The notes under the pieces were generated by a model that saw only the letters and a list, made by a program, of their open reading frames with translations, searched no databases and was not told where the DNA came from. A DNA stretch of 64,000 nucleotides from Pseudomonadota bacterium (GTDB lineage Bacteria; Pseudomonadota; Alphaproteobacteria; UBA2136; JAPKEQ01), in assembly GCA_036141575.1 (NCBI GenBank), contig JAYZXF010000003.1, positions 62,001-126,000 on the forward strand. Direction: 5' to 3'. The position numbers and the translations under genes were made by a program. Below, in pieces: positions 1-64,000 of this stretch (positions within the stretch are counted from its first letter, which is position 1; each line of letters opens with the position of its first letter).

Positions 1-239
1 TACATGACACAGCCATTCTTGGCTACCAGCGTCAAACAATCATTGACCCTCGTATTGGTAACGAGATCGCAGTATTCTGGGAAATTTACCTAGATCAACG
101 CATCTTCACCCAGTGCGATGATGAAGAATGGCAGCTCCTTATGGCTGAAGTCATTGCTTCTGAAACAGTTGATAAAGACGCAGACCGCAAACTTGCTGAA
201 GACATTAAAAACCGTCTTCTTGAGCAAGCAGAACTTTAA
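1..239 (+). CDS. Unknown protein, C-terminal fragment (cut by window edge)
   Basis: An open frame runs from the window edge to a TAA at 237-239 and gives about 78 residues ending in EQAEL. The fragment is acidic and looks soluble, with no membrane segment or cysteine motif. I do not recognise the family. It is followed by a hairpin terminator, so it is the last gene of its transcript. The N-terminus lies outside the window. Confidence 0.6.
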   Translation, partial: HDTAILGYQRQTIIDPRIGNEIAVFWEIYLDQRIFTQCDDEEWQLLMAEVIASETVDKDADRKLAEDIKNRLLEQAEL

Positions 240-267
240 ACCTACTTTTTTACAACAGCCTCCCTGC

Positions 268-295
268 CCCTTTGTCAGATAAAGGGTTCTTTAGG
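268..295 (+). terminator. Rho-independent terminator of the first gene
   Basis: CCCTTT (268-273) pairs with AAAGGG (281-286) and is followed by a T-rich run. The stem is only 6 bp, so it is modest. Confidence 0.45.
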
Positions 296-390
296 TATTT
301 TGCTTCTTACTTTTACCTGTCAGATTTTCGCAACCTATGGTTTAATGTAAGTATACATAATACAACAGGGAAAAAATAAGGTTATAGGTT

Positions 391-792
391 ATGCCAATCA
401 TTACAGTGCATGGTAAAGAGAAAAATTATATTTTCAGTGTTGTTCCATATAGTTACGGTAACATGCCAGACTGGGGCGGCATCTATATTGCTGTCAACGC
501 CTCAGAAAATGGCTTACGCATGGAAAACTGTATTGCGCTCGGCGGGTGCTCTAGCTTTAAAAAGTATCAAAATAAAATCCTAAGTTTTGTGAAAGACCGC
601 TGTACCCATATCTACCTCATGCCTGAGTACGAAATGAAAGGCCGTGCTTTTGCCATTGCAGACCTGATTTCAGCACCAGCTTTCTCTGATGTTCCAAGGC
701 AAATCCTTGAACAAGCCAATATCCCTGACGATATCAACTGGTATGATGAGGATGCTATTCAAACATTTGCAAATACCTCATCAAGTGAGTAA
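391..792 (+). CDS. Conserved-looking hypothetical protein, 133 aa
   Basis: ATG at 391 opens a 133-residue soluble protein (MPIITVHGKE start). It has no signal peptide or membrane segment, contains several aromatic residues and ends in an acidic, serine-rich tail. I do not recognise the family. The upstream 100 bases are AT-rich and could hold the promoter, but no clear -35/-10 pair is visible. Its last 34 bases overlap the end of the convergent minus-strand gene at 759-995. Coding character is reasonable (varied residues, good length), but the function is unknown. Confidence 0.6.
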   Translation: MPIITVHGKEKNYIFSVVPYSYGNMPDWGGIYIAVNASENGLRMENCIALGGCSSFKKYQNKILSFVKDRCTHIYLMPEYEMKGRAFAIADLISAPAFSDVPRQILEQANIPDDINWYDEDAIQTFANTSSSE

Positions 793-995
793 CCACCCTC
801 CTCTTCCAAAGGAAAACATAACGCATTGCTCATAAGGTAATCTGTAATCACAACAAACTCTACAGCCATGCTTATAAGCATGATCACGACAAATAAAATC
901 AACACAGAAGCGCGACTTAACCTTATAAAGCGCTGTTTTTCAACACTGTGTAACTGAACAAGATAAGCAATCTTGTGCTCTCTATACCTGTCCAT
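759..995 (-). CDS. Small single-pass membrane protein, 78 aa
   Basis: The ATG at 995 is preceded by the strong ribosome site GGGAGAGAG. A TTG 18 bases further upstream would also be open but is less likely. The product has a basic, polar N-terminal third, one very hydrophobic segment (about residues 31-53, rich in V, I, L and M) and an acidic C-terminus. That arrangement suggests an inner-membrane protein with a cytoplasmic N-terminus. The family is not recognised. It overlaps the end of the convergent gene at 391-792, so one of the two could be spurious; the ribosome site and the clean transmembrane pattern favour this one being real. Confidence 0.5.
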   Translation of the reverse strand: MDRYREHKIAYLVQLHSVEKQRFIRLSRASVLILFVVIMLISMAVEFVVITDYLMSNALCFPLEEEGGYSLDEVFANV

Positions 996-1135
996 CTCTC
1001 TCCCAATCCTCAACTGTGCTTTAATAATAAAGCACTTATCCTGCCTTTATAAGCAGGTCTCTCATTTAACTTATGTGAGGTCGGGTCCACGATATGTGGT
1101 ACGCGCCATTTTACTTTGCAGCTTTTCAGCAACAG

Positions 1136-1172
1136 AGAAAAATATAGGGGCTGTTTCTTATAAAACAACCCC
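1136..1172 (-). terminator. Terminator of the YceI/cytochrome b561 operon
   Basis: On the minus strand GGGGTTGTTT and AAACAGCCCC form a 10-bp stem with a 6-nt loop. It is followed by TATATTTTT, about 40 bases after the stop at 1213. Confidence 0.75.
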
Positions 1173-1212
1173 TTGTTGATATTTTATTGAAATAATCCCG
1201 TTAGAGTTGGAC

Positions 1213-1773
1213 TTACTTTTGTGCAAAAACATGCATTTTTATCACGATTTCATTATCCACCCACTCTAGTGTAGGGTCAGAGTTTTTCCCCATCCCAAAG
1301 TCCAAGCGCTTCAAGATCATCTCTGAATGAGACTTATAGCTCATCTCGTCAACTTTAGAGATCTTTGCATCAAAAGAAATCGGCTTTGTTACATCTCTTA
1401 GAGTGAGTTCACCTTCAATCTTATAAACATCACCTTCCACATGCTGCACAGAAGTACTCTTAAAAGTCCCCTCAGGCGTCTCGGCCACATTAAACCAGTC
1501 AGCAGTTGGCAATGTACCGTCATACATGGCATTACCTGTCTCTGCTGATTCTAGCTTAAATACAGCTGAAATATGGCTCGCTGTTGGATTCTCAAAATCA
1601 AAGTTTACGTCCGCTGTCCATTCGTTAAACATGCCAGAAAAATCATTGCCTGCATGCTTACCAGAAAACTGAACCTGACTCTTTTCATAATCCACAGTGT
1701 AGTGCTCAGCATGTACAAGCTGTGCGCTGCTTAAAAGTAACCCAAATGTAAATAGTGTAAGCTTCATCATCAC
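1213..1773 (-). CDS. YceI-family periplasmic protein (copy 2)
   Basis: This is a 186-residue exported protein. It has a Sec signal peptide (basic MMMK start, hydrophobic core, cleavage near VHA-EH), then the YceI lipocalin-like beta-barrel. The typical start of the mature domain is seen (YTVDYEKSQVQFSGKH), as is the family signature for the late strands (GELTLRDVTKPISFD). YceI proteins bind long polyprenoid or amphiphilic lipids in the periplasm. The gene lies 4 nt after the cytochrome b561 gene and is last in a yceI-cytb561-yceI operon. Its ligand cannot be inferred from sequence. Confidence 0.88.
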   Translation of the reverse strand: MMMKLTLFTFGLLLSSAQLVHAEHYTVDYEKSQVQFSGKHAGNDFSGMFNEWTADVNFDFENPTASHISAVFKLESAETGNAMYDGTLPTADWFNVAETPEGTFKSTSVQHVEGDVYKIEGELTLRDVTKPISFDAKISKVDEMSYKSHSEMILKRLDFGMGKNSDPTLEWVDNEIVIKMHVFAQK

Positions 1774-1777
1774 TCCC

Positions 1778-2332
1778 CTACCCTCTAAAGCTCATGCGCT
1801 TCAGCAGGTTAACTTTTTCTTTTTTCAAATGCACCACTACGGCAGCAACGTGCAGAACAATCAGTGCAATAAATGCCCAGCCTAACCATTTATGACCAAA
1901 CTTAGACAGACTGTTCATTTCTGTATCGCCTGCAAGGCCTGGAATATGCGGCCATGTAAACATATCAAAAATAATAGTTGGCAGGCCATATGGGCTGCTT
2001 GATACCATTACCCAACCTGTTACAGGCATCGCAATCATAAAGCCGTACATGGCAAGGTGACCAAGCTTAGAAAGCACTTGATCCTTTTTAGGGATTGCAT
2101 TTGGAAGCTTTGGTGCTTTAAACATCAGCCTTGCTGCAACCCTTAAAACAAGAGCAAACATCAGCAGTACGCCCAGTGACTTATGCCATTGGTACATTTT
2201 AAATTTAAGAGATTTATCCGCAATCAGATCAAACTGAAAGGCCAGCCCACTCGCCAGCATCAGGATAAAGCACAACGCCATCACCCAGTGCAGGATAATA
2301 ACCGTTGAATGATAGCGCTGTACTTGTGCCAT
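1778..2332 (-). CDS. Cytochrome b561 family membrane protein
   Basis: This 184-residue integral membrane protein belongs to the bacterial cytochrome b561 (CybB/YceJ) family. Four hydrophobic helices are visible: about residues 10-30, 48-68, 91-111 and 151-171. Candidate haem-ligand histidines sit in helix 1 (ILHWVMAL), near helix 2 (QWHKSLG), before helix 3 (GHLAMYG), and in helix 4 (VLHVAAVVVH). Such proteins carry out transmembrane or quinone-linked electron transfer. It lies between two YceI genes, 11 and 4 nt from its neighbours, which recalls the yceJ-yceI pair of enterobacteria. Confidence 0.88.
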   Translation of the reverse strand: MAQVQRYHSTVIILHWVMALCFILMLASGLAFQFDLIADKSLKFKMYQWHKSLGVLLMFALVLRVAARLMFKAPKLPNAIPKKDQVLSKLGHLAMYGFMIAMPVTGWVMVSSSPYGLPTIIFDMFTWPHIPGLAGDTEMNSLSKFGHKWLGWAFIALIVLHVAAVVVHLKKEKVNLLKRMSFRG

Positions 2333-2343
2333 GTGGCTACCCT

Positions 2344-2961
2344 TTACTTCTTGTGGAATTCAGTTTCAATGATGATCTGTACATCGTCACCAATGTTTGG
2401 CACGTATGTATCAAAGCCCCACTCACTACGCTTAATGTTAGCAACAGCGCTAAAGCCCATTGCAGGAACATTTGCAAATGGCTTGCTTGCATAAGCACCG
2501 TTAAATGTTACATCAAACGCCACTGGCTTTGTAATGCCAAGCATTGTAAAGTCACCTGTCATTGTACCTGTGTTATCAGATGTCTTAACAAGGTTTGTTG
2601 CTTTAAATGTTACTTCTGGGAATTTAAGACCATTAAACCAGTCCGCGTTTTCACCAAGCTTTTTGTTAAAGTCCTTTTCATCACTGTGATGCTGGAAGTC
2701 TGTCTCAATAGAAAGCGGGTTTACAGAGGCCATCAGTGCGCTTTTTGTAATGTCTGATGGATCAAGCGTCAGCGTTGCATCAAAATCGTTAAAACGCGCC
2801 GTATAGTTAGAAAGCCCCATGTGGCTTACCTTAAATGAAATACTTGTATGTGTTTTATCCAGAATGTAATCCCCTGCTGGAAGGTCAGATACTGGCGTGT
2901 TTACAGCATGAGCAGAAACCGCAGCCATGCTCACACCTAAAGAAAGAAGTAATTTTTTCAT
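2344..2961 (-). CDS. YceI-family periplasmic protein (copy 1)
   Basis: This is the first gene of the operon. I place the start at ATG 2961 (MKKLLLSLGVSMAAVSAHA, a clean signal peptide cleaved after AHA), giving 205 residues. The upstream extension in the same frame reads as untranslated AT-rich DNA. The mature part begins with the YceI pattern (GDYILDKTHTSISFKVSHMG) and contains the later GDFTMLGITKPVAFDVTFNG strand motif. The expected role is periplasmic binding of an isoprenoid or amphiphilic lipid. It differs clearly from copy 2, so the duplication is old or the two bind different ligands. Confidence 0.88.
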   Translation of the reverse strand: MKKLLLSLGVSMAAVSAHAVNTPVSDLPAGDYILDKTHTSISFKVSHMGLSNYTARFNDFDATLTLDPSDITKSALMASVNPLSIETDFQHHSDEKDFNKKLGENADWFNGLKFPEVTFKATNLVKTSDNTGTMTGDFTMLGITKPVAFDVTFNGAYASKPFANVPAMGFSAVANIKRSEWGFDTYVPNIGDDVQIIIETEFHKK

Positions 2962-3033
2962 GTTGTTATTATCCCGTTTTATAACTTTGTTTATAGATAT
3001 GCTACACACATTTTTTATGGATGCAAGCATAAA

Positions 3034-3050
3034 GTTCGAAAATAACGAAC
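3034..3050. promoter_or_regulatory. Inverted repeat in the divergent promoter region
   Basis: GTTCG-(7 nt)-CGAAC lies between the divergently transcribed YceI operon and the gene at 3136. It could be an operator. Five-base arms in AT-rich DNA can arise by chance, so this is tentative. Confidence 0.25.
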
Positions 3051-3135
3051 AAACAATTTACTGACATGATCAAACTACCCATAACAAGCAACAGCCCAGC
3101 CTTTTCAGACACACTCAAAAGTGGTAATGTCCTGT

Positions 3136-4203
3136 ATGAAAAAATTTATTTATTTTTTAATACACCCAGTCAGCAATGATCGTGATCCTCTAACTAATTT
3201 ACTGGCCGCATTGCTAGCTATATTTTTGGTACTTGGTGTAGGAAGATACATTCTCAACTCAACTCTTCTCAGCTTTGAGATTCTAAAAGACCGAGAATAT
3301 ATAAGCGCTACATTTTCAGAATATCATCCCCAGAAAGACTTAGCACATAAAGAGTTTGCTTCATTCCTAAACACACTTAGCTTAAGAAAATTTTCAAATT
3401 ACTCTCTAACTTGGCAATGGGCATTTGAAGGGCTTGACAATAAAAGTGAAGAAAAAGCAGAAAAAGTGCTAAACAAACTAGAGATCAATTCACCTGCCTA
3501 TAACTTTACCAAAGGACTTCAGAAATCATACGGAACATGTTGTAAGCCTTATGACCGAGACAATATGGAAATAACGGCTAAAACTCTAAAGCCTTGGGCT
3601 AAACATATAAGTAAGAATGTAAAAAATGGCACATCATCCAACAATGAAATCCAAACATTTCTATTAATTTTAAGAGATACGGCCCTAGGAGAACTCGAAC
3701 GCCCATTACTAGACGGACACTGGTCTCTTTCTTTATTCTTTTATCTGGGAGGACAGCAAGGTATATACGGCAGAGGAAAACTAATATCTGATAATAATGC
3801 TTGGCGCGCATTAAATGAATTTGGAAAAGCATTAACAGTTCCAGTTGCAGACATTATTGCACATCACCCTAGCAAGCAGGTAAAGATAGATTACGCAGCT
3901 TATGCATCTTTTCTAAAATTTCACACAGAAGAGCCTGAGTTAAACTATAAATACTGGGGGTACAGTCTAAAAAAAGCAGAAGAGCTCATGCAACAAAGGC
4001 TACCTATAACCTGTACCAATAAAGGGCGCCTCGCTTCACAATATATTGCAGAGTATTTCTTAAACCATTCCACTAAGGAAAACCCTGTACATAGACGAGT
4101 TTATAAAAAAACTTTCATAAACGTTTTGAAAAACAACCAAGATAAATGTATTAAAGCTGGCTTTAACGTAAATTATGCAGAAATGACATGGGATAAATCA
4201 TGA
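3136..4203 (+). CDS. AT-rich orphan protein with N-terminal membrane anchor
   Basis: The product is about 355 residues. I chose ATG 3136 (MKKFIYFLIHP), but ATG 3127 and GTG 3121 are also in frame and no ribosome site decides between them. One hydrophobic segment near residues 22-40 (NLLAALLAIFLVLGVGRYIL) would anchor it with the bulk in the periplasm. The remainder is alpha-helical looking, with a CC pair near residue 140 and isolated later cysteines. I do not recognise the family. The gene is noticeably more AT-rich and A-rich in codon use than its neighbours, and it stops 5 nt before the 3' end of the opposing tRNA-Arg gene, a common place for acquired DNA. Confidence 0.7.
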   Translation: MKKFIYFLIHPVSNDRDPLTNLLAALLAIFLVLGVGRYILNSTLLSFEILKDREYISATFSEYHPQKDLAHKEFASFLNTLSLRKFSNYSLTWQWAFEGLDNKSEEKAEKVLNKLEINSPAYNFTKGLQKSYGTCCKPYDRDNMEITAKTLKPWAKHISKNVKNGTSSNNEIQTFLLILRDTALGELERPLLDGHWSLSLFFYLGGQQGIYGRGKLISDNNAWRALNEFGKALTVPVADIIAHHPSKQVKIDYAAYASFLKFHTEEPELNYKYWGYSLKKAEELMQQRLPITCTNKGRLASQYIAEYFLNHSTKENPVHRRVYKKTFINVLKNNQDKCIKAGFNVNYAEMTWDKS

Positions 4204-4208
4204 AAAAG

Positions 4209-4285
4209 TGGCGCGCCCAGGAAGACTCGAACTCCCGACCCTCTGCTTAGAAGGCAGATGCTCTATCCAGCTGAGCTATGGGCGC
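4209..4285 (-). tRNA. tRNA-Arg (anticodon TCT)
   Basis: Read on the minus strand this is a 77-nt cloverleaf. The acceptor GCGCCCA pairs with TGGGCGC, T8-A9 are present, and the D arm reads AGCTCAGCTGGATAGAGC. The anticodon stem TCTGC/GCAGA holds loop CTTCTAA, and the T arm holds GTTCGAG. CCA is encoded at 4211-4209. Confidence 0.95.
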
Positions 4286-4401
4286 GTAACCACATCCCTT
4301 TTATACACAAACTTGCCCCCTCTCCCAAGAAAAAAATATCCTCCCAATACACACACTCTTTTTTATTGATTTTAAGGGATGTTTCATCAACACTAAGACC
4401 C

Positions 4402-4995
4402 ATGAAGAAAATAAAAAACATCATGAGCCTCACCACACTTGCATTGCTGGCAAGTTACACACCTGCTTATGCACTTGAACTTGGGGCCGGTGATTTTACT
4501 TTCATTCAAAAGGAGCGCGTAAATTTACGTGTTTCTCCAGCAACCAATAAGCGTCCCCTCACCCAGCTTTCAAAGGGCACGGGCTTTATTGTGCTTGAAC
4601 GCTCAGGTGACTGGCTCTACGGTGATGTATTCCGCTCTGGCTTTGGGGAAGATATCTTGAAAGGCTGGGTCCATAAAGATCTTCTAGATGTTAAGTTTCC
4701 AGAACATACACAAGTTGCCACAACTGCCGCATTTGAAGAGTTTTTTAACTATATTAAAGATGAAAACCAAACCTCTCAGGCCAGGACTGGCCTCAGCAGA
4801 TATCTCAAGGTCAGCAACTGGGGGGATGGCCTTGTTGCGGTCACGGTTCACCGTAATTGGATGGAAGACGATTACCATAACAAAAAGGCTGCTTTTGAGC
4901 GCTTAAGCGAAGCTTGGCGCACCCTTGATGGCAACCGTATGGATGAAAAGCTGTTTATCCTGAGCCCATCAGGGCTTGTGCTTATGCAGCAATAG
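4402..4995 (+). CDS. Exported bacterial SH3-domain protein
   Basis: The start is ATG 4402; the open frame further upstream overlaps the tRNA and is not coding. The 197-residue product has a signal peptide (MKKIKNIMSLTTLALLASY, cleaved near AYA-LE). An SH3b-like domain follows (about residues 28-95), recognisable by RVNLRVSPATNKRPLTQLSKG, GDWLYGDV and KGWVHKDLL. SH3b domains usually bind peptidoglycan stems or act as envelope adaptors. The C-terminal 90 residues do not match a family I know. It has its own transcript between tRNA-Arg and the gene at 5113. Confidence 0.8.
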   Translation: MKKIKNIMSLTTLALLASYTPAYALELGAGDFTFIQKERVNLRVSPATNKRPLTQLSKGTGFIVLERSGDWLYGDVFRSGFGEDILKGWVHKDLLDVKFPEHTQVATTAAFEEFFNYIKDENQTSQARTGLSRYLKVSNWGDGLVAVTVHRNWMEDDYHNKKAAFERLSEAWRTLDGNRMDEKLFILSPSGLVLMQQ

Positions 4996-5112
4996 TGCAT
5001 TTTTATTGATATTTTTCCTTCAAAACCCTTGAAGATTTCAACAGCCCATCTTATATAAACAGAGATTCAAAAGAATCTTTCTTTCCGTTCTGTCTTCTTC
5101 ATGGAGGTTTCT

Positions 5113-5763
5113 ATGACAGACCAAAACAATAACCCCACCCCCGAAGCGGCCAACAACATGGACAAAGCCAAAAAAGCTGGCGGCATCCTACTGACCATCT
5201 TCACCTTCTTTGCAAAATGGTTTATTCTTGCTCCGCTGAAGCTTATCTCAGGACAAGCCTATAAGCTGATGAAAGAGCTGATGGAATACAAGTCGATTCT
5301 GATCAAGCGTGTTCTCTCTGTCGGCGCTCTACTTCTCGTGGTTTTTAACCCGCTGTTCCTGATCTCTGACAGCACTGCCATGCACTATTCTTCCATGGCT
5401 GCATATGCCTGGGAAGTCATCCTGGCTGGCCAGTCTTCACTTCCGGTGATGCTCTTCTTTGGCGTCGCGGTTCTGATTGCAGGTTGGATCCTCAAGGGTA
5501 TGTTCAATGCCGCAGCGCGCAGCTTTGGTACCTTCACCTCAATCATGGTGCTGGGTATTCCTTCGCTATTCTGTGCTGGGCTGTACTTCGCCTTCCCGGG
5601 CCTGCAAACTCTGGCGGCTGTAAGCCTGTTCTGGGTTGCAGAGTTCATTTTGGCCTTCTACTTGGGCGCCGGCATGGCTTCCAGTAAAATCAAGCGCAAG
5701 GCGCAAGGCGTTGGCGATCAAAATATCGTCGATGACCAAACTGATGACCAAGACGACGAATAA
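5113..5763 (+). CDS. Four-helix inner-membrane protein of unknown function
   Basis: The start is ATG 5113, set by GGAGG at 5103-5107; an ATG at 5101 lies inside that ribosome site and is rejected. The product has 216 residues: a polar asparagine-rich N-terminus, an amphipathic or hydrophobic stretch near 25-45, then hydrophobic segments near 70-90, 107-125, 140-158 and 163-185, and a highly acidic tail (DDQTDDQDDE). The family is not recognised. Leucine is mostly CTG, unlike the surrounding housekeeping genes, and the stop is immediately followed by TCGATTC. It is monocistronic, with a strong terminator. Confidence 0.75.
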   Translation: MTDQNNNPTPEAANNMDKAKKAGGILLTIFTFFAKWFILAPLKLISGQAYKLMKELMEYKSILIKRVLSVGALLLVVFNPLFLISDSTAMHYSSMAAYAWEVILAGQSSLPVMLFFGVAVLIAGWILKGMFNAAARSFGTFTSIMVLGIPSLFCAGLYFAFPGLQTLAAVSLFWVAEFILAFYLGAGMASSKIKRKAQGVGDQNIVDDQTDDQDDE

Positions 5764-5775
5764 TCGATTCAACTT

Positions 5776-5803
5776 AGAACAGCCCTTCGGGGCTGTTCTT
5801 TTT
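5776..5803 (+). terminator. Strong Rho-independent terminator
   Basis: A perfect 10-bp stem (AGAACAGCCC/GGGCTGTTCT) with a TTCG tetraloop is followed by a run of T. Confidence 0.9.
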
Positions 5804-5899
5804 GCGTTTGAACCAGCCTGCCTAGCGCTTAAGCAAGATTTTACATATTTTGGCTAGACAGAGCGCTCAAAACCAAGTAAAAGAGTAATCGATTCTTAT

Positions 5900-5975
5900 G
5901 GCGGGTGTAGCTCAGTGGTAGAGCATCAGATTGTGGCTCTGAGGGTCGTGGGTTCAATCCCCATCACTCGCCCCA
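5900..5975 (+). tRNA. tRNA-His (anticodon GTG)
   Basis: Anticodon GTG sits in loop TTGTGGC. The acceptor GCGGGTG pairs with CACTCGC. The extra 5' G (position -1, base 5900) faces discriminator C73, which is the tRNA-His identity feature. CCA is encoded at 5973-5975. A copy of TAATCGATTC lies just upstream at 5886-5895. Confidence 0.95.
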
Positions 5976-5984
5976 TTAGATTTA

Positions 5985-6016
5985 AAAAGCACTCCTTCGG
6001 GAGTGCTTTTATTTTT
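5985..6016 (+). terminator. Terminator after tRNA-His
   Basis: An 11-bp stem (AAAAGCACTCC/GGAGTGCTTTT) with a TTCG loop is followed by ATTTTT. Confidence 0.88.
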
Positions 6017-6074
6017 CAGACATATATTTCAACAAGTTAAACAATCACAAGAAGATATATTTTAATTTATTACA

Positions 6075-6097
6075 CTAAAAAAGAGCCCTAAGGCCCT
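6075..6097 (-). terminator. Probable terminator after tRNA-Leu
   Basis: On the minus strand AGGGCC-TTAG-GGCTCT (one G-T pair) is followed by TTTTTT, 25 bases after the tRNA-Leu 3' end. The stem is short. The rest of the 6017-6121 gap is AT-rich with nothing else visible. Confidence 0.5.
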
Positions 6098-6121
6098 GAG
6101 AAATTTTGAACTTCCACTAAG

Positions 6122-6206
6122 TGGTGCGGATGAAGAGAATCGAACTCCCACGCCTCTCGGCACTGGAACCTAAATCCAGCGCGTCTACCAGTTCCGCCAC
6201 ATCCGC
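6122..6206 (-). tRNA. tRNA-Leu (anticodon TAG)
   Basis: This is an 85-nt class II tRNA on the minus strand. The acceptor GCGGATG pairs with CATCCGC, the anticodon stem CTGGA/TCCAG holds loop TTTAGGT (anticodon TAG), and a long variable arm (TGCCGAGAGGC) is present. The T arm holds GTTCGAT, and CCA is encoded at 6124-6122. Confidence 0.95.
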
Positions 6207-6315
6207 ACGTTTCGTCTTAGTAGAACGAGTGAGAATATGCCAAGAACTCGCACTTTCTGCAAGAGAAATTTTCACTTTTTTTCAGAAAAAATGCTTAAAG
6301 GCGCATCAACCCCTG

Positions 6316-8001
6316 TTAACCTTTTAAAAACGAAAGTAAATTTTTCGTAAATTCGTCTTCTAGCTTAGACTTTTGGTGCTCAGGTTGCTTCAAGAAACTA
6401 CATGCAAACTTCACCATTTCATCCAAGAAGGCTGGTGAATTCCACTGCCCTTTCTTTGTAAATGGTGCAATATGCTCGCTCGAGCTTGCAAGAAGTGTCT
6501 TACTTCGAGGAATTTCGCGCATAAGTTCACGATAAACATCTTCTTCAGGATATGAAATTTCGGGACGCATCAACACATAAAACCCATGGTAAAGAGCCAT
6601 TTGCATCATTGAAGGCGTTCGAATAATAGGAACAATAGCAGCACGCACTGGCGTTTGAGTCATCACCGTATTCATAAGCTCAGGAAGAATATCATCCGCC
6701 TTCTTACTTGTAATGAAGATTGGCTTATTATATTTCACAGCAAGCTGCACTTGCTCCATAAAGATCAACTCCTGCTGAGGACGTGTATATGGCGCAAAGT
6801 GCAGATCTAAGCCAATCTCACCAATCGCAACAACTTTAGGGTTATTTCTCAGCACAGGCTCAAGAAGCTCTGATACATCAAACTTACTATTCGGACGAAT
6901 ACTTGTAGGCGAAATACCAATCGCGTAATAGGTATTTTTTAGATCCATATAACTTTTTGAAATTTCTTCCATAAGCGGTCCATTAGACGCATCAATAGAA
7001 ACAATTGAAATGCCCTGCTTATTGAACTTTTCAAGTGACTTTTTATAATCCTTAAAGCTATCTAAGCTTGAAATACGGAAGTAAGCATCAGAAAGCGTAC
7101 TATACGTATTATGTCCGCCCTTCTCGTGGTCACCAATCAGACGTTCTGCGTCCATAATAGCGCCTTCAATCTCTTCCTTCTCTTCTGCAGCTTCTGCAGC
7201 TTCAGTCTTCTTCTCACTAATCATGGTTTCATTGCCGAGGTGATCAATAGAGAAGATACGCTCAGTCCCGTATTCATCCACTTCTACGCGAATGTTTTCG
7301 CCAGCAGATGACGCAGAAGCCCCAGCAGGCGCATTATTACCCTGAGATCTCGCCATATCAAACTGATCAGCTTCAACACTTACGCCTACACCTAGAGCAC
7401 TATCCATGTTATGGCCACTACTACTTGCCGCTAAATGCACATTCTGAGAGAGACTATCTGCAAGGGCTTGTTGCACGCGCACAGCGCCATCCATTTCTCC
7501 AGAATCAGTGTAGACCATAACACCTTTATCTTTGTCCTTCTTGGTGTCACCGCCATCAGAAGAGCCCCCTTCTTTATCAGAGGGTTTAAAGTCCATAGAT
7601 TGTGTCTTTTGAAGCTTAGCTTTTTCATCTTCTTGGTTTTTAGGCTGTGGAGGCTTTCTTCCCCCAACACCTGCGCCGCTGCCTAATGCAGAAAAGCCAC
7701 CGCTACCGGCAATACCTGCTGGCGCAGCTTTTTGATTACCACTTTTACCAGCAATTTGCCCAGGCATACCACCGCCCATGGCTTTTTTAGCAGCACCAGC
7801 TGTCATGGCTTTACGGAGTTTTTTACCCTTACAGTTTGGGCAGGCGCGCCCCATAATTCCACCACCAAGATGTTTAGAACACGTAAAGAATCCACACGTA
7901 GAACATTGGAACAGAACGGGAACACTTTTAGTTGGGCTACCAGGGTAACCACCACACTTGTGACAACCTTCAGCATGTTTTCCTGAGTAAACTTTCGCCA
8001 T
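6316..8001 (-). CDS. Zinc-ribbon protein with a degenerate TatD-like domain
   Basis: This 561-residue protein has three parts. Residues 1-60 carry C13-x2-C16, C33-x2-C36, C41, H44 and C54-x2-C57, enough for two zinc sites. About 60-290 is low-complexity (glycine, alanine, lysine, serine). About 300-545 aligns by eye with TatD hydrolases: VVAIGEIGLD at about 390-399 is intact. The HxH motif near the domain start is replaced (LSDAYFRI), GIHPH reads GISPT, HTRDA reads TSKKA (431), and the late ETDAP reads ASSSE. Only one of the usual metal ligands (E395) remains, so hydrolase activity is unlikely. It is last in the operon containing a normal tatD, which suggests a partner, scaffold or nucleic-acid-binding derivative. 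That role is inferred. Confidence 0.82.
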   Translation of the reverse strand: MAKVYSGKHAEGCHKCGGYPGSPTKSVPVLFQCSTCGFFTCSKHLGGGIMGRACPNCKGKKLRKAMTAGAAKKAMGGGMPGQIAGKSGNQKAAPAGIAGSGGFSALGSGAGVGGRKPPQPKNQEDEKAKLQKTQSMDFKPSDKEGGSSDGGDTKKDKDKGVMVYTDSGEMDGAVRVQQALADSLSQNVHLAASSSGHNMDSALGVGVSVEADQFDMARSQGNNAPAGASASSAGENIRVEVDEYGTERIFSIDHLGNETMISEKKTEAAEAAEEKEEIEGAIMDAERLIGDHEKGGHNTYSTLSDAYFRISSLDSFKDYKKSLEKFNKQGISIVSIDASNGPLMEEISKSYMDLKNTYYAIGISPTSIRPNSKFDVSELLEPVLRNNPKVVAIGEIGLDLHFAPYTRPQQELIFMEQVQLAVKYNKPIFITSKKADDILPELMNTVMTQTPVRAAIVPIIRTPSMMQMALYHGFYVLMRPEISYPEEDVYRELMREIPRSKTLLASSSEHIAPFTKKGQWNSPAFLDEMVKFACSFLKQPEHQKSKLEDEFTKNLLSFLKG

Positions 8002-8016
8002 AATGTTCCTATCTTA

Positions 8017-8652
8017 TTATTCTTGTGGTCGAGGAAGACTTTCAATTTCAGTCAGATAAGAAACCTCGTCCCCACCAAGTCTTGTTACAGGCTGCAGCGC
8101 CGTTGCATCAATTTTATCTCTGCCTTTTGCATCTGTCACCATCACGCTCTCATCAGCAAAAAGTTTTTCTAACTTTAAAAAGGCTACTGTTACTTTTGAG
8201 CCCGGTACTTGGTGTGTATCAAGAAGCGTGCAATCAAAAGCAATTTTAGAACCCTCTAGCACAGGAAGCTCAAAACCGTCTTTTACTGTCAGCTGTGCAG
8301 CCCCATCACGGGCAAGTTCACTCTTGCCAAAAGGAAGATCAACAGCACTGTCCACCATTGCTCTTGCCATCTCTTTAGATGGGATATGTAGTGTCGCATG
8401 CTTTCTGGCCTTCAAGTTTGCAAGCGTATCTTTATCAGAGCCATCCTTTTTAGGAGCAATAGAAATCATGACCACCGCAGGGCTTGGGCTCACAACATTA
8501 AACCAAGAAAATGGCGCCAAGTTATAACGGTGTTCATCGTCAGAGTTTTCACCATTATCTGTCAGCACCCACGCCACAGGACGGGGTACAACCGATTGAA
8601 CAAGCCAGTGATAGCTCTCTACAGAACTCATTTCTTCAAAATTAACAATCAT
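8017..8652 (-). CDS. Flavin-reductase-like (FMN-binding split barrel) protein
   Basis: This 211-residue protein matches the flavin reductase-like domain family. It opens with the usual start (YHWLVQSVVPRPVAWVLT), then NLAPFSWFNVVSPSPAVVMI, where such proteins contact FMN, and a central STLxNL-like segment (KDTLANLKARKHATLHI). Members bind FMN and reduce it or use it for redox chemistry. The substrate cannot be told. The start overlaps the tatD stop by 4 nt, so it is translationally coupled. A metal-dependent hydrolase is often found in this slot after tatD, so this neighbour is slightly unusual. Confidence 0.82.
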   Translation of the reverse strand: MIVNFEEMSSVESYHWLVQSVVPRPVAWVLTDNGENSDDEHRYNLAPFSWFNVVSPSPAVVMISIAPKKDGSDKDTLANLKARKHATLHIPSKEMARAMVDSAVDLPFGKSELARDGAAQLTVKDGFELPVLEGSKIAFDCTLLDTHQVPGSKVTVAFLKLEKLFADESVMVTDAKGRDKIDATALQPVTRLGGDEVSYLTEIESLPRPQE

Positions 8653-9452
8653 GAAGATTCCTTTCTGTAAGGTGCAGCTTTATCAAATAGTGTAAAGAAG
8701 TTATCTGTTGTCGCTTTCGCCATTTCTTCCAGAGATACACCCTTCATACCTGCAAGCTTTTCAGCTGTATGAAGCGTGTACGCAGGCTCATTTGTTTTAC
8801 CGCGGTAAGGCTTTGGCGCAAGGTATGGCGCATCTGTTTCCACAAGAAGCTTATCCATAGGACAAAGCATAAAGCCGTCTCTCACCTCGTCTGCATTGGC
8901 ACCAAAGGTAATAATACCTGAGGCTGACATATACAGACCATGCTCCACAGCAAATTCAGCCAGTGGAAGCTTACTAGAAAAGCAGTGTAAAAGAATCTTT
9001 TGCTGCCCTTCAGCCATCGCTTCTTTAAGAATAGACATCGTGTCTTCTTCAGCGTCACGCGTGTGGATAATCACAGGCATATTCAGCTCACGCGCCACTT
9101 CAAGGTGCGTCACAAAGCTCTCCCACTGATCTTTACGCGGTGCGTTATCATAAAAGTAATCAAGGCCTGTTTCACCAATCCCAATGACTTTTTCTTTCGC
9201 ACATCCCTCACGGATCTCATCAGCTGTAATAAGGCCGCCCTCACCTGCGTTATGCGGGTGAATGCCGTAAGAACAGAACACATTTTGGTATTGTTCAGCG
9301 AGAGGTTGAATGATCTTAAAATCCTCACGTGTCGTGCCAATCGTTTGCATGTAATGCACGTGGTTTGCCTCTGAGCGTGCAATCAGCTCAACAATATCCT
9401 CACCCTTATCTAGGGCGTAGTTGAGGTGACAGTGAGAATCAACAAGTATCAT
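8649..9452 (-). CDS. tatD: TatD-family metal-dependent DNase
   Basis: This 267-residue TIM-barrel hydrolase has all family motifs: DSHCHLN at residues 5-11, GIHPH, GIGETGLDY with the bridging glutamate, IIHTRDA, LLHCFS and VETDAPYLAP. Those residues bind two divalent metals. TatD enzymes are 3'-5' exonucleases or DNases and may also process other substrates. Length is normal for the family. It lies directly after the VOC gene (1-nt overlap) in the metG operon, its usual alphaproteobacterial place. It contrasts with the metal-ligand-free relative two genes downstream. Confidence 0.95.
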   Translation of the reverse strand: MILVDSHCHLNYALDKGEDIVELIARSEANHVHYMQTIGTTREDFKIIQPLAEQYQNVFCSYGIHPHNAGEGGLITADEIREGCAKEKVIGIGETGLDYFYDNAPRKDQWESFVTHLEVARELNMPVIIHTRDAEEDTMSILKEAMAEGQQKILLHCFSSKLPLAEFAVEHGLYMSASGIITFGANADEVRDGFMLCPMDKLLVETDAPYLAPKPYRGKTNEPAYTLHTAEKLAGMKGVSLEEMAKATTDNFFTLFDKAAPYRKESS

Positions 9453-9862
9453 TATGACTTGTTCGCGCTATCATCTGGGTATTCTACAAGGCTAAGTACG
9501 TTGCCTGATGGATCAAAGAAGTGTGCAAGGATACCCCCCCAAGGCTCTTCAGCAGGTGTATCAAGAAACTCAACACCCTTTTCCTTCAGCATGTTGTATG
9601 TTGCAAGGCAATCTTCTACATGGCAGCTAATGCCAGAGAAAGAACCAATCAGCGCTTCAGCCTCATCAGATGGGTCAACGTTTTCAATCACAAGGTCAAT
9701 ACCGTACAGGTCATACACAACCACTTCGTTATCAGAAAGGATAACGTCTAGGCCGAGCTGCTTTTCATAAAACGTACGTGACGCTTTGATGTTATCAGTG
9801 AAAAGTCTAAGCGCTGCGACAGGGCCTAGCATTTTGGGTTGTTTAGGTTGTGTTTGGGCCAT
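9452..9862 (-). CDS. VOC-superfamily (glyoxalase/bleomycin-resistance-like) protein
   Basis: This 136-residue protein has one vicinal-oxygen-chelate fold: AALRLFTDNIKASRTFYEKQ at the start and GGILAHFFDPSGNVLSLVEY at the end are the typical N- and C-terminal beta-alpha-beta signatures. Members isomerise, cleave or bind small molecules with a divalent metal. The substrate is unknown. It overlaps metG and tatD by one base each, so it is part of the same transcript. Confidence 0.85.
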   Translation of the reverse strand: MAQTQPKQPKMLGPVAALRLFTDNIKASRTFYEKQLGLDVILSDNEVVVYDLYGIDLVIENVDPSDEAEALIGSFSGISCHVEDCLATYNMLKEKGVEFLDTPAEEPWGGILAHFFDPSGNVLSLVEYPDDSANKS

Positions 9863-11403
9863 TATGCCGCCTCTTCTTTTGGTTGAATTCTTGGGAATAC
9901 GCCTTCTGGCTTCGGTAGCTCAGCACCGTCTGTAAGCAGGTAGCCTTCAGCGTTTTCAATATCAGTGAATGTCATCTCGCTTGTACCTAGAAACTCTTTC
10001 ACACGTGCCATAGACTCAGGCATAAACGCATCAAGCGTATGTGCAATTGGCACAAAGCCTTCCATAAGTACACGAAGGATATGCGCCATAAGCTCTGGGT
10101 TTTCCTTCTTATGTGTCCAAGGTTGTTTAGCGTCCATGTAAGCATTTGCTGCATGCACACGAGACCAGATTGTATCGAGTGCTTTATGGAACTGTAAATT
10201 ATCAATATGCGTGCGCACATCGTTCACCATGCCCTTAAAGCCATCGAGGAACTCTTTATCAGCTGCGTCAAGTTCGCCAAGTGTTGGCACTTTCGCTTCG
10301 CAGTTTTTTGCCACCATAGAAAGCACACGCTGGAACAGGTTACCAAGCGCGTTGGCAAGGTCACTGTTCGTACGCTCAATGAGGCGCGTTTCACTAAAGT
10401 CACCGTCATTACCAAATGGCACTTCACGCATCAGGAAGTAACGTACGATATCGCGGCTGTACTCCTTAGTGAGTGATTCAGGGTCAACAACGTTGCCCTT
10501 AGATTTACTCATTTTGTCGCCATCAACTGTCCACCAGCCGTGCGCGTACACCACAGGAAGCTGCTCTTCCGTCAGTCCTGCGCCCATTAGCATTGCAGGC
10601 CAGTACACTGAGTGGAAACGTAGAATATCTTTACCTACCAAATGAATCGCAGGCCAGTAGCCCATGTTCTCTTCATTTGGCCAGCCCAGTACACTGAGGT
10701 AGTTTGTTAGGGCATCAATCCATACGTACATCACGTGGCCTGGGCCATTGGGTACAGGAACACCCCAGTCAAATGTTGTACGAGAAATTGAGATATCGCG
10801 CACTTCACCTTTTAGGAAACCAACAACTTCGTTCAGGCGGCTTTGCGGCTGAACAAGTTCTGGACGACGCTCGTAAAGGTCAAGAAGTTTCTCTCTAAAT
10901 GCAGAAAGCTTAAAGAAGTAACTCTCTTCTTCCATCCACTCTACAGGGTGACCGCTCATTGGGCTCTTGCCATCAACAAGCTCTTCTTCTGTGTAGTAAG
11001 ATTCATCAGAGATACAGTACCAACCCGCGTAGCTATCTTTGTAAATGTAGCCCGCTTCTTCAAGTTTCTGCCACATCACTTGCGCTGTCTTCTGGTGGTA
11101 ATCTTCAGTGGTACGAATAAACGTATGCTCACTGATGTTCATAATAGGTTCAATTTCGCGGAACATATCAGACATCTTATCTACGTATGCCTGAGGTGTA
11201 AGGCCTTCTTTCTCAGCAGCGCGTTGCAGCTTAAGGCCGTGTTCATCTGTACCTGTTGAAAACTTAACGTCAAAGCCGTCCAGACGCTTAAAGCGTGCGT
11301 AGATATCAGCGGCCAAAGTCGTGTAAGCACTCCCAAGATGCGGCTTACCGCTTGGGTAGTAAATAGGCGTCGTAATATAAGCTTTTTTTGAAGCCTGTGT
11401 CAT
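9862..11403 (-). CDS. metG: Methionyl-tRNA synthetase
   Basis: A 513-residue class I aminoacyl-tRNA synthetase that charges tRNA-Met. The HIGH-type motif is HLGS within PIYYPSGKPHLGSAYTTLA (residues 13-31), and the KMSKS loop is DKMSKSKGN. The connective region (YAGWYCISDESYYTEEEL) lacks the four-cysteine zinc knuckle, so this is the short, zinc-free type common in Alphaproteobacteria. No C-terminal tRNA-binding dimer domain is present. About 77 nt separate it from holB upstream. It is followed without a gap by the VOC gene. Confidence 0.97.
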   Translation of the reverse strand: MTQASKKAYITTPIYYPSGKPHLGSAYTTLAADIYARFKRLDGFDVKFSTGTDEHGLKLQRAAEKEGLTPQAYVDKMSDMFREIEPIMNISEHTFIRTTEDYHQKTAQVMWQKLEEAGYIYKDSYAGWYCISDESYYTEEELVDGKSPMSGHPVEWMEEESYFFKLSAFREKLLDLYERRPELVQPQSRLNEVVGFLKGEVRDISISRTTFDWGVPVPNGPGHVMYVWIDALTNYLSVLGWPNEENMGYWPAIHLVGKDILRFHSVYWPAMLMGAGLTEEQLPVVYAHGWWTVDGDKMSKSKGNVVDPESLTKEYSRDIVRYFLMREVPFGNDGDFSETRLIERTNSDLANALGNLFQRVLSMVAKNCEAKVPTLGELDAADKEFLDGFKGMVNDVRTHIDNLQFHKALDTIWSRVHAANAYMDAKQPWTHKKENPELMAHILRVLMEGFVPIAHTLDAFMPESMARVKEFLGTSEMTFTDIENAEGYLLTDGAELPKPEGVFPRIQPKEEAA

Positions 11404-11480
11404 ATGGATTTTTATCCCCTATTGTCCCTTAAAAACATATAAAGCACAGTGTGCCACGGAGATGGCAGAATCGCAAGCCT

Positions 11481-12476
11481 TTAGCGCATTGGTTTTCTAG
11501 GTAACACGCCACTTTTAGCGGAGATAAAGTCTTCTAGCATGGCATCAAAGGTGAGTGCCGGAGAGATATTCACTTCTTCCATGCGTCTTTTACGCCACAA
11601 ATACACGTCATAAAGGTGGCTGAGCGCATAAGATGACACACCCCACGCCCCTGTAGATTTAGACGCACTACGGACTTCTGTAGCCAGCTTCACAAGCAGA
11701 ATATCAATCGCCAGTGGCAGCACACGTTTCTGGCCAATTTTATCGCTCAGCGCATAGGCATCAGATTTTCCTTTAGCGTTTGGCGCACAGTTATTAAAGA
11801 AACCATCAAGCAATGCGCTAATATCTTCACTCTTACCAGCAAACATACTTGCAACGCCCGGCACCCCCTGCACAAGTGGAAGCAACGTTTGCACAGCTGC
11901 ATCGTCATAATCCTTTGCAAGTACCTTCGCCGTATCATCATCACTGAGCGGCGACACACGCACTGTACGGCAACGAGAAATAATTGTTGGCAGAAGCTTA
12001 GATGGCGCATGAGAAATAAGAACCCAGTACGTTTTCGTCCCCGGTTCTTCTAGGTTTTTAAGGATCGCGTTTGCAGAAGCTACATTCATGTACTCTGCCG
12101 CATCAACTATAATCACACGAGCTTCTTCACCACTCAGGCCCACGTTTTGCAGAAGGGCCCTCGTATCATCCACCTTAATGGTTTTGGTTTTAGAATCCTC
12201 AGCGGGCTCTAGTGTGAAAAAATCTGGGTGTGCACCAGCATCAATCTGTGCATAACGAGGGTGCCCATCATCAGCTTCTAGCAAATCTGGCGCCCCAAGC
12301 GGGGCAAAGCCACACAAAAGACAACGTGCTAAATGCTCAGCAAACAAACGTTTTCCAACACCTTCAGGACCAGTGAGAAGAATCGCATGAGGCATCTTGC
12401 CCGACTCAATCATCGTGCGGAGCGTTTTTTGCGCCGCCTCATGGCCAATAAGGTTTGGAAGAACGTGCTCAGACAT
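11481..12476 (-). CDS. holB: DNA polymerase III subunit delta'
   Basis: This 331-residue AAA+ clamp-loader subunit has a Walker-A-like segment (LTGPEGVGKRLFAEHLA, near residues 34-50) and a run typical of delta' in the middle (ANAILKNLEEPG, then LISHAPSKLLPTIISRCR) that contains the SRC motif. Together with tau/gamma and delta it loads the beta clamp. Its start overlaps the stop of tmk by one base (TAATG), the usual tmk-holB coupling. Confidence 0.95.
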   Translation of the reverse strand: MSEHVLPNLIGHEAAQKTLRTMIESGKMPHAILLTGPEGVGKRLFAEHLARCLLCGFAPLGAPDLLEADDGHPRYAQIDAGAHPDFFTLEPAEDSKTKTIKVDDTRALLQNVGLSGEEARVIIVDAAEYMNVASANAILKNLEEPGTKTYWVLISHAPSKLLPTIISRCRTVRVSPLSDDDTAKVLAKDYDDAAVQTLLPLVQGVPGVASMFAGKSEDISALLDGFFNNCAPNAKGKSDAYALSDKIGQKRVLPLAIDILLVKLATEVRSASKSTGAWGVSSYALSHLYDVYLWRKRRMEEVNISPALTFDAMLEDFISAKSGVLPRKPMR

Positions 12477-13153
12477 TACGCTGCTTTAGCCTCTTCAAAG
12501 TAGAAGTAATCAGAGAGCAGAGAAACAAGAGATTCATAAACACCTTCAATCGATGCAGATGCATCAATCATAATAAAGCGCTCAGGGTTCTTTTTAAGAA
12601 GCTCCACAAAGCCGTTTCTCACCTTTGTATGGAACTCAAGGCCTTCTTGCTCAATACGGTTTTCACCGTTATCCCAACCACCACTGCGTGCAAGGCCGAT
12701 CTCTGGATCAATATCAAAGTAAACAGTCGCATCTGGTGTTGTATCGCCAATCACAATGCTTTGTAGCATTTCAACCGTACGCTCACCGAGACCACGGCTT
12801 ACACCTTGGTAAACCATTGTGCTATCTGCAAAGCGGTCACATAGAACAACCTTACCTTCTGCAAGCGCTGGGCGAATCACACGCTCAAGGTGCTCAGCAC
12901 GGGCAGCTGTGTAAAGTAGAAGCTCACCCATATCTGTCCAACGATCTTTATCACCCGTTAGAATAAGGTTACGAAGCTCTTCTGCACTCGGGCAGCCACC
13001 AGGCTCACGCGTAAGAATATGGTCAACACCTGCAGCAGTTAGTGCTTCACTCAGTGCTTTAATTTGCGTTGTTTTACCGCTACCTTCACCACCTTCAAAA
13101 GTAATAAATGTACCGCCATTTGCTTTTAGGTTTTGTACCAAAGCATCAATCAT
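12476..13153 (-). CDS. tmk: Thymidylate kinase
   Basis: This 225-residue P-loop kinase converts dTMP to dTDP. It carries FEGGEGSGKTTQIKAL (P-loop, residues 19-34), the TREPGG motif and CDRFADSTMVYQG (DR(F/Y) motif). Length is slightly above the usual 205-215, from a C-terminal extension ending EEAKAA. It sits between the DacA-type gene and holB, a conserved alphaproteobacterial order. Confidence 0.96.
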   Translation of the reverse strand: MIDALVQNLKANGGTFITFEGGEGSGKTTQIKALSEALTAAGVDHILTREPGGCPSAEELRNLILTGDKDRWTDMGELLLYTAARAEHLERVIRPALAEGKVVLCDRFADSTMVYQGVSRGLGERTVEMLQSIVIGDTTPDATVYFDIDPEIGLARSGGWDNGENRIEQEGLEFHTKVRNGFVELLKKNPERFIMIDASASIEGVYESLVSLLSDYFYFEEAKAA

Positions 13154-13183
13154 TATTTTTATCCCCTACCCCAATAAATTTAT

Positions 13184-14332
13184 TTACTTCGGTCCGTCAA
13201 TGATACCAAGCCATGACAAGAAACTATCCCACAGGCGACCAAAGAAACCTTTACGTGTCACATCATGCTGCGCCACAACATCTACACTAAACATGCGGTT
13301 ATCTGCTGGGTGCACAAATGTAAGCTGCCCCACAGTTTCGCCTGCTTTAATTGGCGCAACCAAACCTTCTTTAATTTCAAGGTTTGCTTTTAGGCCATCC
13401 GCATCACGTGCACCGATGTACGTTGTGAGCGTATCTTTAGCAACCACTTTTAGGCCACCTTCAACACTGTGCCATACAGGAACGTCTTTTTGCATTACGT
13501 CACCTGCACGCACCATGTCACGCAGATCAAATGTACGGAAGACATAAACCAACCCTTTTTGAGATTCACTCTCTCGTTGAGCCATACTGTCTGTCCCCAT
13601 CACAACACTAATCAGGCGTTCATCGCCTTGACGCGCTGATGAAATGAGGTGGAACCCAGCTTCTTCAATGTGCCCAGTCTTCAGGCCATCTACACCAATA
13701 CCGCGGTTGAGAAGACCGTTACGGTTAGATTGCTTAATACCACTAAACTCAAAGCTTGGAATACTGAAGTAGTGGTAAAACTGTGGAAAGTCTTTTTGGA
13801 TGCGCTTTGCCAGCGTAAACATATCTTTTGCAGTTGTGTACTGCAGGTCAGATGGCCAGCCTGATGCGTTCACAAAGTTTGTGTTCATCATACCAAGCTC
13901 TTCTGCCTTCTCGTTCATCATCACAGCAAAACCTTCTTCACTGCCACCAAGAAACTCAGACATAGCAATACAAGCATCATTACCACTGACTACGGCAATC
14001 CCTTTAATCATGTCATCCACAGGGACCTTCTTACCAACTTCAATAAACATCTTAGAGCCGCCCATACGCCATGCTTTTTCACTTACTGGAATTTCAGTTT
14101 CAAGCGTCAGCGTACCGCTTTCAAGCGCTTCAAAAATCAGGTAAAGCGTCATCAGCTTTGTCAGGCTCGCAGGGCCCATACGGTCATTTGAATCTTTCTC
14201 TAGCGCAATGGTGCCTGTTTCAGTATCCCCAATAATGTAAGATTTTGCATTCAGCTCAATCGCCTCTGCGCTAAGCGCAGTTGTTACGCTGAGAACACTT
14301 GCAAGAGCACTTGCCTTTAGCCAAGACATCAT
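13184..14332 (-). CDS. D-alanyl-D-alanine carboxypeptidase (class C PBP5 type)
   Basis: This 382-residue exported penicillin-binding protein has a signal peptide (cleaved near AEA-IE), the serine motif SLTK at 56-59, SGN at 116-118 and KTG at 218-220. A PBP5-type beta-rich C-terminal domain follows (about 275-360), then an amphipathic anchor ending in FLSWLGIIDGPK. It trims the terminal D-Ala from peptidoglycan pentapeptides. It is the DacA/DacC/DacF type; which one cannot be decided. The gene lies 31 nt upstream of tmk and follows rlpA in an envelope-to-replication operon. Confidence 0.93.
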   Translation of the reverse strand: MMSWLKASALASVLSVTTALSAEAIELNAKSYIIGDTETGTIALEKDSNDRMGPASLTKLMTLYLIFEALESGTLTLETEIPVSEKAWRMGGSKMFIEVGKKVPVDDMIKGIAVVSGNDACIAMSEFLGGSEEGFAVMMNEKAEELGMMNTNFVNASGWPSDLQYTTAKDMFTLAKRIQKDFPQFYHYFSIPSFEFSGIKQSNRNGLLNRGIGVDGLKTGHIEEAGFHLISSARQGDERLISVVMGTDSMAQRESESQKGLVYVFRTFDLRDMVRAGDVMQKDVPVWHSVEGGLKVVAKDTLTTYIGARDADGLKANLEIKEGLVAPIKAGETVGQLTFVHPADNRMFSVDVVAQHDVTRKGFFGRLWDSFLSWLGIIDGPK

Positions 14333-14359
14333 AGATTTATCCTTGTTTTAAATAGTTTA

Positions 14360-15262
14360 TTATTCGATCACAACACGTGCGCCAACCCAGCCAGCATTTT
14401 CTGCATTGTTAAGCAGAGCATCCGCTGTGTCAACCGTGTTCACAGGGCCAATACGGACACGGTAGTACGTTGTCCCATTCACACTGTTTTCAAAAATTTG
14501 AGTACTCGGGAAGTCCGCCTTCAGCATAGAAAGCTGCTTTTGTGCGTTCGCCTCATTTGTAAAGGCACCCGTTTGTACAAAGTAGCGCGTAGAACCAATC
14601 GCAAGGTCACGCACAAGCTCAGGTGATTTCTGCACAGGCGCACCTGTACTTACACGGCTCGTGAAAGATCCACCAGTTGTCGCTGGCTGCACAGGTTTCT
14701 GATGGGTAACACGCGGTGCTGTTCTTGAAACATGGCGCGTCTTTAGAGAGCTTCCATCTGTTGGGAGCGCCTCAATCTGTACTGGTGTTACCCCCTGCTC
14801 TGCAAAGTCTAGTACTTGTGCAGCGCGGTAACTCATATCAATCACACGGTTCTTTTTAAATGGGCCACGGTCGTTAATTTTAACAATAACGCTACGGCCA
14901 TTTTTAAGGTTTGTTACACGTGCATATGTTGGTAGAGGCAGCGTTGGGTGTGCAGCTGTCATCTCATACATGCTGTACTTTTCACCGTTCGCTGTTTTAC
15001 GACCATGGAAAGGGTGTCCATACCAGCTGGCAATCCCCTTCTCTGTAAAGCCTTCAGAACTAGAAATCGGGTAATACGTTTTACCCATAATCTTATAAGG
15101 CTTACCAACCTTACGCTTACCTGTTACACGCGGCGCGCTATACCCAGCTGCACCATCGTAACGCGCAAACAAGCTATCATTCGTTGGCTTATACGTGTTG
15201 TAGTAACTTGTACAGCCAGATAGAACAACTGCCGCAAGCAGGCTCAGTGGAAGAACGCGCAT
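14360..15262 (-). CDS. rlpA: Septal-ring lytic transglycosylase RlpA-like lipoprotein
   Basis: This 300-residue lipoprotein has a lipobox LSGC with Cys17. The double-psi beta-barrel of RlpA spans about residues 68-160 (GIASWYGHPFHGRKTANGE, then the catalytic-type KINDRGPF). A SPOR domain occupies about 225-300 (YFVQTGAFTNEANAQKQL to the end) and would target it to denuded glycan at the septum. RlpA proteins cleave or bind peptidoglycan lacking stem peptides. The start overlaps the mltB stop by one base. Confidence 0.93.
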   Translation of the reverse strand: MRVLPLSLLAAVVLSGCTSYYNTYKPTNDSLFARYDGAAGYSAPRVTGKRKVGKPYKIMGKTYYPISSSEGFTEKGIASWYGHPFHGRKTANGEKYSMYEMTAAHPTLPLPTYARVTNLKNGRSVIVKINDRGPFKKNRVIDMSYRAAQVLDFAEQGVTPVQIEALPTDGSSLKTRHVSRTAPRVTHQKPVQPATTGGSFTSRVSTGAPVQKSPELVRDLAIGSTRYFVQTGAFTNEANAQKQLSMLKADFPSTQIFENSVNGTTYYRVRIGPVNTVDTADALLNNAENAGWVGARVVIE

Positions 15263-16269
15263 TAAGATTTTTTCTCCGCTTTTGCAATCTCATCAGAAAG
15301 GCTCAGAGCACTTACAGCAAAGTAGCTCGAGTTATTCCAACGCATAATTACGCTAAAGTTATGATACGTCAACCATGCACGACCGCTTGGCCCCTCAGGT
15401 AAAAACAAACGCGCCTTTGTGCCTTTTGGCAACGTGCCAGCTTTTGGTGCAACGCCAAGAGCTTCCCACTCTTCAACACTCATCCACTGGCTGAGGCCAC
15501 GCTTAGAAAGGTCTAGATCGCCAGGCAGATATTTTGTCAGTGTTACGCGTTCGCCCCACTTCTCATCTTCTTTCCAGCCATGGCTCTTCAGGTAGTTTGC
15601 AGCAGAAGCAAATACATCTGGAAGCGTGCTCCAGATATCTTTTTTGCCATCACCGTTTCCGTCACGCGCATACATAAGGAAACTACTTGGCATAAATTGG
15701 CACTGTCCCATAGCACCTGCCCAGCTTCCTGTCATCTCAGAGGCAGGTTTGTGACCTTCAGAAACAATCTTTAACGCATCAAAAAGCTCTTTTCTAAAGA
15801 ACTTCTTTCTATGACTTGCATAAGCAAGTGTTGCAAGGCTTGGTACAATATCGTAACCGCCCGTGTAGTTACCGTAGGCTGTCTCAACACCCCACATCGC
15901 AACAATCGTTTCTGCTGGAATACCGTACTTTTCTGATTTCTCCATCAGCTCATCACGGTTTGCCATATAATTCTTTTGGCCTTTTTTGACACGGTGATCA
16001 GACACCATGCTGCCAAAGTATTTTTTAAAACTAAACGTACTCTCAGGCTGAGTTTCTAGGCGCTTCATCACGTCTGGTAGTGGCGCTGTAAGACCCTCAA
16101 GAGACGTTTCAAGCACGTCTGTTGGCAACCCTTTAGATGCTGCTTCTGTCTTCAGTTCTGTTAAAAAGTCTTCAAACGATCCAAGCTTTGGATCTGCATG
16201 TGAAATTTGCATGAGAGTGAAAAGACTGCACGTCACCCCACCGACGTATTTTACTGATTTACCCCACAT
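15262..16269 (-). CDS. Lytic murein transglycosylase, MltB type
   Basis: This 335-residue exported enzyme has a signal peptide (residues 1-25, cleaved near SHA-DP), then an SLT/MltB fold. It carries the catalytic glutamate in MWGVETAYGNYTGG, the family motif WAGAMGQCQFMPSSF and a calcium-loop-like stretch DGNGDGKKDIW. It cleaves glycan strands to 1,6-anhydro-muropeptides. It lacks the C-terminal peptidoglycan-binding domain found in some relatives. It is the first gene of the operon that runs through rlpA, dacA-type, tmk, holB and metG. Confidence 0.93.
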   Translation of the reverse strand: MWGKSVKYVGGVTCSLFTLMQISHADPKLGSFEDFLTELKTEAASKGLPTDVLETSLEGLTAPLPDVMKRLETQPESTFSFKKYFGSMVSDHRVKKGQKNYMANRDELMEKSEKYGIPAETIVAMWGVETAYGNYTGGYDIVPSLATLAYASHRKKFFRKELFDALKIVSEGHKPASEMTGSWAGAMGQCQFMPSSFLMYARDGNGDGKKDIWSTLPDVFASAANYLKSHGWKEDEKWGERVTLTKYLPGDLDLSKRGLSQWMSVEEWEALGVAPKAGTLPKGTKARLFLPEGPSGRAWLTYHNFSVIMRWNNSSYFAVSALSLSDEIAKAEKKS

Positions 16270-16395
16270 AAATCGGCCCTCTTTTTGTTATTAGCACACA
16301 GTGTAACAGAGAGCAAAACCATTGTCATATGCTTATTTAGACAACAAAAAAACTTGCACTTATTTCATGAACTATCTATAAGCGTATACAGTAAC

Positions 16396-16466
16396 TGGAG
16401 CACGCTCCATGTTATCTCGTACTTACCGTTTTCTAAATTTCACCAATAGCCATAAATATGGCTATT
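16396..16466 (+). promoter_or_regulatory. Two hairpins in the leader of the 16495 gene
   Basis: TGGAGC-AC-GCTCCA (16396-16409) and the nearly perfect AATAGCCATA/TATGGCTATT palindrome (16445-16466) lie within the 225-base gap before the start at 16495. Neither is followed by a T run, so they are not terminators. They could be a structured leader or an operator. No promoter boxes are clear in this gap. Confidence 0.4.
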
Positions 16467-16494
16467 CCCTACCCTCTATCCAGAAGGATACCTC

Positions 16495-16839
16495 ATGCAT
16501 CAGCACACACTTTTCCATCCGGAAGTTTTCGCAAGCACTGAAGAGTTTAAAGAGGCACGACGATGCCACAATGCTATGAACGCTTTCGCCAATTGCGATC
16601 CCAACAAAAAAAGCGCAGTGCCGCCTGAAAGCATCTCATGCTATATGGCGGCTCTCAAACGGCTGATGGAAAAGGCTAAACTCTGCAAAGACAAGGCATC
16701 AGAAAGACTGGCCCGCTACATTGAGGAAGAAACACGCCTGCGTGATATGGAAGCTAGAGGAGAGCTGAAAAACAACGCACAACAAGTTGGACAGATCATC
16801 AAAGAAGGCGTCCCTTACAACTCTTCCAACCGGGACTAA
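16495..16839 (+). CDS. Small paralogous protein 1 of 3, unknown function
   Basis: A 114-residue polar, helical-looking protein starting MHQHTLFHPEVF, with no signal or membrane segment. AGAAGGA a few bases upstream is a good ribosome site. It shares a layout with the next two genes: an N-terminal F-A-x(3-4)-E/D-F-x2-AR-x(C) segment (here FASTEEFKEARRCHNAMNA), a central helix with LKRLMEKAKL, then RYIEEETRLRD and a low-complexity end. The family is not recognised. It is monocistronic with its own terminator. CTG leucine codons and an AATCGAA sequence between stop and terminator set it apart from housekeeping genes. Confidence 0.75.
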   Translation: MHQHTLFHPEVFASTEEFKEARRCHNAMNAFANCDPNKKSAVPPESISCYMAALKRLMEKAKLCKDKASERLARYIEEETRLRDMEARGELKNNAQQVGQIIKEGVPYNSSNRD

Positions 16840-16857
16840 CCCTCCCAAATCGAATAA

Positions 16858-16892
16858 GAAATTCTCCCTACTGATTGTGGGGAGAATTTTTT
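16858..16892 (+). terminator. Terminator of small paralogue 1
   Basis: AATTCTCCC (16860-16868) and GGGAGAATT (16880-16888) pair, followed by TTTT. Confidence 0.85.
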
Positions 16893-17049
16893 GTGAAATT
16901 TTCTTTATTTTGCCCCTTGCAGTTTAGCATAAACCTGCCTATATTTCGGGCATCAAGATACTGCGTATTCCGTTTTCCAAGCGCCCGTAAGGGACGTACA
17001 TCTTGGTATTCACTAAAATATCAACACACTATACTGAGGAGACTGCACC

Positions 17050-17373
17050 ATGAGTGCACAGCGGTACCCCCTGTTCAACGACAAAACCTTTGCTGACAAC
17101 GACGAGTTTTTGAATGCTCGCGCTTGCCAAAATGCAATGAACGCTGACCAGGAGCCGAGCAAACAGGCACAAACTGCCTATGACACCGTTTTGCAACGGG
17201 TCATGAAGCAGGAAAAGATTTCCGAATCCGACGCCGAAGAAAAGCTGGAACAGATCATCAACGACGAAACCCGCAAACGCCAAGCCCACGGCAACACCCA
17301 AGTTGCCCAAGCTGGAAAGCAGGTGTCAGAAGACACCGTTGAATGCCGTCCGCGCGTTCAACAGTTCAGCTAA
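17050..17373 (+). CDS. Small paralogous protein 2 of 3, unknown function
   Basis: A 107-residue hydrophilic protein. ATG 17050 is preceded by GAGGAG with good spacing. The N-terminal motif FADNDEFLNARACQNAMNA matches paralogue 1 closely, and the later LQRVMKQEKI and QIINDETRKRQ match its central and C-terminal helices. There is no cysteine pair, signal or membrane segment. It is expressed from its own promoter region (157-base gap after the previous terminator) and has its own terminator. The function is unknown. Confidence 0.78.
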   Translation: MSAQRYPLFNDKTFADNDEFLNARACQNAMNADQEPSKQAQTAYDTVLQRVMKQEKISESDAEEKLEQIINDETRKRQAHGNTQVAQAGKQVSEDTVECRPRVQQFS

Positions 17374-17395
17374 ATCAAAACCTTAATCGATACCA

Positions 17396-17432
17396 CCTCC
17401 CTTCCCGCAGAAATGCGGGGAGGGTTTTGTTT
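17396..17432 (+). terminator. Terminator of small paralogue 2
   Basis: CCTCCCTTCCCGCA and TGCGGGGAGGG form a long stem with a GAAA loop, followed by TTTTGTTT. TAATCGATA lies between the stop and the hairpin. Confidence 0.88.
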
Positions 17433-17491
17433 ATAAACTGTCAGGAAAAGTCAGGCACTGCTTAGCATTCCCCCTATAAGAGTTCATACCA

Positions 17492-17509
17492 AGAGAACTT
17501 CGGTTCTTG
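17492..17509 (+). promoter_or_regulatory. Hairpin in the leader of the 17602 gene
   Basis: GAGAAC-TTCG-GTTCTT forms a 6-bp stem with a very stable tetraloop, about 90 bases before the start codon. A second small hairpin (TCCCATTCTGGGA) lies at about 17536-17548. No T run follows. It could be part of a structured 5' leader. Confidence 0.35.
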
Positions 17510-17601
17510 ATATCGTGTTTACCTTTTCATCGACTCCCATTCTGGGATTCGCACGATCTTGGTTATCTTTGTTTCTACACACATGTACGGAGGAAAATAA
17601 C

Positions 17602-17925
17602 ATGTGCTTCGATCTTCAAAACACCGCCATCTTCGCAACCGAGAACGACTTTCTGCGTGCACGCCGCTTCGTTGCTGCTTACATTGCAGGGGAAGACACT
17701 CGTGAAGATGACGCCGAAGCTGTCAAAGCAGCTGCGGGCGCAATCATCATGCGCCACAACACAGTCGACGGAGAGGCAACTTTCCTGATGCTGTGCAAAT
17801 ATATCCGCGACGAGAATGCTGCTCGCGGCAACGTGTGCTTCTTGGCCGACAAGGTTCTGGCTGATCGCCTGCCTCACAGCTGTGCTGCGAATGCAGGTGG
17901 CCGTCCTGATCGCCACGTTCACTAA
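17602..17925 (+). CDS. Small paralogous protein 3 of 3, unknown function
   Basis: ATG 17602 follows ACGGAGGAAAATAAC, a textbook ribosome site; upstream in-frame codons are rejected. The product has 107 residues, with six cysteines counting one at residue 2. It begins MCFDLQNTAIFATENDFLRARRF, the same F-A-x-E-N/D-F-x2-AR layout as its two upstream neighbours, and contains KYIRDENAARGN, matching their C-terminal helix. The middle (EDDAEAVKAAAGAI) is more diverged. It is the most distant of the three. The function is unknown. Confidence 0.78.
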   Translation: MCFDLQNTAIFATENDFLRARRFVAAYIAGEDTREDDAEAVKAAAGAIIMRHNTVDGEATFLMLCKYIRDENAARGNVCFLADKVLADRLPHSCAANAGGRPDRHVH

Positions 17926-17937
17926 ATCGATTACAAG

Positions 17938-17971
17938 CTCCCGTACCATTTTGGTGCGGGGGTTTGCTTTT
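17938..17971 (+). terminator. Terminator of small paralogue 3
   Basis: CCCGTACCA (17940-17948) pairs fully with TGGTGCGGG (17952-17960), followed by GGTTTGCTTTT. ATCGATT directly follows the stop codon. Confidence 0.85.
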
Positions 17972-17999
17972 GATATAGACTTAGGGCATCATAGCGCCC

Positions 18000-19268
18000 A
18001 TGAGTGATACACCAGCCAAACAGTTTCAATTTCCAGAAGGCCTGATTACAGCGCCTCTTCAAGATATCTTTAAAGCTCTAGATAATAATTGCCGCTTGGT
18101 CGGTGGCCCAGTGCGTGATGCTATCCTTGGTGAAGTGGCAACAGATATTGATATCTGCACCCCTTACCTGCCAGAAGAAACAACCAGCAAACTTAAAGCG
18201 GCAGGCTTTGGCGTGGTACCCACAGGCCTAGAACACGGCACCGTAACAGCTGTTCATGCAGATTCTGACTTTAAAGCAGAGATCACAACACTCAGAAAAG
18301 ATGTGTCTACTGATGGTCGCCGTGCAACGGTTGAGTTCAGTGAGTCATATAGAGATGACGCCATGCGCCGTGATTTAACCTTCAATGCGCTCAGCGCTGA
18401 CCTTGAAGGTAACATTTGGGATTACACAGACGGCCTAGCAGATTTAGAAGCAGGGAAAGTTCGTTTTATTGGTGATGCGAAAGAGCGCCTGAAAGAAGAT
18501 TGGCTCCGCGCCCTCAGGTTTATCCGTTTTTATGCACGTTTTGCCAGAGAAGAAGTAGACGCAGAAACAACTGCTGCCCTCACCTTTGCAGCAGACTCTA
18601 TGGATAAACTCTCTCGTGAACGCAAAACAGAAGAGGTCTTCAAGCTTCTTATGCAAGACACATGGGAAGACGGACTGACTCTACTGGAAGATACAGGCCT
18701 TGCAAAAGCCCTTGACCTTCCGTTTGGTATAGAAAGCCATAACCGCCTGAACTGGTATCTATCTTTTTGCCCAGATGCGCCTGCAGAAGAGCGCTTCTTT
18801 GCACTGACCTTTGATTTACCAGACGCCATTTTAGAGAACGAGCACTTTAACCTCTCTAATAACTTTAAAAAGCTTGTGGGCACATGCCCGCGCTCAGAGG
18901 TGGACTTCTTCCGCATTAGTGAATCAGAAATTCTCACAGCACTTATTGGTAAGGACATTGTTAAAAAGTGGCTCGCACTGCGCTTCGGTGCATGGGAAAC
19001 CACAGCCGAACAATCTACCTTTATTGAAGATTTTATTGCGGGCATGGATGATCTGCATATTCCAGAGTTCCCACTTACAGGGCATGACATGATTGAAAGC
19101 GGTCTCACAGGACCAGAAATCGGACTTAGACTCGCACAAGTAAAATCATGGTGGGCCGTTGAAAAGTACCCAAGTAAGGATGCCTGCTTAGAAAGACTCA
19201 AACATCTTCTTTCACACAATCATGAACATCATGACTGCTGTAGCAGCGAGAACTGCTCACATAAATAG
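18000..19268 (+). CDS. cca: CCA-adding enzyme / tRNA nucleotidyltransferase
   Basis: This 422-residue class II nucleotidyltransferase-fold protein has RLVGGPVRDAILG and the DIDICT catalytic aspartates within the first 60 residues. RRDLTFNALSADLEG, then DWLRALRFIRFYARF, form the nucleotide-binding and neck parts. In Alphaproteobacteria such proteins repair the tRNA 3' CCA; distinction from poly(A) polymerase cannot be made here. The last 18 residues are a histidine- and cysteine-rich tail (HNHEHHDCCSSENCSHK), unusual for this family and probably metal-binding. The start has no obvious ribosome site. Confidence 0.93.
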   Translation: MSDTPAKQFQFPEGLITAPLQDIFKALDNNCRLVGGPVRDAILGEVATDIDICTPYLPEETTSKLKAAGFGVVPTGLEHGTVTAVHADSDFKAEITTLRKDVSTDGRRATVEFSESYRDDAMRRDLTFNALSADLEGNIWDYTDGLADLEAGKVRFIGDAKERLKEDWLRALRFIRFYARFAREEVDAETTAALTFAADSMDKLSRERKTEEVFKLLMQDTWEDGLTLLEDTGLAKALDLPFGIESHNRLNWYLSFCPDAPAEERFFALTFDLPDAILENEHFNLSNNFKKLVGTCPRSEVDFFRISESEILTALIGKDIVKKWLALRFGAWETTAEQSTFIEDFIAGMDDLHIPEFPLTGHDMIESGLTGPEIGLRLAQVKSWWAVEKYPSKDACLERLKHLLSHNHEHHDCCSSENCSHK

Positions 19269-19279
19269 CCTGTCCCACT

Positions 19280-19400
19280 AAACTCGCTCATACTCAGTGA
19301 AAATTTTTAATGAAGGATGCACGGAAGCGATATGTATTAAACATACATGAGCTGAGTACAGCACTGAAATAAGAATTTGCAGCAAGTATGAGTAGAGTTT
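19280..19400. repeat. 121-bp long-hairpin repeat, copy A
   Basis: An imperfect inverted repeat fills the space between the convergent cca and YpjD-like genes. The outer arms pair as AAACTC/GAGTTT and CTCATACT/AGTATGAG, and the centre forms ATGTATT/AACATAC-type pairing. It is exactly as long as copy B at 32619-32739. It shares with it the ends (AAAYTCGCT and AGTAGARTTT), TTAATGA, CGGAAGCG, a TGAGC, CACTG and ATTTGCAGC. The right end overlaps the TAA stop of the minus-strand gene. There is no long T run, so it is not a classic terminator. No transposase or coding frame is present. Confidence 0.75.
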
Positions 19401-19818
19401 AGATCCAGTTACGGCTTGCAAAGTACGCCAACAGAATAAGAGCGTACACGCCAAGAGTGACGCGCGCTGCAAAGCGACCTCTCAAACCCAGCTTAAAATG
19501 TGCCCAGAGTAAAAATGTTGCAAGAACAACAGTCAGCATACTTAAAGCAGCTTTTTCAAGTGCCACACTTGTATCAGCAATTGAGTACGCACTCATCCAC
19601 CCCATCAGTAGCGCAATATAGAGAATAAACGTACCTGCTAGAAGAGTAATAAACTGGAAGCGCTCAAGCCTCACCAGAGATGGTAAAAAGCCTGACAGAG
19701 CTTTCTTTCTACGCAGGAGAAGATCCTTAGCAAGCACACCAATAGAAGACAATACACTCAACGTGTAAAAGCCATAAGCAATAGCTGCAAGAATGATGTG
19801 TGTTTGAAGTAAGCTCAT
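19399..19818 (-). CDS. CcsA/YpjD-like membrane protein, short form
   Basis: With start ATG 19818 (MSLLQTHIILAA) the product has 139 residues; ATG 19848 adds ten. Four hydrophobic helices are visible (about 5-25, 54-74, 87-105, 113-130). The sequence resembles the second half of the YpjD/cytochrome c assembly (CcsA) family: THIILAAIAYGFYTLSVL, the ERFQFITLLAG region and the family-typical end WAHFKLGLRGR, then LLAYFASRNWI. Full-length YpjD is about 260 residues, so the N-terminal helices are missing. Its 5' end faces pgpA in a very tight divergent arrangement. It may be a natural short form or a decayed gene. Confidence 0.68.
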   Translation of the reverse strand: MSLLQTHIILAAIAYGFYTLSVLSSIGVLAKDLLLRRKKALSGFLPSLVRLERFQFITLLAGTFILYIALLMGWMSAYSIADTSVALEKAALSMLTVVLATFLLWAHFKLGLRGRFAARVTLGVYALILLAYFASRNWI

Positions 19819-19876
19819 GCGTATGAGAATGGCACAAGATGTTGACATTCACAACGGGAAAAGCAACACTTCCTGC

Positions 19877-20410
19877 ATGAAGGCAACACTCGACAAACTT
19901 TTTGAAATTAGCGCCCGTAAAGAAAAACAAAAAGCGAAGGCTTTGCCCTTCCCTTATCCGCATCCAGCATTTTGGATCGCCACTTGGGGCAAAGTGGGCC
20001 ACCTGCCAATGGCTGGTACATGGGGCACAGTCGCAAGTCTTCCTTTTATTATTGCAATTACAGAGTACACAGAGCTCGGTATTCTATACATATTCACCAT
20101 TCTCAGTTTCTTGATCGGATGGTGGGCTTGCCGCAAAGTTGAAGAACACACAGGCGAACATGACCATAAAAGTGTCGTGATTGATGAAGTGTTTGGTATG
20201 GCTCTTGTCGCAAGCTTTATGCCTCACCTCAGCCTTGGCTCATCTTGGGTGCACTGGCTTGCTGCTTTTATTCTGTTTCGTATTTTTGATATGCTAAAAC
20301 CACCGCCAATCAGCCAAATTGATCAAAAACTAGATGGCCCATTTGGCGTTATGTTTGATGATGGCCTTGCTGCTATCTACAGCATCATTGCCCTCTGGCT
20401 TATTTTCTAA
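19877..20410 (+). CDS. pgpA: Phosphatidylglycerophosphatase A
   Basis: This 177-residue membrane phosphatase dephosphorylates phosphatidylglycerophosphate in phosphatidylglycerol synthesis. PgpA motifs are clear: GHLPMAGTWGTVASLP near residue 40, HDHKSVVIDEVFGMALV (metal-binding acidic residues), and FRIFDMLKPPPI, then the DGPFGVMFDDGLAA signature. I prefer ATG 19877 (MKATLDKL). An ATG at 19817 is open but would overlap the divergent gene's start region. Confidence 0.93.
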   Translation: MKATLDKLFEISARKEKQKAKALPFPYPHPAFWIATWGKVGHLPMAGTWGTVASLPFIIAITEYTELGILYIFTILSFLIGWWACRKVEEHTGEHDHKSVVIDEVFGMALVASFMPHLSLGSSWVHWLAAFILFRIFDMLKPPPISQIDQKLDGPFGVMFDDGLAAIYSIIALWLIF

Positions 20411-20480
20411 ACCTTCGAGTGGTAAAGGAAACAGAAATGCCCTCAAATTATAAAAATGAAAATGGGATAAATTAAAAAAA

Positions 20481-20981
20481 ATGTTTGATGAGAGCTTAGT
20501 AATCCTAGCAGAACGCGTACTCAACGACGCACGCGGTAAAGGCCTTACAATTGCCACAGCAGAAAGTTGCACGGGTGGACTCGTTGCAAGCCTCCTTACA
20601 GACATTCCTGGAAGTAGCGATGTGGTTATGGGTGGCGCTGTCACTTATAGTAACCAAGCAAAGATGGATCTACTTAACGTCAACCCACTCACTTTAGAAA
20701 CAGCAGGCGCTGTAAGTGATGAAACGGTTCTTCAAATGGCCAAAGGTGCTGCAAAAGCTTACCGTGCAGACATTACTGTGAGCCTAAGTGGCGTAGCAGG
20801 CCCCACTGGCGGCACTGCCACCAAACCTGTTGGTCTTGTTTGGATTGGTCTACATTATAGCGGTGAGCAAAAAGCATTTATCCACAACTTTAGAGGCGAC
20901 CGTACAGCCGTACGCATGCAAGCCGTTGAAGCTGCACTTACTCATATGTATGAAGCATTAAATCCGCTAGAACTCAATTAA
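20481..20981 (+). CDS. pncC: Nicotinamide-nucleotide amidase (CinA C-terminal domain, PncC type)
   Basis: This 166-residue stand-alone CinA C-terminal domain protein has the catalytic TAESCTGGLVASLLTDIPGSS motif region near residue 27, GGAVTYSNQAK, and GVAGPTGGTATKPVGLVWIG. PncC hydrolyses NMN to nicotinate mononucleotide and ammonia, feeding pyridine nucleotide salvage. The start has an AT-rich leader without a clear ribosome site. It follows pgpA by 70 bases and is probably co-transcribed, a common alphaproteobacterial pairing. Confidence 0.92.
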   Translation: MFDESLVILAERVLNDARGKGLTIATAESCTGGLVASLLTDIPGSSDVVMGGAVTYSNQAKMDLLNVNPLTLETAGAVSDETVLQMAKGAAKAYRADITVSLSGVAGPTGGTATKPVGLVWIGLHYSGEQKAFIHNFRGDRTAVRMQAVEAALTHMYEALNPLELN

Positions 20982-21066
20982 CGCTCCTATAAATAAGCGA
21001 TTAAAGATGGGTTTTTGATTATTATGAATATGCTGAGTACAGGGCGTACTTAAATAGGCATGATAA

Positions 21067-21088
21067 GGAAAAAGGCGCTTTAAGCGCT
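21067..21088 (-). terminator. Terminator overlapping the ArsR gene stop
   Basis: On the minus strand AGCGCTT-AAAGCGC is followed by CTTTTTCC. The stem begins inside the stop codon. A second weak hairpin (GAGTAC/GTACTT) at about 21035-21055 lies in the remaining gap. Confidence 0.65.
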
Positions 21089-21404
21089 ATTTAGGAATAT
21101 CAGGAATTAGACCAATCACAGTCTCAAGTAGGTTTGGAAACTTTGCATTTAGCTCATCTGAGCGAATACTGTTCATATGTGTTACGCCCACCTTTTCACA
21201 GTGCAAAAGCCCTGCTTCACGCAGAATCTTAAAGTGGTGAGAAATTGTAGATTTAGACATGTTAGGGCAGCTTGCTTCCTTACATGGTAGAGGGCCATTC
21301 AGATGCAGATTTTTCACAATATGAAGACGTGACAAATCACCAAGAGCGTAAAGCACTTGCTGAAGTTCAATTGTGTCCATATCTGGGTGATCCATAACTG
21401 TCAT
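21087..21404 (-). CDS. ArsR-family winged-helix transcriptional regulator
   Basis: This 105-residue protein has a winged helix across residues 15-85: VLYALGDLSRLHIVKNL, then SKSTISHHFKILREAGLLHCE, the recognition helix and wing typical of ArsR/SmtB regulators. Two cysteines lie close together (CKEASC), before the recognition helix. The canonical ELCVCD metal site is absent, so a thiol- or redox-sensing role is possible but unproved. It sits downstream of lipA in the same direction (41-base gap) and has its own terminator. No obvious target gene is adjacent. Confidence 0.88.
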   Translation of the reverse strand: MTVMDHPDMDTIELQQVLYALGDLSRLHIVKNLHLNGPLPCKEASCPNMSKSTISHHFKILREAGLLHCEKVGVTHMNSIRSDELNAKFPNLLETVIGLIPDIPK

Positions 21405-21445
21405 ATTTTTAATATAATCCCTACAGCGCTGTTTTGCTAGCTTTT

Positions 21446-22519
21446 TTAAAGCTCACCTGCGTCACGCTTAGCAACAAGCTCGGCGAAGTACTTATCAGCA
21501 TGGTAGCTTGAGCGTGTCAGCGGTGTAGATGAAACCATTAGGAACCCTTTAAGTTTCGCTTGACGCTCGTAGTCTGCAAACTGCTCAGGCGTTACCCATT
21601 CCATGACAGGGTAATGGTTTGGTGTTGGGCGCAAGTACTGGCCAATTGTTAGAAAATCAATACCTGCACTGCGCATATCATCCATCACTTGCAGAACTTC
21701 ATCACGACTTTCACCAAGACCAACCATTAGGCCACTCTTTGTGAACATACGTGGGTGCCTTTCCTTCACACGTTGCAGCAAGCGAAGTGAACCAAAGTAA
21801 CGCGCACCAGGACGCACTTCACGGTACAGGCGCGGCACAGTTTCCATATTATGGTTAAACACATCAGGAAGTGCATCCGCTACAAGGTCAATGTTCTCTT
21901 CCTTACGGCGGAAGTCCGGCGTTAGAATTTCAATTGTTGTGTTTGGCGCTGCCTTACGGATTTCAGTAATACACTCAGCCCAGTGGTTGGCTCCACCGTC
22001 TTTCAAGTCATCACGGTCAACACTCGTGAGCACCATATGCTTAAGCTCAAGGTCTTTTGCCATATCTGCAAGCTTTGCAGGCTCCTCCGTATCAATGGCG
22101 CGCGGCTTACCTGTTTTAATGTTACAAAATGCACAACCACGCGTACAAATATCACCCAGAATCATCATCGTTAGGTGCCCACTCGCCCAGCAGTCGCCAA
22201 TGTTTGGGCAAGCTGCTTCTTCACACACTGTAAAGAGACTCTTATCTTTCACACGCTTTTTCAGGTCAAAATATGTCTCAGATTGCGGTGCACGCACACG
22301 CAGCCATTCAGGCTTAGGTGAACGAATATCAAGACCGCCTTCAGGCTTTTTCATACGACCAACACCACTGCGTACAGGGCGCTGTGCATCAGCTGTTGTG
22401 GCATAAGTGAGACGAGCAACAGCAGAAGGGTCAACACCTTCTTTTTCAAGCTGTTCCACACTTGGCGCAACGTCTGTTACAGGAGAATCTTCAATGATAA
22501 TTTTTGGTTTTGTTGCCAT
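21446..22519 (-). CDS. lipA: Lipoyl synthase
   Basis: This 357-residue radical-SAM enzyme inserts two sulfurs into octanoyl groups on lipoyl domains. Both clusters are visible: the auxiliary-cluster cysteines in [13 protein letters not shown] and the radical-SAM CTRGCAFCN. The C-terminal auxiliary ligand region ([14 protein letters not shown]) is present. A 60-residue N-terminal extension with [12 protein letters not shown] precedes the core and makes it slightly longer than the common 320. Confidence 0.97.
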
Positions 22520-22638
22520 TTTGCAATCACCGCTTATTGAACGTTTATTTCTGAGTGTTTCAATGTACCACTATTTCTTTCTGTCTGCATACTTTTTTGG
22601 GAGAATAATAGGGATAAACGAGGAAAAAGAGAGTACAC

Positions 22639-23253
22639 ATGAAAAAGATTGTTTTGATGCTAGCAGCAACAGTGGCAGTAAGTGCTTGCCACGGAACTGG
22701 ACACTACCAAAGCGCTCCCCTTCTTGAAGAGGATATCAAAGACGCCAAGTATCTAAGCAGCTACCATTACGGACATCACAACAACTACCGTTACAGACAT
22801 AACAACCAACGCGTACTCCCAACTGATAAAGCACTTTACTTTACAGACACAACATACACACCGCCATACGTGGGCCTAGAAAATCCACATGAGCGCGGCA
22901 GCATGCCACACCTTCCTCGTCATACATACAGGCCTTTCCAGGATGTGCCAAATGCATACGCTTACGACCAAGCGCGCAACTTGCCACCTCTCTTCTGGAG
23001 CCGCCAGTTCCAGCACAATATTGATGAAGCAATGCTAAGCGCTCCTAAAAAAGCGCTTTACCGTTTTAATGTAGATGGCCAAGACTACCACTGGGTAATG
23101 CGTAGCGCGATGTTCTCGCACCCATATAAAGCGATCCCATGCCGTGAAGGTGCCCTTTACATGGTAAGCCGTGCCACACTTCCAGTGATGGTTGGGGATT
23201 ACACACTTTGCCGTGTTGGCCCACGTCACGAGTGGCTACCAAACACACTTTAA
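22639..23253 (+). CDS. His/Tyr-rich lipoprotein of unknown function
   Basis: A 204-residue protein with a lipoprotein signal (MKKIVLMLAATVAVSAC, lipobox VSAC, Cys17). After it comes a tyrosine-, histidine- and asparagine-rich stretch (YHYGHHNNYRYRHNNQR). A more ordered C-terminal half follows, with two cysteines that could form a disulfide (PCREG and TLCRVG). The family is not recognised. It would sit in the inner leaflet of the outer membrane if Lol-sorted. It is monocistronic, with a bidirectional terminator. Confidence 0.78.
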   Translation: MKKIVLMLAATVAVSACHGTGHYQSAPLLEEDIKDAKYLSSYHYGHHNNYRYRHNNQRVLPTDKALYFTDTTYTPPYVGLENPHERGSMPHLPRHTYRPFQDVPNAYAYDQARNLPPLFWSRQFQHNIDEAMLSAPKKALYRFNVDGQDYHWVMRSAMFSHPYKAIPCREGALYMVSRATLPVMVGDYTLCRVGPRHEWLPNTL

Positions 23254-23261
23254 ATTGACAT

Positions 23262-23293
23262 AAAAAATAGCCCCTGATGGGGCTATTTTTTTA
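23262..23293. terminator. Bidirectional terminator
   Basis: AAAAAATAGCCCC-TGAT-GGGGCTATTTTTTT has A and T tracts on both sides. It serves the convergent lipoprotein and receiver genes. Confidence 0.92.
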
Positions 23294-23302
23294 TAAGTAA
23301 GT

Positions 23303-23752
23303 TTACACAGCCACTGGCAAGATAACAGACTCCAGCCAATAAGACTTAAGCGACTTCACCATATCCAACGTCTCTTCAAACGAAAGTGACTTTTTAATAA
23401 AGCTACTTACACCAAGCGCATACATCTCAGCCACATCTTCAGGGTGACCAGTATGGCTAAAAGCAATAGAAGGTACAGTCTTGAACTTGTCATGTTGCGC
23501 GAGCGCTTTCATCGCATCCATCCCACTTTCATTTGGCAAATGAATATCTAGAAGCGCCAGTGCAGGCAATTCACCCTCAAAGGCTTCAATAGTGTCTTTC
23601 ATAGCCTTTACACTCTTAAAGAAAGTCACTTCATTTTGAACCTCTGCCTTTTCAAAAGCACGCTTCAAAATTTCTTGATCACTCTCACTATCCTCTAAAA
23701 CCCAAATGGGATGCGCGAGCGCTTTTTGAAATGGTGTTGAAAACTGGTTCAT
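23303..23752 (-). CDS. Stand-alone response-regulator receiver
   Basis: This 149-residue protein is one CheY-like receiver domain with no output domain. The acidic pocket is LEDSESD near residue 17, the phospho-acceptor is in ALLDIHLPNESG (Asp near residue 67), the S/T position is SHTG, and the conserved lysine is in FIKKSLSF. The spacing and LDIHLP style recall the Rcp1-like single-domain receivers that work with hybrid or phytochrome-type kinases. No kinase gene lies nearby. Confidence 0.9.
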   Translation of the reverse strand: MNQFSTPFQKALAHPIWVLEDSESDQEILKRAFEKAEVQNEVTFFKSVKAMKDTIEAFEGELPALALLDIHLPNESGMDAMKALAQHDKFKTVPSIAFSHTGHPEDVAEMYALGVSSFIKKSLSFEETLDMVKSLKSYWLESVILPVAV

Positions 23753-23781
23753 ATCAAAGTCCTTTTCTTTCTAGCACTACT

Positions 23782-24333
23782 TTACAGGCCAAGTATTTGT
23801 TTACGCAAGTTTTCCAAGAAAAATTCAGGATTTTGTAGGTAGATACCAACACAAGCCGTAACCAGCAAAAGCATGAGGAACGTCAACGGGTAAATAAGCA
23901 TTGCTCGAGATGTTAGCACATACCCCTCTGATCTTCCCTGTCTGACAATCTTTGCCACTTTATAGCGCAAAGCCAAAGGGGCCCCATAACCCACAGCAAA
24001 GATATTCACAGCAAGCAAGAAGCCTTCTGTTAGCAACTTGCCTCCAATAAATGGAAGGTTTAAATTTAGAACCTGCAAAATCTCTGAACGGTAAAACTCA
24101 AAAAAAAGGCTGAGGCCTAAAAAAGCTGGAAGAACAACCAACAGGCCAATAATAGGCATACGGTAATATAAAAACCAGAACGGCCCTAAAAAAGCAGCCG
24201 CAAGAGAGAACCGTCTGTAAGAAGGTCTTTCAAACAGGCGGCTCCACTCCTCACCTAACAGATGAGATTCTTCTTGTTTAAGCGGCTTGATGCGCAGCAC
24301 CTTTGCCCATGTTAGCAACAATCGCTTCACCAA
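23782..24333 (-). CDS. DUF2628-like inner-membrane protein
   Basis: This 183-residue protein has a cytosolic N-terminus and about four hydrophobic segments (near 47-75, 98-120, 148-167). The stretch [21 protein letters not shown] is typical of DUF2628-type small membrane proteins. The first ATG (24333) overlaps the last 56 bases of icd in another frame. A GTG about 33 bases in, or a later start, would shorten this; no ribosome site decides. The function is unknown. Confidence 0.68.
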
Positions 24334-25555
24334 AGGCGCTACATTTCACTTCAGTTGCGCCGTCCATCATGCGAGCGAAGTCGTAAGTTACTGTCTTGCT
24401 TGTAATGGCACCTTCAATACCAGAAACAATCAGATCAGCAGCTTCGTTCCAGCCCATGTGGCGGAGCATCATTTCACCAGAAAGGATGACACTACTTGGG
24501 TTTACCTTATCCTGGCCTGCGTACTTAGGCGCTGTACCGTGTGTTGCTTCAAAGATTGCATGGCCAGACATGTAGTTAATGTTCGCACCTGGCGCAATAC
24601 CAATACCACCCACTGTTGCAGCAAGGGCGTCTGATACGTAGTCACCGTTTAGGTTCATTGTTACAATCACGCTGTACTCAGCTGGACGCGTTAGAATCTG
24701 CTGAAGGAAGGCATCAGCAATAGAGTCCTTCATAACAATCTTACCTGCTGGAATGTTCCAGTTTACATCTTCAGCAACAACAACCTTATCGCTGTATTCT
24801 TTACGAGCCACTTCATATGCCCAATTTTTAAAGGCACCTTCTGTGTACTTCATGATGTTCCCTTTATGAACAACGGTGACACTTGGTAGGTTATGCTCAA
24901 TTGCGTGTTCAATGGCTGCACGTACAATACGCTCAGTCCCTTCACGAGAAATTGGCTTAATCCCAATACCAGATGTATCAGGGAAACGGATTTTGTTCAC
25001 ACCCATTTCAGTTTGTAGGAAGTTAATTAGCTTACCAGCACCTTCGCTCTCAGCTTCAAACTCTACACCTGCATAGATATCTTCACTGTTCTCACGGAAC
25101 ACAACCATGTTTGTAAGCTCTGGCTGTTTCACTGGGCTTGGTACACCTTCAAAGTAGCGTACTGGACGCAGGCACGTGTAAAGGTCTAGCTCTTGACGAA
25201 GCGCCACGTTAAGAGAACGGAAACCGCCACCAACTGGTGTTGTGAGAGGGCCTTTAATCCCAACAAGGTACTCTCTAAACGCTTCAAGAGTTTCTTCTGG
25301 TAGCCATAGCTCTTCACCGTAAACTTCGTTTGCCTTTTCACCGGCAAAAACTTCCATCCATGAAATTTTACGTTCACTGCCGTATGCTTTTTCTACAGCG
25401 CTATCAAGAACATGTTGAGACGCTTTCCAAATATCTGGGCCAATACCGTCACCTTCAATAAAGGCAACAATTGGGTTGTTTGGTACGTTGAGTGTACCAT
25501 TTTCCATTGTAATCTTCTGGCCATCTGTCGGAACTTGGATCTTATTATATGTCAT
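24278..25555 (-). CDS. icd: NADP-dependent isocitrate dehydrogenase (E. coli-type)
   Basis: This 425-residue type I isocitrate dehydrogenase of the TCA cycle has the substrate-binding, phosphorylatable serine segment ([16 protein letters not shown]) and the metal site [14 protein letters not shown]. The NADP-selecting residues match the E. coli enzyme ([13 protein letters not shown], and Y-x3-R in [10 protein letters not shown]). Many Alphaproteobacteria instead carry the eukaryote-like type II enzyme, so this form may be lineage-specific or acquired. It follows tolB by about 60 bases. Confidence 0.95.
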
Positions 25556-25615
25556 TGTTCTTCTCTCCTATTTATTTGTTGGCTTTCGCCGGTTCTGCTT
25601 ATCGCAGTAAAACTC

Positions 25616-26926
25616 TTAGTGTAGTAGTGGGCTCCAGGCCGGGTCACTCGCATTCTTCGGTGTCGGCATGAGGCGCTCGTTGTATCCAGTAAGGTCAATT
25701 GTGTACATCTTTGTGTTGTCACCTTTTTGACGCGCAAAGGCAATCACACGGCCGTTAGGTGACCATGTTGGTGACTCATCCAGGAAACTATCTGTCAGCA
25801 TACGCTCTTCTTTACCTTCTACGTCAATCACACCAATACCAAAGCGGCCTTTGTATTCTTTAACAAAAGCAATCAAATCACCACGCGGAGACCAAACAGG
25901 TGCGTAGTAGCGCCCTTCTCCAAATGTAAGCCTGCGTACGTCCTTACCGTTTTTCTTCATAATGTAGAGCGCCGCTTTACCACCACGATCACTGTTAAAG
26001 ACAATATGCTTCCCATCAGGGCTAAAGTCTGGAGACGTGTCAATTCCGCGTTGGTTTGTTAGGCGTTTCAGCTTTTTGCTACGAAGGTTCATGCTGTAAA
26101 TTTCAGCGTTACCTGCGTGCCCCTTTGTAAGGGTCATCACGATGTTTTTACCATCAGGTGAAAAACGAGGCGAACTGTTCAATCCTTCAAAATCACCCAC
26201 AATGGTTTGTTTACCTGTAGGTAGGTCTAGGAAGTACAGACGCGGACGTCCATTCTCATAAGACATGTAAATCAACTGCTGTGCTTCTGGTGAAAAACGT
26301 GGCGTCAGCACAAGGTGGCCGCCATCAGTGAGGCACTGGTAATTCGCACCGTCTTGATCCATCACACAGAGTTTTTTAAGAATTTGGTTACCGCGCTTCT
26401 CTTCAGAAATATGCACCACGCGCGTTGCAAAGTAACCTTTCTCACCTGTCATTGTACTGTAGATATCATCTGATACACGGTGTGCAAGGTGGCGCCAAAA
26501 CTGTTTATCAGCACTATAACGACGGCCACTCAACTGCTTCTCGCCAAATACGTCCATCAAGCGAAACTCAACCGTAATTTTATCATTCTCTTCAATCACA
26601 GAACCCATAACGAGCCCCTCAGCCTTAATAAGCTTCCACTCAGCAAACTTAGGCCCTTCACGTACAAGTGAAGCGTTATCCTGCAGGTACGCTTTCTCTT
26701 TGATCACTTCAAATAGACCTGAGTTTTGTAGGTTGTTGGCAATTACCTTGCGCATTTTGTCACCCATTTCATCCATAGCTGCATCAGGGCCATCAAATGG
26801 AATCAGAGCAATTGGAAGCGGTGCCGTGTTTCCCTCATCTAGGTAAATCTTCACACGTGCTTCTGCGCTCAGCGCTACAAAAACAGTCATGAAAGTCGCA
26901 AGAATCAAGCTGTAAACTTTAGCCAT
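25616..26926 (-). CDS. tolB: TolB periplasmic beta-propeller
   Basis: This 436-residue exported protein has a signal peptide (cleaved near AEA-RV). An N-terminal alpha/beta domain covers about 25-165, and then comes a six-bladed propeller built of repeated PRFSPDGKNIV / PDFSPDGKHIV / PVWSPRGDLIA / PTWSPNGRVIA motifs. It links the Tol inner-membrane complex to Pal during cell constriction. It overlaps the tolA stop by 8 nt. The usual pal gene does not follow; icd does. Confidence 0.97.
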   Translation of the reverse strand: MAKVYSLILATFMTVFVALSAEARVKIYLDEGNTAPLPIALIPFDGPDAAMDEMGDKMRKVIANNLQNSGLFEVIKEKAYLQDNASLVREGPKFAEWKLIKAEGLVMGSVIEENDKITVEFRLMDVFGEKQLSGRRYSADKQFWRHLAHRVSDDIYSTMTGEKGYFATRVVHISEEKRGNQILKKLCVMDQDGANYQCLTDGGHLVLTPRFSPEAQQLIYMSYENGRPRLYFLDLPTGKQTIVGDFEGLNSSPRFSPDGKNIVMTLTKGHAGNAEIYSMNLRSKKLKRLTNQRGIDTSPDFSPDGKHIVFNSDRGGKAALYIMKKNGKDVRRLTFGEGRYYAPVWSPRGDLIAFVKEYKGRFGIGVIDVEGKEERMLTDSFLDESPTWSPNGRVIAFARQKGDNTKMYTIDLTGYNERLMPTPKNASDPAWSPLLH

Positions 26927-27740
26927 TCCAAATAATCTCCATTACTTTAAAGGTCTTATATTTATCCGCAGGGTACGGAATCGGTTCTGATTTTCTCACA
27001 GCACGTAGAAGAGAGTTATCGAAAAATGGTAATCCACTACTTTTAATTACGCGAACACTCTTCAGGCTGCCGTCTCGGTTAATACGCACTTCAATCGCAA
27101 TCGCAGGTTCGTCAACCATGCCTGAAGGCTTTAACCAGTTGTTAGAAATATGTTTTTTGATACGGTTAATTTCTTCCATATCAGCAAGTAAAAGTTTTGA
27201 ATCCTCATCACCATCTTGTTCAGCAGGTGTCTCTTCCTCTTTAGAATCTTCTTTCAAGTTCTCAATAAAGCTCAGTGCTTTTAGGAAATCATCATTTGTT
27301 TTCGGCTTAGGTTTCGCCTTTTCATCCTTCACAACCTGCTTTTTATCTTTTGATTTATCCAATTTTTCAGGGCGCTTTTGTTGCTTTTCTTGGTTGGCCT
27401 GTTTCTTTGGTTGTGGCTTTGGCTTTTCCTTCACTACTTGCTTTTTCTCAACCTTAGCAACTTTAGGTGCATCATTCTTTTTCAACGGTTGAGGTTTAGG
27501 CGGCTTTGCAGGCGCTGCTGATTGCTGCGTAAACACAGGTTCAGCCTTCTTTACTTGCTTTGGTTCAATAGGCTTATTGCTTTTCGCAGAAACAATTTTC
27601 ACCTGCACAGCTTGTTGCTGCTGGTTAAAGTCCAGCATAGAAGGCCATTGAATCGCCACAATTCCAAACAGGATAATATGCACAAGAATAGACCAAACAA
27701 TGCCGAAGCGCATTTGGTCTGATTGTTGAGCACGTTTCAT
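26919..27740 (-). CDS. tolA: TolA-like energy-transducing protein
   Basis: This 273-residue protein has one N-terminal membrane helix (about residues 12-34). A long Lys/Pro/Gln-rich periplasmic spacer follows (about 50-165), then a C-terminal TonB/TolA domain (about 185-273, AIEVRINRDGSLKSVRVIKSSG, with LLRAVRKSEPIPYP). It couples TolQR proton-motive movement to TolB/Pal. It lies 15 nt after tolR. Confidence 0.93.
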   Translation of the reverse strand: MKRAQQSDQMRFGIVWSILVHIILFGIVAIQWPSMLDFNQQQQAVQVKIVSAKSNKPIEPKQVKKAEPVFTQQSAAPAKPPKPQPLKKNDAPKVAKVEKKQVVKEKPKPQPKKQANQEKQQKRPEKLDKSKDKKQVVKDEKAKPKPKTNDDFLKALSFIENLKEDSKEEETPAEQDGDEDSKLLLADMEEINRIKKHISNNWLKPSGMVDEPAIAIEVRINRDGSLKSVRVIKSSGLPFFDNSLLRAVRKSEPIPYPADKYKTFKVMEIIWNG

Positions 27741-27754
27741 TTAAAGAGAAATCC

Positions 27755-28189
27755 TTACGGGGTCTGTGTTTGAAGGCTGATGTTAACAATGCCAGCACTT
27801 TGCAGAGCAGACATCACTTTCATCACATTACCGTAGTCTACTTGCTTATCTGCACGTAGAAGCACCGCAATTTCAGGACGCGTAGCTTTAATCGCTTCAA
27901 GCTTGCCAGCAATTTCACGGACTGTAATTTCGCTGTCCTGCATGTAGATTTTGCCTGACTTTGCAATCCCCACCTGAATAGGTTCATTGTTTTCGCTAAT
28001 TGGCTTACTTACCACTTCAGGAAGTGAGATATCCACACCCTGCGTAATCAGTGGTGCTGTCACCATAAAGATAATCAGAAGCACAAGCATAACGTCAACA
28101 AATGGTGTTACGTTAATTTCTTGCATTGGCGGGCGACGGTAAGAGCGACCTGTTCCGCGTTGCGCCTTTGGCATCAGTGATCCAGCCAT
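27755..28189 (-). CDS. tolR: TolR proton-channel subunit
   Basis: This 144-residue ExbD/TolR-family protein has one membrane helix with the key aspartate (INVTPFVDVMLVLLIIFMV, Asp near residue 32). A periplasmic domain follows, with the ADKQVDYGNVMKVM family motif near residue 112. It forms the TolQR stator that uses the proton gradient. Confidence 0.95.
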   Translation of the reverse strand: MAGSLMPKAQRGTGRSYRRPPMQEINVTPFVDVMLVLLIIFMVTAPLITQGVDISLPEVVSKPISENNEPIQVGIAKSGKIYMQDSEITVREIAGKLEAIKATRPEIAVLLRADKQVDYGNVMKVMSALQSAGIVNISLQTQTP

Positions 28190-28210
28190 AGGTTATTCTC
28201 CCCTCGCTCT

Positions 28211-28975
28211 TCAAGCTGCGTCAGATGCGCGGCGTTTTTTGTTCACTTTACGAGACTTCACAACTTTTTCAGCCTGTTGGCGTTCAAGGAGCGTTGTAAA
28301 CTCAGTGAGGAAACTTTCTAGACGTGCACTGTAACGTGCAAGTTCAAGAGTTAACTTGTTGTAAGCCATAACCGCAGGAATCGCAGCAAATAGACCAATT
28401 GCTGTTGCCAGTAGAGCTTCCGCAATACCAGGCGCTACAACAGCAAGAGAGGCATTTCCTGAAGCACCAATACCTTGGAAGGCTGTCATAATCCCCCAAA
28501 CAGTACCAAGAAGACCAATAAACGGCGCTGTTGAACCTGTTGTTGCAAGGAAACCAAGGCCACGCTCAAGGTTATCTAGCTCACGGCCCATTTTAGCAAA
28601 GAGAATCTGGCGTACGCGCTCAATAGCACCAACCTGTACAATGCCAGTAATGTCACCGTCTTTATCCTTGCTGCGTTCCCACTCTTTCAGGCCAATCACA
28701 AACAGCTTCGCCATTACGTGGTCGGTATCATCAGGGTTAGAATCTTTGTAAAGGTCTTCAAGGCCTTCACCATTCCAAAATGCATCTTCAAAACGAGACG
28801 CTTTGCTATGTAAATGTTTAAGAATTGTCCATTTTCCAATGAGGATTGCCCATGTCATTACAGACATACCAATCAGTGTAAACATAATGATTTTTACAAA
28901 AAGACCAGCTTGTGCAAAAAGGCCTAGAAGGCTCATATCAGTGTGAAGTGCAGCCTGTGTAAGTGTCGGTTCCAT
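28211..28975 (-). CDS. tolQ: TolQ proton-channel subunit
   Basis: This 254-residue MotA/TolQ/ExbB-family protein has three membrane segments (about 20-42, 140-165, 175-197). Its signature GLLGTVWGIMTAFQGIG is followed by VAPGIAEALLATAIGLFAAIPAVMAYN. It is the first gene of tolQRAB; the acyl-CoA thioesterase (ybgC) often upstream is absent. Confidence 0.96.
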   Translation of the reverse strand: MEPTLTQAALHTDMSLLGLFAQAGLFVKIIMFTLIGMSVMTWAILIGKWTILKHLHSKASRFEDAFWNGEGLEDLYKDSNPDDTDHVMAKLFVIGLKEWERSKDKDGDITGIVQVGAIERVRQILFAKMGRELDNLERGLGFLATTGSTAPFIGLLGTVWGIMTAFQGIGASGNASLAVVAPGIAEALLATAIGLFAAIPAVMAYNKLTLELARYSARLESFLTEFTTLLERQQAEKVVKSRKVNKKRRASDAA

Positions 28976-29162
28976 GAGTATTCTCTCTTGTTCTTATTTA
29001 GACGTCTTACAAGATACTCGGATTGAAAATATTTGTCTATCAGAGGCTGAGATATTTTTGGAAACTCTTGCGTGAGAACTTTTCCCCTTGAAAAATTGCT
29101 CAATCATCCCCATGTGCAAAGCACAACTGATCTTAATGTCCCGTAACACAAGGAAATCCCAA

Positions 29163-29675
29163 ATGGATGACGATACACTGCGGTCCCTGCTTGAACAAGC
29201 ATGCGACCCAAGAACTGACAGCGCAACGCGCCGTAACACCCAGAGGCTTCTTGCTAAAAAATTCCCAGAGGAGCTTGATAAAATTTTGACGGGAAAACTT
29301 CATGAGGTTGTTGAACCGCAACTACATCAAGCTGTCACTCAGCCCAAGCCTGAAGTAAAGATCAAAGTAGTTGAGCCCAAAAACTATGCGGCTCTTCAGC
29401 GTATTGCGGCAGAATATGTATCCAAAAAAATCCAAGTCCTGCAAAATGGCGTTGAAGATTATGGTCGCCGCTTCGTGCTTGTTGCTGAGGTTGAAGGCCA
29501 CCTTCAAACACTCAGCAGAACGCCCGAAAGTTTTGGCATTACACAAAAGATGTTGGATACATGGGGCCGCCCGCCATCGCCTGAGCCCAAAAGTTTCTTT
29601 GCAAAAGCTCTATACAGAGCAGGCAAACGCATAGGAACCCAAGAAGGCGGAAGCCGAATCGACCAAAGGATTTAA
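29163..29675 (+). CDS. Unknown soluble protein, 170 aa
   Basis: I chose ATG 29163 because AAGGA lies 8 nt upstream; ATG 29136 is a weaker in-frame option. The product has no signal or membrane segment. The N-terminal half is charged and helical (DPRTDSATRRNTQRLLAKKF), the middle holds VKIKVVEPKNYAALQRIA and a region rich in V/E/G, and the end is basic. I do not recognise the family. A strong terminator follows. Confidence 0.68.
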   Translation: MDDDTLRSLLEQACDPRTDSATRRNTQRLLAKKFPEELDKILTGKLHEVVEPQLHQAVTQPKPEVKIKVVEPKNYAALQRIAAEYVSKKIQVLQNGVEDYGRRFVLVAEVEGHLQTLSRTPESFGITQKMLDTWGRPPSPEPKSFFAKALYRAGKRIGTQEGGSRIDQRI

Positions 29676-29686
29676 CACTCCTTTAA

Positions 29687-29717
29687 GGAAAGCCCCCATC
29701 TCGGGGGCTTTCTTTTT
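29687..29717 (+). terminator. Rho-independent terminator
   Basis: GAAAGCCCCC (29688-29697) pairs with GGGGGCTTTC (29703-29712), followed by TTTTT. Confidence 0.92.
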
Positions 29718-29743
29718 GCCGTAAAATCAGCTATAAAGCGCCC

Positions 29744-30415
29744 ATGAGCGAACCAATGATCAAACAAAAGCTGAAGTTCTTTATTACGCCAGAGGTGTAC
29801 AAATACCTTGTGGCGCATAGTGTGCACGAGCCGCATATTCTTTGGGAACTTCGTCAAGCGACACAAAAGCTGCGTGGTAAATCTATGATCCTTACCCCAG
29901 AACAAGGTCAGTTCTTTAAACTTCTGTGCGGCCTGCTTGGTCCAAAGCGTATTTTGGAAGTTGGCACTTATACGGGCTACGGCGCCCTCTGCTTTGCGCT
30001 CAATAGTGATGAAGACGCCCATATCGATACGATTGACATTAACCCACAATGGCATGATACCGCCCTGCCTTTCTGGCAAAAAGCAGACATGGATCATAAA
30101 ATCACCCAACATCACGGCGATGCCACAGACGTTCTAGATACTCTGGAAGAAGAAGCTTATGACCTGATTTTTGTAGATGCTAACAAAGAAGAAACAGGCA
30201 CACACTACGAGCAAGCTTACAAGCTCTGCAAGCCTGGTGGGCTTATCATTCTGGATAACACGCTCATGTGGGGTGAAGTAGTAAACCCGAACATATCTAA
30301 AACCATGATCCGTAAGCTGAGACTTTTCAATAAACAGCTCCATGAAGATTCACGCGTAGATATCTCTATTTTGCCATTTAGTGATGGCATGACACTTGCA
30401 CGCAAAAAAGCCTAA
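29744..30415 (+). CDS. Class I SAM-dependent O-methyltransferase (family 3, COMT-like)
   Basis: This 223-residue protein has the cation-dependent O-methyltransferase pattern: ILEVGTYTGYGALCFAL (SAM site, about residue 67), IDTIDINPQW, then LIFVDANKEETGTHYEQA with the metal-binding aspartate. GGLIILDNTLMWGEVVNP near residue 165 carries the second metal ligands. Relatives methylate catechols or phenolic cofactors; the substrate here is unknown. No ribosome site is obvious before the ATG. Confidence 0.9.
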   Translation: MSEPMIKQKLKFFITPEVYKYLVAHSVHEPHILWELRQATQKLRGKSMILTPEQGQFFKLLCGLLGPKRILEVGTYTGYGALCFALNSDEDAHIDTIDINPQWHDTALPFWQKADMDHKITQHHGDATDVLDTLEEEAYDLIFVDANKEETGTHYEQAYKLCKPGGLIILDNTLMWGEVVNPNISKTMIRKLRLFNKQLHEDSRVDISILPFSDGMTLARKKA

Positions 30416-30440
30416 GGCAAAGGCCCTTTAGGCAACTTTT
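30410..30440 (+). terminator. Probable terminator after the O-methyltransferase
   Basis: GCCTAAGG and CCCTTTAGGC form an imperfect stem starting at the stop codon, followed by AACTTTT. The rest of the gap to 30594 is AT-rich; no RNA gene is evident. Confidence 0.45.
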
Positions 30441-30594
30441 AATACGCTTTAAGCTTTCGCGGTTCTTATATACCCGCAAGTATACGCCGCTTCCACGATC
30501 TTAAAGCACATTAAAATTTATCCTAAATTGCTCTTTGCTATAACAAATGTGCTATATTTTTGAAAAAAGAATTTAAGAGTAAGCAGGATACAAC

Positions 30595-32535
30595 ATGCAA
30601 GCACTTCAACAAGCCGTCCACCTCCACCAGCAAGGCCGCTGGCAACAAGCGATGTCTCTTTATAAAGATGTTCTTAAAGCTCAGCCGAAGAACCCAGATG
30701 CCCTGCACCTCCTTGGTTTACTTGAAGCGCAGCATGAAAATTTTGATAAAGGCACCGCGCGCATGAAGAAGGCCTTTAAGCTTGCGCCAAACAATAGCCA
30801 AATCCTCAATAACCTTGCAAACCTCTATTCAAACGAAGGGCGCCACAAAGAGGCAATTGATCTCTATGACAAAGCCCTGTTGCTTGACCCAATGAACCTA
30901 GGCGCACAAGAGAACAAAGGCTACGCTTGTTATAATATTGAAGATTTTGAGAGTGCTGTAGAATGCCTAGAAGGCCTTGTTCCTATCAGCAAAAATCCTA
31001 AAGTCTTTGCATACCTTGGGGCAGCTCTTAGAGAGCAAAAGAAATATGAAGACGCACAAAATATTTTCATGAAGGGTCTGGCTTTGGAAGTGCCTCAAGT
31101 TGATCTATTTGTGGAGTCAGCACGCCTCTTTGAAAAAACTGGTGACAAACCTCGTGCACAAGCTCTTCTCAGTAAGGCCATTGCTCTAGATATTGAGCCT
31201 GAAAAGTGCTGGAAAGCCTTTGGTGCCTTTCTTCTTAGATCTCGTGATTACAAAAATACGATTCCTGCACTTAAAAAGGTGGTAGACCTAGATGCAGATA
31301 ACGACGGCTTTGCCCATGCAAACATCGGTTACTGCTACCAGCTATTAGATGACCTCCCTCTTGCAGAAGAGTGGTATGAAAAAGCCATTCAAAAATACCC
31401 TGAAGGTGCGCTTGCTTACGCACACTACGGCACATACCAAGCCATTATTGGAGATATTGAGAAAGCAAAAGAATACACAGAAAAAGCCATTAAACTGGCG
31501 CCACACGACTCTGTGCCATTTTATACGTACTCATCTGTGCATAAGTTTACAGAACCTCACAAAAACACCGAGCTTTATGAAAGTATAGTTTGGAACCCTC
31601 ACACTATGCTGGACGATGCTATTCGTCTCTCCTTCGCACTTTCCAAAATGTACTGGGACATTAAAGAGGATGAGAAATCATTTGTGCACCTTGCTCGTGC
31701 CAATGCCATGATGTTTGATGAAAAAGGCTATGATGTTGAAAAAGATATTCAAGTTATGGATAGCCTTGCGCCACTTTATGATGCCGCACTTATGAACACG
31801 CCTATTGATGTAACGCCTGCAAAGCAAACACCTGTTTTCCTAGTGGGTATGCCGCGTAGTGGTACAACATTAACAGAGCAAATTCTAGGGGCGCACCCGG
31901 ATGTATATCCAGCAGGTGAACTCCCTCACCTTCTTGAGTTTGTTGAAAAAGACCTTGGTGGGGTTGCAGACCTCAGCAAGCTGATTGATTTCTTTAAAGA
32001 TGAAGAAAAAATTAAAGCACTGCGTACTTACTACCTTGAGCACCTTGAAAAATTAACAGACCTTCCATTTGTGGTGGATAAGATGCCGCACAACTTTATG
32101 CTGCTAGGCCTGATTAAGCGTGCTTTCCCTGAAGCAAGAATCATCCATTGCTCACGTGATGCTGTGGCTACGTGTTTCTCATGCTTTAGACAAATGTTTT
32201 CGCAAAAGCACCACTACAGCTACAACATGGAAGCTCTTGGTACATACTATAAAGCTTACTCTCGTTATATGGCTGATATGTCTGCTAAGCTGCCTGATAT
32301 GTATGAAAGTTCATATGACAAGCTTGTTGAGTCTCCAGAAGAATGCACACGCAGCCTTGTTGAAGCTGCCGGCCTACCATGGGATGATGCTTGCCTTAAC
32401 CCGCATGAAAACAAAGGGAAAGTTCTCACTGCAAGCTTTGTACAAGCCCGTGCACCAATCCATGCAGGCTCTAAGCAAAGCTGGAAACGTATTGAGAAAC
32501 ACTTACGTCCTCTGATTGAAGCTCTAGAAAAATAA
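30595..32535 (+). CDS. TPR-repeat sulfotransferase
   Basis: This 646-residue two-part protein begins with at least eight tetratricopeptide repeats over residues 1 to about 330 (for example PDALHLLGLLEAQHENFDKG and AHANIGYCYQLLDDLPLAEEWYEKA split over blades). The C-terminal part (about 410-645) is a sulfotransferase: PVFLVGMPRSGTTLTEQ is the 5' PAPS phosphate loop (about 419) and RIIHCSRDAVATCFSCF is the 3' phosphate site (about 515). It would transfer sulfate from PAPS to a carbohydrate, peptide or lipid; TPRs suggest a protein or polymer partner. It is cytosolic, with no signal peptide. It is monocistronic, with AGGAT before the start. Confidence 0.9.
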   Translation: MQALQQAVHLHQQGRWQQAMSLYKDVLKAQPKNPDALHLLGLLEAQHENFDKGTARMKKAFKLAPNNSQILNNLANLYSNEGRHKEAIDLYDKALLLDPMNLGAQENKGYACYNIEDFESAVECLEGLVPISKNPKVFAYLGAALREQKKYEDAQNIFMKGLALEVPQVDLFVESARLFEKTGDKPRAQALLSKAIALDIEPEKCWKAFGAFLLRSRDYKNTIPALKKVVDLDADNDGFAHANIGYCYQLLDDLPLAEEWYEKAIQKYPEGALAYAHYGTYQAIIGDIEKAKEYTEKAIKLAPHDSVPFYTYSSVHKFTEPHKNTELYESIVWNPHTMLDDAIRLSFALSKMYWDIKEDEKSFVHLARANAMMFDEKGYDVEKDIQVMDSLAPLYDAALMNTPIDVTPAKQTPVFLVGMPRSGTTLTEQILGAHPDVYPAGELPHLLEFVEKDLGGVADLSKLIDFFKDEEKIKALRTYYLEHLEKLTDLPFVVDKMPHNFMLLGLIKRAFPEARIIHCSRDAVATCFSCFRQMFSQKHHYSYNMEALGTYYKAYSRYMADMSAKLPDMYESSYDKLVESPEECTRSLVEAAGLPWDDACLNPHENKGKVLTASFVQARAPIHAGSKQSWKRIEKHLRPLIEALEK

Positions 32536-32547
32536 GAGCTAAAACGT

Positions 32548-32578
32548 AAAAAGGGCAGGATTACTCCTGCCCTTTTTG
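32548..32578 (+). terminator. Terminator of the sulfotransferase gene
   Basis: AAAAAGGGCAGG (32548-32559) pairs with CCTGCCCTTTTT (32566-32577). The A and T tracts make it bidirectional in principle. Confidence 0.93.
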
Positions 32579-32618
32579 TTTTGTCTCAATTAGATGTGAA
32601 TCACTCTATTATGAGTAT

Positions 32619-32739
32619 AAATTCGCTAGGGTTGCGCGAAAATAACTGTTAATGAGAACCGTAGCTCAATGTACTTAAAGGTACTTGAGCAACGGAAGCG
32701 CAGATCACTGTTATTTGCAGCCTTCTCCTAGTAGAATTT
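32619..32739. repeat. 121-bp long-hairpin repeat, copy B
   Basis: This is an imperfect inverted repeat between the convergent sulfotransferase and rnj genes. The arms pair as AAATTC/GAATTT, CTAGG/CCTAG and AAATAAC/GTTATTT. A strong central stem has CCGT-x-GCTCAA-x-GTAC pairing with GTAC-TTGAGC-x-ACGG. Length and both ends equal those of copy A (19280-19400). The outer pair C-G in copy A is T-A here, a compensating change. The right end overlaps the rnj TAA stop. It is separate from the ordinary terminator 40 bases to its left. Confidence 0.78.
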
Positions 32740-34411
32740 AAACCATAATAGCTTGTGAAATTACAGTTGGCTTTTTGCCGCGTTCTTTTACAAATGTGCG
32801 GCGTACCGCTGCGCTCATCACATCTTCCACTTGCTTGGCATGACACATATCACTGCGCTCTAAACGTTGAGTCAGTACATCCAGTACTTCATCTTCAGCA
32901 AGCTTTATCAGGTCATCTTGCAGACGCTCATCAATCAGGCCTTTACTTTTTAGATGCGGGCCAGAGATGATTTTTCCGTCCTCTTTATCAACAACGATGT
33001 TGATAGAAAGGATACCTTCTTGTGCCATACGACGGCGCTCAGCAATCACAAACACATCATCATCCAGAATGTTCATGCCATCTACGTAGTTACGGCCTGT
33101 TCTGTACGGTGTTGGGTCAAGCGCTGCATGGTCAGGGCCAAGAATAATCTTTTGACCATTCTCAATAATAAATTGCTCAAACACACCACACTTCTTCGCA
33201 AAGTCAGCGTGCGCTTTAAGGTGCTGGTATTCACCATGCACAGGCACTGCCACTTGTGGACGTACAAGGTTGTACATCTTAGCAATATCCTTTTGAGAAC
33301 CATGACCACTACAGTGGACAAACTCACTGTGTTCATGGATCACACGCGCGCCAATTTTAGTGAGGCGGTTGATCATGTTGAGAATTGGGCGCTCATTACC
33401 AGGAATCATCTTAGAAGACATAATCACTACATCTTTTGGCTTCATCACCATACCGCCAACAGTCTGGCCACCAGACATACGGTTGAGCGCTGCACGCCCC
33501 TCACCTTGTGTACCTGTTAGAATCACAAGCACTTTATGATCTGGCATACCTGCAGCATCTTCAGATGAAACAAATGCGTTCATTGTTTTCTGGTCTACAA
33601 GTCCACTTTCGCGCCCACACTCAAGCATACGGTGCATAGAGCGTCCCATTAGGCATACTTTGCGGCCATGGTTCATGGCAATATCAGCCATTTTCAGTAC
33701 ACGGCCAAGGTTACTTGCAAACGTACAGAAGAATACACGGTTCTTCATGCCACCAAGCAGGCTATCTAGGCTATCTGCCACGTCGCCTTCTGTTTTAAGG
33801 TCTCTGTCACTAAAGATGTTTGTAGAGTCACCAAACATCGCCAGTACACCTTCTTCACCAATTTCCTTAAAGCGTGCTTCAGCTGACTTAGGACCAAGCA
33901 CAGGACGGTCATCAAAGCGGTAGTCACCTGTATGAACAATGTTACCGTGTGGTGTTTTAATAAACAGGCTGTTGGCTTCAGGAATAGAGTGTGTCACTGA
34001 AACATACTCAACAGTGAACGGCCCCACTTCAATTGTGTCACCAGCTTCAACTGTTTTCAGTTTGAACTCGTCACCAAGTCCAAGGTCACGTTTTTTATGT
34101 GCAATCACGCTTGATGTAAACGGTGTTGCGTACACAGGCACAGGCATTTCTTCCCATAGGTATGGAAGTGCACCTACGTGGTCTTCGTGTGCGTGTGTAA
34201 TAAAGATTGCTTTAAGTTTGTCCATGTTCTCACGTACGTAAGAAATATCTGGAAGGATAAGATCAGTACCCGGTGCGTAACTGTCTGGGAAGCTTACCCC
34301 AACATCTACGAGAATCATGCTTCCATCACACTCGTACACCATCATGTTCATACCAATTTCACCAACGCCACCAAGTGGCAGGGCACTTAGCCCCCCGGTC
34401 TTTTTCGCCAT
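32738..34411 (-). CDS. rnj: Ribonuclease J
   Basis: This 557-residue metallo-beta-lactamase/beta-CASP ribonuclease has the metal motif HAHEDH near residue 75. GDYRFDD, FGDSTN and the beta-CASP signatures (GTQGEGRAALNRM, HCSGHG) follow, ending in an RNase-J C-terminal domain. RNase J acts as a 5'-3' exo- and endonuclease in mRNA decay and rRNA maturation in Alphaproteobacteria. It lies 88 bases after coaX, in the conserved nuo-birA-coaX-rnj order. Confidence 0.95.
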   Translation of the reverse strand: MAKKTGGLSALPLGGVGEIGMNMMVYECDGSMILVDVGVSFPDSYAPGTDLILPDISYVRENMDKLKAIFITHAHEDHVGALPYLWEEMPVPVYATPFTSSVIAHKKRDLGLGDEFKLKTVEAGDTIEVGPFTVEYVSVTHSIPEANSLFIKTPHGNIVHTGDYRFDDRPVLGPKSAEARFKEIGEEGVLAMFGDSTNIFSDRDLKTEGDVADSLDSLLGGMKNRVFFCTFASNLGRVLKMADIAMNHGRKVCLMGRSMHRMLECGRESGLVDQKTMNAFVSSEDAAGMPDHKVLVILTGTQGEGRAALNRMSGGQTVGGMVMKPKDVVIMSSKMIPGNERPILNMINRLTKIGARVIHEHSEFVHCSGHGSQKDIAKMYNLVRPQVAVPVHGEYQHLKAHADFAKKCGVFEQFIIENGQKIILGPDHAALDPTPYRTGRNYVDGMNILDDDVFVIAERRRMAQEGILSINIVVDKEDGKIISGPHLKSKGLIDERLQDDLIKLAEDEVLDVLTQRLERSDMCHAKQVEDVMSAAVRRTFVKERGKKPTVISQAIMV

Positions 34412-34499
34412 ATCTGGCCTTTCTTCATTTCATTTGCGAAGCCTTTTTCTCGCCAGGCTTCTTGAGCGGAAACTTGTTTCTTGTGAACGTTGATCCGGT

Positions 34500-35294
34500 T
34501 CACTTTATATTTCTCCTAGCAATGGCATAAAGCCCTTCTAGAGTGAGGCTCGGTATCACCTCATCAAACAAATCTGTATGTGCGCCAAGTGCTTTTGCAT
34601 AACCGCCCGTTGCAATAATTTTGGGCTCTGCACTTAACTTTTCATGTGCCTTAATCTCACATAATATCTTATCTGTCAAACCTTCGAGCATACTGAGTGT
34701 GCCGTAATAGGCCCCACTTTGTACAGCGTCAGCAGCATATCTACCAACTACATTTGCAGGTTTATCAATGGCTACATCTGGGTATGCATGGCTAAAGCTT
34801 GTTAAAGTATCGAGAGACTTTTGCACCCCAAGTGTCACCACACTTCCAAAGTGCTTTTTATTTTCGCCCAGCACATCAATACGCGTTACGGCACCAAGAT
34901 CTACAATAAGGCAAGGTGTAAAGCTGCGCTCGCAAGCGGCGACCATGTTTGCCACGCGGTCTGCATTAAAGTCATCATGACGAGAGGTTTGAATTTGCAC
35001 GCCCGTCTTAAGGCCGGCCTTCATCACAAGTGGCTCATGCCCAAAGAAACGTACAATAGCATGCTGCAAAGAGCGGAGCATTTCAGCATGCGCGCAAGAG
35101 ACAATGGTATGCTCGATTGATTCAGCATCTAGCCCTTCTCGCTTTAATACACGCTCTAGCCAAATCAGGTATTCATCTGCGCTACGCATAGGGCGTGTTT
35201 CAATACGCCACGTATGGCTCAACGCACCATCAGTAAACAGACCAAACACCGTATTGACTGAACCCACATTCACAACAAGGATAGGCTGCGTCAT
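34500..35294 (-). CDS. coaX: CoaX-like protein (type III pantothenate kinase fold) with altered active site
   Basis: This 264-residue protein has CoaX length and genomic position (birA-coaX-rnj), and its ASKHA-fold start and end are clear (NTVFGLF, IIATGGYAKAL). Several family motifs are changed. The first phosphate loop, normally D/Q-x-GNTNT, reads NVGSVNT (residues 9-15). GADR reads NADR (110-113). The GTATTFD loop reads GAVTRID (134-140). GG(I/V)xAPG reads GSVVTLG (150-156). Asp112 and Asp132 remain. It may be inactive, changed in specificity, or a regulator. It overlaps birA by 4 nt. Confidence 0.82.
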   Translation of the reverse strand: MTQPILVVNVGSVNTVFGLFTDGALSHTWRIETRPMRSADEYLIWLERVLKREGLDAESIEHTIVSCAHAEMLRSLQHAIVRFFGHEPLVMKAGLKTGVQIQTSRHDDFNADRVANMVAACERSFTPCLIVDLGAVTRIDVLGENKKHFGSVVTLGVQKSLDTLTSFSHAYPDVAIDKPANVVGRYAADAVQSGAYYGTLSMLEGLTDKILCEIKAHEKLSAEPKIIATGGYAKALGAHTDLFDEVIPSLTLEGLYAIARRNIK

Positions 35295-35992
35295 GACACG
35301 CTCCCTTGTTTAATAATTTCTCCGCTATGAATGGTATGGGAAGCACCTGACTCATCTTCCAGAATAATAGCGCCGTCATCTGTGAGTGACTTGGCTATGC
35401 CTTGAATATCGTCCAGACCCACTTGGCGCCATGTTACCGCTTCACCAATGGTAATACATCCACGAATATAACGATCTTTATGGGCTGCCCACCCCTCAGA
35501 GAGAAGCTTCAAGATACGCTCACGAATACGCCCAACCGTCTCCAGCCTATCAAAACGGAACCCCGTTAGGCTTTCTAGGCTTTGCCAGTCATCTTCTGTA
35601 CCTAGCAGATTCATACCGCAACCAACAAGCTGGTAAGGCTTTCCAGAGATCACACCTGCCTCAACCAAAATACCGCACACTTTGCTGCCATTATAAAGCA
35701 GATCATTCGGCCATTTGATACCAAGTCCCTCACCTACAGATGAGAGCACATCATGTACAGCAAGACTGACTAGCAGTGGTGTATGTTCAGTCAGATTTTC
35801 AGTAAGAAGAACGGTCATGGCTATGCCAGCTTCCCCAGAGAATGTTTTCCAAGCTTTCCCTCTACGGCCACGGCCTGCGGTTTGTTCATCTGCAAGCACC
35901 ACACTTCCATGAAAAAACTCACCCACTTTCAGGCCATCTAGCACTACATCATTTGTAGAACCGACTGTCTGTAAGTGGGTGAGCCAAGTCAT
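35291..35992 (-). CDS. birA: Biotin-[acetyl-CoA carboxylase] ligase
   Basis: This 233-residue protein has the catalytic domain only, with no N-terminal DNA-binding domain, so it is an enzyme and not a biotin repressor. Motifs: ADEQTAGRGRRGKAW (biotinyl-AMP loop, about residue 33), IKWPNDLLYNGSKVCGILVE, and a C-terminal SH3-like part. It attaches biotin to the carboxyl-carrier protein. It follows nuoN by 12 nt and overlaps coaX by 4. Confidence 0.93.
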   Translation of the reverse strand: MTWLTHLQTVGSTNDVVLDGLKVGEFFHGSVVLADEQTAGRGRRGKAWKTFSGEAGIAMTVLLTENLTEHTPLLVSLAVHDVLSSVGEGLGIKWPNDLLYNGSKVCGILVEAGVISGKPYQLVGCGMNLLGTEDDWQSLESLTGFRFDRLETVGRIRERILKLLSEGWAAHKDRYIRGCITIGEAVTWRQVGLDDIQGIAKSLTDDGAIILEDESGASHTIHSGEIIKQGSVS

Positions 35993-36004
35993 TCAGAGCT
36001 GACC

Positions 36005-37480
36005 TTATAGTACAAGGGCAATCGCCGCATTGTTGGCTAGGTTTAACAGGCTATCTACATCTACAAAGTAGAACAGCACAAGTGCTGTCAGAATGTAAAC
36101 AAGCGCTGTGACACCAAATGTTGGTGCAATCACTTCTACCTTTGCTTCTTCAAAGTACATTGCTTTTACAACACGCAGGCAGTAGTACGCTGCAATCACA
36201 CTTGCAAGCACACCAATAACAGCAAGCGGAATAAGTCCGGCTTGTACAGCTGCTGTAAAGACAAAGAACTTCGCGAAGAAACCAGCCAGTGGCGGCACTC
36301 CTGCAAGTGAGAACACAAGCAGCATGAGGCAAATAGCAAGTTTAGGATGTGTGTAACCAAGGCCAGAAATATCATCAAACGTTGCAACGTTTTTACCGCC
36401 GCGCTTATGCAGACCGTTAATGATTGCAAAGATACCAAATGTCATGACACCGTAGATTACAAGGTAAACAAGCACAGCTTCCATACCATTTGTTGTTCCT
36501 GTTGCAAGGCCAACCAGCATAAAGCCAACGTTTGCAATAGATGAGTACGCCAGCATACGCTTGAGGTTGTTTTGTACAGTTGCCGCAAGGCTACCGACAA
36601 CCATAGTCAGGATCGCAAGACCAATAAACATAATTTGCCACTGCTCAAACGCACCAACAAGTGGGCCGTTGAGTAGAGACATAAGAAGTGCAATAGCTGC
36701 AACCTTTGGCAGAACAGCCATAAATGCTGTGACTGTTGAAGGTGCACCTTCGTAAACATCAGGAGTCCACATGTGGAATGGCACAGCTGAAATTTTAAAC
36801 ACAAGACCTGTCAGCGTAAACACAAGTGCAAGAGACAGCATCAGTGATGGTTGCTCAAGACTTGAGAACTGATCCACAACGCCAGCAAGGGCAACGTAAG
36901 ATGTGTCACCTGCAAGGCCGTAGAAAAGGCTCATACCGTAAATCATCAGGCAAGATGCCAGAGAGCCAAGCACAAAGTACTTAAGGCCTGCTTCAGATGA
37001 CTTAGATTTATCACGTGCGTAAGCCGCAAGAATGTAAAGCGGGAAGCTCATCATTTCCATACCAACGTAAAGCACAATAAGGTCACGTGCACTCAGCATA
37101 ATCATCATACCCAGTACCGCAAGGATATGCAGAACAGGATATTCAAAGCTGAGCAGCTTATGACGCGCAAGGTATGGCGTAGAGCCAATAAGCGCAAATA
37201 CTGTAAATACTAAAAGTGATGCCTTAACAAATACGCCGAACGTATTGAGTTCAAACATAGGTACACCGTTACCACGCATAAAGGCAACGCCTGTGTAAGA
37301 GTTCGTTGCCACAAGCATCAATACAATGAGAGCACCAAGAAGGATGTAGCGTGTAAACACAGGAATCACCACCCCTGCTGTTTCCGTTTTCATACAAGCA
37401 CCAACAATAAGAAGCACAAGCACGCTAAGTGCAAGCATCAACTCAGGCAGTGCTGGAGCAATTGAAAGTAGGTAATCCAT
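36005..37480 (-). CDS. nuoN: NADH-quinone oxidoreductase subunit N
   Basis: This 491-residue antiporter-like membrane subunit of complex I has about 14 hydrophobic helices. It carries the conserved lysine/glutamate helices (LYVGMEMMSFPLYIL, VPFHMWTPDVYEG, and LKRMLAYSSIANVGFMLVG). It is part of the proton-pumping arm. It overlaps nuoM by one base and is the last nuo gene. Confidence 0.97.
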   Translation of the reverse strand: MDYLLSIAPALPELMLALSVLVLLIVGACMKTETAGVVIPVFTRYILLGALIVLMLVATNSYTGVAFMRGNGVPMFELNTFGVFVKASLLVFTVFALIGSTPYLARHKLLSFEYPVLHILAVLGMMIMLSARDLIVLYVGMEMMSFPLYILAAYARDKSKSSEAGLKYFVLGSLASCLMIYGMSLFYGLAGDTSYVALAGVVDQFSSLEQPSLMLSLALVFTLTGLVFKISAVPFHMWTPDVYEGAPSTVTAFMAVLPKVAAIALLMSLLNGPLVGAFEQWQIMFIGLAILTMVVGSLAATVQNNLKRMLAYSSIANVGFMLVGLATGTTNGMEAVLVYLVIYGVMTFGIFAIINGLHKRGGKNVATFDDISGLGYTHPKLAICLMLLVFSLAGVPPLAGFFAKFFVFTAAVQAGLIPLAVIGVLASVIAAYYCLRVVKAMYFEEAKVEVIAPTFGVTALVYILTALVLFYFVDVDSLLNLANNAAIALVL

Positions 37481-39051
37481 TAGTGATGTCCTCCATGCGC
37501 ATCGTGCGCTTTATCATGAGAGTCATACTCTTCTTTAATAAAAGTTGGCTCGCCAAGCGTTAGGCTTGCCACAGGCTCTAGCGTGTTCACCTGAGCAAGC
37601 TCCTGTGATGGCGCTTCAAGAATTTCGAGCGTTCGGTTTGGCATAAGGCCCATGTAGAACACAAGAAGGATAAGCGGAACAAACATCAGCTTTTCACGCT
37701 CTGTCATATCTTTTTGGTTCTTCACTTCATCAGATTTAATTTCACCAAATACCATACGGCGGTATAGCCATAGCATGTACACAGCACCCAGTACTACACC
37801 ACTGGCAGCAATAACCGTAGCCCCTTGTGCCACAGGGTATGCACCTGTCAGAATTAGGAACTCACCCACAAAGCTGTTTGTACCAGGTAGCGCCACAGAA
37901 GCCATTGTAAACACCATAAATACGGCAGCGTACACAGGCATACTGTTGACCAGTCCACCAAAGCGCTCAAGGTCACGTGTATGCATGCGGTCGTAAATCA
38001 CACCAATCAGCATGAAGAGCGCTGCACTCACAACACCGTGGTTCAGCATCTGCATGAGTGCACCTTGGATACTTTCAGGCGTTGCCGCAAAAATACCAAG
38101 TGTGACAAAGCCCATGTGAGACACAGACGAGTAAGCAATCATCTTTTTAATATCTGTTTGTGCAAAGGCCACAAGTGCTGCGTAAACAATCGCAATCGCG
38201 CTAAGTGCGTACATCAGCGGACGGAACAGTTCCACTGCCTCTGGGAACATCGGAAGGCTAAAGCGTAGGAAACCATAAGCACCCATTTTAAGAAGCACAC
38301 CCGCTAGAATGACAGAACCTGCTGTTGGCGCTTGTACGTGTGCATCTGGTAGCCATGTATGGAATGGCCACATTGGCACCTTCACCGCAAAGGCTGCAAA
38401 CATAGCCAGGAACAACCAGTACTGAGCTGTCTCAGATAGGTTGAGTGTTTGCATGGTTAGAATGTCAAAGCTACTGCCGTTTGCAAAGTATAGGTACATC
38501 ATTGCAATCAGCATCAGCACTGAACCTACAAATGTGTAGAGGAAGAACTTCACAGAAGCGTAAATACGGTTTTCACCACCCCATACCCCAATAATGAGGA
38601 ACATAGGAATCAGCATGGCTTCCCAGAATACGTAAAACAGGAGGAAGTCCATCGCACAGAACACCCCAATTACAGCACCTTCAAGTAGAAGGAAGCAAGC
38701 CATAAAGGCGCGTACGTTTTTGGTAATGCTTTCCCAGCTTACAAGTACGCAAATTGGCGTAAGAAGCGTTGTAAGCAGTACAAAGAGGACACTAATACCG
38801 TCCACACCCATTGTGTAGCGAATGCCAAAGTTCGTCATCCAAGGATGATCTTCAACAAACTGCATACCCGCATCAGGGTCAAAGCCGCCAAGCATCACGA
38901 TTGAAAGCAGGAATGTAATCCCTGAAACCCACAGCGCAAGCATGCGTGCATTACGGTTTTCTGTTTCCTCATCACCGTCTTTTACCAGCATCACAAGCAG
39001 TGCGCCAATAATCGGCATAAATGTAAGGAATGAGAGAATTGGATAGTCCAT
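37480..39051 (-). CDS. nuoM: NADH-quinone oxidoreductase subunit M
   Basis: This 523-residue proton-pumping antiporter-like subunit has about 14 helices, with FYVFWEAMLIPMFLIIGVWG, PMWPFHTWLPDAHVQAPT and IKKMIAYSSVSHMGFVTLG. The C-terminus is an unusual His/Asp-rich cytoplasmic tail (DSHDKAHDAHGGHH) that could bind metal. It lies 18 nt after nuoL. Confidence 0.97.
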   Translation of the reverse strand: MDYPILSFLTFMPIIGALLVMLVKDGDEETENRNARMLALWVSGITFLLSIVMLGGFDPDAGMQFVEDHPWMTNFGIRYTMGVDGISVLFVLLTTLLTPICVLVSWESITKNVRAFMACFLLLEGAVIGVFCAMDFLLFYVFWEAMLIPMFLIIGVWGGENRIYASVKFFLYTFVGSVLMLIAMMYLYFANGSSFDILTMQTLNLSETAQYWLFLAMFAAFAVKVPMWPFHTWLPDAHVQAPTAGSVILAGVLLKMGAYGFLRFSLPMFPEAVELFRPLMYALSAIAIVYAALVAFAQTDIKKMIAYSSVSHMGFVTLGIFAATPESIQGALMQMLNHGVVSAALFMLIGVIYDRMHTRDLERFGGLVNSMPVYAAVFMVFTMASVALPGTNSFVGEFLILTGAYPVAQGATVIAASGVVLGAVYMLWLYRRMVFGEIKSDEVKNQKDMTEREKLMFVPLILLVFYMGLMPNRTLEILEAPSQELAQVNTLEPVASLTLGEPTFIKEEYDSHDKAHDAHGGHH

Positions 39052-39069
39052 ATTTTTATTATCTTTCTC

Positions 39070-40974
39070 TTAAAGTGTCCAAAACGTAACCAGTGCCACC
39101 ACGCCCACAAGAATCACAAAGGCGTAGTGATATACGTAACCTGTTTGTAGTTTGCTCATGAGCTGAGCTGAAAGCTTACTGATACCTGCAGCACCGTTCG
39201 GGCCCATCGCATCAATACCGTTCACGTCACCTTGTTTCCAAAGGATCTGCGCTAGGCATTTAGTCGGCTGTACAAATAGTGTGTTGTACAGCTCATCGAT
39301 GTACCATTTCTTCATGAAGAAGCGGTAAAGAAGAGCAAACTTCTCAGAAACAGTTTTCGTTACCCCCTTCTTCTTCAGATAGATGACAGTTGCCAACAGA
39401 ATACCAAGGGCAGCAAATACAAGCGGCGTAAACTTCACAACCTTTGGAATGTGTAGTGCGTGCACATCAAAACCAACAATAGCACCATGCCACCAGTGCA
39501 GATGTGTCATATCCTTAAGCAGGTAACCACCAACAATGGCACCCACTGCAAGCAGGTACATTGGCGCAAGCATCACAAACGGAGACTCGTGTGCTGCTTT
39601 AAGGGCTTTCTTATCATGTGCTTCACCGTGGAATGAGAGGTAAATCACACGGAAGCTGTAGAAAGCAGTTAGGAAGGCTGCAAACGTACCAATCGCGTAA
39701 ATGATCTGGCCAAAGCTACCGCCACTCATAAAGGCTGCTTCAAGAACAAGGTCCTTACTGAAGAACCCAGCAAATGGAGGAATACCTGCAAGCGCCAGAG
39801 AACCAATCCACATCAGTCCATACGTAATCGGGATCATCTTTTTCAACGCGCCCATACGCATCATGTCTTGCTCGTCGTGCATCGCGTGAATCACACTACC
39901 TGCCCCGAGGAACAATAACGCTTTAAAGAAAGCGTGCGTTGTCAGGTGGAACATAGCGGCGTGGTATGCCCCTACTCCACATGCAAAAAACATATAACCC
40001 AGCTGAGAACATGTTGAGTACGCAATCACACGTTTAATATCTGTTTGCACAAGGCCAATGGTTGCTGCAAAGAGCGCTGTAAACGCACCAATAGCAGCCA
40101 CAAATAGAAGCACGGTATCAGCAAGCTCAAACAATGGAGACATACGACTCACAAGGAACACACCAGCTGTGACCATTGTTGCCGCGTGAATAAGCGCTGA
40201 AACTGGTGTTGGGCCTTCCATCGCATCTGGGAGCCATGTGTGGAACCCAAACTGTGCAGACTTACCCATCGCACCAAGGAAAAGAAGCAGCGCAATCCAA
40301 TTTATCACAGGCCATTCAAAGCCAAGTAGGCTGAACGTGTGCCCTGATACACTTGGAAGTGCTTCAAAGATTTCACTGTAGTTCATTGTGCCAAATACGC
40401 CCACAATCGTGAACAGGCCAATCAGCATGCAAGCATCTGCCACACGGTTTACAATAAAGGCCTTCATAGAGGCTGCGTTTGCGCTCTCTTTCTTAAACCA
40501 AAAACCAATCAGCAGGTATGAAGCAAGACCTACCCCTTCCCAACCAACAAACATTTGTAGAAGGTTTGGCGCAGTCACGAGTACAAGCATAGCAAAGGTA
40601 AACAGGCTCAAGTAACTAAAGAAACGGGCACGGTGTGGATCATGGCTCATGTAGCCAATTGAGTAGTAATGCACACACATAGACACAGATGTCACCACAA
40701 GCAGCATTGTTGCTGTAAGCTTGTCCACAAACACACCAAAGTCTACGCTGAGATTCGCAGTTTGAATCCACGTATAAAGTGTGCCCTCAATCGTTGGCGC
40801 ATCTTGCATAGCCACTTGAATAAACGTAATGAAAGACAGAACGGCACTCACCGTAACAGCAGCACATGTCAGTGTCATCACACCTTTATGCCCAAGCTGG
40901 CGGCCAAATACACCACCAATAAAAGCAGCAAGGAGCGGCAGAAGAACAATCGCAAAAATATGTGTTTCTGTCAT
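39070..40974 (-). CDS. nuoL: NADH-quinone oxidoreductase subunit L
   Basis: This 634-residue distal antiporter-like subunit of complex I has about 16 helices, including the lateral helix expected at the C-terminus. Motifs: FVGWEGVGLASYLLIGFW, GFHTWLPDAMEGPTPVSALI, and VIAYSTCSQLGYMFFACG. It lies 3 nt after nuoK. Confidence 0.97.
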   Translation of the reverse strand: MTETHIFAIVLLPLLAAFIGGVFGRQLGHKGVMTLTCAAVTVSAVLSFITFIQVAMQDAPTIEGTLYTWIQTANLSVDFGVFVDKLTATMLLVVTSVSMCVHYYSIGYMSHDPHRARFFSYLSLFTFAMLVLVTAPNLLQMFVGWEGVGLASYLLIGFWFKKESANAASMKAFIVNRVADACMLIGLFTIVGVFGTMNYSEIFEALPSVSGHTFSLLGFEWPVINWIALLLFLGAMGKSAQFGFHTWLPDAMEGPTPVSALIHAATMVTAGVFLVSRMSPLFELADTVLLFVAAIGAFTALFAATIGLVQTDIKRVIAYSTCSQLGYMFFACGVGAYHAAMFHLTTHAFFKALLFLGAGSVIHAMHDEQDMMRMGALKKMIPITYGLMWIGSLALAGIPPFAGFFSKDLVLEAAFMSGGSFGQIIYAIGTFAAFLTAFYSFRVIYLSFHGEAHDKKALKAAHESPFVMLAPMYLLAVGAIVGGYLLKDMTHLHWWHGAIVGFDVHALHIPKVVKFTPLVFAALGILLATVIYLKKKGVTKTVSEKFALLYRFFMKKWYIDELYNTLFVQPTKCLAQILWKQGDVNGIDAMGPNGAAGISKLSAQLMSKLQTGYVYHYAFVILVGVVALVTFWTL

Positions 40975-40977
40975 CGG

Positions 40978-41301
40978 TTAACCCTTCATCATATCCGCAT
41001 CATCAACATCAATGTTGCCGCGGTTTCTATAGAATACAGTTACAATTGCAAGACCAATTGCCAGCTCAGCAGCCGCAATGGTGAGAATAAAGAACGTAAA
41101 GACCTGACCGCCCATATCATTCAGGTAGCTTGAAAAGGCCACCATGTTGATGTTGATGCTCAGAAGCATCAGCTCAATGCTCATCAAAATAATAATGATG
41201 TTTTTACGGTTCAGAACAATACCGCAAACACCAATCATAAATAGGATTGATGAAAGCGTTAGGAATTCAGTGAGACCTACATGATGAAATGCTGCGTGCA
41301 T
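40978..41301 (-). CDS. nuoK: NADH-quinone oxidoreductase subunit K
   Basis: This 107-residue, three-helix complex I subunit carries the two conserved membrane glutamates ([16 protein letters not shown], and [14 protein letters not shown]). Length is typical. It overlaps nuoJ by one base. Confidence 0.96.
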
Positions 41302-41930
41302 TACTTCACCTCCTCTGGTTTCATATCAGCAGTACCACGCGCGCTTGGCACATCAAGAATCGCCATACTTTCTTCACGTGTACGAGCAACCTGCTTAGAA
41401 ATAACTTGTCGTTTAGAATCTGGGCGCTTGCGGTGAGTCAGTACAATGGCACCAATCATCGCAGTCAGTAGCACGAAGCCAGACACTTGGAATGGCAGCA
41501 GGTAATCTGTAAACAGAATGTTACCAATGTGAACCACGTTTTCGCCCTCAGTTGGCATCGGCATACCTGTTACAGCAGCTTCCTCTGTAAACACGCCGCT
41601 AAATACACCAAATAGAATCTGTGCCAGCATAATACCAATCACAACAATACCAAGTGGCAGATGCTTTTTGCTGCCGTCTTTAAGCATTTCAAAGTCGATA
41701 TCAATTGTCATAAGAACAAATAGGAACATCACTGCAACCGCACCCACATAAACCATAATGGTGAGAAGCGCGATAAACTCAGCTCCAAGCAGGAGGAAAA
41801 TACCTGCCGCATTAAAGAATGATAGCACCATAAACAGAATCGCCACCATCGGGTTTCTTGCTGTCACAACGCCGAGCCCGCCAATCAGCAGAAGCGTTGC
41901 GCACATGTAAAAGACAAGGTCTGCAATCAT
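41301..41930 (-). CDS. nuoJ: NADH-quinone oxidoreductase subunit J
   Basis: This 209-residue, five-helix complex I subunit starts with [21 protein letters not shown] near residue 30 and contains the conserved [18 protein letters not shown]. Its soluble C-terminus is charged. Its start overlaps the stop of the inserted MazG-like gene (ATGA). Confidence 0.96.
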
Positions 41931-42313
41931 GATACATACTCTTCCATGTTTGCAGGACTGTAGTTTGGCCCTTTAAGAATTTTACCGTCTTCACGGTAAA
42001 CAGGTTTACCATCTTCACCCACTTTGCTCATGTTAGAGCGGTGCACTTCCTGAAAAGCTGCGTCCGCATCCCAGCCCATGCTTTTAATGGTTCCGTAAGT
42101 CACATAAAGCAGATCAATACACTCTTTGAGTACATCAGCTTCAGCTTTTTTACGGCCTGTAACACCTGTTTTTTCTAGAATCTCAATCGCTTCAATAACC
42201 TCAGCGCATTCCTCTGTAATCAGCTTTTTACGCAGGTTAAGCATGTCTTGTCTATCGTCTGGAATACCGCCAAATACATCGTGGAATTCTGATACTTTTT
42301 TGTAATTACTCAT
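41927..42313 (-). CDS. MazG-like NTP pyrophosphohydrolase inside the nuo operon
   Basis: The start is ATG 42313 ([10 protein letters not shown]), coupled to the nuoI stop by an ATGA overlap; an upstream in-frame extension overlaps nuoI and is rejected. The 128-residue product has the all-alpha NTP-pyrophosphatase signature: E34-E35-x2-E38, then E64-x2-D67, the four-helix magnesium site. It also has the usual C-terminal HRSNMSK...GKxxKGPNY end. Such enzymes hydrolyse (d)NTPs or related nucleotides to the monophosphate and pyrophosphate. Its stop overlaps the nuoJ ATG. The substrate and any link to complex I are unknown. Confidence 0.88.
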
Positions 42314-42789
42314 CGGTACGGTGCATCCTTTCTTAGGCGTTCTGCGATACTTTCTTCCCAAATATCGCCGTTTTCTAATAGTTTGTTTTTGTCGTAAACC
42401 AACTGAGAGCGATCATGGTGTGCAAGGTCAAAGTGTGGACCTTCAACAATCGCATCAACTGGGCATGCTTCTTCACATAAGCCACAGTAAATGCACTTCA
42501 CCATGTCAATGTCGTAACGTGTCGTACGGCGCGAACCATCCCCTCGTGGCTCTGCTTCAATTGTAATCGCTTGCGCTGGGCAAACCGCTTCACACAGTTT
42601 GCAGGCAATACAACGCTCTTCACCATTTGGGTAACGGCGCAGTGCGTGCTCCCCTCTAAAACGCGGTGAGATTGGTGTCTTCTCTTGTGGGTACTTAATG
42701 GTTAGCTTCTTTTTGAACATATTACGGAAGGTAATGCTCATACCCTTCGCAACATCAAGAAGAAGGAACTGTCTCAAAAGTTTGATCAT
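42310..42789 (-). CDS. nuoI: NADH-quinone oxidoreductase subunit I
   Basis: This 159-residue peripheral-arm subunit has two ferredoxin-type 4Fe-4S motifs: [12 protein letters not shown] (with a following P), near residue 60, and [12 protein letters not shown] near residue 99. They form clusters N6a and N6b. Length and spacing are standard. It follows nuoH by 7 nt. Confidence 0.97.
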
Positions 42790-42796
42790 CTTACTC

Positions 42797-43813
42797 TTAA
42801 ACTCCCATCACAAATTTCATAAAGCTTGCCTGCCCGACTAGCCAAATCAGCGTAAACGGTAGGAAGATTTTCCAACCCAGACGCATCAGTTGGTCATAGC
42901 GGTAACGTGGGAACGTTGCACGTGTCCAGAGGAACACAAACAGCACGAAGGCAATCTTTGCAAAGAACCACAGGAAGCCTGGAATCATATTAAATGGCGC
43001 AATATCAATTGGCGGCAACCAACCACCCATAAACAGCACAGCTGTCATAGCGCTCATAAGAATCATATTGGCGTACTCACCAAGAAAGAACAGCGCAAAG
43101 CCCATTGCACCGTACTCAACGTTGTAACCGGCAACTAGCTCAGCTTCCGCTTCAGGAAGGTCAAACGGCGCACGGTTTGTTTCCGCCAAAATAGAAATAA
43201 TAAACACGATAAACATAGGGAACAGTGGAATCATATGCCACATGCCACGCTGGTTCTCTACCACTTCTGTTAGGTTCATAGAACCAGAAAGGAGAATTAC
43301 ACTCAGCACAACAAGCCCCATAGATACTTCATACGAAACCATTTGCGCACCAGAGCGGACTGCGCCAAGGAATGGGTACTTTGAGTTACTGGCCCAACCA
43401 GCAAGGAGAATCCCGTAGATACCAAGAGAGCTCACAGCTAGCAGGTACATCACACCAAGGTTGATGTCACTCATCACAATGCCCTTATCGAAAGGAATCA
43501 CAGCCCATGCCATAAGTGCTGGTACAAACACCATAATCGGTGCAATCAGGTATGTTGCTTTGTTGGCAACACCAGGCATCACAACCTCTTTAAACATCAG
43601 CTTCACCGCATCAGCAATCGGCTGACCAAGTCCCCAAGGGCCCACAGTCGATGGACCAACACGGAGCTGCATCCAACCAATCACCTTACGCTCAGCAAGG
43701 GTTAGGTAAGCAACCGCACCAAATAGAGGCAACATAATCGCAAGGATTTGCGCCACCAAAAGAGCGATGTACTTTACATTTTCAATCGTTAAAAGCTCTA
43801 AATAATCAAACAT
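42797..43813 (-). CDS. nuoH: NADH-quinone oxidoreductase subunit H
   Basis: This 338-residue, eight-helix subunit forms the quinone-entry site. Motifs: [20 protein letters not shown] and the [20 protein letters not shown] loop, with the acidic residues at the quinone chamber. Confidence 0.97.
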
Positions 43814-43814
43814 G

Positions 43815-45908
43815 TTAAGAAACTTTCTTCATGTTAGGTTTGAACTTGGCAGCACCATTCTCAGCAGCACATTCTGCCATCACTGGGCTTGCTCTTAGAA
43901 TTTCATTGCTGAGGTAGTAAGACTCAACTGGCGCTTTGTAAGCTGTTTCTTTTGCAGCAGACTTACCCGGCTTGAAAGAAATCTCAAAGCTTTGCTTCTC
44001 ACCCCAGTGACTATCTGCAAGTACAGGCCAATCTTCAGCCATGCACTCACGCAGACCAGCAAGCGTGTTAAACGGTAGCGTACTACCAAACACATCACTC
44101 AGCGCTCTAAAGATCTTCCAATCTTCTTTTGCGTTCAGTGGAGGCTGTGCAGCAGCTTTAGCTTCTTGCACACGGCCTTCTGTGTTCATCCACAGGCCAT
44201 CTTTCTCAGTGTAAGCAGCTGTTGGAAGCATCAGGTCAGCATCTTTTGCCGCGTCTGTTTTGTGCGTGCCCATGTAAATACTGAACTTCGCACCAGAAAC
44301 TGACTCACCACGTGTGTCCCCTTCTCCAAACTGCCAAAGCACATCTACATCACCCTTCTTAAGCGCTTTGTAGATTGCTGAAGCGTCCATTCCTTTATCT
44401 TCAGGTGTCACGTCTAGCGCAAGTACACCTGCACGACCAGCATGCTGATGCAGAACGTTGAGACCATTCCAGTCTTTACGCGCTACATTTAGTTTTTCAC
44501 AGAAAGAAAGAATCTCACGCATTTGCGCACGTGCATCTACGCGCGTAAGAACGCCTTTGGCACCAATAATAACAGCGATGTTCTCTTTACCCTTAAGGAG
44601 CTTACCAAGCTTAGTTGTTGGTTTAGATAGCGCTTCAAGAGCTGAAATATCAGTTCCTGCGTGTGTGCTTGCGTAAGTAAGATCAGCCTCTTCGCCAACC
44701 ACAAGAACCGGTGCGCCCTTCATCGCTTGCTTACGAATGCGTGTATTCACAAGTGGTGCTTCTAGGCGTGGGTTTGTGCCAATGAGTACAAATGCGTCTG
44801 CATCTTCAAGGCCTTCAATCCCAGAGTTCATAAGGCTTGCACCAAGACCATCAGCGCGTGTCAGTGCGTAACCATCCATTCGACCATCTACGTTATCAGT
44901 CCCAATCACATCTTTCATAAAGTCGTTAAAGGCGTAAAGGTCTTCTAGACTGTGGATATCACCTGCAAGGCCTGCAACGCGGTCTACATCTACACCTTTA
45001 TGCGCTTTCTGAATTACTTCAAAAGCTTTTGGCCATGTAATGCTCTTCCACTTACCGCTCACCTTATGCATTGGTGTTGTGAGGCGGTTACGAGACAGGC
45101 CATCATAGCTAAAGCGCGCCGCATCCGTCATCCACTCTTCGTTCACTGCTGCGTTTTCACGCGGTACAATACGCATCACTTCACCAGCACGGCTATCAAT
45201 TCGAATGTTTGTTCCCACAGCGTCCATCACATCAATTGAAGCTGTATGAGTCAGCTCCCAAGGGCGCGCTGTAAATGCGTAAGGTTTACTTGTCAGTGCG
45301 CCAACAGGACAAAGGTCAATCATGTTACCAGCAAGTTCACTCTGTAGAGCTTGCTCAACGTAAGTCCCAACCTGCATGTTTTCACCACGGAATGTGGCGC
45401 CCATTTCTTCAACGCCTGCAATTTCAGTCGCAAAACGGATACAACGTGTACAGTGGATGCAACGTGTCATCACAGTTTTAATTTTCGCACCAATTTCTAG
45501 GTCATCTGTACTACGTTTATCTTCGCTAAAGCGTGTACGGTCAGACCCATAAGATACGGCAACATCTTGAAGGTCGCATTCACCAGCTTGGTCACAAATT
45601 GGGCAGTCCAGTGGGTGGTTAATGAGCATCAGCTCCATCACCCCTTTACGGGCTTCCTTTGTTGTGTCACATGCGGTGTTCACCACCATGCCTTCAGAAA
45701 CAGGCCATGCACAGCTTGCTACAGGCTTTGGTGCACCTTCAATTTCCACAAGGCACATGCGGCAGTTCCCTGCAACACTCAGGCGCTCATGGTAGCAAAA
45801 GTGTGGAATCTCAATTGAAAGTTGCTTTGCTGCTTGCATGATTGTGCTGCCCGCAGGTACAGCAACGTCAAAGCCATCAATGGTGAGGTTAATTAGGTTA
45901 TCGCTCAT
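43815..45908 (-). CDS. nuoG: NADH-quinone oxidoreductase subunit G
   Basis: This 697-residue subunit has an N-terminal 2Fe-2S ferredoxin domain ([17 protein letters not shown], about 35-52) and a His-ligated 4Fe-4S site ([18 protein letters not shown], about 97-114). A 4Fe-4S cluster site ([10 protein letters not shown], near 150) follows, then a molybdopterin-oxidoreductase-like body without a cofactor site. The C-terminus is shorter than in E. coli, as usual for Alphaproteobacteria. It overlaps nuoF by one base. Confidence 0.97.
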
Positions 45909-47218
45909 TACGCAGCCCCTCTTTTGCCATTCGCTTCAATGCGTTTTTCAAATTCTTCTCTAAAGTGTTTAAGTGTGCCTTGTACTGGCCACATTGCACC
46001 ATCTGCAAAGGCGCAAATTGTACGGCCTTCAATACGCTTGGTTACGTTAAACAGTTGGTCGAGTTCTTCTACTGTTCCTTCACCATCACGCAGACGCTCC
46101 ATCATGCGGTAAACCCAACCCACACCTTCACGGCATGGCGTACATTGGCCACAGCTTTCGTGCTTGTAGAAACCGCTAATGCGCGTCATCACGTCAAGCA
46201 CATCAACATCTTTGTTCATCACAATCACACCTGCTGTACCAAGACCTGTGCCGAGCTCACGCAATGCATCAAAGTCCATAAGTACTTCATTTGATTCTGC
46301 TGGGTTCAGCATTGGTGTTGAAGATCCACCAGGAATGATTGCTTGGAGGCTATCCCAGCCACCCATCACACCATCACAGTGTTCTTCAATGAGGTCTTTA
46401 AGTGGAATACTCATTGGCGCTTCAATGTTGCAAGGTTTATTCACCGCACCAGAGATACAGAAAATTTTTGTACCGTGGTTGTTTGGACGACCAAACTGCG
46501 TCCACCAATCAACTCCACGTTTAAGGATTGTTGGGATTTGTGCAATGGTTTCAACGTTGTTAATTGTCGTTGGGCAACCATACAGACCAAACTGCGCTGG
46601 GAATGGCGGCTTAAGGCGTGGTTGGCCTTTTTTACCTTCTAAACTTTCAAGAAGGGCTGTTTCTTCGCCACAAATATAAGCACCTGCACCAAGGTGTGTG
46701 TAAACATCTACATTGACACCTGTACCCATAATGTTTTTACCAAGAAGGCCAGCTTCATATGCTTCATCAATCGCTTGTTGTAGACGAGAGGTTTCGTCGT
46801 AATATTCACCACGTACGTAAATGTAACCTGTTTCTGCACCAAGGGCGTGACAGCCCACAATCATACCCTCTACAAGTGTGTGAGGGTCAAAACGGAGGAT
46901 GTCTCTATCTTTACATGTACCCGGCTCACCTTCATCGGCATTACACACAAGGTAGTTTGGGCGCTTACCATCTGGACGTGGCATAAAGCTCCACTTCAGG
47001 CCCGTTGGGAAACCTGCACCACCACGGCCACGCTGGCCAGAAGCTTTCACAAGTTCAATAATCTCTTTAGGGTCTGCCTTAAGAATCTTTTTCAACTCTT
47101 TACCGTAACCGCCACGCTTTTCGTAGCCTTTTAGGCCCCAATCTTCAGCACCATCTAGGTTTTGGAAAACTTTATCCGCACGGATTAGGTTTGTTTTTGT
47201 TGATTTATTTGCCATCAA
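45908..47218 (-). CDS. nuoF: NADH-quinone oxidoreductase subunit F
   Basis: This 436-residue NADH- and FMN-binding subunit has [13 protein letters not shown] (about 64-76) for NADH/FMN and [32 protein letters not shown] and [12 protein letters not shown] (about 360) hold cluster N3. It overlaps the nuoE end by 14 bases. Confidence 0.97.
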
Positions 47219-47792
47219 AAATCTCCAATCCTTTGCTTGGCGTCGTGCTTTCTACAGCCTTACCGCTCTTCAGTTCCTCAAGAATTTCTTTTGTACTCTC
47301 AGGCGTAAGCTTTACGTGGTAACCATCGTTAATTTGCATCATTGGCGCTTCAACACAGGCACCAAGGCACTCCACTTCTGTGAGTGTGAATAGACCATCA
47401 TCACTCATGCCACCCTGCCCTTTAAGGCCTGTAACATCTTTAACGGTTTCAACAATTTTGCTAGAGCCGCGGATCATGCAAGCGCAGTTTGTGCACACCT
47501 GAACATGGTACTTGCCCACAGGCTTCAAGTTGAACATTGTGTAGAATGTTGCCACCTCATACACGCGAATGTACGGCAAGTTCAACGTATCTGCCACCAA
47601 CTGCATTGCATCAACACTTACCCAGCCCCCAAACTCTTTTTGAGCAAGGTGCAGCAGAGGAATTGTTGCACTGCGGCTTTGTTCCGCTGGATATTTTGAG
47701 AGAATTTTCTCAACTTTTTTCTTCGCTGACGCCGTCCATTTGAGGTCTTTCCCCTCATGAACTTCGATTTTTTGTGCAGAAGATTTTGCCAT
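47205..47792 (-). CDS. nuoE: NADH-quinone oxidoreductase subunit E
   Basis: The start is ATG 47792 (MAKSSAQK), 4 nt after the preceding stop; an ATG at 47816 is in frame but lies inside the upstream gene. The 195-residue thioredoxin-fold subunit carries the N1a 2Fe-2S ligands (CTNCAC and [15 protein letters not shown]). It works with nuoF in NADH oxidation. Confidence 0.95.
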
Positions 47793-47796
47793 AGGC

Positions 47797-48156
47797 TTAG
47801 TTTTCCATATTGTCATCAGTTAAATAGTTTAAGCGACGCACAGCTTCGCTAATAATATCTTTGCGTAAAGAAGCACACAGGTCCCTATCATAAGGATCTT
47901 TTTTTCCACAGTGTTTAGCTTCCATCTTTTTAAGTTGGATGATCCACTCTTCACGTGTACGGCAAAGATCATAAAGAGGCTTACCCTTAGCAATAAATAG
48001 GCCTTGGCAGTACACACCATCAATTTCAATTTCAGCAATCACATCAGAGCATTCCTCAGGCGTAAGACCAGGGCAAGACTCGCCAAAATCGAGCGTGAGC
48101 GCATGTGCTGCGCCCATCGTTCCTATAACAATACCAAGCCCCAAAATAAATCTCAT
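47797..48156 (-). CDS. Exported six-cysteine protein inserted between nuoD and nuoE
   Basis: A 119-residue protein with a signal peptide ([19 protein letters not shown], cleaved near residue 19). Six cysteines in the mature part (28, 36, 50, 65, 83, 94) would fit three disulfides in the periplasm. The start is coupled to the nuoD stop (TAATG) and the stop lies 4 nt before nuoE. The family is not recognised. Placement inside the operon suggests co-expression with complex I; a role in assembly is inference only. Confidence 0.8.
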   Translation of the reverse strand: MRFILGLGIVIGTMGAAHALTLDFGESCPGLTPEECSDVIAEIEIDGVYCQGLFIAKGKPLYDLCRTREEWIIQLKKMEAKHCGKKDPYDRDLCASLRKDIISEAVRRLNYLTDDNMEN

Positions 48157-49388
48157 TAGCGGTCAATCTCTCCGAACACAACGTCTTGTGTTCCAATAAT
48201 TGTTACGGCGTCTGCGAGCATGTGCCCTTTGGCCATAAAGTCAAAGCCTTGCAGGTGCGCAAACCCTGGTGCACGGATCTTACAACGATACGGTTTAGAA
48301 CCACCATCTGATACAAGATAAACACCCATTTCACCTTTTGGTGCTTCCACAGCAACGTACACTTCGCCTTCTGGCACGTGGATACCTTCTGTGTAGTACT
48401 TAAAGTGGTGAATCAGCGCTTCCATGCTTGTCTTCATATCATCACGCTTTGGTGGAGATACTTTAAAGTTCTGCGCTTTTACAGGGCCTTCAGGCATTTT
48501 TCTGAGGCACTGTTCAATCAGGTGCAGACTTTGACGCATTTCTTCTACGCGAATGAGGTAACGGTCGTAACTGTCGCCGTTCTTTCCAACAGGAATATCA
48601 AAATCAAGTTCATCGTAAACTTCGTAAGGCTGCGCTTTACGTAAATCATATGGCACGCCACTACCGCGTAGCATTGGGCCCGTAAAGCCCCAAGCCTGCG
48701 CTTCATCAGCTGTGACCACACCTACGTCCACAAGGCGTTGTTTCCAAATACGGTTTTCAGAAAGCAGGTTTTCGAATTCATCAATGTTCGCCCACATGCC
48801 GTCTACAAATTCTTTAATCTTATCTGTAAGACCTTCTGGCAAATCTTTAGCAACACCACCAGGACGGAAGTAGTTAGCGTGCATACGTGCACCAGAAACT
48901 TCTTCATAGAAATCTAGAATTCTCTCACGGTCACGGAACGCGTAAAGGAAGACACTCATCGCACCGACATCAAGACCATGACAGCCAATCCATAGAAGGT
49001 GGTTCAGTAGACGTGTAAGCTCTAGGTAAAGTACACGAATGTATTGCCCCCGCTTTGGCACTTCTACACGGAGCAGTTTCTCAACAGCCAAACACCATAC
49101 GTGCTCTTGCGCCATCATTGATACGTAATCTAAACGATCAAAGTAAGGCAAAGCCTGAATGTATGTACGGTTTTCAATCAATTTTTCAGTTCCACGGTGA
49201 AGCAGACCAATATGTGGGTCACTACGTGTAATCACCTCACCATCAAGCTCCATCACAAGGCGAAGTACACCGTGCGCCGCAGGGTGCTGTGGACCAAAGT
49301 TAAATGTAAAGCCTTCACCCACGCTTACTTCTTGCGTGTGTTTGCCTTTTGGCAGGTTCTTTGGAGGTTGGTTTCTGAGCTCACTCAT
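48156..49388 (-). CDS. nuoD: NADH-quinone oxidoreductase subunit D
   Basis: This 410-residue 49-kDa-type subunit lines the quinone cavity. Motifs: [21 protein letters not shown] (about 31-51), [13 protein letters not shown] and the C-terminal DVVFGEIDR. It is separate from nuoC, not fused. It overlaps nuoC by 4 nt. Confidence 0.97.
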
Positions 49389-50095
49389 GCGCTTGCTTTC
49401 TCCTCAGACTCTTCTTCATTAAATTCTTCTTCGCTAAATGTGTTACGATCAACAGTCGCTTCCTCACCAAGGTAGGCGTTACCTGTCATACCTTTCCAAG
49501 AGCTCTGCTGGTCAAAATGACGGTACTCTTGCGGCATATCCACAGGCTTGTAAGCCACACGTTTTTCTTCTTCGTCGTAGTACACTTCTACGTTTCCTTC
49601 TACAGGGAAGTCTTTACGTAGTGGGTGACCGTCAAAGTCGTAATCTGTCAGGATACGGCGCAGGTCTGGGTGATTCTCAAACTTCACACCAAACATGTCG
49701 TATGCCTCACGCTCGTACCAGCCTGCACTTGGGAAAAGGTCTGTACTTGAAAGAACAGCGTCCCCTTCTGCACATTTCAACTTCACACGGATACGGTGGT
49801 TCAGCTGAACTGAAAGCATGTGATACACAACGTCAAAACGAGCTTCACGCTCTGGGTAATCCACACCACATACATCAAGTAGCATGCGGAATTGGCATTT
49901 TTTATCATCACGGAGGAACTTAAGAACCTTCAGAATTTCACTCTTCTTACAGCAAACCGTAAGTTCACGCTGAGAAATCTCAACGTTGTAAATTTCATTA
50001 TCAAGCTCTTCTTCAATATGCGCTTTCAACTCGTGCAAAGTCTCAAGCTGCAAGTGCTTCTCCAAATGCGGGGCAAACTGTGTTGCTTCTGTCAT
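49385..50095 (-). CDS. nuoC: NADH-quinone oxidoreductase subunit C
   Basis: This 236-residue 30-kDa-type subunit has the signature [21 protein letters not shown] and [22 protein letters not shown]-terminal Glu/Ser-rich tail of about 20 residues is longer than usual. It overlaps nuoD and sits 3 nt after nuoB. Confidence 0.96.
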
Positions 50096-50098
50096 GGA

Positions 50099-50713
50099 TT
50101 AACCTTTATGCATTTCTAGTTTTGTATAAGGCTGCTTATCGCCGTGTTTGTACGCGTACTGCGCTTTCATCGCATCACGCTCAGAGTAATCAAACACACG
50201 CTCGCCTTTAATTTTTTTCTTCAGTTGAAGAATACCATACACAAGCGCTTCCGCTGTTGGCGGGCAACCCGGCACGTAAATATCGACTGGAATAATACGG
50301 TCACAGCCACGCACAACCGCATAAGAATGGTGATAGTAACCACCACCGTTGGCGCAAGAGCCCATGCTAATCACGTAACGAGGCTCAGGCATTTGCTCGT
50401 AAAGCTTACGCAGCGCAGGCGCCATTTTGTTTGTGAGAGTTCCAGCCACAATCATCAGGTCAGACTGACGCGGACTCGGACGGAAAAGTGCGCCATAACG
50501 GTCAAGGTCATAACGCGAGGCACCAGCCTGCATCATCTCTACCGCACAGCACGCAAGACCAAATGACATTGGCCAAAGACTGCCCGCACGGGCCCAGTTC
50601 ACAACACTTTCAACACTTGTAAGAAGAAAACCATCATTTTTCAGGCTTTCGTTCACCTGATCCATGCCCTGATCCACAATCGCTTTCGGGTCATTTGTTA
50701 TGATGTTTGACAT
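50099..50713 (-). CDS. nuoB: NADH-quinone oxidoreductase subunit B
   Basis: This 204-residue subunit carries cluster N2, the last electron carrier before quinone. Ligands: the tandem cysteines in [11 protein letters not shown], the cysteine in [10 protein letters not shown], and GCPPTAEAL. The N-terminal region holds the usual long extension. Confidence 0.97.
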
Positions 50714-50736
50714 ATTAAAATCCTTTTATAAAAGGC

Positions 50737-51093
50737 CTACTCCCACTCAAGGGCGCCTTTTTTCCACTCATAAATAAAGCCAACAGTTAGCACAGTTAGA
50801 AAGGCCATCATGCTCCAAAAACCAATCAAGCCAATGTTCCCAAAGCTCATTGCCCAAGGGAAAAGAAAGGCCACTTCAAGGTCAAATACAATAAAAAGAA
50901 TGGCTACCAGATAAAAGCGTACATCAAAACGACGACGTGCACTGTCGAACGCTTCAAAACCACATTCATATGGAGACATTTTTTGGTCAGATGGTCGTTT
51001 TGGCCCAGCCACAAACGGGATAGCCAACATAACTAAAGCAATTCCTGTTGCGAGAATTAAGAACAACAGAACTGGAAAATATTCAGCAATCAT
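50737..51093 (-). CDS. nuoA: NADH-quinone oxidoreductase subunit A
   Basis: This 118-residue, three-helix subunit is the first gene of the operon. Motifs: [21 protein letters not shown] (quinone-side loop with the conserved cysteine) and [17 protein letters not shown]. The operon promoter should lie in the 140 bases upstream (51094-51236), where no clear consensus is visible. Confidence 0.96.
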
Positions 51094-51228
51094 GCCTCAT
51101 CGCTTCATTTTTTATTTTTATACGCATCTTTTATACTCCAAATCATCCGCAACCACAAGGAAAGCTCCTTGTAATTTTGGGTGTTTTTTCAGCAGTCGCT
51201 CGCAACACATTGATATTTTTGCATCATC

Positions 51229-51258
51229 TAAAAAGAAAGCTCCCATCTCAGGAGCTTT
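51229..51258 (-). terminator. Terminator of dnaE
   Basis: On the minus strand AAAGCTCC-TGAGATG-GGAGCTTT is followed by CTTTTTAG, directly after the dnaE stop. Confidence 0.85.
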
Positions 51259-51259
51259 T

Positions 51260-54200
51260 TTATTGAACAAGCGTTTCTGCTTTGGCAAGGAATGGCTTGG
51301 TAACCTTAATACCCTTATTAAGCTTAAGATGCACTTGCCCCCTACCCGGTACCTGCACTTTAAGTAACGGCTTAGTACGGCCAGATGACAGTGGCTCCAT
51401 GTATTCTTTCAGAACTTTAGCTGCATCCACATCACGTAGCACAATCTCAATCTCAGATGGGCCTTGCGCCACATCTTCTAGGTTTTCTAGACGCTCCACA
51501 CTGACACGCAAACGGTCATCTTCAAGCGCCACACTCAAGTGCGCAAGCAGAGGCACGTTCGCATCAATCAAATCTGCATAGGCTTCATAAGACTCTGGGA
51601 ATACAGCGATTTCATCCTGCCCAGAACGGTCAGATAGATGAAGAATCGCCATGCGTTTACCTGTTTTGGTTTTACGGATACGCTTAGCAGCAATAACCCC
51701 TGCCACCTTCACAATCACACCACCAGCTGTTGCTTTTTCTTCCAATGTAGAGATCTCAATAAGTCCATCTACATTCTTCAAAACATCGTTATAAGCTTCT
51801 AGCGGGTGCGAACTCAGATAGAAACCAAGAGAGCTAAGCTCTTGCTTTAACTTTTCAAACTTATCCCATTGATTTGTTTTTTCAAGTGTAGGGCGTGACA
51901 GGCTCACTGAATCACTATCATCATCTCCGCCTAGGCCAAATAAGTTTGTTTGATCACTGTTCTTTTGCTCAAAGGTGCTTTGCATCAAACCAAGCAGAAC
52001 ATTTACGTTTGCAGCAACTTCTGCACGGTTATCATAAATTTCATCAAATGCACCCGCTTTTGCAAGCGCTTCAACAATACGGCGGTTACAAAACTCAGGG
52101 TTTTGACGCTCAACAAAGTCATAAATATCTTTGTAAGGGCCATTCTTTTCACGCTCTTCAACAAGCGCCTGCATAGCTTCGTCCCCTACCCCTTTAATCG
52201 CACCAAGGGCAAAACGGATCGCACCGTTTTTATGTTCTGTTCCATCACTATCTTTACCGCCAGCCTGCGCAGCAACCGTAAAGAACACGGAACTATGGTT
52301 AATGCATGGCGGCTGAAGCGTCACATCCATACGCTGGAGCTCAGCTTTAAACTTAAGAACCTTCTCGCTATTACCGCGATCAAGTGTCATAGACGCGGCC
52401 ATAAACTCAAGCGGGTAATTGGCTTTCAGGTAAGCCGTTTGCCAACTCACAAGGGCATAAGCAATCGTGTGAGCTTTGTTGAAACCGTAGGCTGCGAAAC
52501 CTTCCATAAGCGCGAAAATCTCAGAGGCTTCTTTCTCACCAACACCGTGAACTTCTTTACAGCCTTTAAGGAAAATGGCCTTCTGCTTTTCCATTTCCTC
52601 AGGTTTCTTTTTACCCATGGCACGACGCAACATATCAGCTCCACCAAGCGTGTAGCCTGCCATCACCTGTGCCATCTTCATAATCTGCTCCTGATACACA
52701 GGCACACCAAATGTCTCTTTAAGAACAGGCTCTAGAGCTGGGTGTGGATACACAGCCTCTTGGCGTCCGTGACGACACTCAATAAAGTCTTCCACCATGC
52801 CACTGGCCAGCGGACCCGGGCGGTACAGGGCAATAATATCTGATAGGTACTGGAATTTATCCGGGTAAATTTTCTTCAGGTATTCTGTCATACCACGAGA
52901 CTCAACCTGGAATACGCCAATCGTATGGCCATCTTGCAGAAGCTTAAAGGTTGGATCATCCTCAAACGGAATCTTCAGCGGATCAATCTCAACACCGTGG
53001 TTCTTTTTAATATCCTTAATGGCGTAGTTCACCACGGTCAGCGTTTTCAGACCAAGGAAGTCAAACTTTACAAGACCAGCAGCCTCCGCTTTACCCCAGT
53101 CAAAAGCTGTTACCTGCATGTCTGAGCGAGGATCTTTAAATAGTGGAGCAATAGCGTTAATTGGGCGATCTGCAATGTGAATACCCGCGGCGTGTGTTGA
53201 AGCGTGACGGTAAGCGCCCTCAAGGTCCATGGCCATATCCAGAAGAAGCTTCACATCTTCATCTGTGTCATACAAGTCTTTCAGCTTTTCTTCTTCAACA
53301 AGGGCTTGCTCAATTGGAATACTCGCAGGACCTTCCGGAATAAACCCTGCAATACCACTGACTGTACCAAAGCCCATTTCAAGAACACGGCCCACATCAC
53401 GAATACAAGCACGCGCTTTCAAGGTACCAAAAGTAATAATCTGAGATACGTTTTCCGCACCGTACTTATCACGCACATACGCAATAACGTCTTCACGACC
53501 TTCAGGACAAAAATCGACATCAAAGTCAGGCAGGCTGACACGTTCAGGGTTTAGGAAACGCTCAAAATAGAGGTCCCAACGGATTGGATCTACGTCGGTA
53601 ATATCCAGGCAATACGCCACAAGCGAACCGGCACCAGAACCACGACCTGGCCCTACAGGAATATCGTTTTCTTTACTCCACCTAATGAAGTCAGAGGTAA
53701 TGAGGAAGTACCCTGGGTAACCCATGTGGTTAATGGTTTTAATCTCAAACTCAAGACGGTCTCGGTAAAATGCTTCAGTCTTCTTCTTTTCTTCCTCACT
53801 CTCAATAAACGGAAGAACGTACTCATCCATACGGAAGCGGAAGCCTTTCTCGGCTTCATTACGCATAATGTCTTCAACACTTGGGTCGTCGTCTTTACGC
53901 GGCCAAGCTGGCATGTAATATGTGCCAACAGGCATCCAGTATGCACAGCGCTGAGCAATCACATTTGTTTGCTGGGTAGCTTCAGGCACATCTGCAAAGA
54001 GTTCACACATTTCTTCAGCTGATTTCAGGTAATGGTGCGGCGTTGTTTTCGGACGCTCAGGGTCACTCATCACACTTCCCGAACCAATTGAAAGCATCAC
54101 TTCAAACGGCTCTAAATGTTCAGGCTTAAAGAAACGGCTATCGTTTGTTGCTACCAATGGCAGGCCATGCTTGTACGCCCACTCACTCAGATGTGGCTCC

Positions 54201-54763
54201 ATCATTTCTTCGCGGGCAAGGCCGTGACGTTGGAGCTCTACATACAGACGATCATCAAAAATACCATGAAGTTCTTTAAGGAAAGCTTCAGCCTTATCAA
54301 CTTGGCCTGCTTCAACAAGCCCTGTGATTGGAGAAATCTGTGCACCACCTGTCATACAGAGCAAGCCATTTGAGTGCGCCTTAAGTACATCGAGTGGAAT
54401 ATTTGGAAGTTCCGCAGGATCTTTATCAATGTATGCCTTAGAGATTAGGATACAGATATTACGCCAGCCTTCTTCGTTTTGAACGTGAAAAGTGAGACGC
54501 CCAGCGTCTTTCAAAAAACCTTCTTGATCCGGCCTACGAATCCCCAGTTGCGTGCCAAAAATTGGCTGCACACCCGCATCCTTAAAGGCAAAACTCATAT
54601 CAATGGCACCAAACATATTGTTGGTGTCTGTTACCCCAAGCGCAGGCATATTGTTATCCACAGCCCAGCCAGCAAGTTTCTTGGTTGGCATCATGCCATC
54701 AAGAAGAGAATACGTACTGTGCGCATTAAGATGAATGAATGGCTTTTTGTTACTGGAGTTCAT
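51260..54763 (-). CDS. dnaE: DNA polymerase III subunit alpha
   Basis: This 1167-residue C-family replicative polymerase has an N-terminal PHP domain (HLNAHSTYSLLDGMMPTKKL, about 11-30). The palm has catalytic aspartates in SLPDFDVDFCPEGR (about 400), followed by finger/thumb segments (YRPGPLASGMVEDFI, MAQVMAGYTLGGADMLRRAMG). A helix-hairpin-helix region (AIKGVGDEAMQALVEER) and an OB-fold (VIVKVAGVIAAKRIRKTKTG) complete it. Length is typical. It lies in the conserved lolC-lolD-dnaE neighbourhood. Confidence 0.97.
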   Translation of the reverse strand: MNSSNKKPFIHLNAHSTYSLLDGMMPTKKLAGWAVDNNMPALGVTDTNNMFGAIDMSFAFKDAGVQPIFGTQLGIRRPDQEGFLKDAGRLTFHVQNEEGWRNICILISKAYIDKDPAELPNIPLDVLKAHSNGLLCMTGGAQISPITGLVEAGQVDKAEAFLKELHGIFDDRLYVELQRHGLAREEMMEPHLSEWAYKHGLPLVATNDSRFFKPEHLEPFEVMLSIGSGSVMSDPERPKTTPHHYLKSAEEMCELFADVPEATQQTNVIAQRCAYWMPVGTYYMPAWPRKDDDPSVEDIMRNEAEKGFRFRMDEYVLPFIESEEEKKKTEAFYRDRLEFEIKTINHMGYPGYFLITSDFIRWSKENDIPVGPGRGSGAGSLVAYCLDITDVDPIRWDLYFERFLNPERVSLPDFDVDFCPEGREDVIAYVRDKYGAENVSQIITFGTLKARACIRDVGRVLEMGFGTVSGIAGFIPEGPASIPIEQALVEEEKLKDLYDTDEDVKLLLDMAMDLEGAYRHASTHAAGIHIADRPINAIAPLFKDPRSDMQVTAFDWGKAEAAGLVKFDFLGLKTLTVVNYAIKDIKKNHGVEIDPLKIPFEDDPTFKLLQDGHTIGVFQVESRGMTEYLKKIYPDKFQYLSDIIALYRPGPLASGMVEDFIECRHGRQEAVYPHPALEPVLKETFGVPVYQEQIMKMAQVMAGYTLGGADMLRRAMGKKKPEEMEKQKAIFLKGCKEVHGVGEKEASEIFALMEGFAAYGFNKAHTIAYALVSWQTAYLKANYPLEFMAASMTLDRGNSEKVLKFKAELQRMDVTLQPPCINHSSVFFTVAAQAGGKDSDGTEHKNGAIRFALGAIKGVGDEAMQALVEEREKNGPYKDIYDFVERQNPEFCNRRIVEALAKAGAFDEIYDNRAEVAANVNVLLGLMQSTFEQKNSDQTNLFGLGGDDDSDSVSLSRPTLEKTNQWDKFEKLKQELSSLGFYLSSHPLEAYNDVLKNVDGLIEISTLEEKATAGGVIVKVAGVIAAKRIRKTKTGKRMAILHLSDRSGQDEIAVFPESYEAYADLIDANVPLLAHLSVALEDDRLRVSVERLENLEDVAQGPSEIEIVLRDVDAAKVLKEYMEPLSSGRTKPLLKVQVPGRGQVHLKLNKGIKVTKPFLAKAETLVQ

Positions 54764-54801
54764 AAGCCGCAGTGTAGCGCAGCCCCCGTATTCTGTGAAT
54801 T

Positions 54802-54836
54802 AAAAAAGGAAAAATGCGCCTAAAATAGGCGCATTT
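54802..54836 (-). terminator. Terminator of the first NUDIX gene
   Basis: AAATGCGCCTA and TAGGCGCATTT pair over 11 bp; on the minus strand a TTTTTCCTTTTTTA run follows. An AATCGAA sequence lies between the stop and the stem. Confidence 0.9.
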
Positions 54837-54853
54837 CTTTTGCTTCGATTTAC

Positions 54854-55303
54854 TCAGCTAAAAAGCTGTTTACTGGCCATATATTCAACCCACAGGCTTG
54901 CAATGGGGGCCAAAATACCAGTAGCTTCTAGCGCACGTACCTCTGACAGCGTAAAAAACGCAGCGCCTGCGCCTTCATACACCCTAAAATTGGACCAACT
55001 TACAGGTCGGCTCAATTCACAAAGGTATGATGGAACATCACCATACTGGCTTGTCACCATCATTTTGTGCATATCAGAAAACGGATTGATTGCTGTTTGC
55101 ATCCCAAGCTCTTCAAAAAGCTCACGGGATGCTGCCAGTTCAGGAGATTCACCTTCTTCAATAGCACCGCCCCAAAGCGAAAACTGCAATGGTGAAATGC
55201 GAGGGTTAGAATCCCGAAACTGAAACAGAACCTTTCCTTCGTAGTTACGCACCCAAACAAGCGCGCCAGCTCGTTGACCATGAATGAACGGATAAATATT
55301 CAT
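54854..55303 (-). CDS. NUDIX hydrolase with complete NUDIX box
   Basis: The start is ATG 55303, with GGAGGG upstream; the upstream extension overlaps the previous gene. The 149-residue protein has a perfect box: G46-x5-E52-x7-R60-E61-x2-E64-E65-x-G67, so the metal-binding glutamates are all present. NUDIX enzymes cleave nucleoside-diphosphate-linked compounds. The overall length and the VWVRNYEGKVLFQFRDS strand recall GDP-mannose or sugar-nucleotide NUDIX types, but the substrate is unknown. It is the intact member of a three-gene NUDIX cluster. Confidence 0.9.
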   Translation of the reverse strand: MNIYPFIHGQRAGALVWVRNYEGKVLFQFRDSNPRISPLQFSLWGGAIEEGESPELAASRELFEELGMQTAINPFSDMHKMMVTSQYGDVPSYLCELSRPVSWSNFRVYEGAGAAFFTLSEVRALEATGILAPIASLWVEYMASKQLFS

Positions 55304-55305
55304 GA

Positions 55306-55797
55306 TTAATCTTGCCCTCCAGTCAGAAGGCAACGGCCCTGCTCTGCTTTTACACGCTGAATATGCTCTACCGCAAACGCAGTGGTAGGGTGCAACAGCC
55401 CTGTTTCACGCATCATGACAACGTCTTCAAAAGTAAAAAAGCCCCATGCCGGTGCCATATGTTCATAGCGGCCAAGTTCAACAGAATTAACCGGAACAGA
55501 ATAACGCAGCAAAGTAAGCTTTGCAGGTTCATAAACACCATTGACCACAGTCACTTGATCTACAATGCCCATACGCCAAGGATCTGATGAAAAACCCAGA
55601 TCTTCTAGCAGTTTTACCAATACCGTAGCATCAGGATGATCAGACGCATCCAGCATCCGCCCACCGGGGAAAGACCAAGTCCCAGCAAACTCTTCTTCAT
55701 CAAAGCCTCTCAGCTGCAAAAGAAGTTTACCATCTTCGTTTCCAATCAAAATGCCAGCAGACGACATAGCGCCAATAACAACAGGATGTTTTGCCAT
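55306..55797 (-). CDS. NUDIX-fold protein with broken NUDIX box (A)
   Basis: The start is ATG 55797 (MAKHPVVIG), preceded by GGAG; an ATG four codons upstream overlaps that site. The 163-residue protein clearly keeps the fold (GILIGNEDGKLLLQLRG, TWSFPGGRMLD). Where the RE-x2-EE catalytic helix should be it reads V61-K62-L-L-E65-D66, and the first E is S52. Mg-dependent hydrolysis is unlikely. It ends 2 nt before the intact NUDIX gene starts, so both are co-translated. It may be a binding protein or partner of its neighbour. Confidence 0.85.
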   Translation of the reverse strand: MAKHPVVIGAMSSAGILIGNEDGKLLLQLRGFDEEEFAGTWSFPGGRMLDASDHPDATVLVKLLEDLGFSSDPWRMGIVDQVTVVNGVYEPAKLTLLRYSVPVNSVELGRYEHMAPAWGFFTFEDVVMMRETGLLHPTTAFAVEHIQRVKAEQGRCLLTGGQD

Positions 55798-55897
55798 ATT
55801 AGACTCCATAGGAAAAAGTAAAACAGATATGTTTACAACTCTGTTCTACAAGGAATGCCTCATGCTGTCAACGAAGCCTCCGTTTTCAGAACTTACT

Positions 55898-55928
55898 GAA
55901 AAGCAAAAGCACGCCCGAAGGCGTGCTT
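55898..55928 (-). terminator. Terminator after the third NUDIX-like gene
   Basis: AAGCACGCC-(4)-GGCGTGCTT has 9-bp arms; the minus strand continues TTGCTTTT. ATCGA lies between the stop and the stem. Confidence 0.85.
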
Positions 55929-55943
55929 AATTTTCGATTCATT

Positions 55944-56429
55944 TTACTTTTGATAATTCTTCAAAAGTGGCATCCAGCTTTCACCTTCAACCAGTTCCCC
56001 AACGGCATAAGCCGTTGCAGGATGCAACGAGCCTTCTTCTTTCATGACAATCAATGATTTTTGATCAAAGAAGCCCACAGACGGCACCATAATATGATCG
56101 CGCCAGCGGAACTCGCCAAGTTCCATGGGAAAGCGAAGCACAAACAGCGTAAAGCTGGCGTAATTGCCGTAACCATCAGCCACCCAATCCTTACGGAAGG
56201 ATTCAGCTGGCACGTTCACGGTTCCCAGGCCCAGCTCATCCATCAAACGATGCACAACAACACTTCTGGCGTTCACATCCTTAGGAACTGTGCCACCAGG
56301 CAAACACCATGTGTTTGGGAAATTCGGTTCACTGCTGCTGCGTTGCTGCAAAAGCAATTCACCTCGACTGTTTTCAATCCACACTGCAGCACTGAACTGT
56401 GCACCAAATACAATGGGGGTCTCTGACAT
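55944..56429 (-). CDS. NUDIX-fold protein with broken NUDIX box (B)
   Basis: The start is ATG 56429 with GGAG 8 nt upstream. The 161-residue protein keeps the fold (AVWIENSRGELLLQQRSS, TWCLPGGTVPKDV), and its C-terminal GSLHPATAYAVGELV matches GLLHPTTAFAVEHI of protein A. The catalytic helix reads H60-R61-x2-D64-E65 instead of R-E-x2-E-E. It is a paralogue of protein A, with its own terminator. Confidence 0.85.
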   Translation of the reverse strand: MSETPIVFGAQFSAAVWIENSRGELLLQQRSSSEPNFPNTWCLPGGTVPKDVNARSVVVHRLMDELGLGTVNVPAESFRKDWVADGYGNYASFTLFVLRFPMELGEFRWRDHIMVPSVGFFDQKSLIVMKEEGSLHPATAYAVGELVEGESWMPLLKNYQK

Positions 56430-56523
56430 AAGCAAAACTCCTCTGCTTGGGTAAAAAAGGGACAGATAGGTTCAAAAATAGAAGAGGCAGTAATACCCCT
56501 AATAAAATCTCACGTCAAAAGAA

Positions 56524-57204
56524 TTATACGGACTCAGTTAAATGTCCATGATCAAGATTTAGAACACGGTCACATCTTGAAGCAAGCTCAGGGTTATGGG
56601 TCACCATAAGTAGCGCCATCCCCTCTTCTTTTACAAGTGATTCAAACAGCTCAAATACGCTATCTGCGTTTTCAGGGTCTAGACTTCCTGTTGGTTCATC
56701 AGCAAGCAAAACTTCAGGCTTATTCATAAGCGCACGTGCAATGGCTACGCGCTGCCCCTCACCCCCACTTAGCTCTGACGGGCGGTGCTCCAAACGGTGC
56801 GCAAGACCAACTTTTGCAAGAAGTTCATGAGCACGTGTGAGTGCAGCTTTCTGGCTCATACCTGCAATACGCGCTGGCATCATCACATTTTCAAGGGCTG
56901 TAAAGTCAGGCATAAGGTGGTGTGTTTGGTAAATAAAGCCAAACGTACTGTTACGCACAGCACTGCGTTTACGGTCAGAAAAAGCATTCACTGAAACACC
57001 GTTCAGCATCACTTCACCAGCAGTTGGCGCATCAAGAAGGCCTGCAATATGTAGAAGCGTACTTTTACCACTCCCACTCTGACCAACAATCGCCACACGC
57101 TCACCTTTGTTCAAAATCAGGTCAGCACCAGAAAGCACAGTCAGTTCACCATTACCTGTACCATATGTTTTGCTTACAGCTTTAATATCTAGAACACGAC
57201 TCAT
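56524..57204 (-). CDS. lolD: Lipoprotein-releasing ABC transporter ATPase LolD
   Basis: This 226-residue ABC ATPase has Walker A GQSGSGKSTLLHI (about 39-51), the LolD/MacB-type loop FGFIYQTHHLMPDFTA, the signature LSGGEGQRVAIARAL, and Walker B VLLADEPTGSLD. It powers release of outer-membrane lipoproteins to LolA. It overlaps lolC/E by 4 nt. Confidence 0.96.
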   Translation of the reverse strand: MSRVLDIKAVSKTYGTGNGELTVLSGADLILNKGERVAIVGQSGSGKSTLLHIAGLLDAPTAGEVMLNGVSVNAFSDRKRSAVRNSTFGFIYQTHHLMPDFTALENVMMPARIAGMSQKAALTRAHELLAKVGLAHRLEHRPSELSGGEGQRVAIARALMNKPEVLLADEPTGSLDPENADSVFELFESLVKEEGMALLMVTHNPELASRCDRVLNLDHGHLTESV

Positions 57205-58454
57205 AGGCTACGTAACACCTCCACAGGATCTGTTTTTGCCGCACGCCAAGCAGGGTACAAGCATGCAAGGAGTGTAAGTACCATACTCATAAGGCTCACA
57301 CTCACAATATCTGCCCAAACAATAACGACAGGAATTTCAGTAAGATAGTAAGCTTCTCCACTAAAGATAGAAACACCAAGCATGGTTTCAAGAAAGGCAA
57401 CAATGCTCTGCAAGTTATACGCAATCGCAAGGCCAGCACCAATACCTGCAAGTGTCCCTACCCCACCAAGTAGAAGGCCGTTCCAGAAGAAGATGCCTAG
57501 AATCTTTTTACGCGGCGCGCCCATAGTTCTGAGGATTGCGATGTCGCTGCGCTTGCTTCCTACAAGCATGGTTTGCCCTGTAATAATATTGAAAGCTGCC
57601 ACAATAATAACCAGAGAGAGGATGACAAACATCACCACTTTCTCCACCTGTAGCGCTTCAAAGAATTGTTTATTGACTGTATTCCAACCAGAAATAAAGA
57701 CATCTTCACCTGTCACCGCACGAATTTTTTCATCATACGGAAGCAGTTCGTCAGGTGTTGTCACTCGAATTTCAAAACCGCCAATTTTATCGCCTACACC
57801 AAAGAACTTACCAACAGTCTCAAGGCTCATCAACATCCAGCCATTGTTGTAGAGTGTAAAACCGACATCAAAAATAGCCGCAACTTCCATACGCTGCATG
57901 CGTGGCACAAAGCCAGCGATTGTTGGTGTACCACGTGGAGACATCAGCGTCACGCTATCACCAACACCTACACCAAGTTTTTTCGCAAGAGACTCACCAA
58001 TAGAAACCGTGTTTGGTTTTGCAAGGTGGTAAAGATCACCCTCTACAATTGAGTCAAATAGAAGCTCTTGGCCGTATTTGAACTCCGGGTCAATTCCACG
58101 TACCAAGATACCAGACACATTCCCACCACGCACTACCATACCCTGCGCTTGCGTGTACATTTGCACAGATGTCATGCCCTCTACGCCCATAAGGTCAGCG
58201 CGCGCCGCCTTCCCTTCAGCAATTGTCATATTTTGTACATTGACATTAATATGACCAGTCATACCAAGGATACGGCTGAGTAGTTCTTCACGGAACCCCG
58301 CCATCACACTCATCACAACAATAAGTGCGGCAACACCAAGAAAAATACCAAGAAGAGAAAAGCCTGTTACCACCTTCACAAACCCGCGACGAGCTGAGAG
58401 GTAACGTAAGATTACATGAGGTTGGAGCGTTAAATTCTTCATAAAGGGCATCAT
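57201..58454 (-). CDS. Lipoprotein-releasing permease LolC/E
   Basis: This 417-residue FtsX/MacB-fold permease has four membrane helices: one at about 25-50 (IFLGVAALIVVMSVMAGFRE) and three at about 275-300, 320-345 and 378-405. A large periplasmic domain lies between the first and second. SKRSDIAILRTMGAPRKKI is the coupling segment that meets the ATPase. Only one permease gene is present here, as is usual in Alphaproteobacteria, so it probably works as a homodimer. Confidence 0.94.
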   Translation of the reverse strand: MMPFMKNLTLQPHVILRYLSARRGFVKVVTGFSLLGIFLGVAALIVVMSVMAGFREELLSRILGMTGHINVNVQNMTIAEGKAARADLMGVEGMTSVQMYTQAQGMVVRGGNVSGILVRGIDPEFKYGQELLFDSIVEGDLYHLAKPNTVSIGESLAKKLGVGVGDSVTLMSPRGTPTIAGFVPRMQRMEVAAIFDVGFTLYNNGWMLMSLETVGKFFGVGDKIGGFEIRVTTPDELLPYDEKIRAVTGEDVFISGWNTVNKQFFEALQVEKVVMFVILSLVIIVAAFNIITGQTMLVGSKRSDIAILRTMGAPRKKILGIFFWNGLLLGGVGTLAGIGAGLAIAYNLQSIVAFLETMLGVSIFSGEAYYLTEIPVVIVWADIVSVSLMSMVLTLLACLYPAWRAAKTDPVEVLRSL

Positions 58455-58476
58455 AGGCCAAAGGATGTTTTAGGGC

Positions 58477-58510
58477 AAAAGAAAACCACCCCCTAAGCTG
58501 GGGTGGTTTC
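58477..58510 (-). terminator. Terminator of the 58519 gene
   Basis: On the minus strand GAAACCACCCC-AGCTTAG-GGGGTGGTTTTC is followed by TTTTG. ATCGATT lies between the stop and the stem. Confidence 0.9.
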
Positions 58511-58518
58511 AAAATCGA

Positions 58519-59142
58519 TTACTTGCCAATGACTTCGGCAATTTTATCTTTACGCTTTTGCTGCTTTTCAGCGGTTTTTTCGTAAGCATCAAGTTGGCTT
58601 TCCAAGCTAACAAGCTCATCAAACTCAAGGACTTTCAACTTATCAGCGTCAAAGAAAATCATAGATTCACGCTGCGCAATCGCAACACGCACCTGATCCG
58701 TATACTTGTCTTCGTAAGCCTTCTTCAGCGGAAAGTAAATGGTAAAACGTGCAACCAAAGCAGCCAAAGCCACAACCCACATCCCTGTGAACATCTGAAA
58801 GGTTTGCCCAATTGTATCAACATCACCGCTAGACTGCGCAAGAGTCAAAAAAGCGCCTGTCGCAGTAGCGCCAACCAAGCCACCTAGCAAGGCTCCCGGT
58901 CCTTCTTTTTGCGTAAATTTCACAATTTCAGCATAACGCCAGGTCGCAAGAAGAACGCCAGTCATCACAGCATATATTGTAATGGCCCACCAGTTGAACA
59001 GCACCAAGCCAAGAATCTTAAAAAATCCCCAGCCATCCTGTGCAACGTCAGGAGTAAAAACAAGGAAGGCTCCAAAGCTGAGAAGCAATATGAGATTAAT
59101 TGCTCGCACAACCCAGTAAGAGCCCTTTAAGAACGCCTGCAT
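58519..59142 (-). CDS. Membrane protein with C-terminal coiled coil, unknown function
   Basis: This 207-residue protein has four hydrophobic segments (about 10-30, 40-66, 83-102, 116-136). A C-terminal charged helical tail follows (LESQLDAYEKTAEKQQKRKDKI), probably cytoplasmic coiled coil. The family is not recognised. It is monocistronic and sits between lolC/E and a small exported-protein gene, where other Alphaproteobacteria usually have proS directly upstream of lolC. The stop is immediately followed by TCGATT. Confidence 0.75.
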   Translation of the reverse strand: MQAFLKGSYWVVRAINLILLLSFGAFLVFTPDVAQDGWGFFKILGLVLFNWWAITIYAVMTGVLLATWRYAEIVKFTQKEGPGALLGGLVGATATGAFLTLAQSSGDVDTIGQTFQMFTGMWVVALAALVARFTIYFPLKKAYEDKYTDQVRVAIAQRESMIFFDADKLKVLEFDELVSLESQLDAYEKTAEKQQKRKDKIAEVIGK

Positions 59143-59230
59143 CAGACAAACTCCTTACGTTAGAAAACATGAAAAAAGATACAAAACAGATCAAAATCAA
59201 CCCTTTGTATACGACCGAAAAAACACCGTC

Positions 59231-59258
59231 AAATAAAAAGGAGCTTTTCAGCTCCCTT
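59231..59258 (-). terminator. Terminator of the 59262 gene
   Basis: GGGAGC-(TGAAAA)-GCTCC on the minus strand is followed by TTTTTATTTG. Confidence 0.8.
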
Positions 59259-59261
59259 TTT

Positions 59262-59693
59262 TCATGACTTAGATTTATAACAGACGATTTTTTTAGGCCC
59301 ATAGTTAAATGGCTTTTTGATTTTAACAGCAAAGCTCTCTACATCATTGGGCACCATAACATTATAACCTGCTTCTGCAATAACCATGGCTGCCATACCC
59401 GCTGGCGCTTGCCATTCTACATCAAACTGAATACCGTAATAATTCTGCCTCTCACCCTGCAGCGTACTTTCTACCGTTGCAGAATAGCCTGGCGTGGGTA
59501 CAGCTTCTTTAAAGTGGATATCATGCCCTATTGTATAAATTGTGCTCTGCGCTCTATGGGCATATGCCATATCTTCGGAATCTCCAACGTTGTTCATCAC
59601 ACAATCCCATACGCCAACTTCTGCCACACGATCTGCCATAGCAGGTGAAGCCGTTACAAGTACCAGCGCTGACGCTAAAAATAGAGCTTTCAT
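59262..59693 (-). CDS. Small exported protein, unknown function
   Basis: The start is ATG 59693 with GGAGGGG upstream. The 143-residue product has a signal peptide (MKALFLASALVLVTASPAMA, cleaved before DRVAEV). The mature protein is beta-rich, with two cysteines (VWDCVMNN and KIVCYKSKS) that could join its ends. The family is not recognised. It lies directly downstream of proS but has its own ribosome site and terminator. Confidence 0.78.
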   Translation of the reverse strand: MKALFLASALVLVTASPAMADRVAEVGVWDCVMNNVGDSEDMAYAHRAQSTIYTIGHDIHFKEAVPTPGYSATVESTLQGERQNYYGIQFDVEWQAPAGMAAMVIAEAGYNVMVPNDVESFAVKIKKPFNYGPKKIVCYKSKS

Positions 59694-59749
59694 GTAAATC
59701 CCCTCCATTAAATGCCTATATTTTAGGCACTACCAATATATAAGAGCAA

Positions 59750-59775
59750 CAAAAAAGGGCGCCCTTGCGCCCTCT
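59750..59775 (-). terminator. Terminator of proS
   Basis: AGGGCGC-(4)-GCGCCCT is followed on the minus strand by TTTTTTG. Confidence 0.85.
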
Positions 59776-59791
59776 TCTTAAAGCTGTGTGA

Positions 59792-61057
59792 CTATGCTGC
59801 CGCTTTTGCTTTGACTTGCAAGGCTTCTGGAAGCTCACCGATAGGAAGCTCAAAGCGCTCATCTGTCTTACGGTTTTTCCATTCAGCTTTGCCTTCCTTC
59901 ACACCACGCGGGCCAATTGTGCACTGCCAAGGCAGGCCAATCAAATCCATACTTGTGAACTTCGCACCAGCAGGCTCATCACGATCATCGTATAGCACGT
60001 CAAACCCTTGCGCACGGAAGCTATCGTAAAGTTTGTCAGCTGTTTCAGAGCAAGCTTCGTCGCTTACACGTAAGTTCATCAGACCAATCTGGTATGGCGC
60101 CATTTCTTCTGGCCAGATAATACCATTCTCATCATGGTTCTGCTCAATCGCAGCAGCCACTGTACGGCAAATACCAATACCGTAGCAGCCCATAATTGCA
60201 GGACGCTCAGAGCCATCACTATGTTTCACCACAGCTTTCATTGGCTTAGAGTACGTATCACCTAAGTAAAAGATATTACCGACTTCAATACCACGCTTTG
60301 TTTCAAGGCGTTCAGCAGGCACACCACATGTCTCAGGATCGTGCTTTTCAACGTTGACGGCGTAATCGCCCTCTTTATCAAACACAAGTTCATCTTCACC
60401 AGTTTCCGCAATCACTTGGAACTCTTCACTCAGATCACCACCAATGGCACCAGAGTCAGCTTTCACCACACGGTAATCAAGGCCAAGGCGCTTAAAGATA
60501 CGGTGGTATGCATCCTTCATTGTGTTGTAGCTGTTCATTGCGCTTTCTTCGTCTACGTCAAAGCTATAGCAGTCCTTCATCATAAACTCACGACCACGCA
60601 TTACACCAAAACGAGGGCGAACCTCATCACGAAACTTACTTTGAATCTGATAAAGCATAACCGGAAGCTGTTTGTACGAGTTCACACTACGGCGCACAAC
60701 ATCTGTCACCACCTCTTCATGAGTTGGGCCAAGGCAGAAGTTGTTTTCGTGACGGTCTTGGATACGGCAAAGCTCAGCATCCATTTTGTCCCAACGGCCA
60801 GTTTCCTGCCAAAGTGAAGCAGGTTGAACCATCGGCATGAAAATCTCATTTGCGCCTGATGCGTCCATTTCTTCACGCACAACCTTTGCAACAATATCTC
60901 GTACCTTCAGCCCAAAGGGAAGCCACGTGTAAACCCCACTTGCCACGGGACGAAGCATACCCGCACGTAGCATAAGACGGTGGCTTGGAACCTGCGCATC
61001 CGCTGGGTTTTCACGAAGGGTTGGTATAAAATATTGACTGAGTTTCATAAGGGTCAA
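59792..61057 (-). CDS. proS: Prolyl-tRNA synthetase (short alphaproteobacterial type)
   Basis: This 421-residue class II synthetase charges tRNA-Pro. Motif 1 region (LRAGMLRPVASGVYTWLPFG), motif 2 (RDEVRPRFGVMRGREFMMKD) and motif 3 (IMGCYGIGICRTVAAAIEQN) are clear. The roughly 180-residue editing insertion of E. coli ProRS is missing; the family normally is about 430-440 here. It is the first gene before the lol-dnaE block. Confidence 0.96.
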   Translation of the reverse strand: MTLMKLSQYFIPTLRENPADAQVPSHRLMLRAGMLRPVASGVYTWLPFGLKVRDIVAKVVREEMDASGANEIFMPMVQPASLWQETGRWDKMDAELCRIQDRHENNFCLGPTHEEVVTDVVRRSVNSYKQLPVMLYQIQSKFRDEVRPRFGVMRGREFMMKDCYSFDVDEESAMNSYNTMKDAYHRIFKRLGLDYRVVKADSGAIGGDLSEEFQVIAETGEDELVFDKEGDYAVNVEKHDPETCGVPAERLETKRGIEVGNIFYLGDTYSKPMKAVVKHSDGSERPAIMGCYGIGICRTVAAAIEQNHDENGIIWPEEMAPYQIGLMNLRVSDEACSETADKLYDSFRAQGFDVLYDDRDEPAGAKFTSMDLIGLPWQCTIGPRGVKEGKAEWKNRKTDERFELPIGELPEALQVKAKAAA

Positions 61058-61197
61058 ATTTCTTTATTTGGTTAACATTGCCATTAAAATATCCCTCCCC
61101 CCTAAAAAATGCAAGGTAGCACTTGAAAAAAGCCAAGAGCACAACCATACCTTTCTTATCAACGACTATGTTTTCAGTTTTCAACAGGAGTGGACTT

Positions 61198-61347
61198 ATG
61201 GCACAGACTGCACAAAGCACACCCAATCCTGCGCCCAAGAAACTGCCTTTTTGGCTCATGAACGGAAGCGCAACAACCCAACTTTCCTCGGCGGAGATCG
61301 CGGCGCACAATGCGGCCGTTCGCCAGGAACGCACCCACAACAACTAA
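61198..61347 (+). CDS. Small protein, 49 aa
   Basis: ATG 61198 is preceded by AGGAG at 7 nt spacing. The product begins with a proline/threonine-rich segment, then PKKLPFWLMNGSATTQ and a polar, helical end (SAEIAAHNAAVRQERTHNN). There is no signal or membrane segment, and I do not recognise it. Strong ribosome site and CTG-type codon use support coding. It is followed by two tiny open frames and a terminator. Confidence 0.6.
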   Translation: MAQTAQSTPNPAPKKLPFWLMNGSATTQLSSAEIAAHNAAVRQERTHNN

Positions 61348-61366
61348 AGGAGATCACTTCTTTCAA

Positions 61367-61449
61367 ATGGAAAACCAGCCCCCAAAAGGAACGATTCCCA
61401 CGGGGCCGACGCTGCTGAAGAGGAGGACAGCACCATGATACGAAGTTGA
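61367..61449 (+). other. Two tiny overlapping open frames with a strong ribosome site
   Basis: ATG 61367 opens a 23-residue frame (start MENQPPKG) that ends TGA at 61436-61438. That TGA overlaps an ATG at 61435, preceded by GAGGAGGACAGCACC and followed by only MIRS-stop. The ribosome site closely matches the one before the 17050 gene (GAGGAGACTGCACC). It could be leader peptides or a decayed gene; coding is unproved. Confidence 0.3.
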
Positions 61450-61481
61450 TTTAACTTTCACGAAGCGATTTTGTTAAAGAA

Positions 61482-61511
61482 GACCCCTGTTGATTCAGGG
61501 GTTCTTTTTTG
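61482..61511 (+). terminator. Terminator of the 61198 small-gene transcript
   Basis: ACCCCTG-(4-6)-CAGGGGT is followed by TCTTTTTT. Confidence 0.88.
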
Positions 61512-61523
61512 TGGAATATACCT

Positions 61524-61562
61524 ATAAAATAAAAGAAAGCCCCCTGACCATAGGGAGCTTTC
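61524..61562 (-). terminator. Terminator of tRNA-Met
   Basis: On the minus strand AAAGCTCCCT-(ATGGTC)-AGGGGGCTTTC is followed by TTTTATTTTA, six bases after the tRNA 3' end. Confidence 0.85.
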
Positions 61563-61567
61563 TTTTA

Positions 61568-61644
61568 TGGTAGCGGGAGAGAGACTTGAACTCACGACCT
61601 TCGGATTATGATTCCGCTGCTCTAACCAACTGAGCTACCCCGCC
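61568..61644 (-). tRNA. tRNA-Met elongator (anticodon CAT)
   Basis: A 77-nt cloverleaf on the minus strand. The acceptor GGCGGGG pairs with TCCCGCT (two G-T pairs), the D arm reads AGCTCAGTTGGTTAGAGC, loop ATCATAA holds anticodon CAT, the T arm has GTTCAAG, and CCA is encoded. It lacks initiator features such as an unpaired first base. A lysidine-modified tRNA-Ile(CAT) is the alternative, but the acceptor fits alphaproteobacterial elongator Met. Confidence 0.92.
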
Positions 61645-61747
61645 ACGGGTGATGATGTTTTTATAATGAATTTTATGTTCTGGCAAGCCCTTTTTTGGGA
61701 AAAAATTATTTCTTGCCCTGCGCGCTCACTTGCGTACACTAGCCCAC

Positions 61748-62467
61748 ATGATGATGCGCTTTAAAGTCTTTATGAAAAGGATGGAAGATTATATCTTCCC
61801 CCCTCGTCTTGCTTTTTACCTAAAACGCATTGGTAAAGGTAAATTCTATAGCCTAAATAAGCTGGATCAACAGCTCCTTGAGTTTATTGATTATGAAAAC
61901 GGCTACTTTGTTGAGCTCGGCGCAAACGATGGCATCACTCAAGCGAACACAGCTCATTTTGAAAAGCATAAAGGTTGGAACGGCCTTCTGATTGAACCAA
62001 TCCCAAGTAAATTTTTAGAGTGTGTCCGTAATCGCAGCGAGAAAAACCACTTCGTGTGCGGAGCATGTGTAGGGTTTGACTATAAAGAACAGTTTGTTGA
62101 ACTTATTTATAGCGACCTAATGACCATCTCTAAAGAGCTTTCAGGCAGAGATGACGCTGAAGCACATGCCCAAAAAGGCTTAAACGTGATGAAGTCTCAC
62201 GAGACAAACTTTACGTTTGGCGCAAAAGCTTACACCCTCACCTCTCTCTTAAAGGACGCAAACGCTCCAAAGACAGTAGACCTTCTCTCTCTTGACGTTG
62301 AGGGAGCAGAACTTGAAGTTCTTAAAGGAGTCGACTTTGATACCTACAACTTCAAATACATGCTTATTGAATGCTGGGATAAAGACGGAATTACAGCCTT
62401 TTTAGAAGAAAAAGGTTACAAAATCATTAAGCAACTCAGCCGTCACGATTACCTCTTTTCTAAATAA
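61748..62467 (+). CDS. FkbM-family SAM-dependent methyltransferase
   Basis: The product is about 239 residues. Three adjacent ATGs (61748, 61751, 61754) compete and none has a strong ribosome site. The FkbM pattern is clear: GYFVELGANDGITQANTAHF (SAM site), LLIEPIPSKFLEC, and VDLLSLDVEGAELEVLKGVDF with the acidic residues. FkbM enzymes O-methylate sugars or polyketides, often in surface glycan synthesis. No glycan gene cluster is visible nearby. Confidence 0.88.
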   Translation: MMMRFKVFMKRMEDYIFPPRLAFYLKRIGKGKFYSLNKLDQQLLEFIDYENGYFVELGANDGITQANTAHFEKHKGWNGLLIEPIPSKFLECVRNRSEKNHFVCGACVGFDYKEQFVELIYSDLMTISKELSGRDDAEAHAQKGLNVMKSHETNFTFGAKAYTLTSLLKDANAPKTVDLLSLDVEGAELEVLKGVDFDTYNFKYMLIECWDKDGITAFLEEKGYKIIKQLSRHDYLFSK

Positions 62468-62602
62468 ATACACTTTTTTCAAAGTTTTTATTTTGCATAC
62501 AACTTTCCAGATGGTACCCTTTTAGGGATCATATAAATCTGTCTTACATTTAAGTGAGGATTTCTTCCTCCTTAATCTCACCCTTTTTCATGGAGTTTTC
62601 CA

Positions 62603-64000
62603 ATGAAACTGACTCGTTTTGCAGCAATTGCTGCACTGGCAATTGGCACCACGTCGCCCCTTGCTCTGCATGCTGACGGCCTGACGACTGGTGCAACCTT
62701 GCAGGAAGCACATTCGACACGGACCAACGTAACTGATGACATGCTGAACCGCCTGCGTGGCACCACGCCGCGCTTTGATTACACCATGTGGCTGCACCCT
62801 GAGCTCCAACTGAGCGAAAGCACCGTTGAACCCTCTCTGGGCTATCTGGAACGCATTCGCCGCATGGAAGAAGCAACCATTTATCTGCAAAACAGCAGCG
62901 CAACTACCGAGCAAGGCTCGAGTGGTTCTGGCGTTATCATTGATAACATCAACTGCTGGGCCCTGACCAATCACCACGTGATTGAAGGCGCCGATTTTGT
63001 GAATGTGAGCTTTATCAATGGCTGGCTGACCGATGGTACGCCGCAGATTGAAAATGTCAGCGCAACCATCATTGGCTACCCCGGCGACAAGACCCAAGAC
63101 TTCGACTTGGCTCTGATTCAACTGGACCATTGTAATGGTGCAGCATGGGCGCCCGTCATCACGGACCACACTCTGGTTCAGGTTGGCGAAACCGCTGTTG
63201 CTGTTGGTAACCCAATGAGCCAAACATGGTCGGTAACCACAGGTACTGTGAGCCATACCTCGCGTATGACTCTTGGCACTTGGCCGATGCTCCAGACTGA
63301 TGCCTCGGTAAACCCGGGTAACTCTGGTGGCCCGCTGTTTGACCAAAATGGTGAAGTGATTGGCATTAACACGTCAATCCTGTCTCGCCAACGTGAAAAC
63401 AACGGTCTGGCCTTTGCTGTTCGCAGTGATCTGGTGCGCTTGTTCCTGAACAACATGTACCGCTACGGTCAAATGCAAGTAAACCAAATCGGTATTCAGA
63501 TCGGTGGCATTTCCAAGTCGGAAGCCGCAATCATGGATATTCCGGGCGGTGTTTTGGTCAGCAAAGTTATGCCTGACACACCTGCAGCTGAAGCTGGCAT
63601 CCAAGAAGGTGACATCATCACGCATGTTGACGGCACGCTGATCACCAGCCAAAACCGTATCATCATGCAAGTCTGGTCGGCCGAGCCCAATATTGGTGCT
63701 CATGCACGCATTCTGCGTGAACAAGCCGATGGCACGGTTGAAGTTGTGGAAATGACCATCCCCGTACGTAATGTCTGGGAATCGGACTATACCGCACCTG
63801 AAGCTGAAGCTTATGATGACCTGATGGGTTGGACTCTGCAAGATGCACCCGAACATGGTGGTGTTCTCATCACTGATGTTGCAGCCATGGGCCCGGCACA
63901 TCGCCTGAACATGGAGCCGAGCACAACTTCTGAAAATCTGGCACCTTCGCGTCGTGTCATTGATGGCCGCCAGCGCATCGTCAAAATCAAAGTTGACGGT
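62603..64000 (+). CDS. HtrA-like exported serine protease with PDZ domain (3' end beyond window)
   Basis: ATG 62603 has GGAG at 7 nt. The open frame continues to the window edge (466 codons). A signal peptide is present (cleaved near ALHA-DG). The trypsin-like domain (about 85-260) has the triad His125 (TNHHVIEG), Asp168 (DFDLALIQ) and Ser241 (NPGNSGGPLF). A PDZ domain covers about 290-365 (GGVLVSKVMPDTPAAEAG, IQEGDIITHVDG), and a second PDZ-like segment begins near 412. About 60 residues between signal and protease match nothing I know. Leucine is almost always CTG. The likely role is periplasmic protein quality control or regulated proteolysis. Confidence 0.9.
   Translation, partial: MKLTRFAAIAALAIGTTSPLALHADGLTTGATLQEAHSTRTNVTDDMLNRLRGTTPRFDYTMWLHPELQLSESTVEPSLGYLERIRRMEEATIYLQNSSATTEQGSSGSGVIIDNINCWALTNHHVIEGADFVNVSFINGWLTDGTPQIENVSATIIGYPGDKTQDFDLALIQLDHCNGAAWAPVITDHTLVQVGETAVAVGNPMSQTWSVTTGTVSHTSRMTLGTWPMLQTDASVNPGNSGGPLFDQNGEVIGINTSILSRQRENNGLAFAVRSDLVRLFLNNMYRYGQMQVNQIGIQIGGISKSEAAIMDIPGGVLVSKVMPDTPAAEAGIQEGDIITHVDGTLITSQNRIIMQVWSAEPNIGAHARILREQADGTVEVVEMTIPVRNVWESDYTAPEAEAYDDLMGWTLQDAPEHGGVLITDVAAMGPAHRLNMEPSTTSENLAPSRRVIDGRQRIVKIKVDG

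Follow-up and report, generated by a model that had tools for sequence, protein, structure and literature searches.

Near position 19280 of the window, i.e., the whole 64,000-nucleotide stretch of alphaproteobacterial DNA analysed here, there is an imperfect palindrome, and a second one lies about 13 kb away. What kind of element is this, and has selection kept its fold? The original prediction held that it has, and named a structured RNA, a REP/BIME-like element or a MITE as candidates. We think it probable that the first palindrome (copy A) belongs to a small, non-autonomous, MITE-like family of transposable hairpins with a conserved structured core that would be needed for spreading. The units of this family have terminal inverted repeats and a short target duplication, and encode no protein. 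A core of ~85 nt is constant among units with differing ends and duplications.

Two hairpins in the window and their core

The features of copies A and B are listed below, where F is the strand as first read and R is its complement.

19280-19401, + (F strand, as first read): copy A, whole element, T/A-flanked (T-AAACTC...GAGTTT-A)
19280-19294, +: copy A, 5' arm of the outer stem in the predicted structure, AAACTC GCTCATACT
19385-19400, +: copy A, 3' arm of the outer stem in the predicted structure, AGTATGAGT A GAGTTT; the bulged A and AGTAG are conserved
19297-19383, +: copy A, conserved core from alignments, GTGAAAAT ... ATTTGCAGC, the apical part being the variant typical of this genome
19331-19349, +: copy A, predicted apical hairpin ATGTAT-TAAAC-ATACAT
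19399-19401, -: TAA stop codon of a Cytochrom_C_asm-domain gene (19399-19848), contributed by the end of copy A
32619-32740, + (F strand): copy B, whole element
32636-32721, +: copy B, conserved core in its class-wide form, GCGAAAAT ... GAGAACCG ... ATTTGCAGC (R2 match, 88 bits)
32738-32740, -: TAA stop codon of an RNase J gene (32738-34411), contributed by the end of copy B

Both copies are imperfect palindromes and fold far better than expected by chance. Copy A (122 nt, one base more than the 121 bp first given) reaches -36.5 kcal/mol vs -20.7 +/- 2.9 in dinucleotide-preserving shuffles (z -5.4), and copy B reaches -41.4 vs -26.0 +/- 3.7 kcal/mol (z -4.2); none of 200 shuffles is as good in either case, so that shuffled sequences do not pair equally well for A or B. 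As originally read, the outer stems AAACTC/GAGTTT of A and AAATTC/GAATTT of B are both paired, and the GCTCATACT/AGTATGAGT stem of A is swapped for CTAGG/CCTAG in B. The internal blocks described as common to the two copies are present, but CGGAAGCG falls in opposite arms, 5' in A and 3' in B, and is thus not homologous, while ATTTGCAGC occurs 2 times in the window vs 1.7 by chance. Shared blocks alone are therefore no proof of a family, and BLASTN with copy A as the query did not recover copy B. The proposed family ends, AAAYTCGCT/AGTAGARTTT, must be abandoned, since the ends differ by copy and lineage and it is the inner core that is conserved.

The element is a variable outer stem around the ~85-nt core, and the whole non-coding unit is about 120-145 bp long. 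The core consists, in order, of GCGAAAAT, a variable stem of ~9 bp, GAGAA, a CCG-type stem, AGCGCAG, TGTAC-loop-GTACA, TGAGCA, CGG, AAGCGCAG, the second arm and ATTTGCAG; in short, the conserved inner core is GCGAAAAT...GAGAA...CGCAGTGTA-loop-TACATGAG...GCGCAG...ATTTGCAG. Copy B carries the class-wide core, and copy A a related variant that is frequent in the genome of the window and in its sister species. The structure is one continuous hairpin with no branch points, in which the loop motifs are fixed while the stems vary, and the unpaired motifs are kept class-wide. An alignment of 48 core sequences has 27 pairs that are 91.9% paired, with two-sided changes in 21 of them (218 cells). The covariation score is 0.454 vs 0.151 in shuffles (0/500 reach it) and at most 0.107 with partners slid; the shuffles and the two-sided changes weigh more here, because a structure derived from an alignment tends to outscore slid versions for that reason alone. 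A full-element alignment of nine copies agrees with this picture. The paired changes first noticed between two copies are thus borne out as strong covariation.

Family size, spread and ends

Nine copies, A and B included, went into a covariance model, R1. In the genome of the window (G000; 1.85 Mb, 97.7% complete), R1 has 53 matches at E<1e-3, including A with 109 bits and B with 87 bits, most of which were not in model building. The sister species G001 has 31 R1 matches (about 30 copies); owing to palindromy, a few listed matches are one copy read on the opposite strand. Within G000, BLASTN with copy A finds seven further copies that are alike in ends and core. The median pairwise identity among 47 G000 copies is 63% and the maximum is 77%. 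The covariance-model search that had been proposed for the genome and its relatives thus gave many matches in G000, G001 and the wider Alphaproteobacteria, and the family does not end with two members, as G000 alone has about 53. The view that it has no name also stands. Rfam gives no family match at the elements with gathering or permissive thresholds, and none of the papers searched gives the sequence of the core. Nowhere did we encounter an annotated copy, and since the family is absent from Rfam, the covariance model could label many intergenic regions.

At E<1e-8, about nine or ten of the 143 alphaproteobacterial genomes sampled have R2 matches. These genomes are scattered across families, and several large Rhizobiaceae-like genomes have 9-29 copies listed each. 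Named plasmid carriers are Sphingobium, Novosphingobium, Shinella, Agrobacterium/Allorhizobium vitis, Phyllobacterium, Mesorhizobium, Rhizobium, Aminobacter, Bosea and Ensifer. Matches outside Alphaproteobacteria are weak (E 1e-6 to 1e-3) and we treat them as unproven; 5,426 E. coli genomes hold no core match at the sensitivity used. We rejected phage or viral carriage, because phages gave no match at the sensitivity used and the exact core pattern was not found in viral contigs.

The family is mobile. For about 17 of the 26 G001 copies mapped via flanking genes, the G000 site has no copy. In one intergene common to both species (L144, L073) the copies face opposite ways, a sign that they inserted independently. 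Exact empty sites are provided by close strains of Sphingobium, CCCTT[TAA]GGTTGTGTGGGG...CCCCACACAACC[TAA]AGCG vs CCCTTTAAAGCG (duplication TAA), and of Agrobacterium vitis, AATTC[TGA]CAGTCTG...AGACTG[TGA]GATG vs AATTCTGAGATACG (duplication TGA). In G150 a recent burst has left some 31 copies of 142 bp that are nearly identical; their ends are GAGGCCATTTCAAAAC, and their 5-bp duplications, read from the flanks, include AATCT, TTTAT, ATAAC and CATAT. For the G000 copies we infer the duplication from the flanks rather than from a clean empty site. These terminal inverted repeats, target duplications and empty sites in relatives bear out the MITE-like nature first suspected.

Internally deleted copies with duplications also exist. 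Three in G150 (L299, L300, L301; about 94-109 bp) miss the apical hairpin and have intact ends and flanking duplications; the deletion could predate or postdate insertion. Two copies in G001 have likewise lost internal sequence and measure 64 and 51 nt (L147:7513-7576 and L151:7738-7788), the latter being orthologous to a full-length copy at L093:8736. Such deletions are as expected if replication deletes long hairpins. At G001 L141:10439-10561, compared with 26919-26926 of the window, a copy interrupts the overlapping stop/start (ATGGCTAA) of TolA-like and TolB-like genes and seems to have forced the downstream gene onto a different start.

The terminal inverted repeats are clear in Sphingobium, A. 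vitis, Shinella, G027, G036 and G150, and are short and variable in G000. There are at least five end types around one core, and the duplications are TNA/TA or 5 bp, depending on the lineage. Further end types are as follows.

G000: TAAATTC...GAATTTA or other paired ends
G027: GAACCTGTTCA or GACCTCTTGCAAAAGTC
G036: TATAGTCGTTTC
Shinella: CTAGGACCGATCGACATTCAG
Rhizobiaceae-like G209: GTGTCGAGATTCAGG

The Shinella end has 0 and 1 mismatch in 21 positions to the two ends of an IS5-family IS in Rhizobium johnstonii. Therefore the Shinella type, at least, is an IS5-family MITE, and we infer an autonomous partner for the other end types likewise. We suggest that transposases recognising the ends, which in Shinella are those of an IS5-family element, would move the hairpins in trans. 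In G150 no autonomous partner or transposase was recognised beside single ends, with ORFs judged by eye. In the part of G000 examined (about 1.6 of 1.85 Mb) there is no multicopy ORF resembling a transposase, and all five transposase families searched (Y1_Tnp, DDE_3, DDE_Tnp_1, DDE_Tnp_1_2, rve) are absent from G000. We thus rejected a resident mover of the DDE_3, DDE_Tnp_1, DDE_Tnp_1_2 or rve family; in G000 the family probably persists as a remnant that has no mover of its own in the genome. A genome without any repeated transposase-like ORF is unusual given some 50 mobile-looking repeats.

A bolder reading, which we hold possible though somewhat unlikely, is that the ~85-nt core is itself a selfish structured module. 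It would have been moved between unrelated transposon ends of the TNA/TA and 5-bp types, and would act single-stranded to aid spreading or to spare the host, whichever transposase is used.

Placement, folding strand and decay

In G000 and G001, about 36 copies have an R strand that starts at the stop codon of the gene upstream, vs 3 at the other end, and the stop is usually supplied by the element; the in-frame-stop test is noisy in GC-rich Rhizobiaceae-like loci, and we did not rely on it there. R is co-directional with the upstream gene in most copies. In G150, which has the other duplication type, there is no clear stop-codon placement. No recurrent neighbour gene explains the placement. 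R also follows replication. Of 51 G000 copies, 43 have it on the G-rich strand (p 7e-7), as do 101 of 119 copies pooled from G000, G001, G027 and others with the skew taken per locus. The G-rich strand holds 58% of genes, and among copies without a co-directional upstream gene R is on it in 13 of 18. The biases may come from target choice at T-A type sites, and also from loss of copies whose stronger hairpin, F, would lie exposed in mRNA or on the template of the lagging strand. The one-sided placement at stop codons and on the replication strand is a natural record of hairpin targeting or tolerance.

With RNA parameters F is the better-folding strand in 101 of 115 copies, and with DNA parameters in 104 of 115; this energy difference is partly inherited along with the conserved loops. 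Within helices, G-T exceeds A-C by 110:68 (p 0.002), and this wobble excess suggests that the single-stranded F form matters. We aligned four orthologous sites clearly, and the decay test covers these four pairs only. In three of them the weaker copy has no folding advantage over random mutants of the stronger one (0.59-0.82 of the mutants are at least as stable), and in the fourth it is better folded (0.04). Because three of four orthologous copies decay like random mutants, most of the covariation arose among copies that were propagating and not by upkeep at each site. The claim that selection acts on the fold thus fits propagating copies, among which the covariation arose, but the fold is not clearly guarded at individual sites. 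We suggest that the core, folded as single-stranded F (RNA or ssDNA), would be needed during propagation, because well-folded copies found new lineages while resident copies mostly decay.

The placement could instead mean that the element is a cis-acting RNA, with R as the 3' end of the upstream mRNA and a hairpin that stabilises, terminates or processes it, so that the host keeps each copy. Its start at upstream stop codons and its co-direction with upstream genes fit such a role, and ERIC in Yersinia affects the stability of upstream mRNA in an orientation-dependent manner (PMC2229807). We nevertheless regard this role as unlikely, since R is the worse-folding strand, sister species gain and lose copies, most orthologous copies decay and the neighbour genes do not recur. 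Few T runs follow either end of the copies, and an intrinsic terminator was rejected on this ground.

Long palindromes are prone to templated mutation between their arms. Template switching of this kind could produce paired changes in an ordinary transposon relic whose fold is unselected, and at L107/L137 a multi-base block is indeed altered on both arms at once, TCTGTTTA/TAAACAGA vs TCGCTTA/TAAGTAGA. As an account of the whole family this is quite improbable. The unpaired motifs are conserved across the class, the bulges and internal loops persist although templated repair would erase them, and orthologous copies mostly drift away from pairing.

Relation to known repeats

The favored reading, a mobile MITE-like hairpin family, fits IS5-family MITEs in outline. 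Like them, the units are small and non-coding (120-145 bp, about 53 copies in G000), with terminal inverted repeats, a short target duplication and dispersed intergenic copies. The duplication is seen at empty sites as TAA and TGA, is read from flanks as 5 bp in G150 and is suggested by the flanks in G000; ends in common with an autonomous element are found for Shinella, but not for G000 or G150. The interior differs. In IS5-family MITEs it is a shrunken remnant of one IS, while here it is a conserved structured core common to unrelated ends (TNA/TA vs 5 bp). Mobile hairpins of small size are frequent among bacteria, and what lies between their transposon ends is mostly regarded as leftover sequence, whereas here fixed loops and covarying stems are kept class-wide while the ends change. 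Whether a MITE interior has a function, and which one, thereby becomes testable.

ERIC/IRU of enterobacteria is similar in being a single imperfect palindrome of ~125 bp, intergenic, MITE-like and in many copies, with TA at the termini (PMC2229807). It differs in host class, there is no core match in E. coli, and two ERIC landmark sequences occur in none of the copies when up to 4 errors are allowed. CIR repeats of Caulobacter and other Alphaproteobacteria are also intergenic, ~110 bp long and predicted to have RNA-like structure, but they consist of two arms and a linker with exposed GANTC sites (PMC2229807). The present element is one hairpin, and its G000 copies are poor in GANTC (8 sites vs 22 expected, present in 7 of 51 copies). 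The integron attC boxes RYYYAAC and GTTRRRY occur in the two arms of none of the 51 copies. Identity with CIR, ERIC or attC was rejected on these grounds. RIME and Sm-repeats of rhizobia are likewise palindromic and intergenic, with dozens of copies per rhizobial genome (PMC2573895). E. meliloti, where such repeats are reportedly common, is absent among the plasmid matches listed, which makes identity less likely.

REP/REPIN elements moved by a Y1 (HUH) RAYT transposase, the REP/BIME-like option of the original prediction, share the hairpin form, mobility, many dispersed copies, a strand bias (here the strong replication orientation) and a GTAG inside the AGTAGA end, but this origin is very improbable and largely refuted for this order: REP units are 20-40 bp and Y1 elements make no target duplication, whereas duplications are present here, the G036 and G150 ends have no GTAG, and Y1_Tnp (PF01797) is missing from G000, G001 and all order-mates searched while the same search is positive in 5 of 14 control genomes. 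Mobilisation by IS200/IS605 or RAYT enzymes was rejected for the same lack of Y1 in the order genomes searched.

Two variants are worth recording. On the A. vitis plasmid pRvVAT039a (L215:1201-1356), the apical part of a copy is split by 56 bp that resemble another rhizobial repeat (CATTCCAGGAAAAGTGCGAAGC..). In genomes of family f2 of the same order (L162, L165, L166 and L168), the outer ends AATTCGCT..AGTAGAATT and the apical hairpin are unchanged and GGGATTTTT..AAAAAGCACCC replaces GCGAAAAT..ATTTGCAGC, so that, judged from its sequence, the element looks modular.
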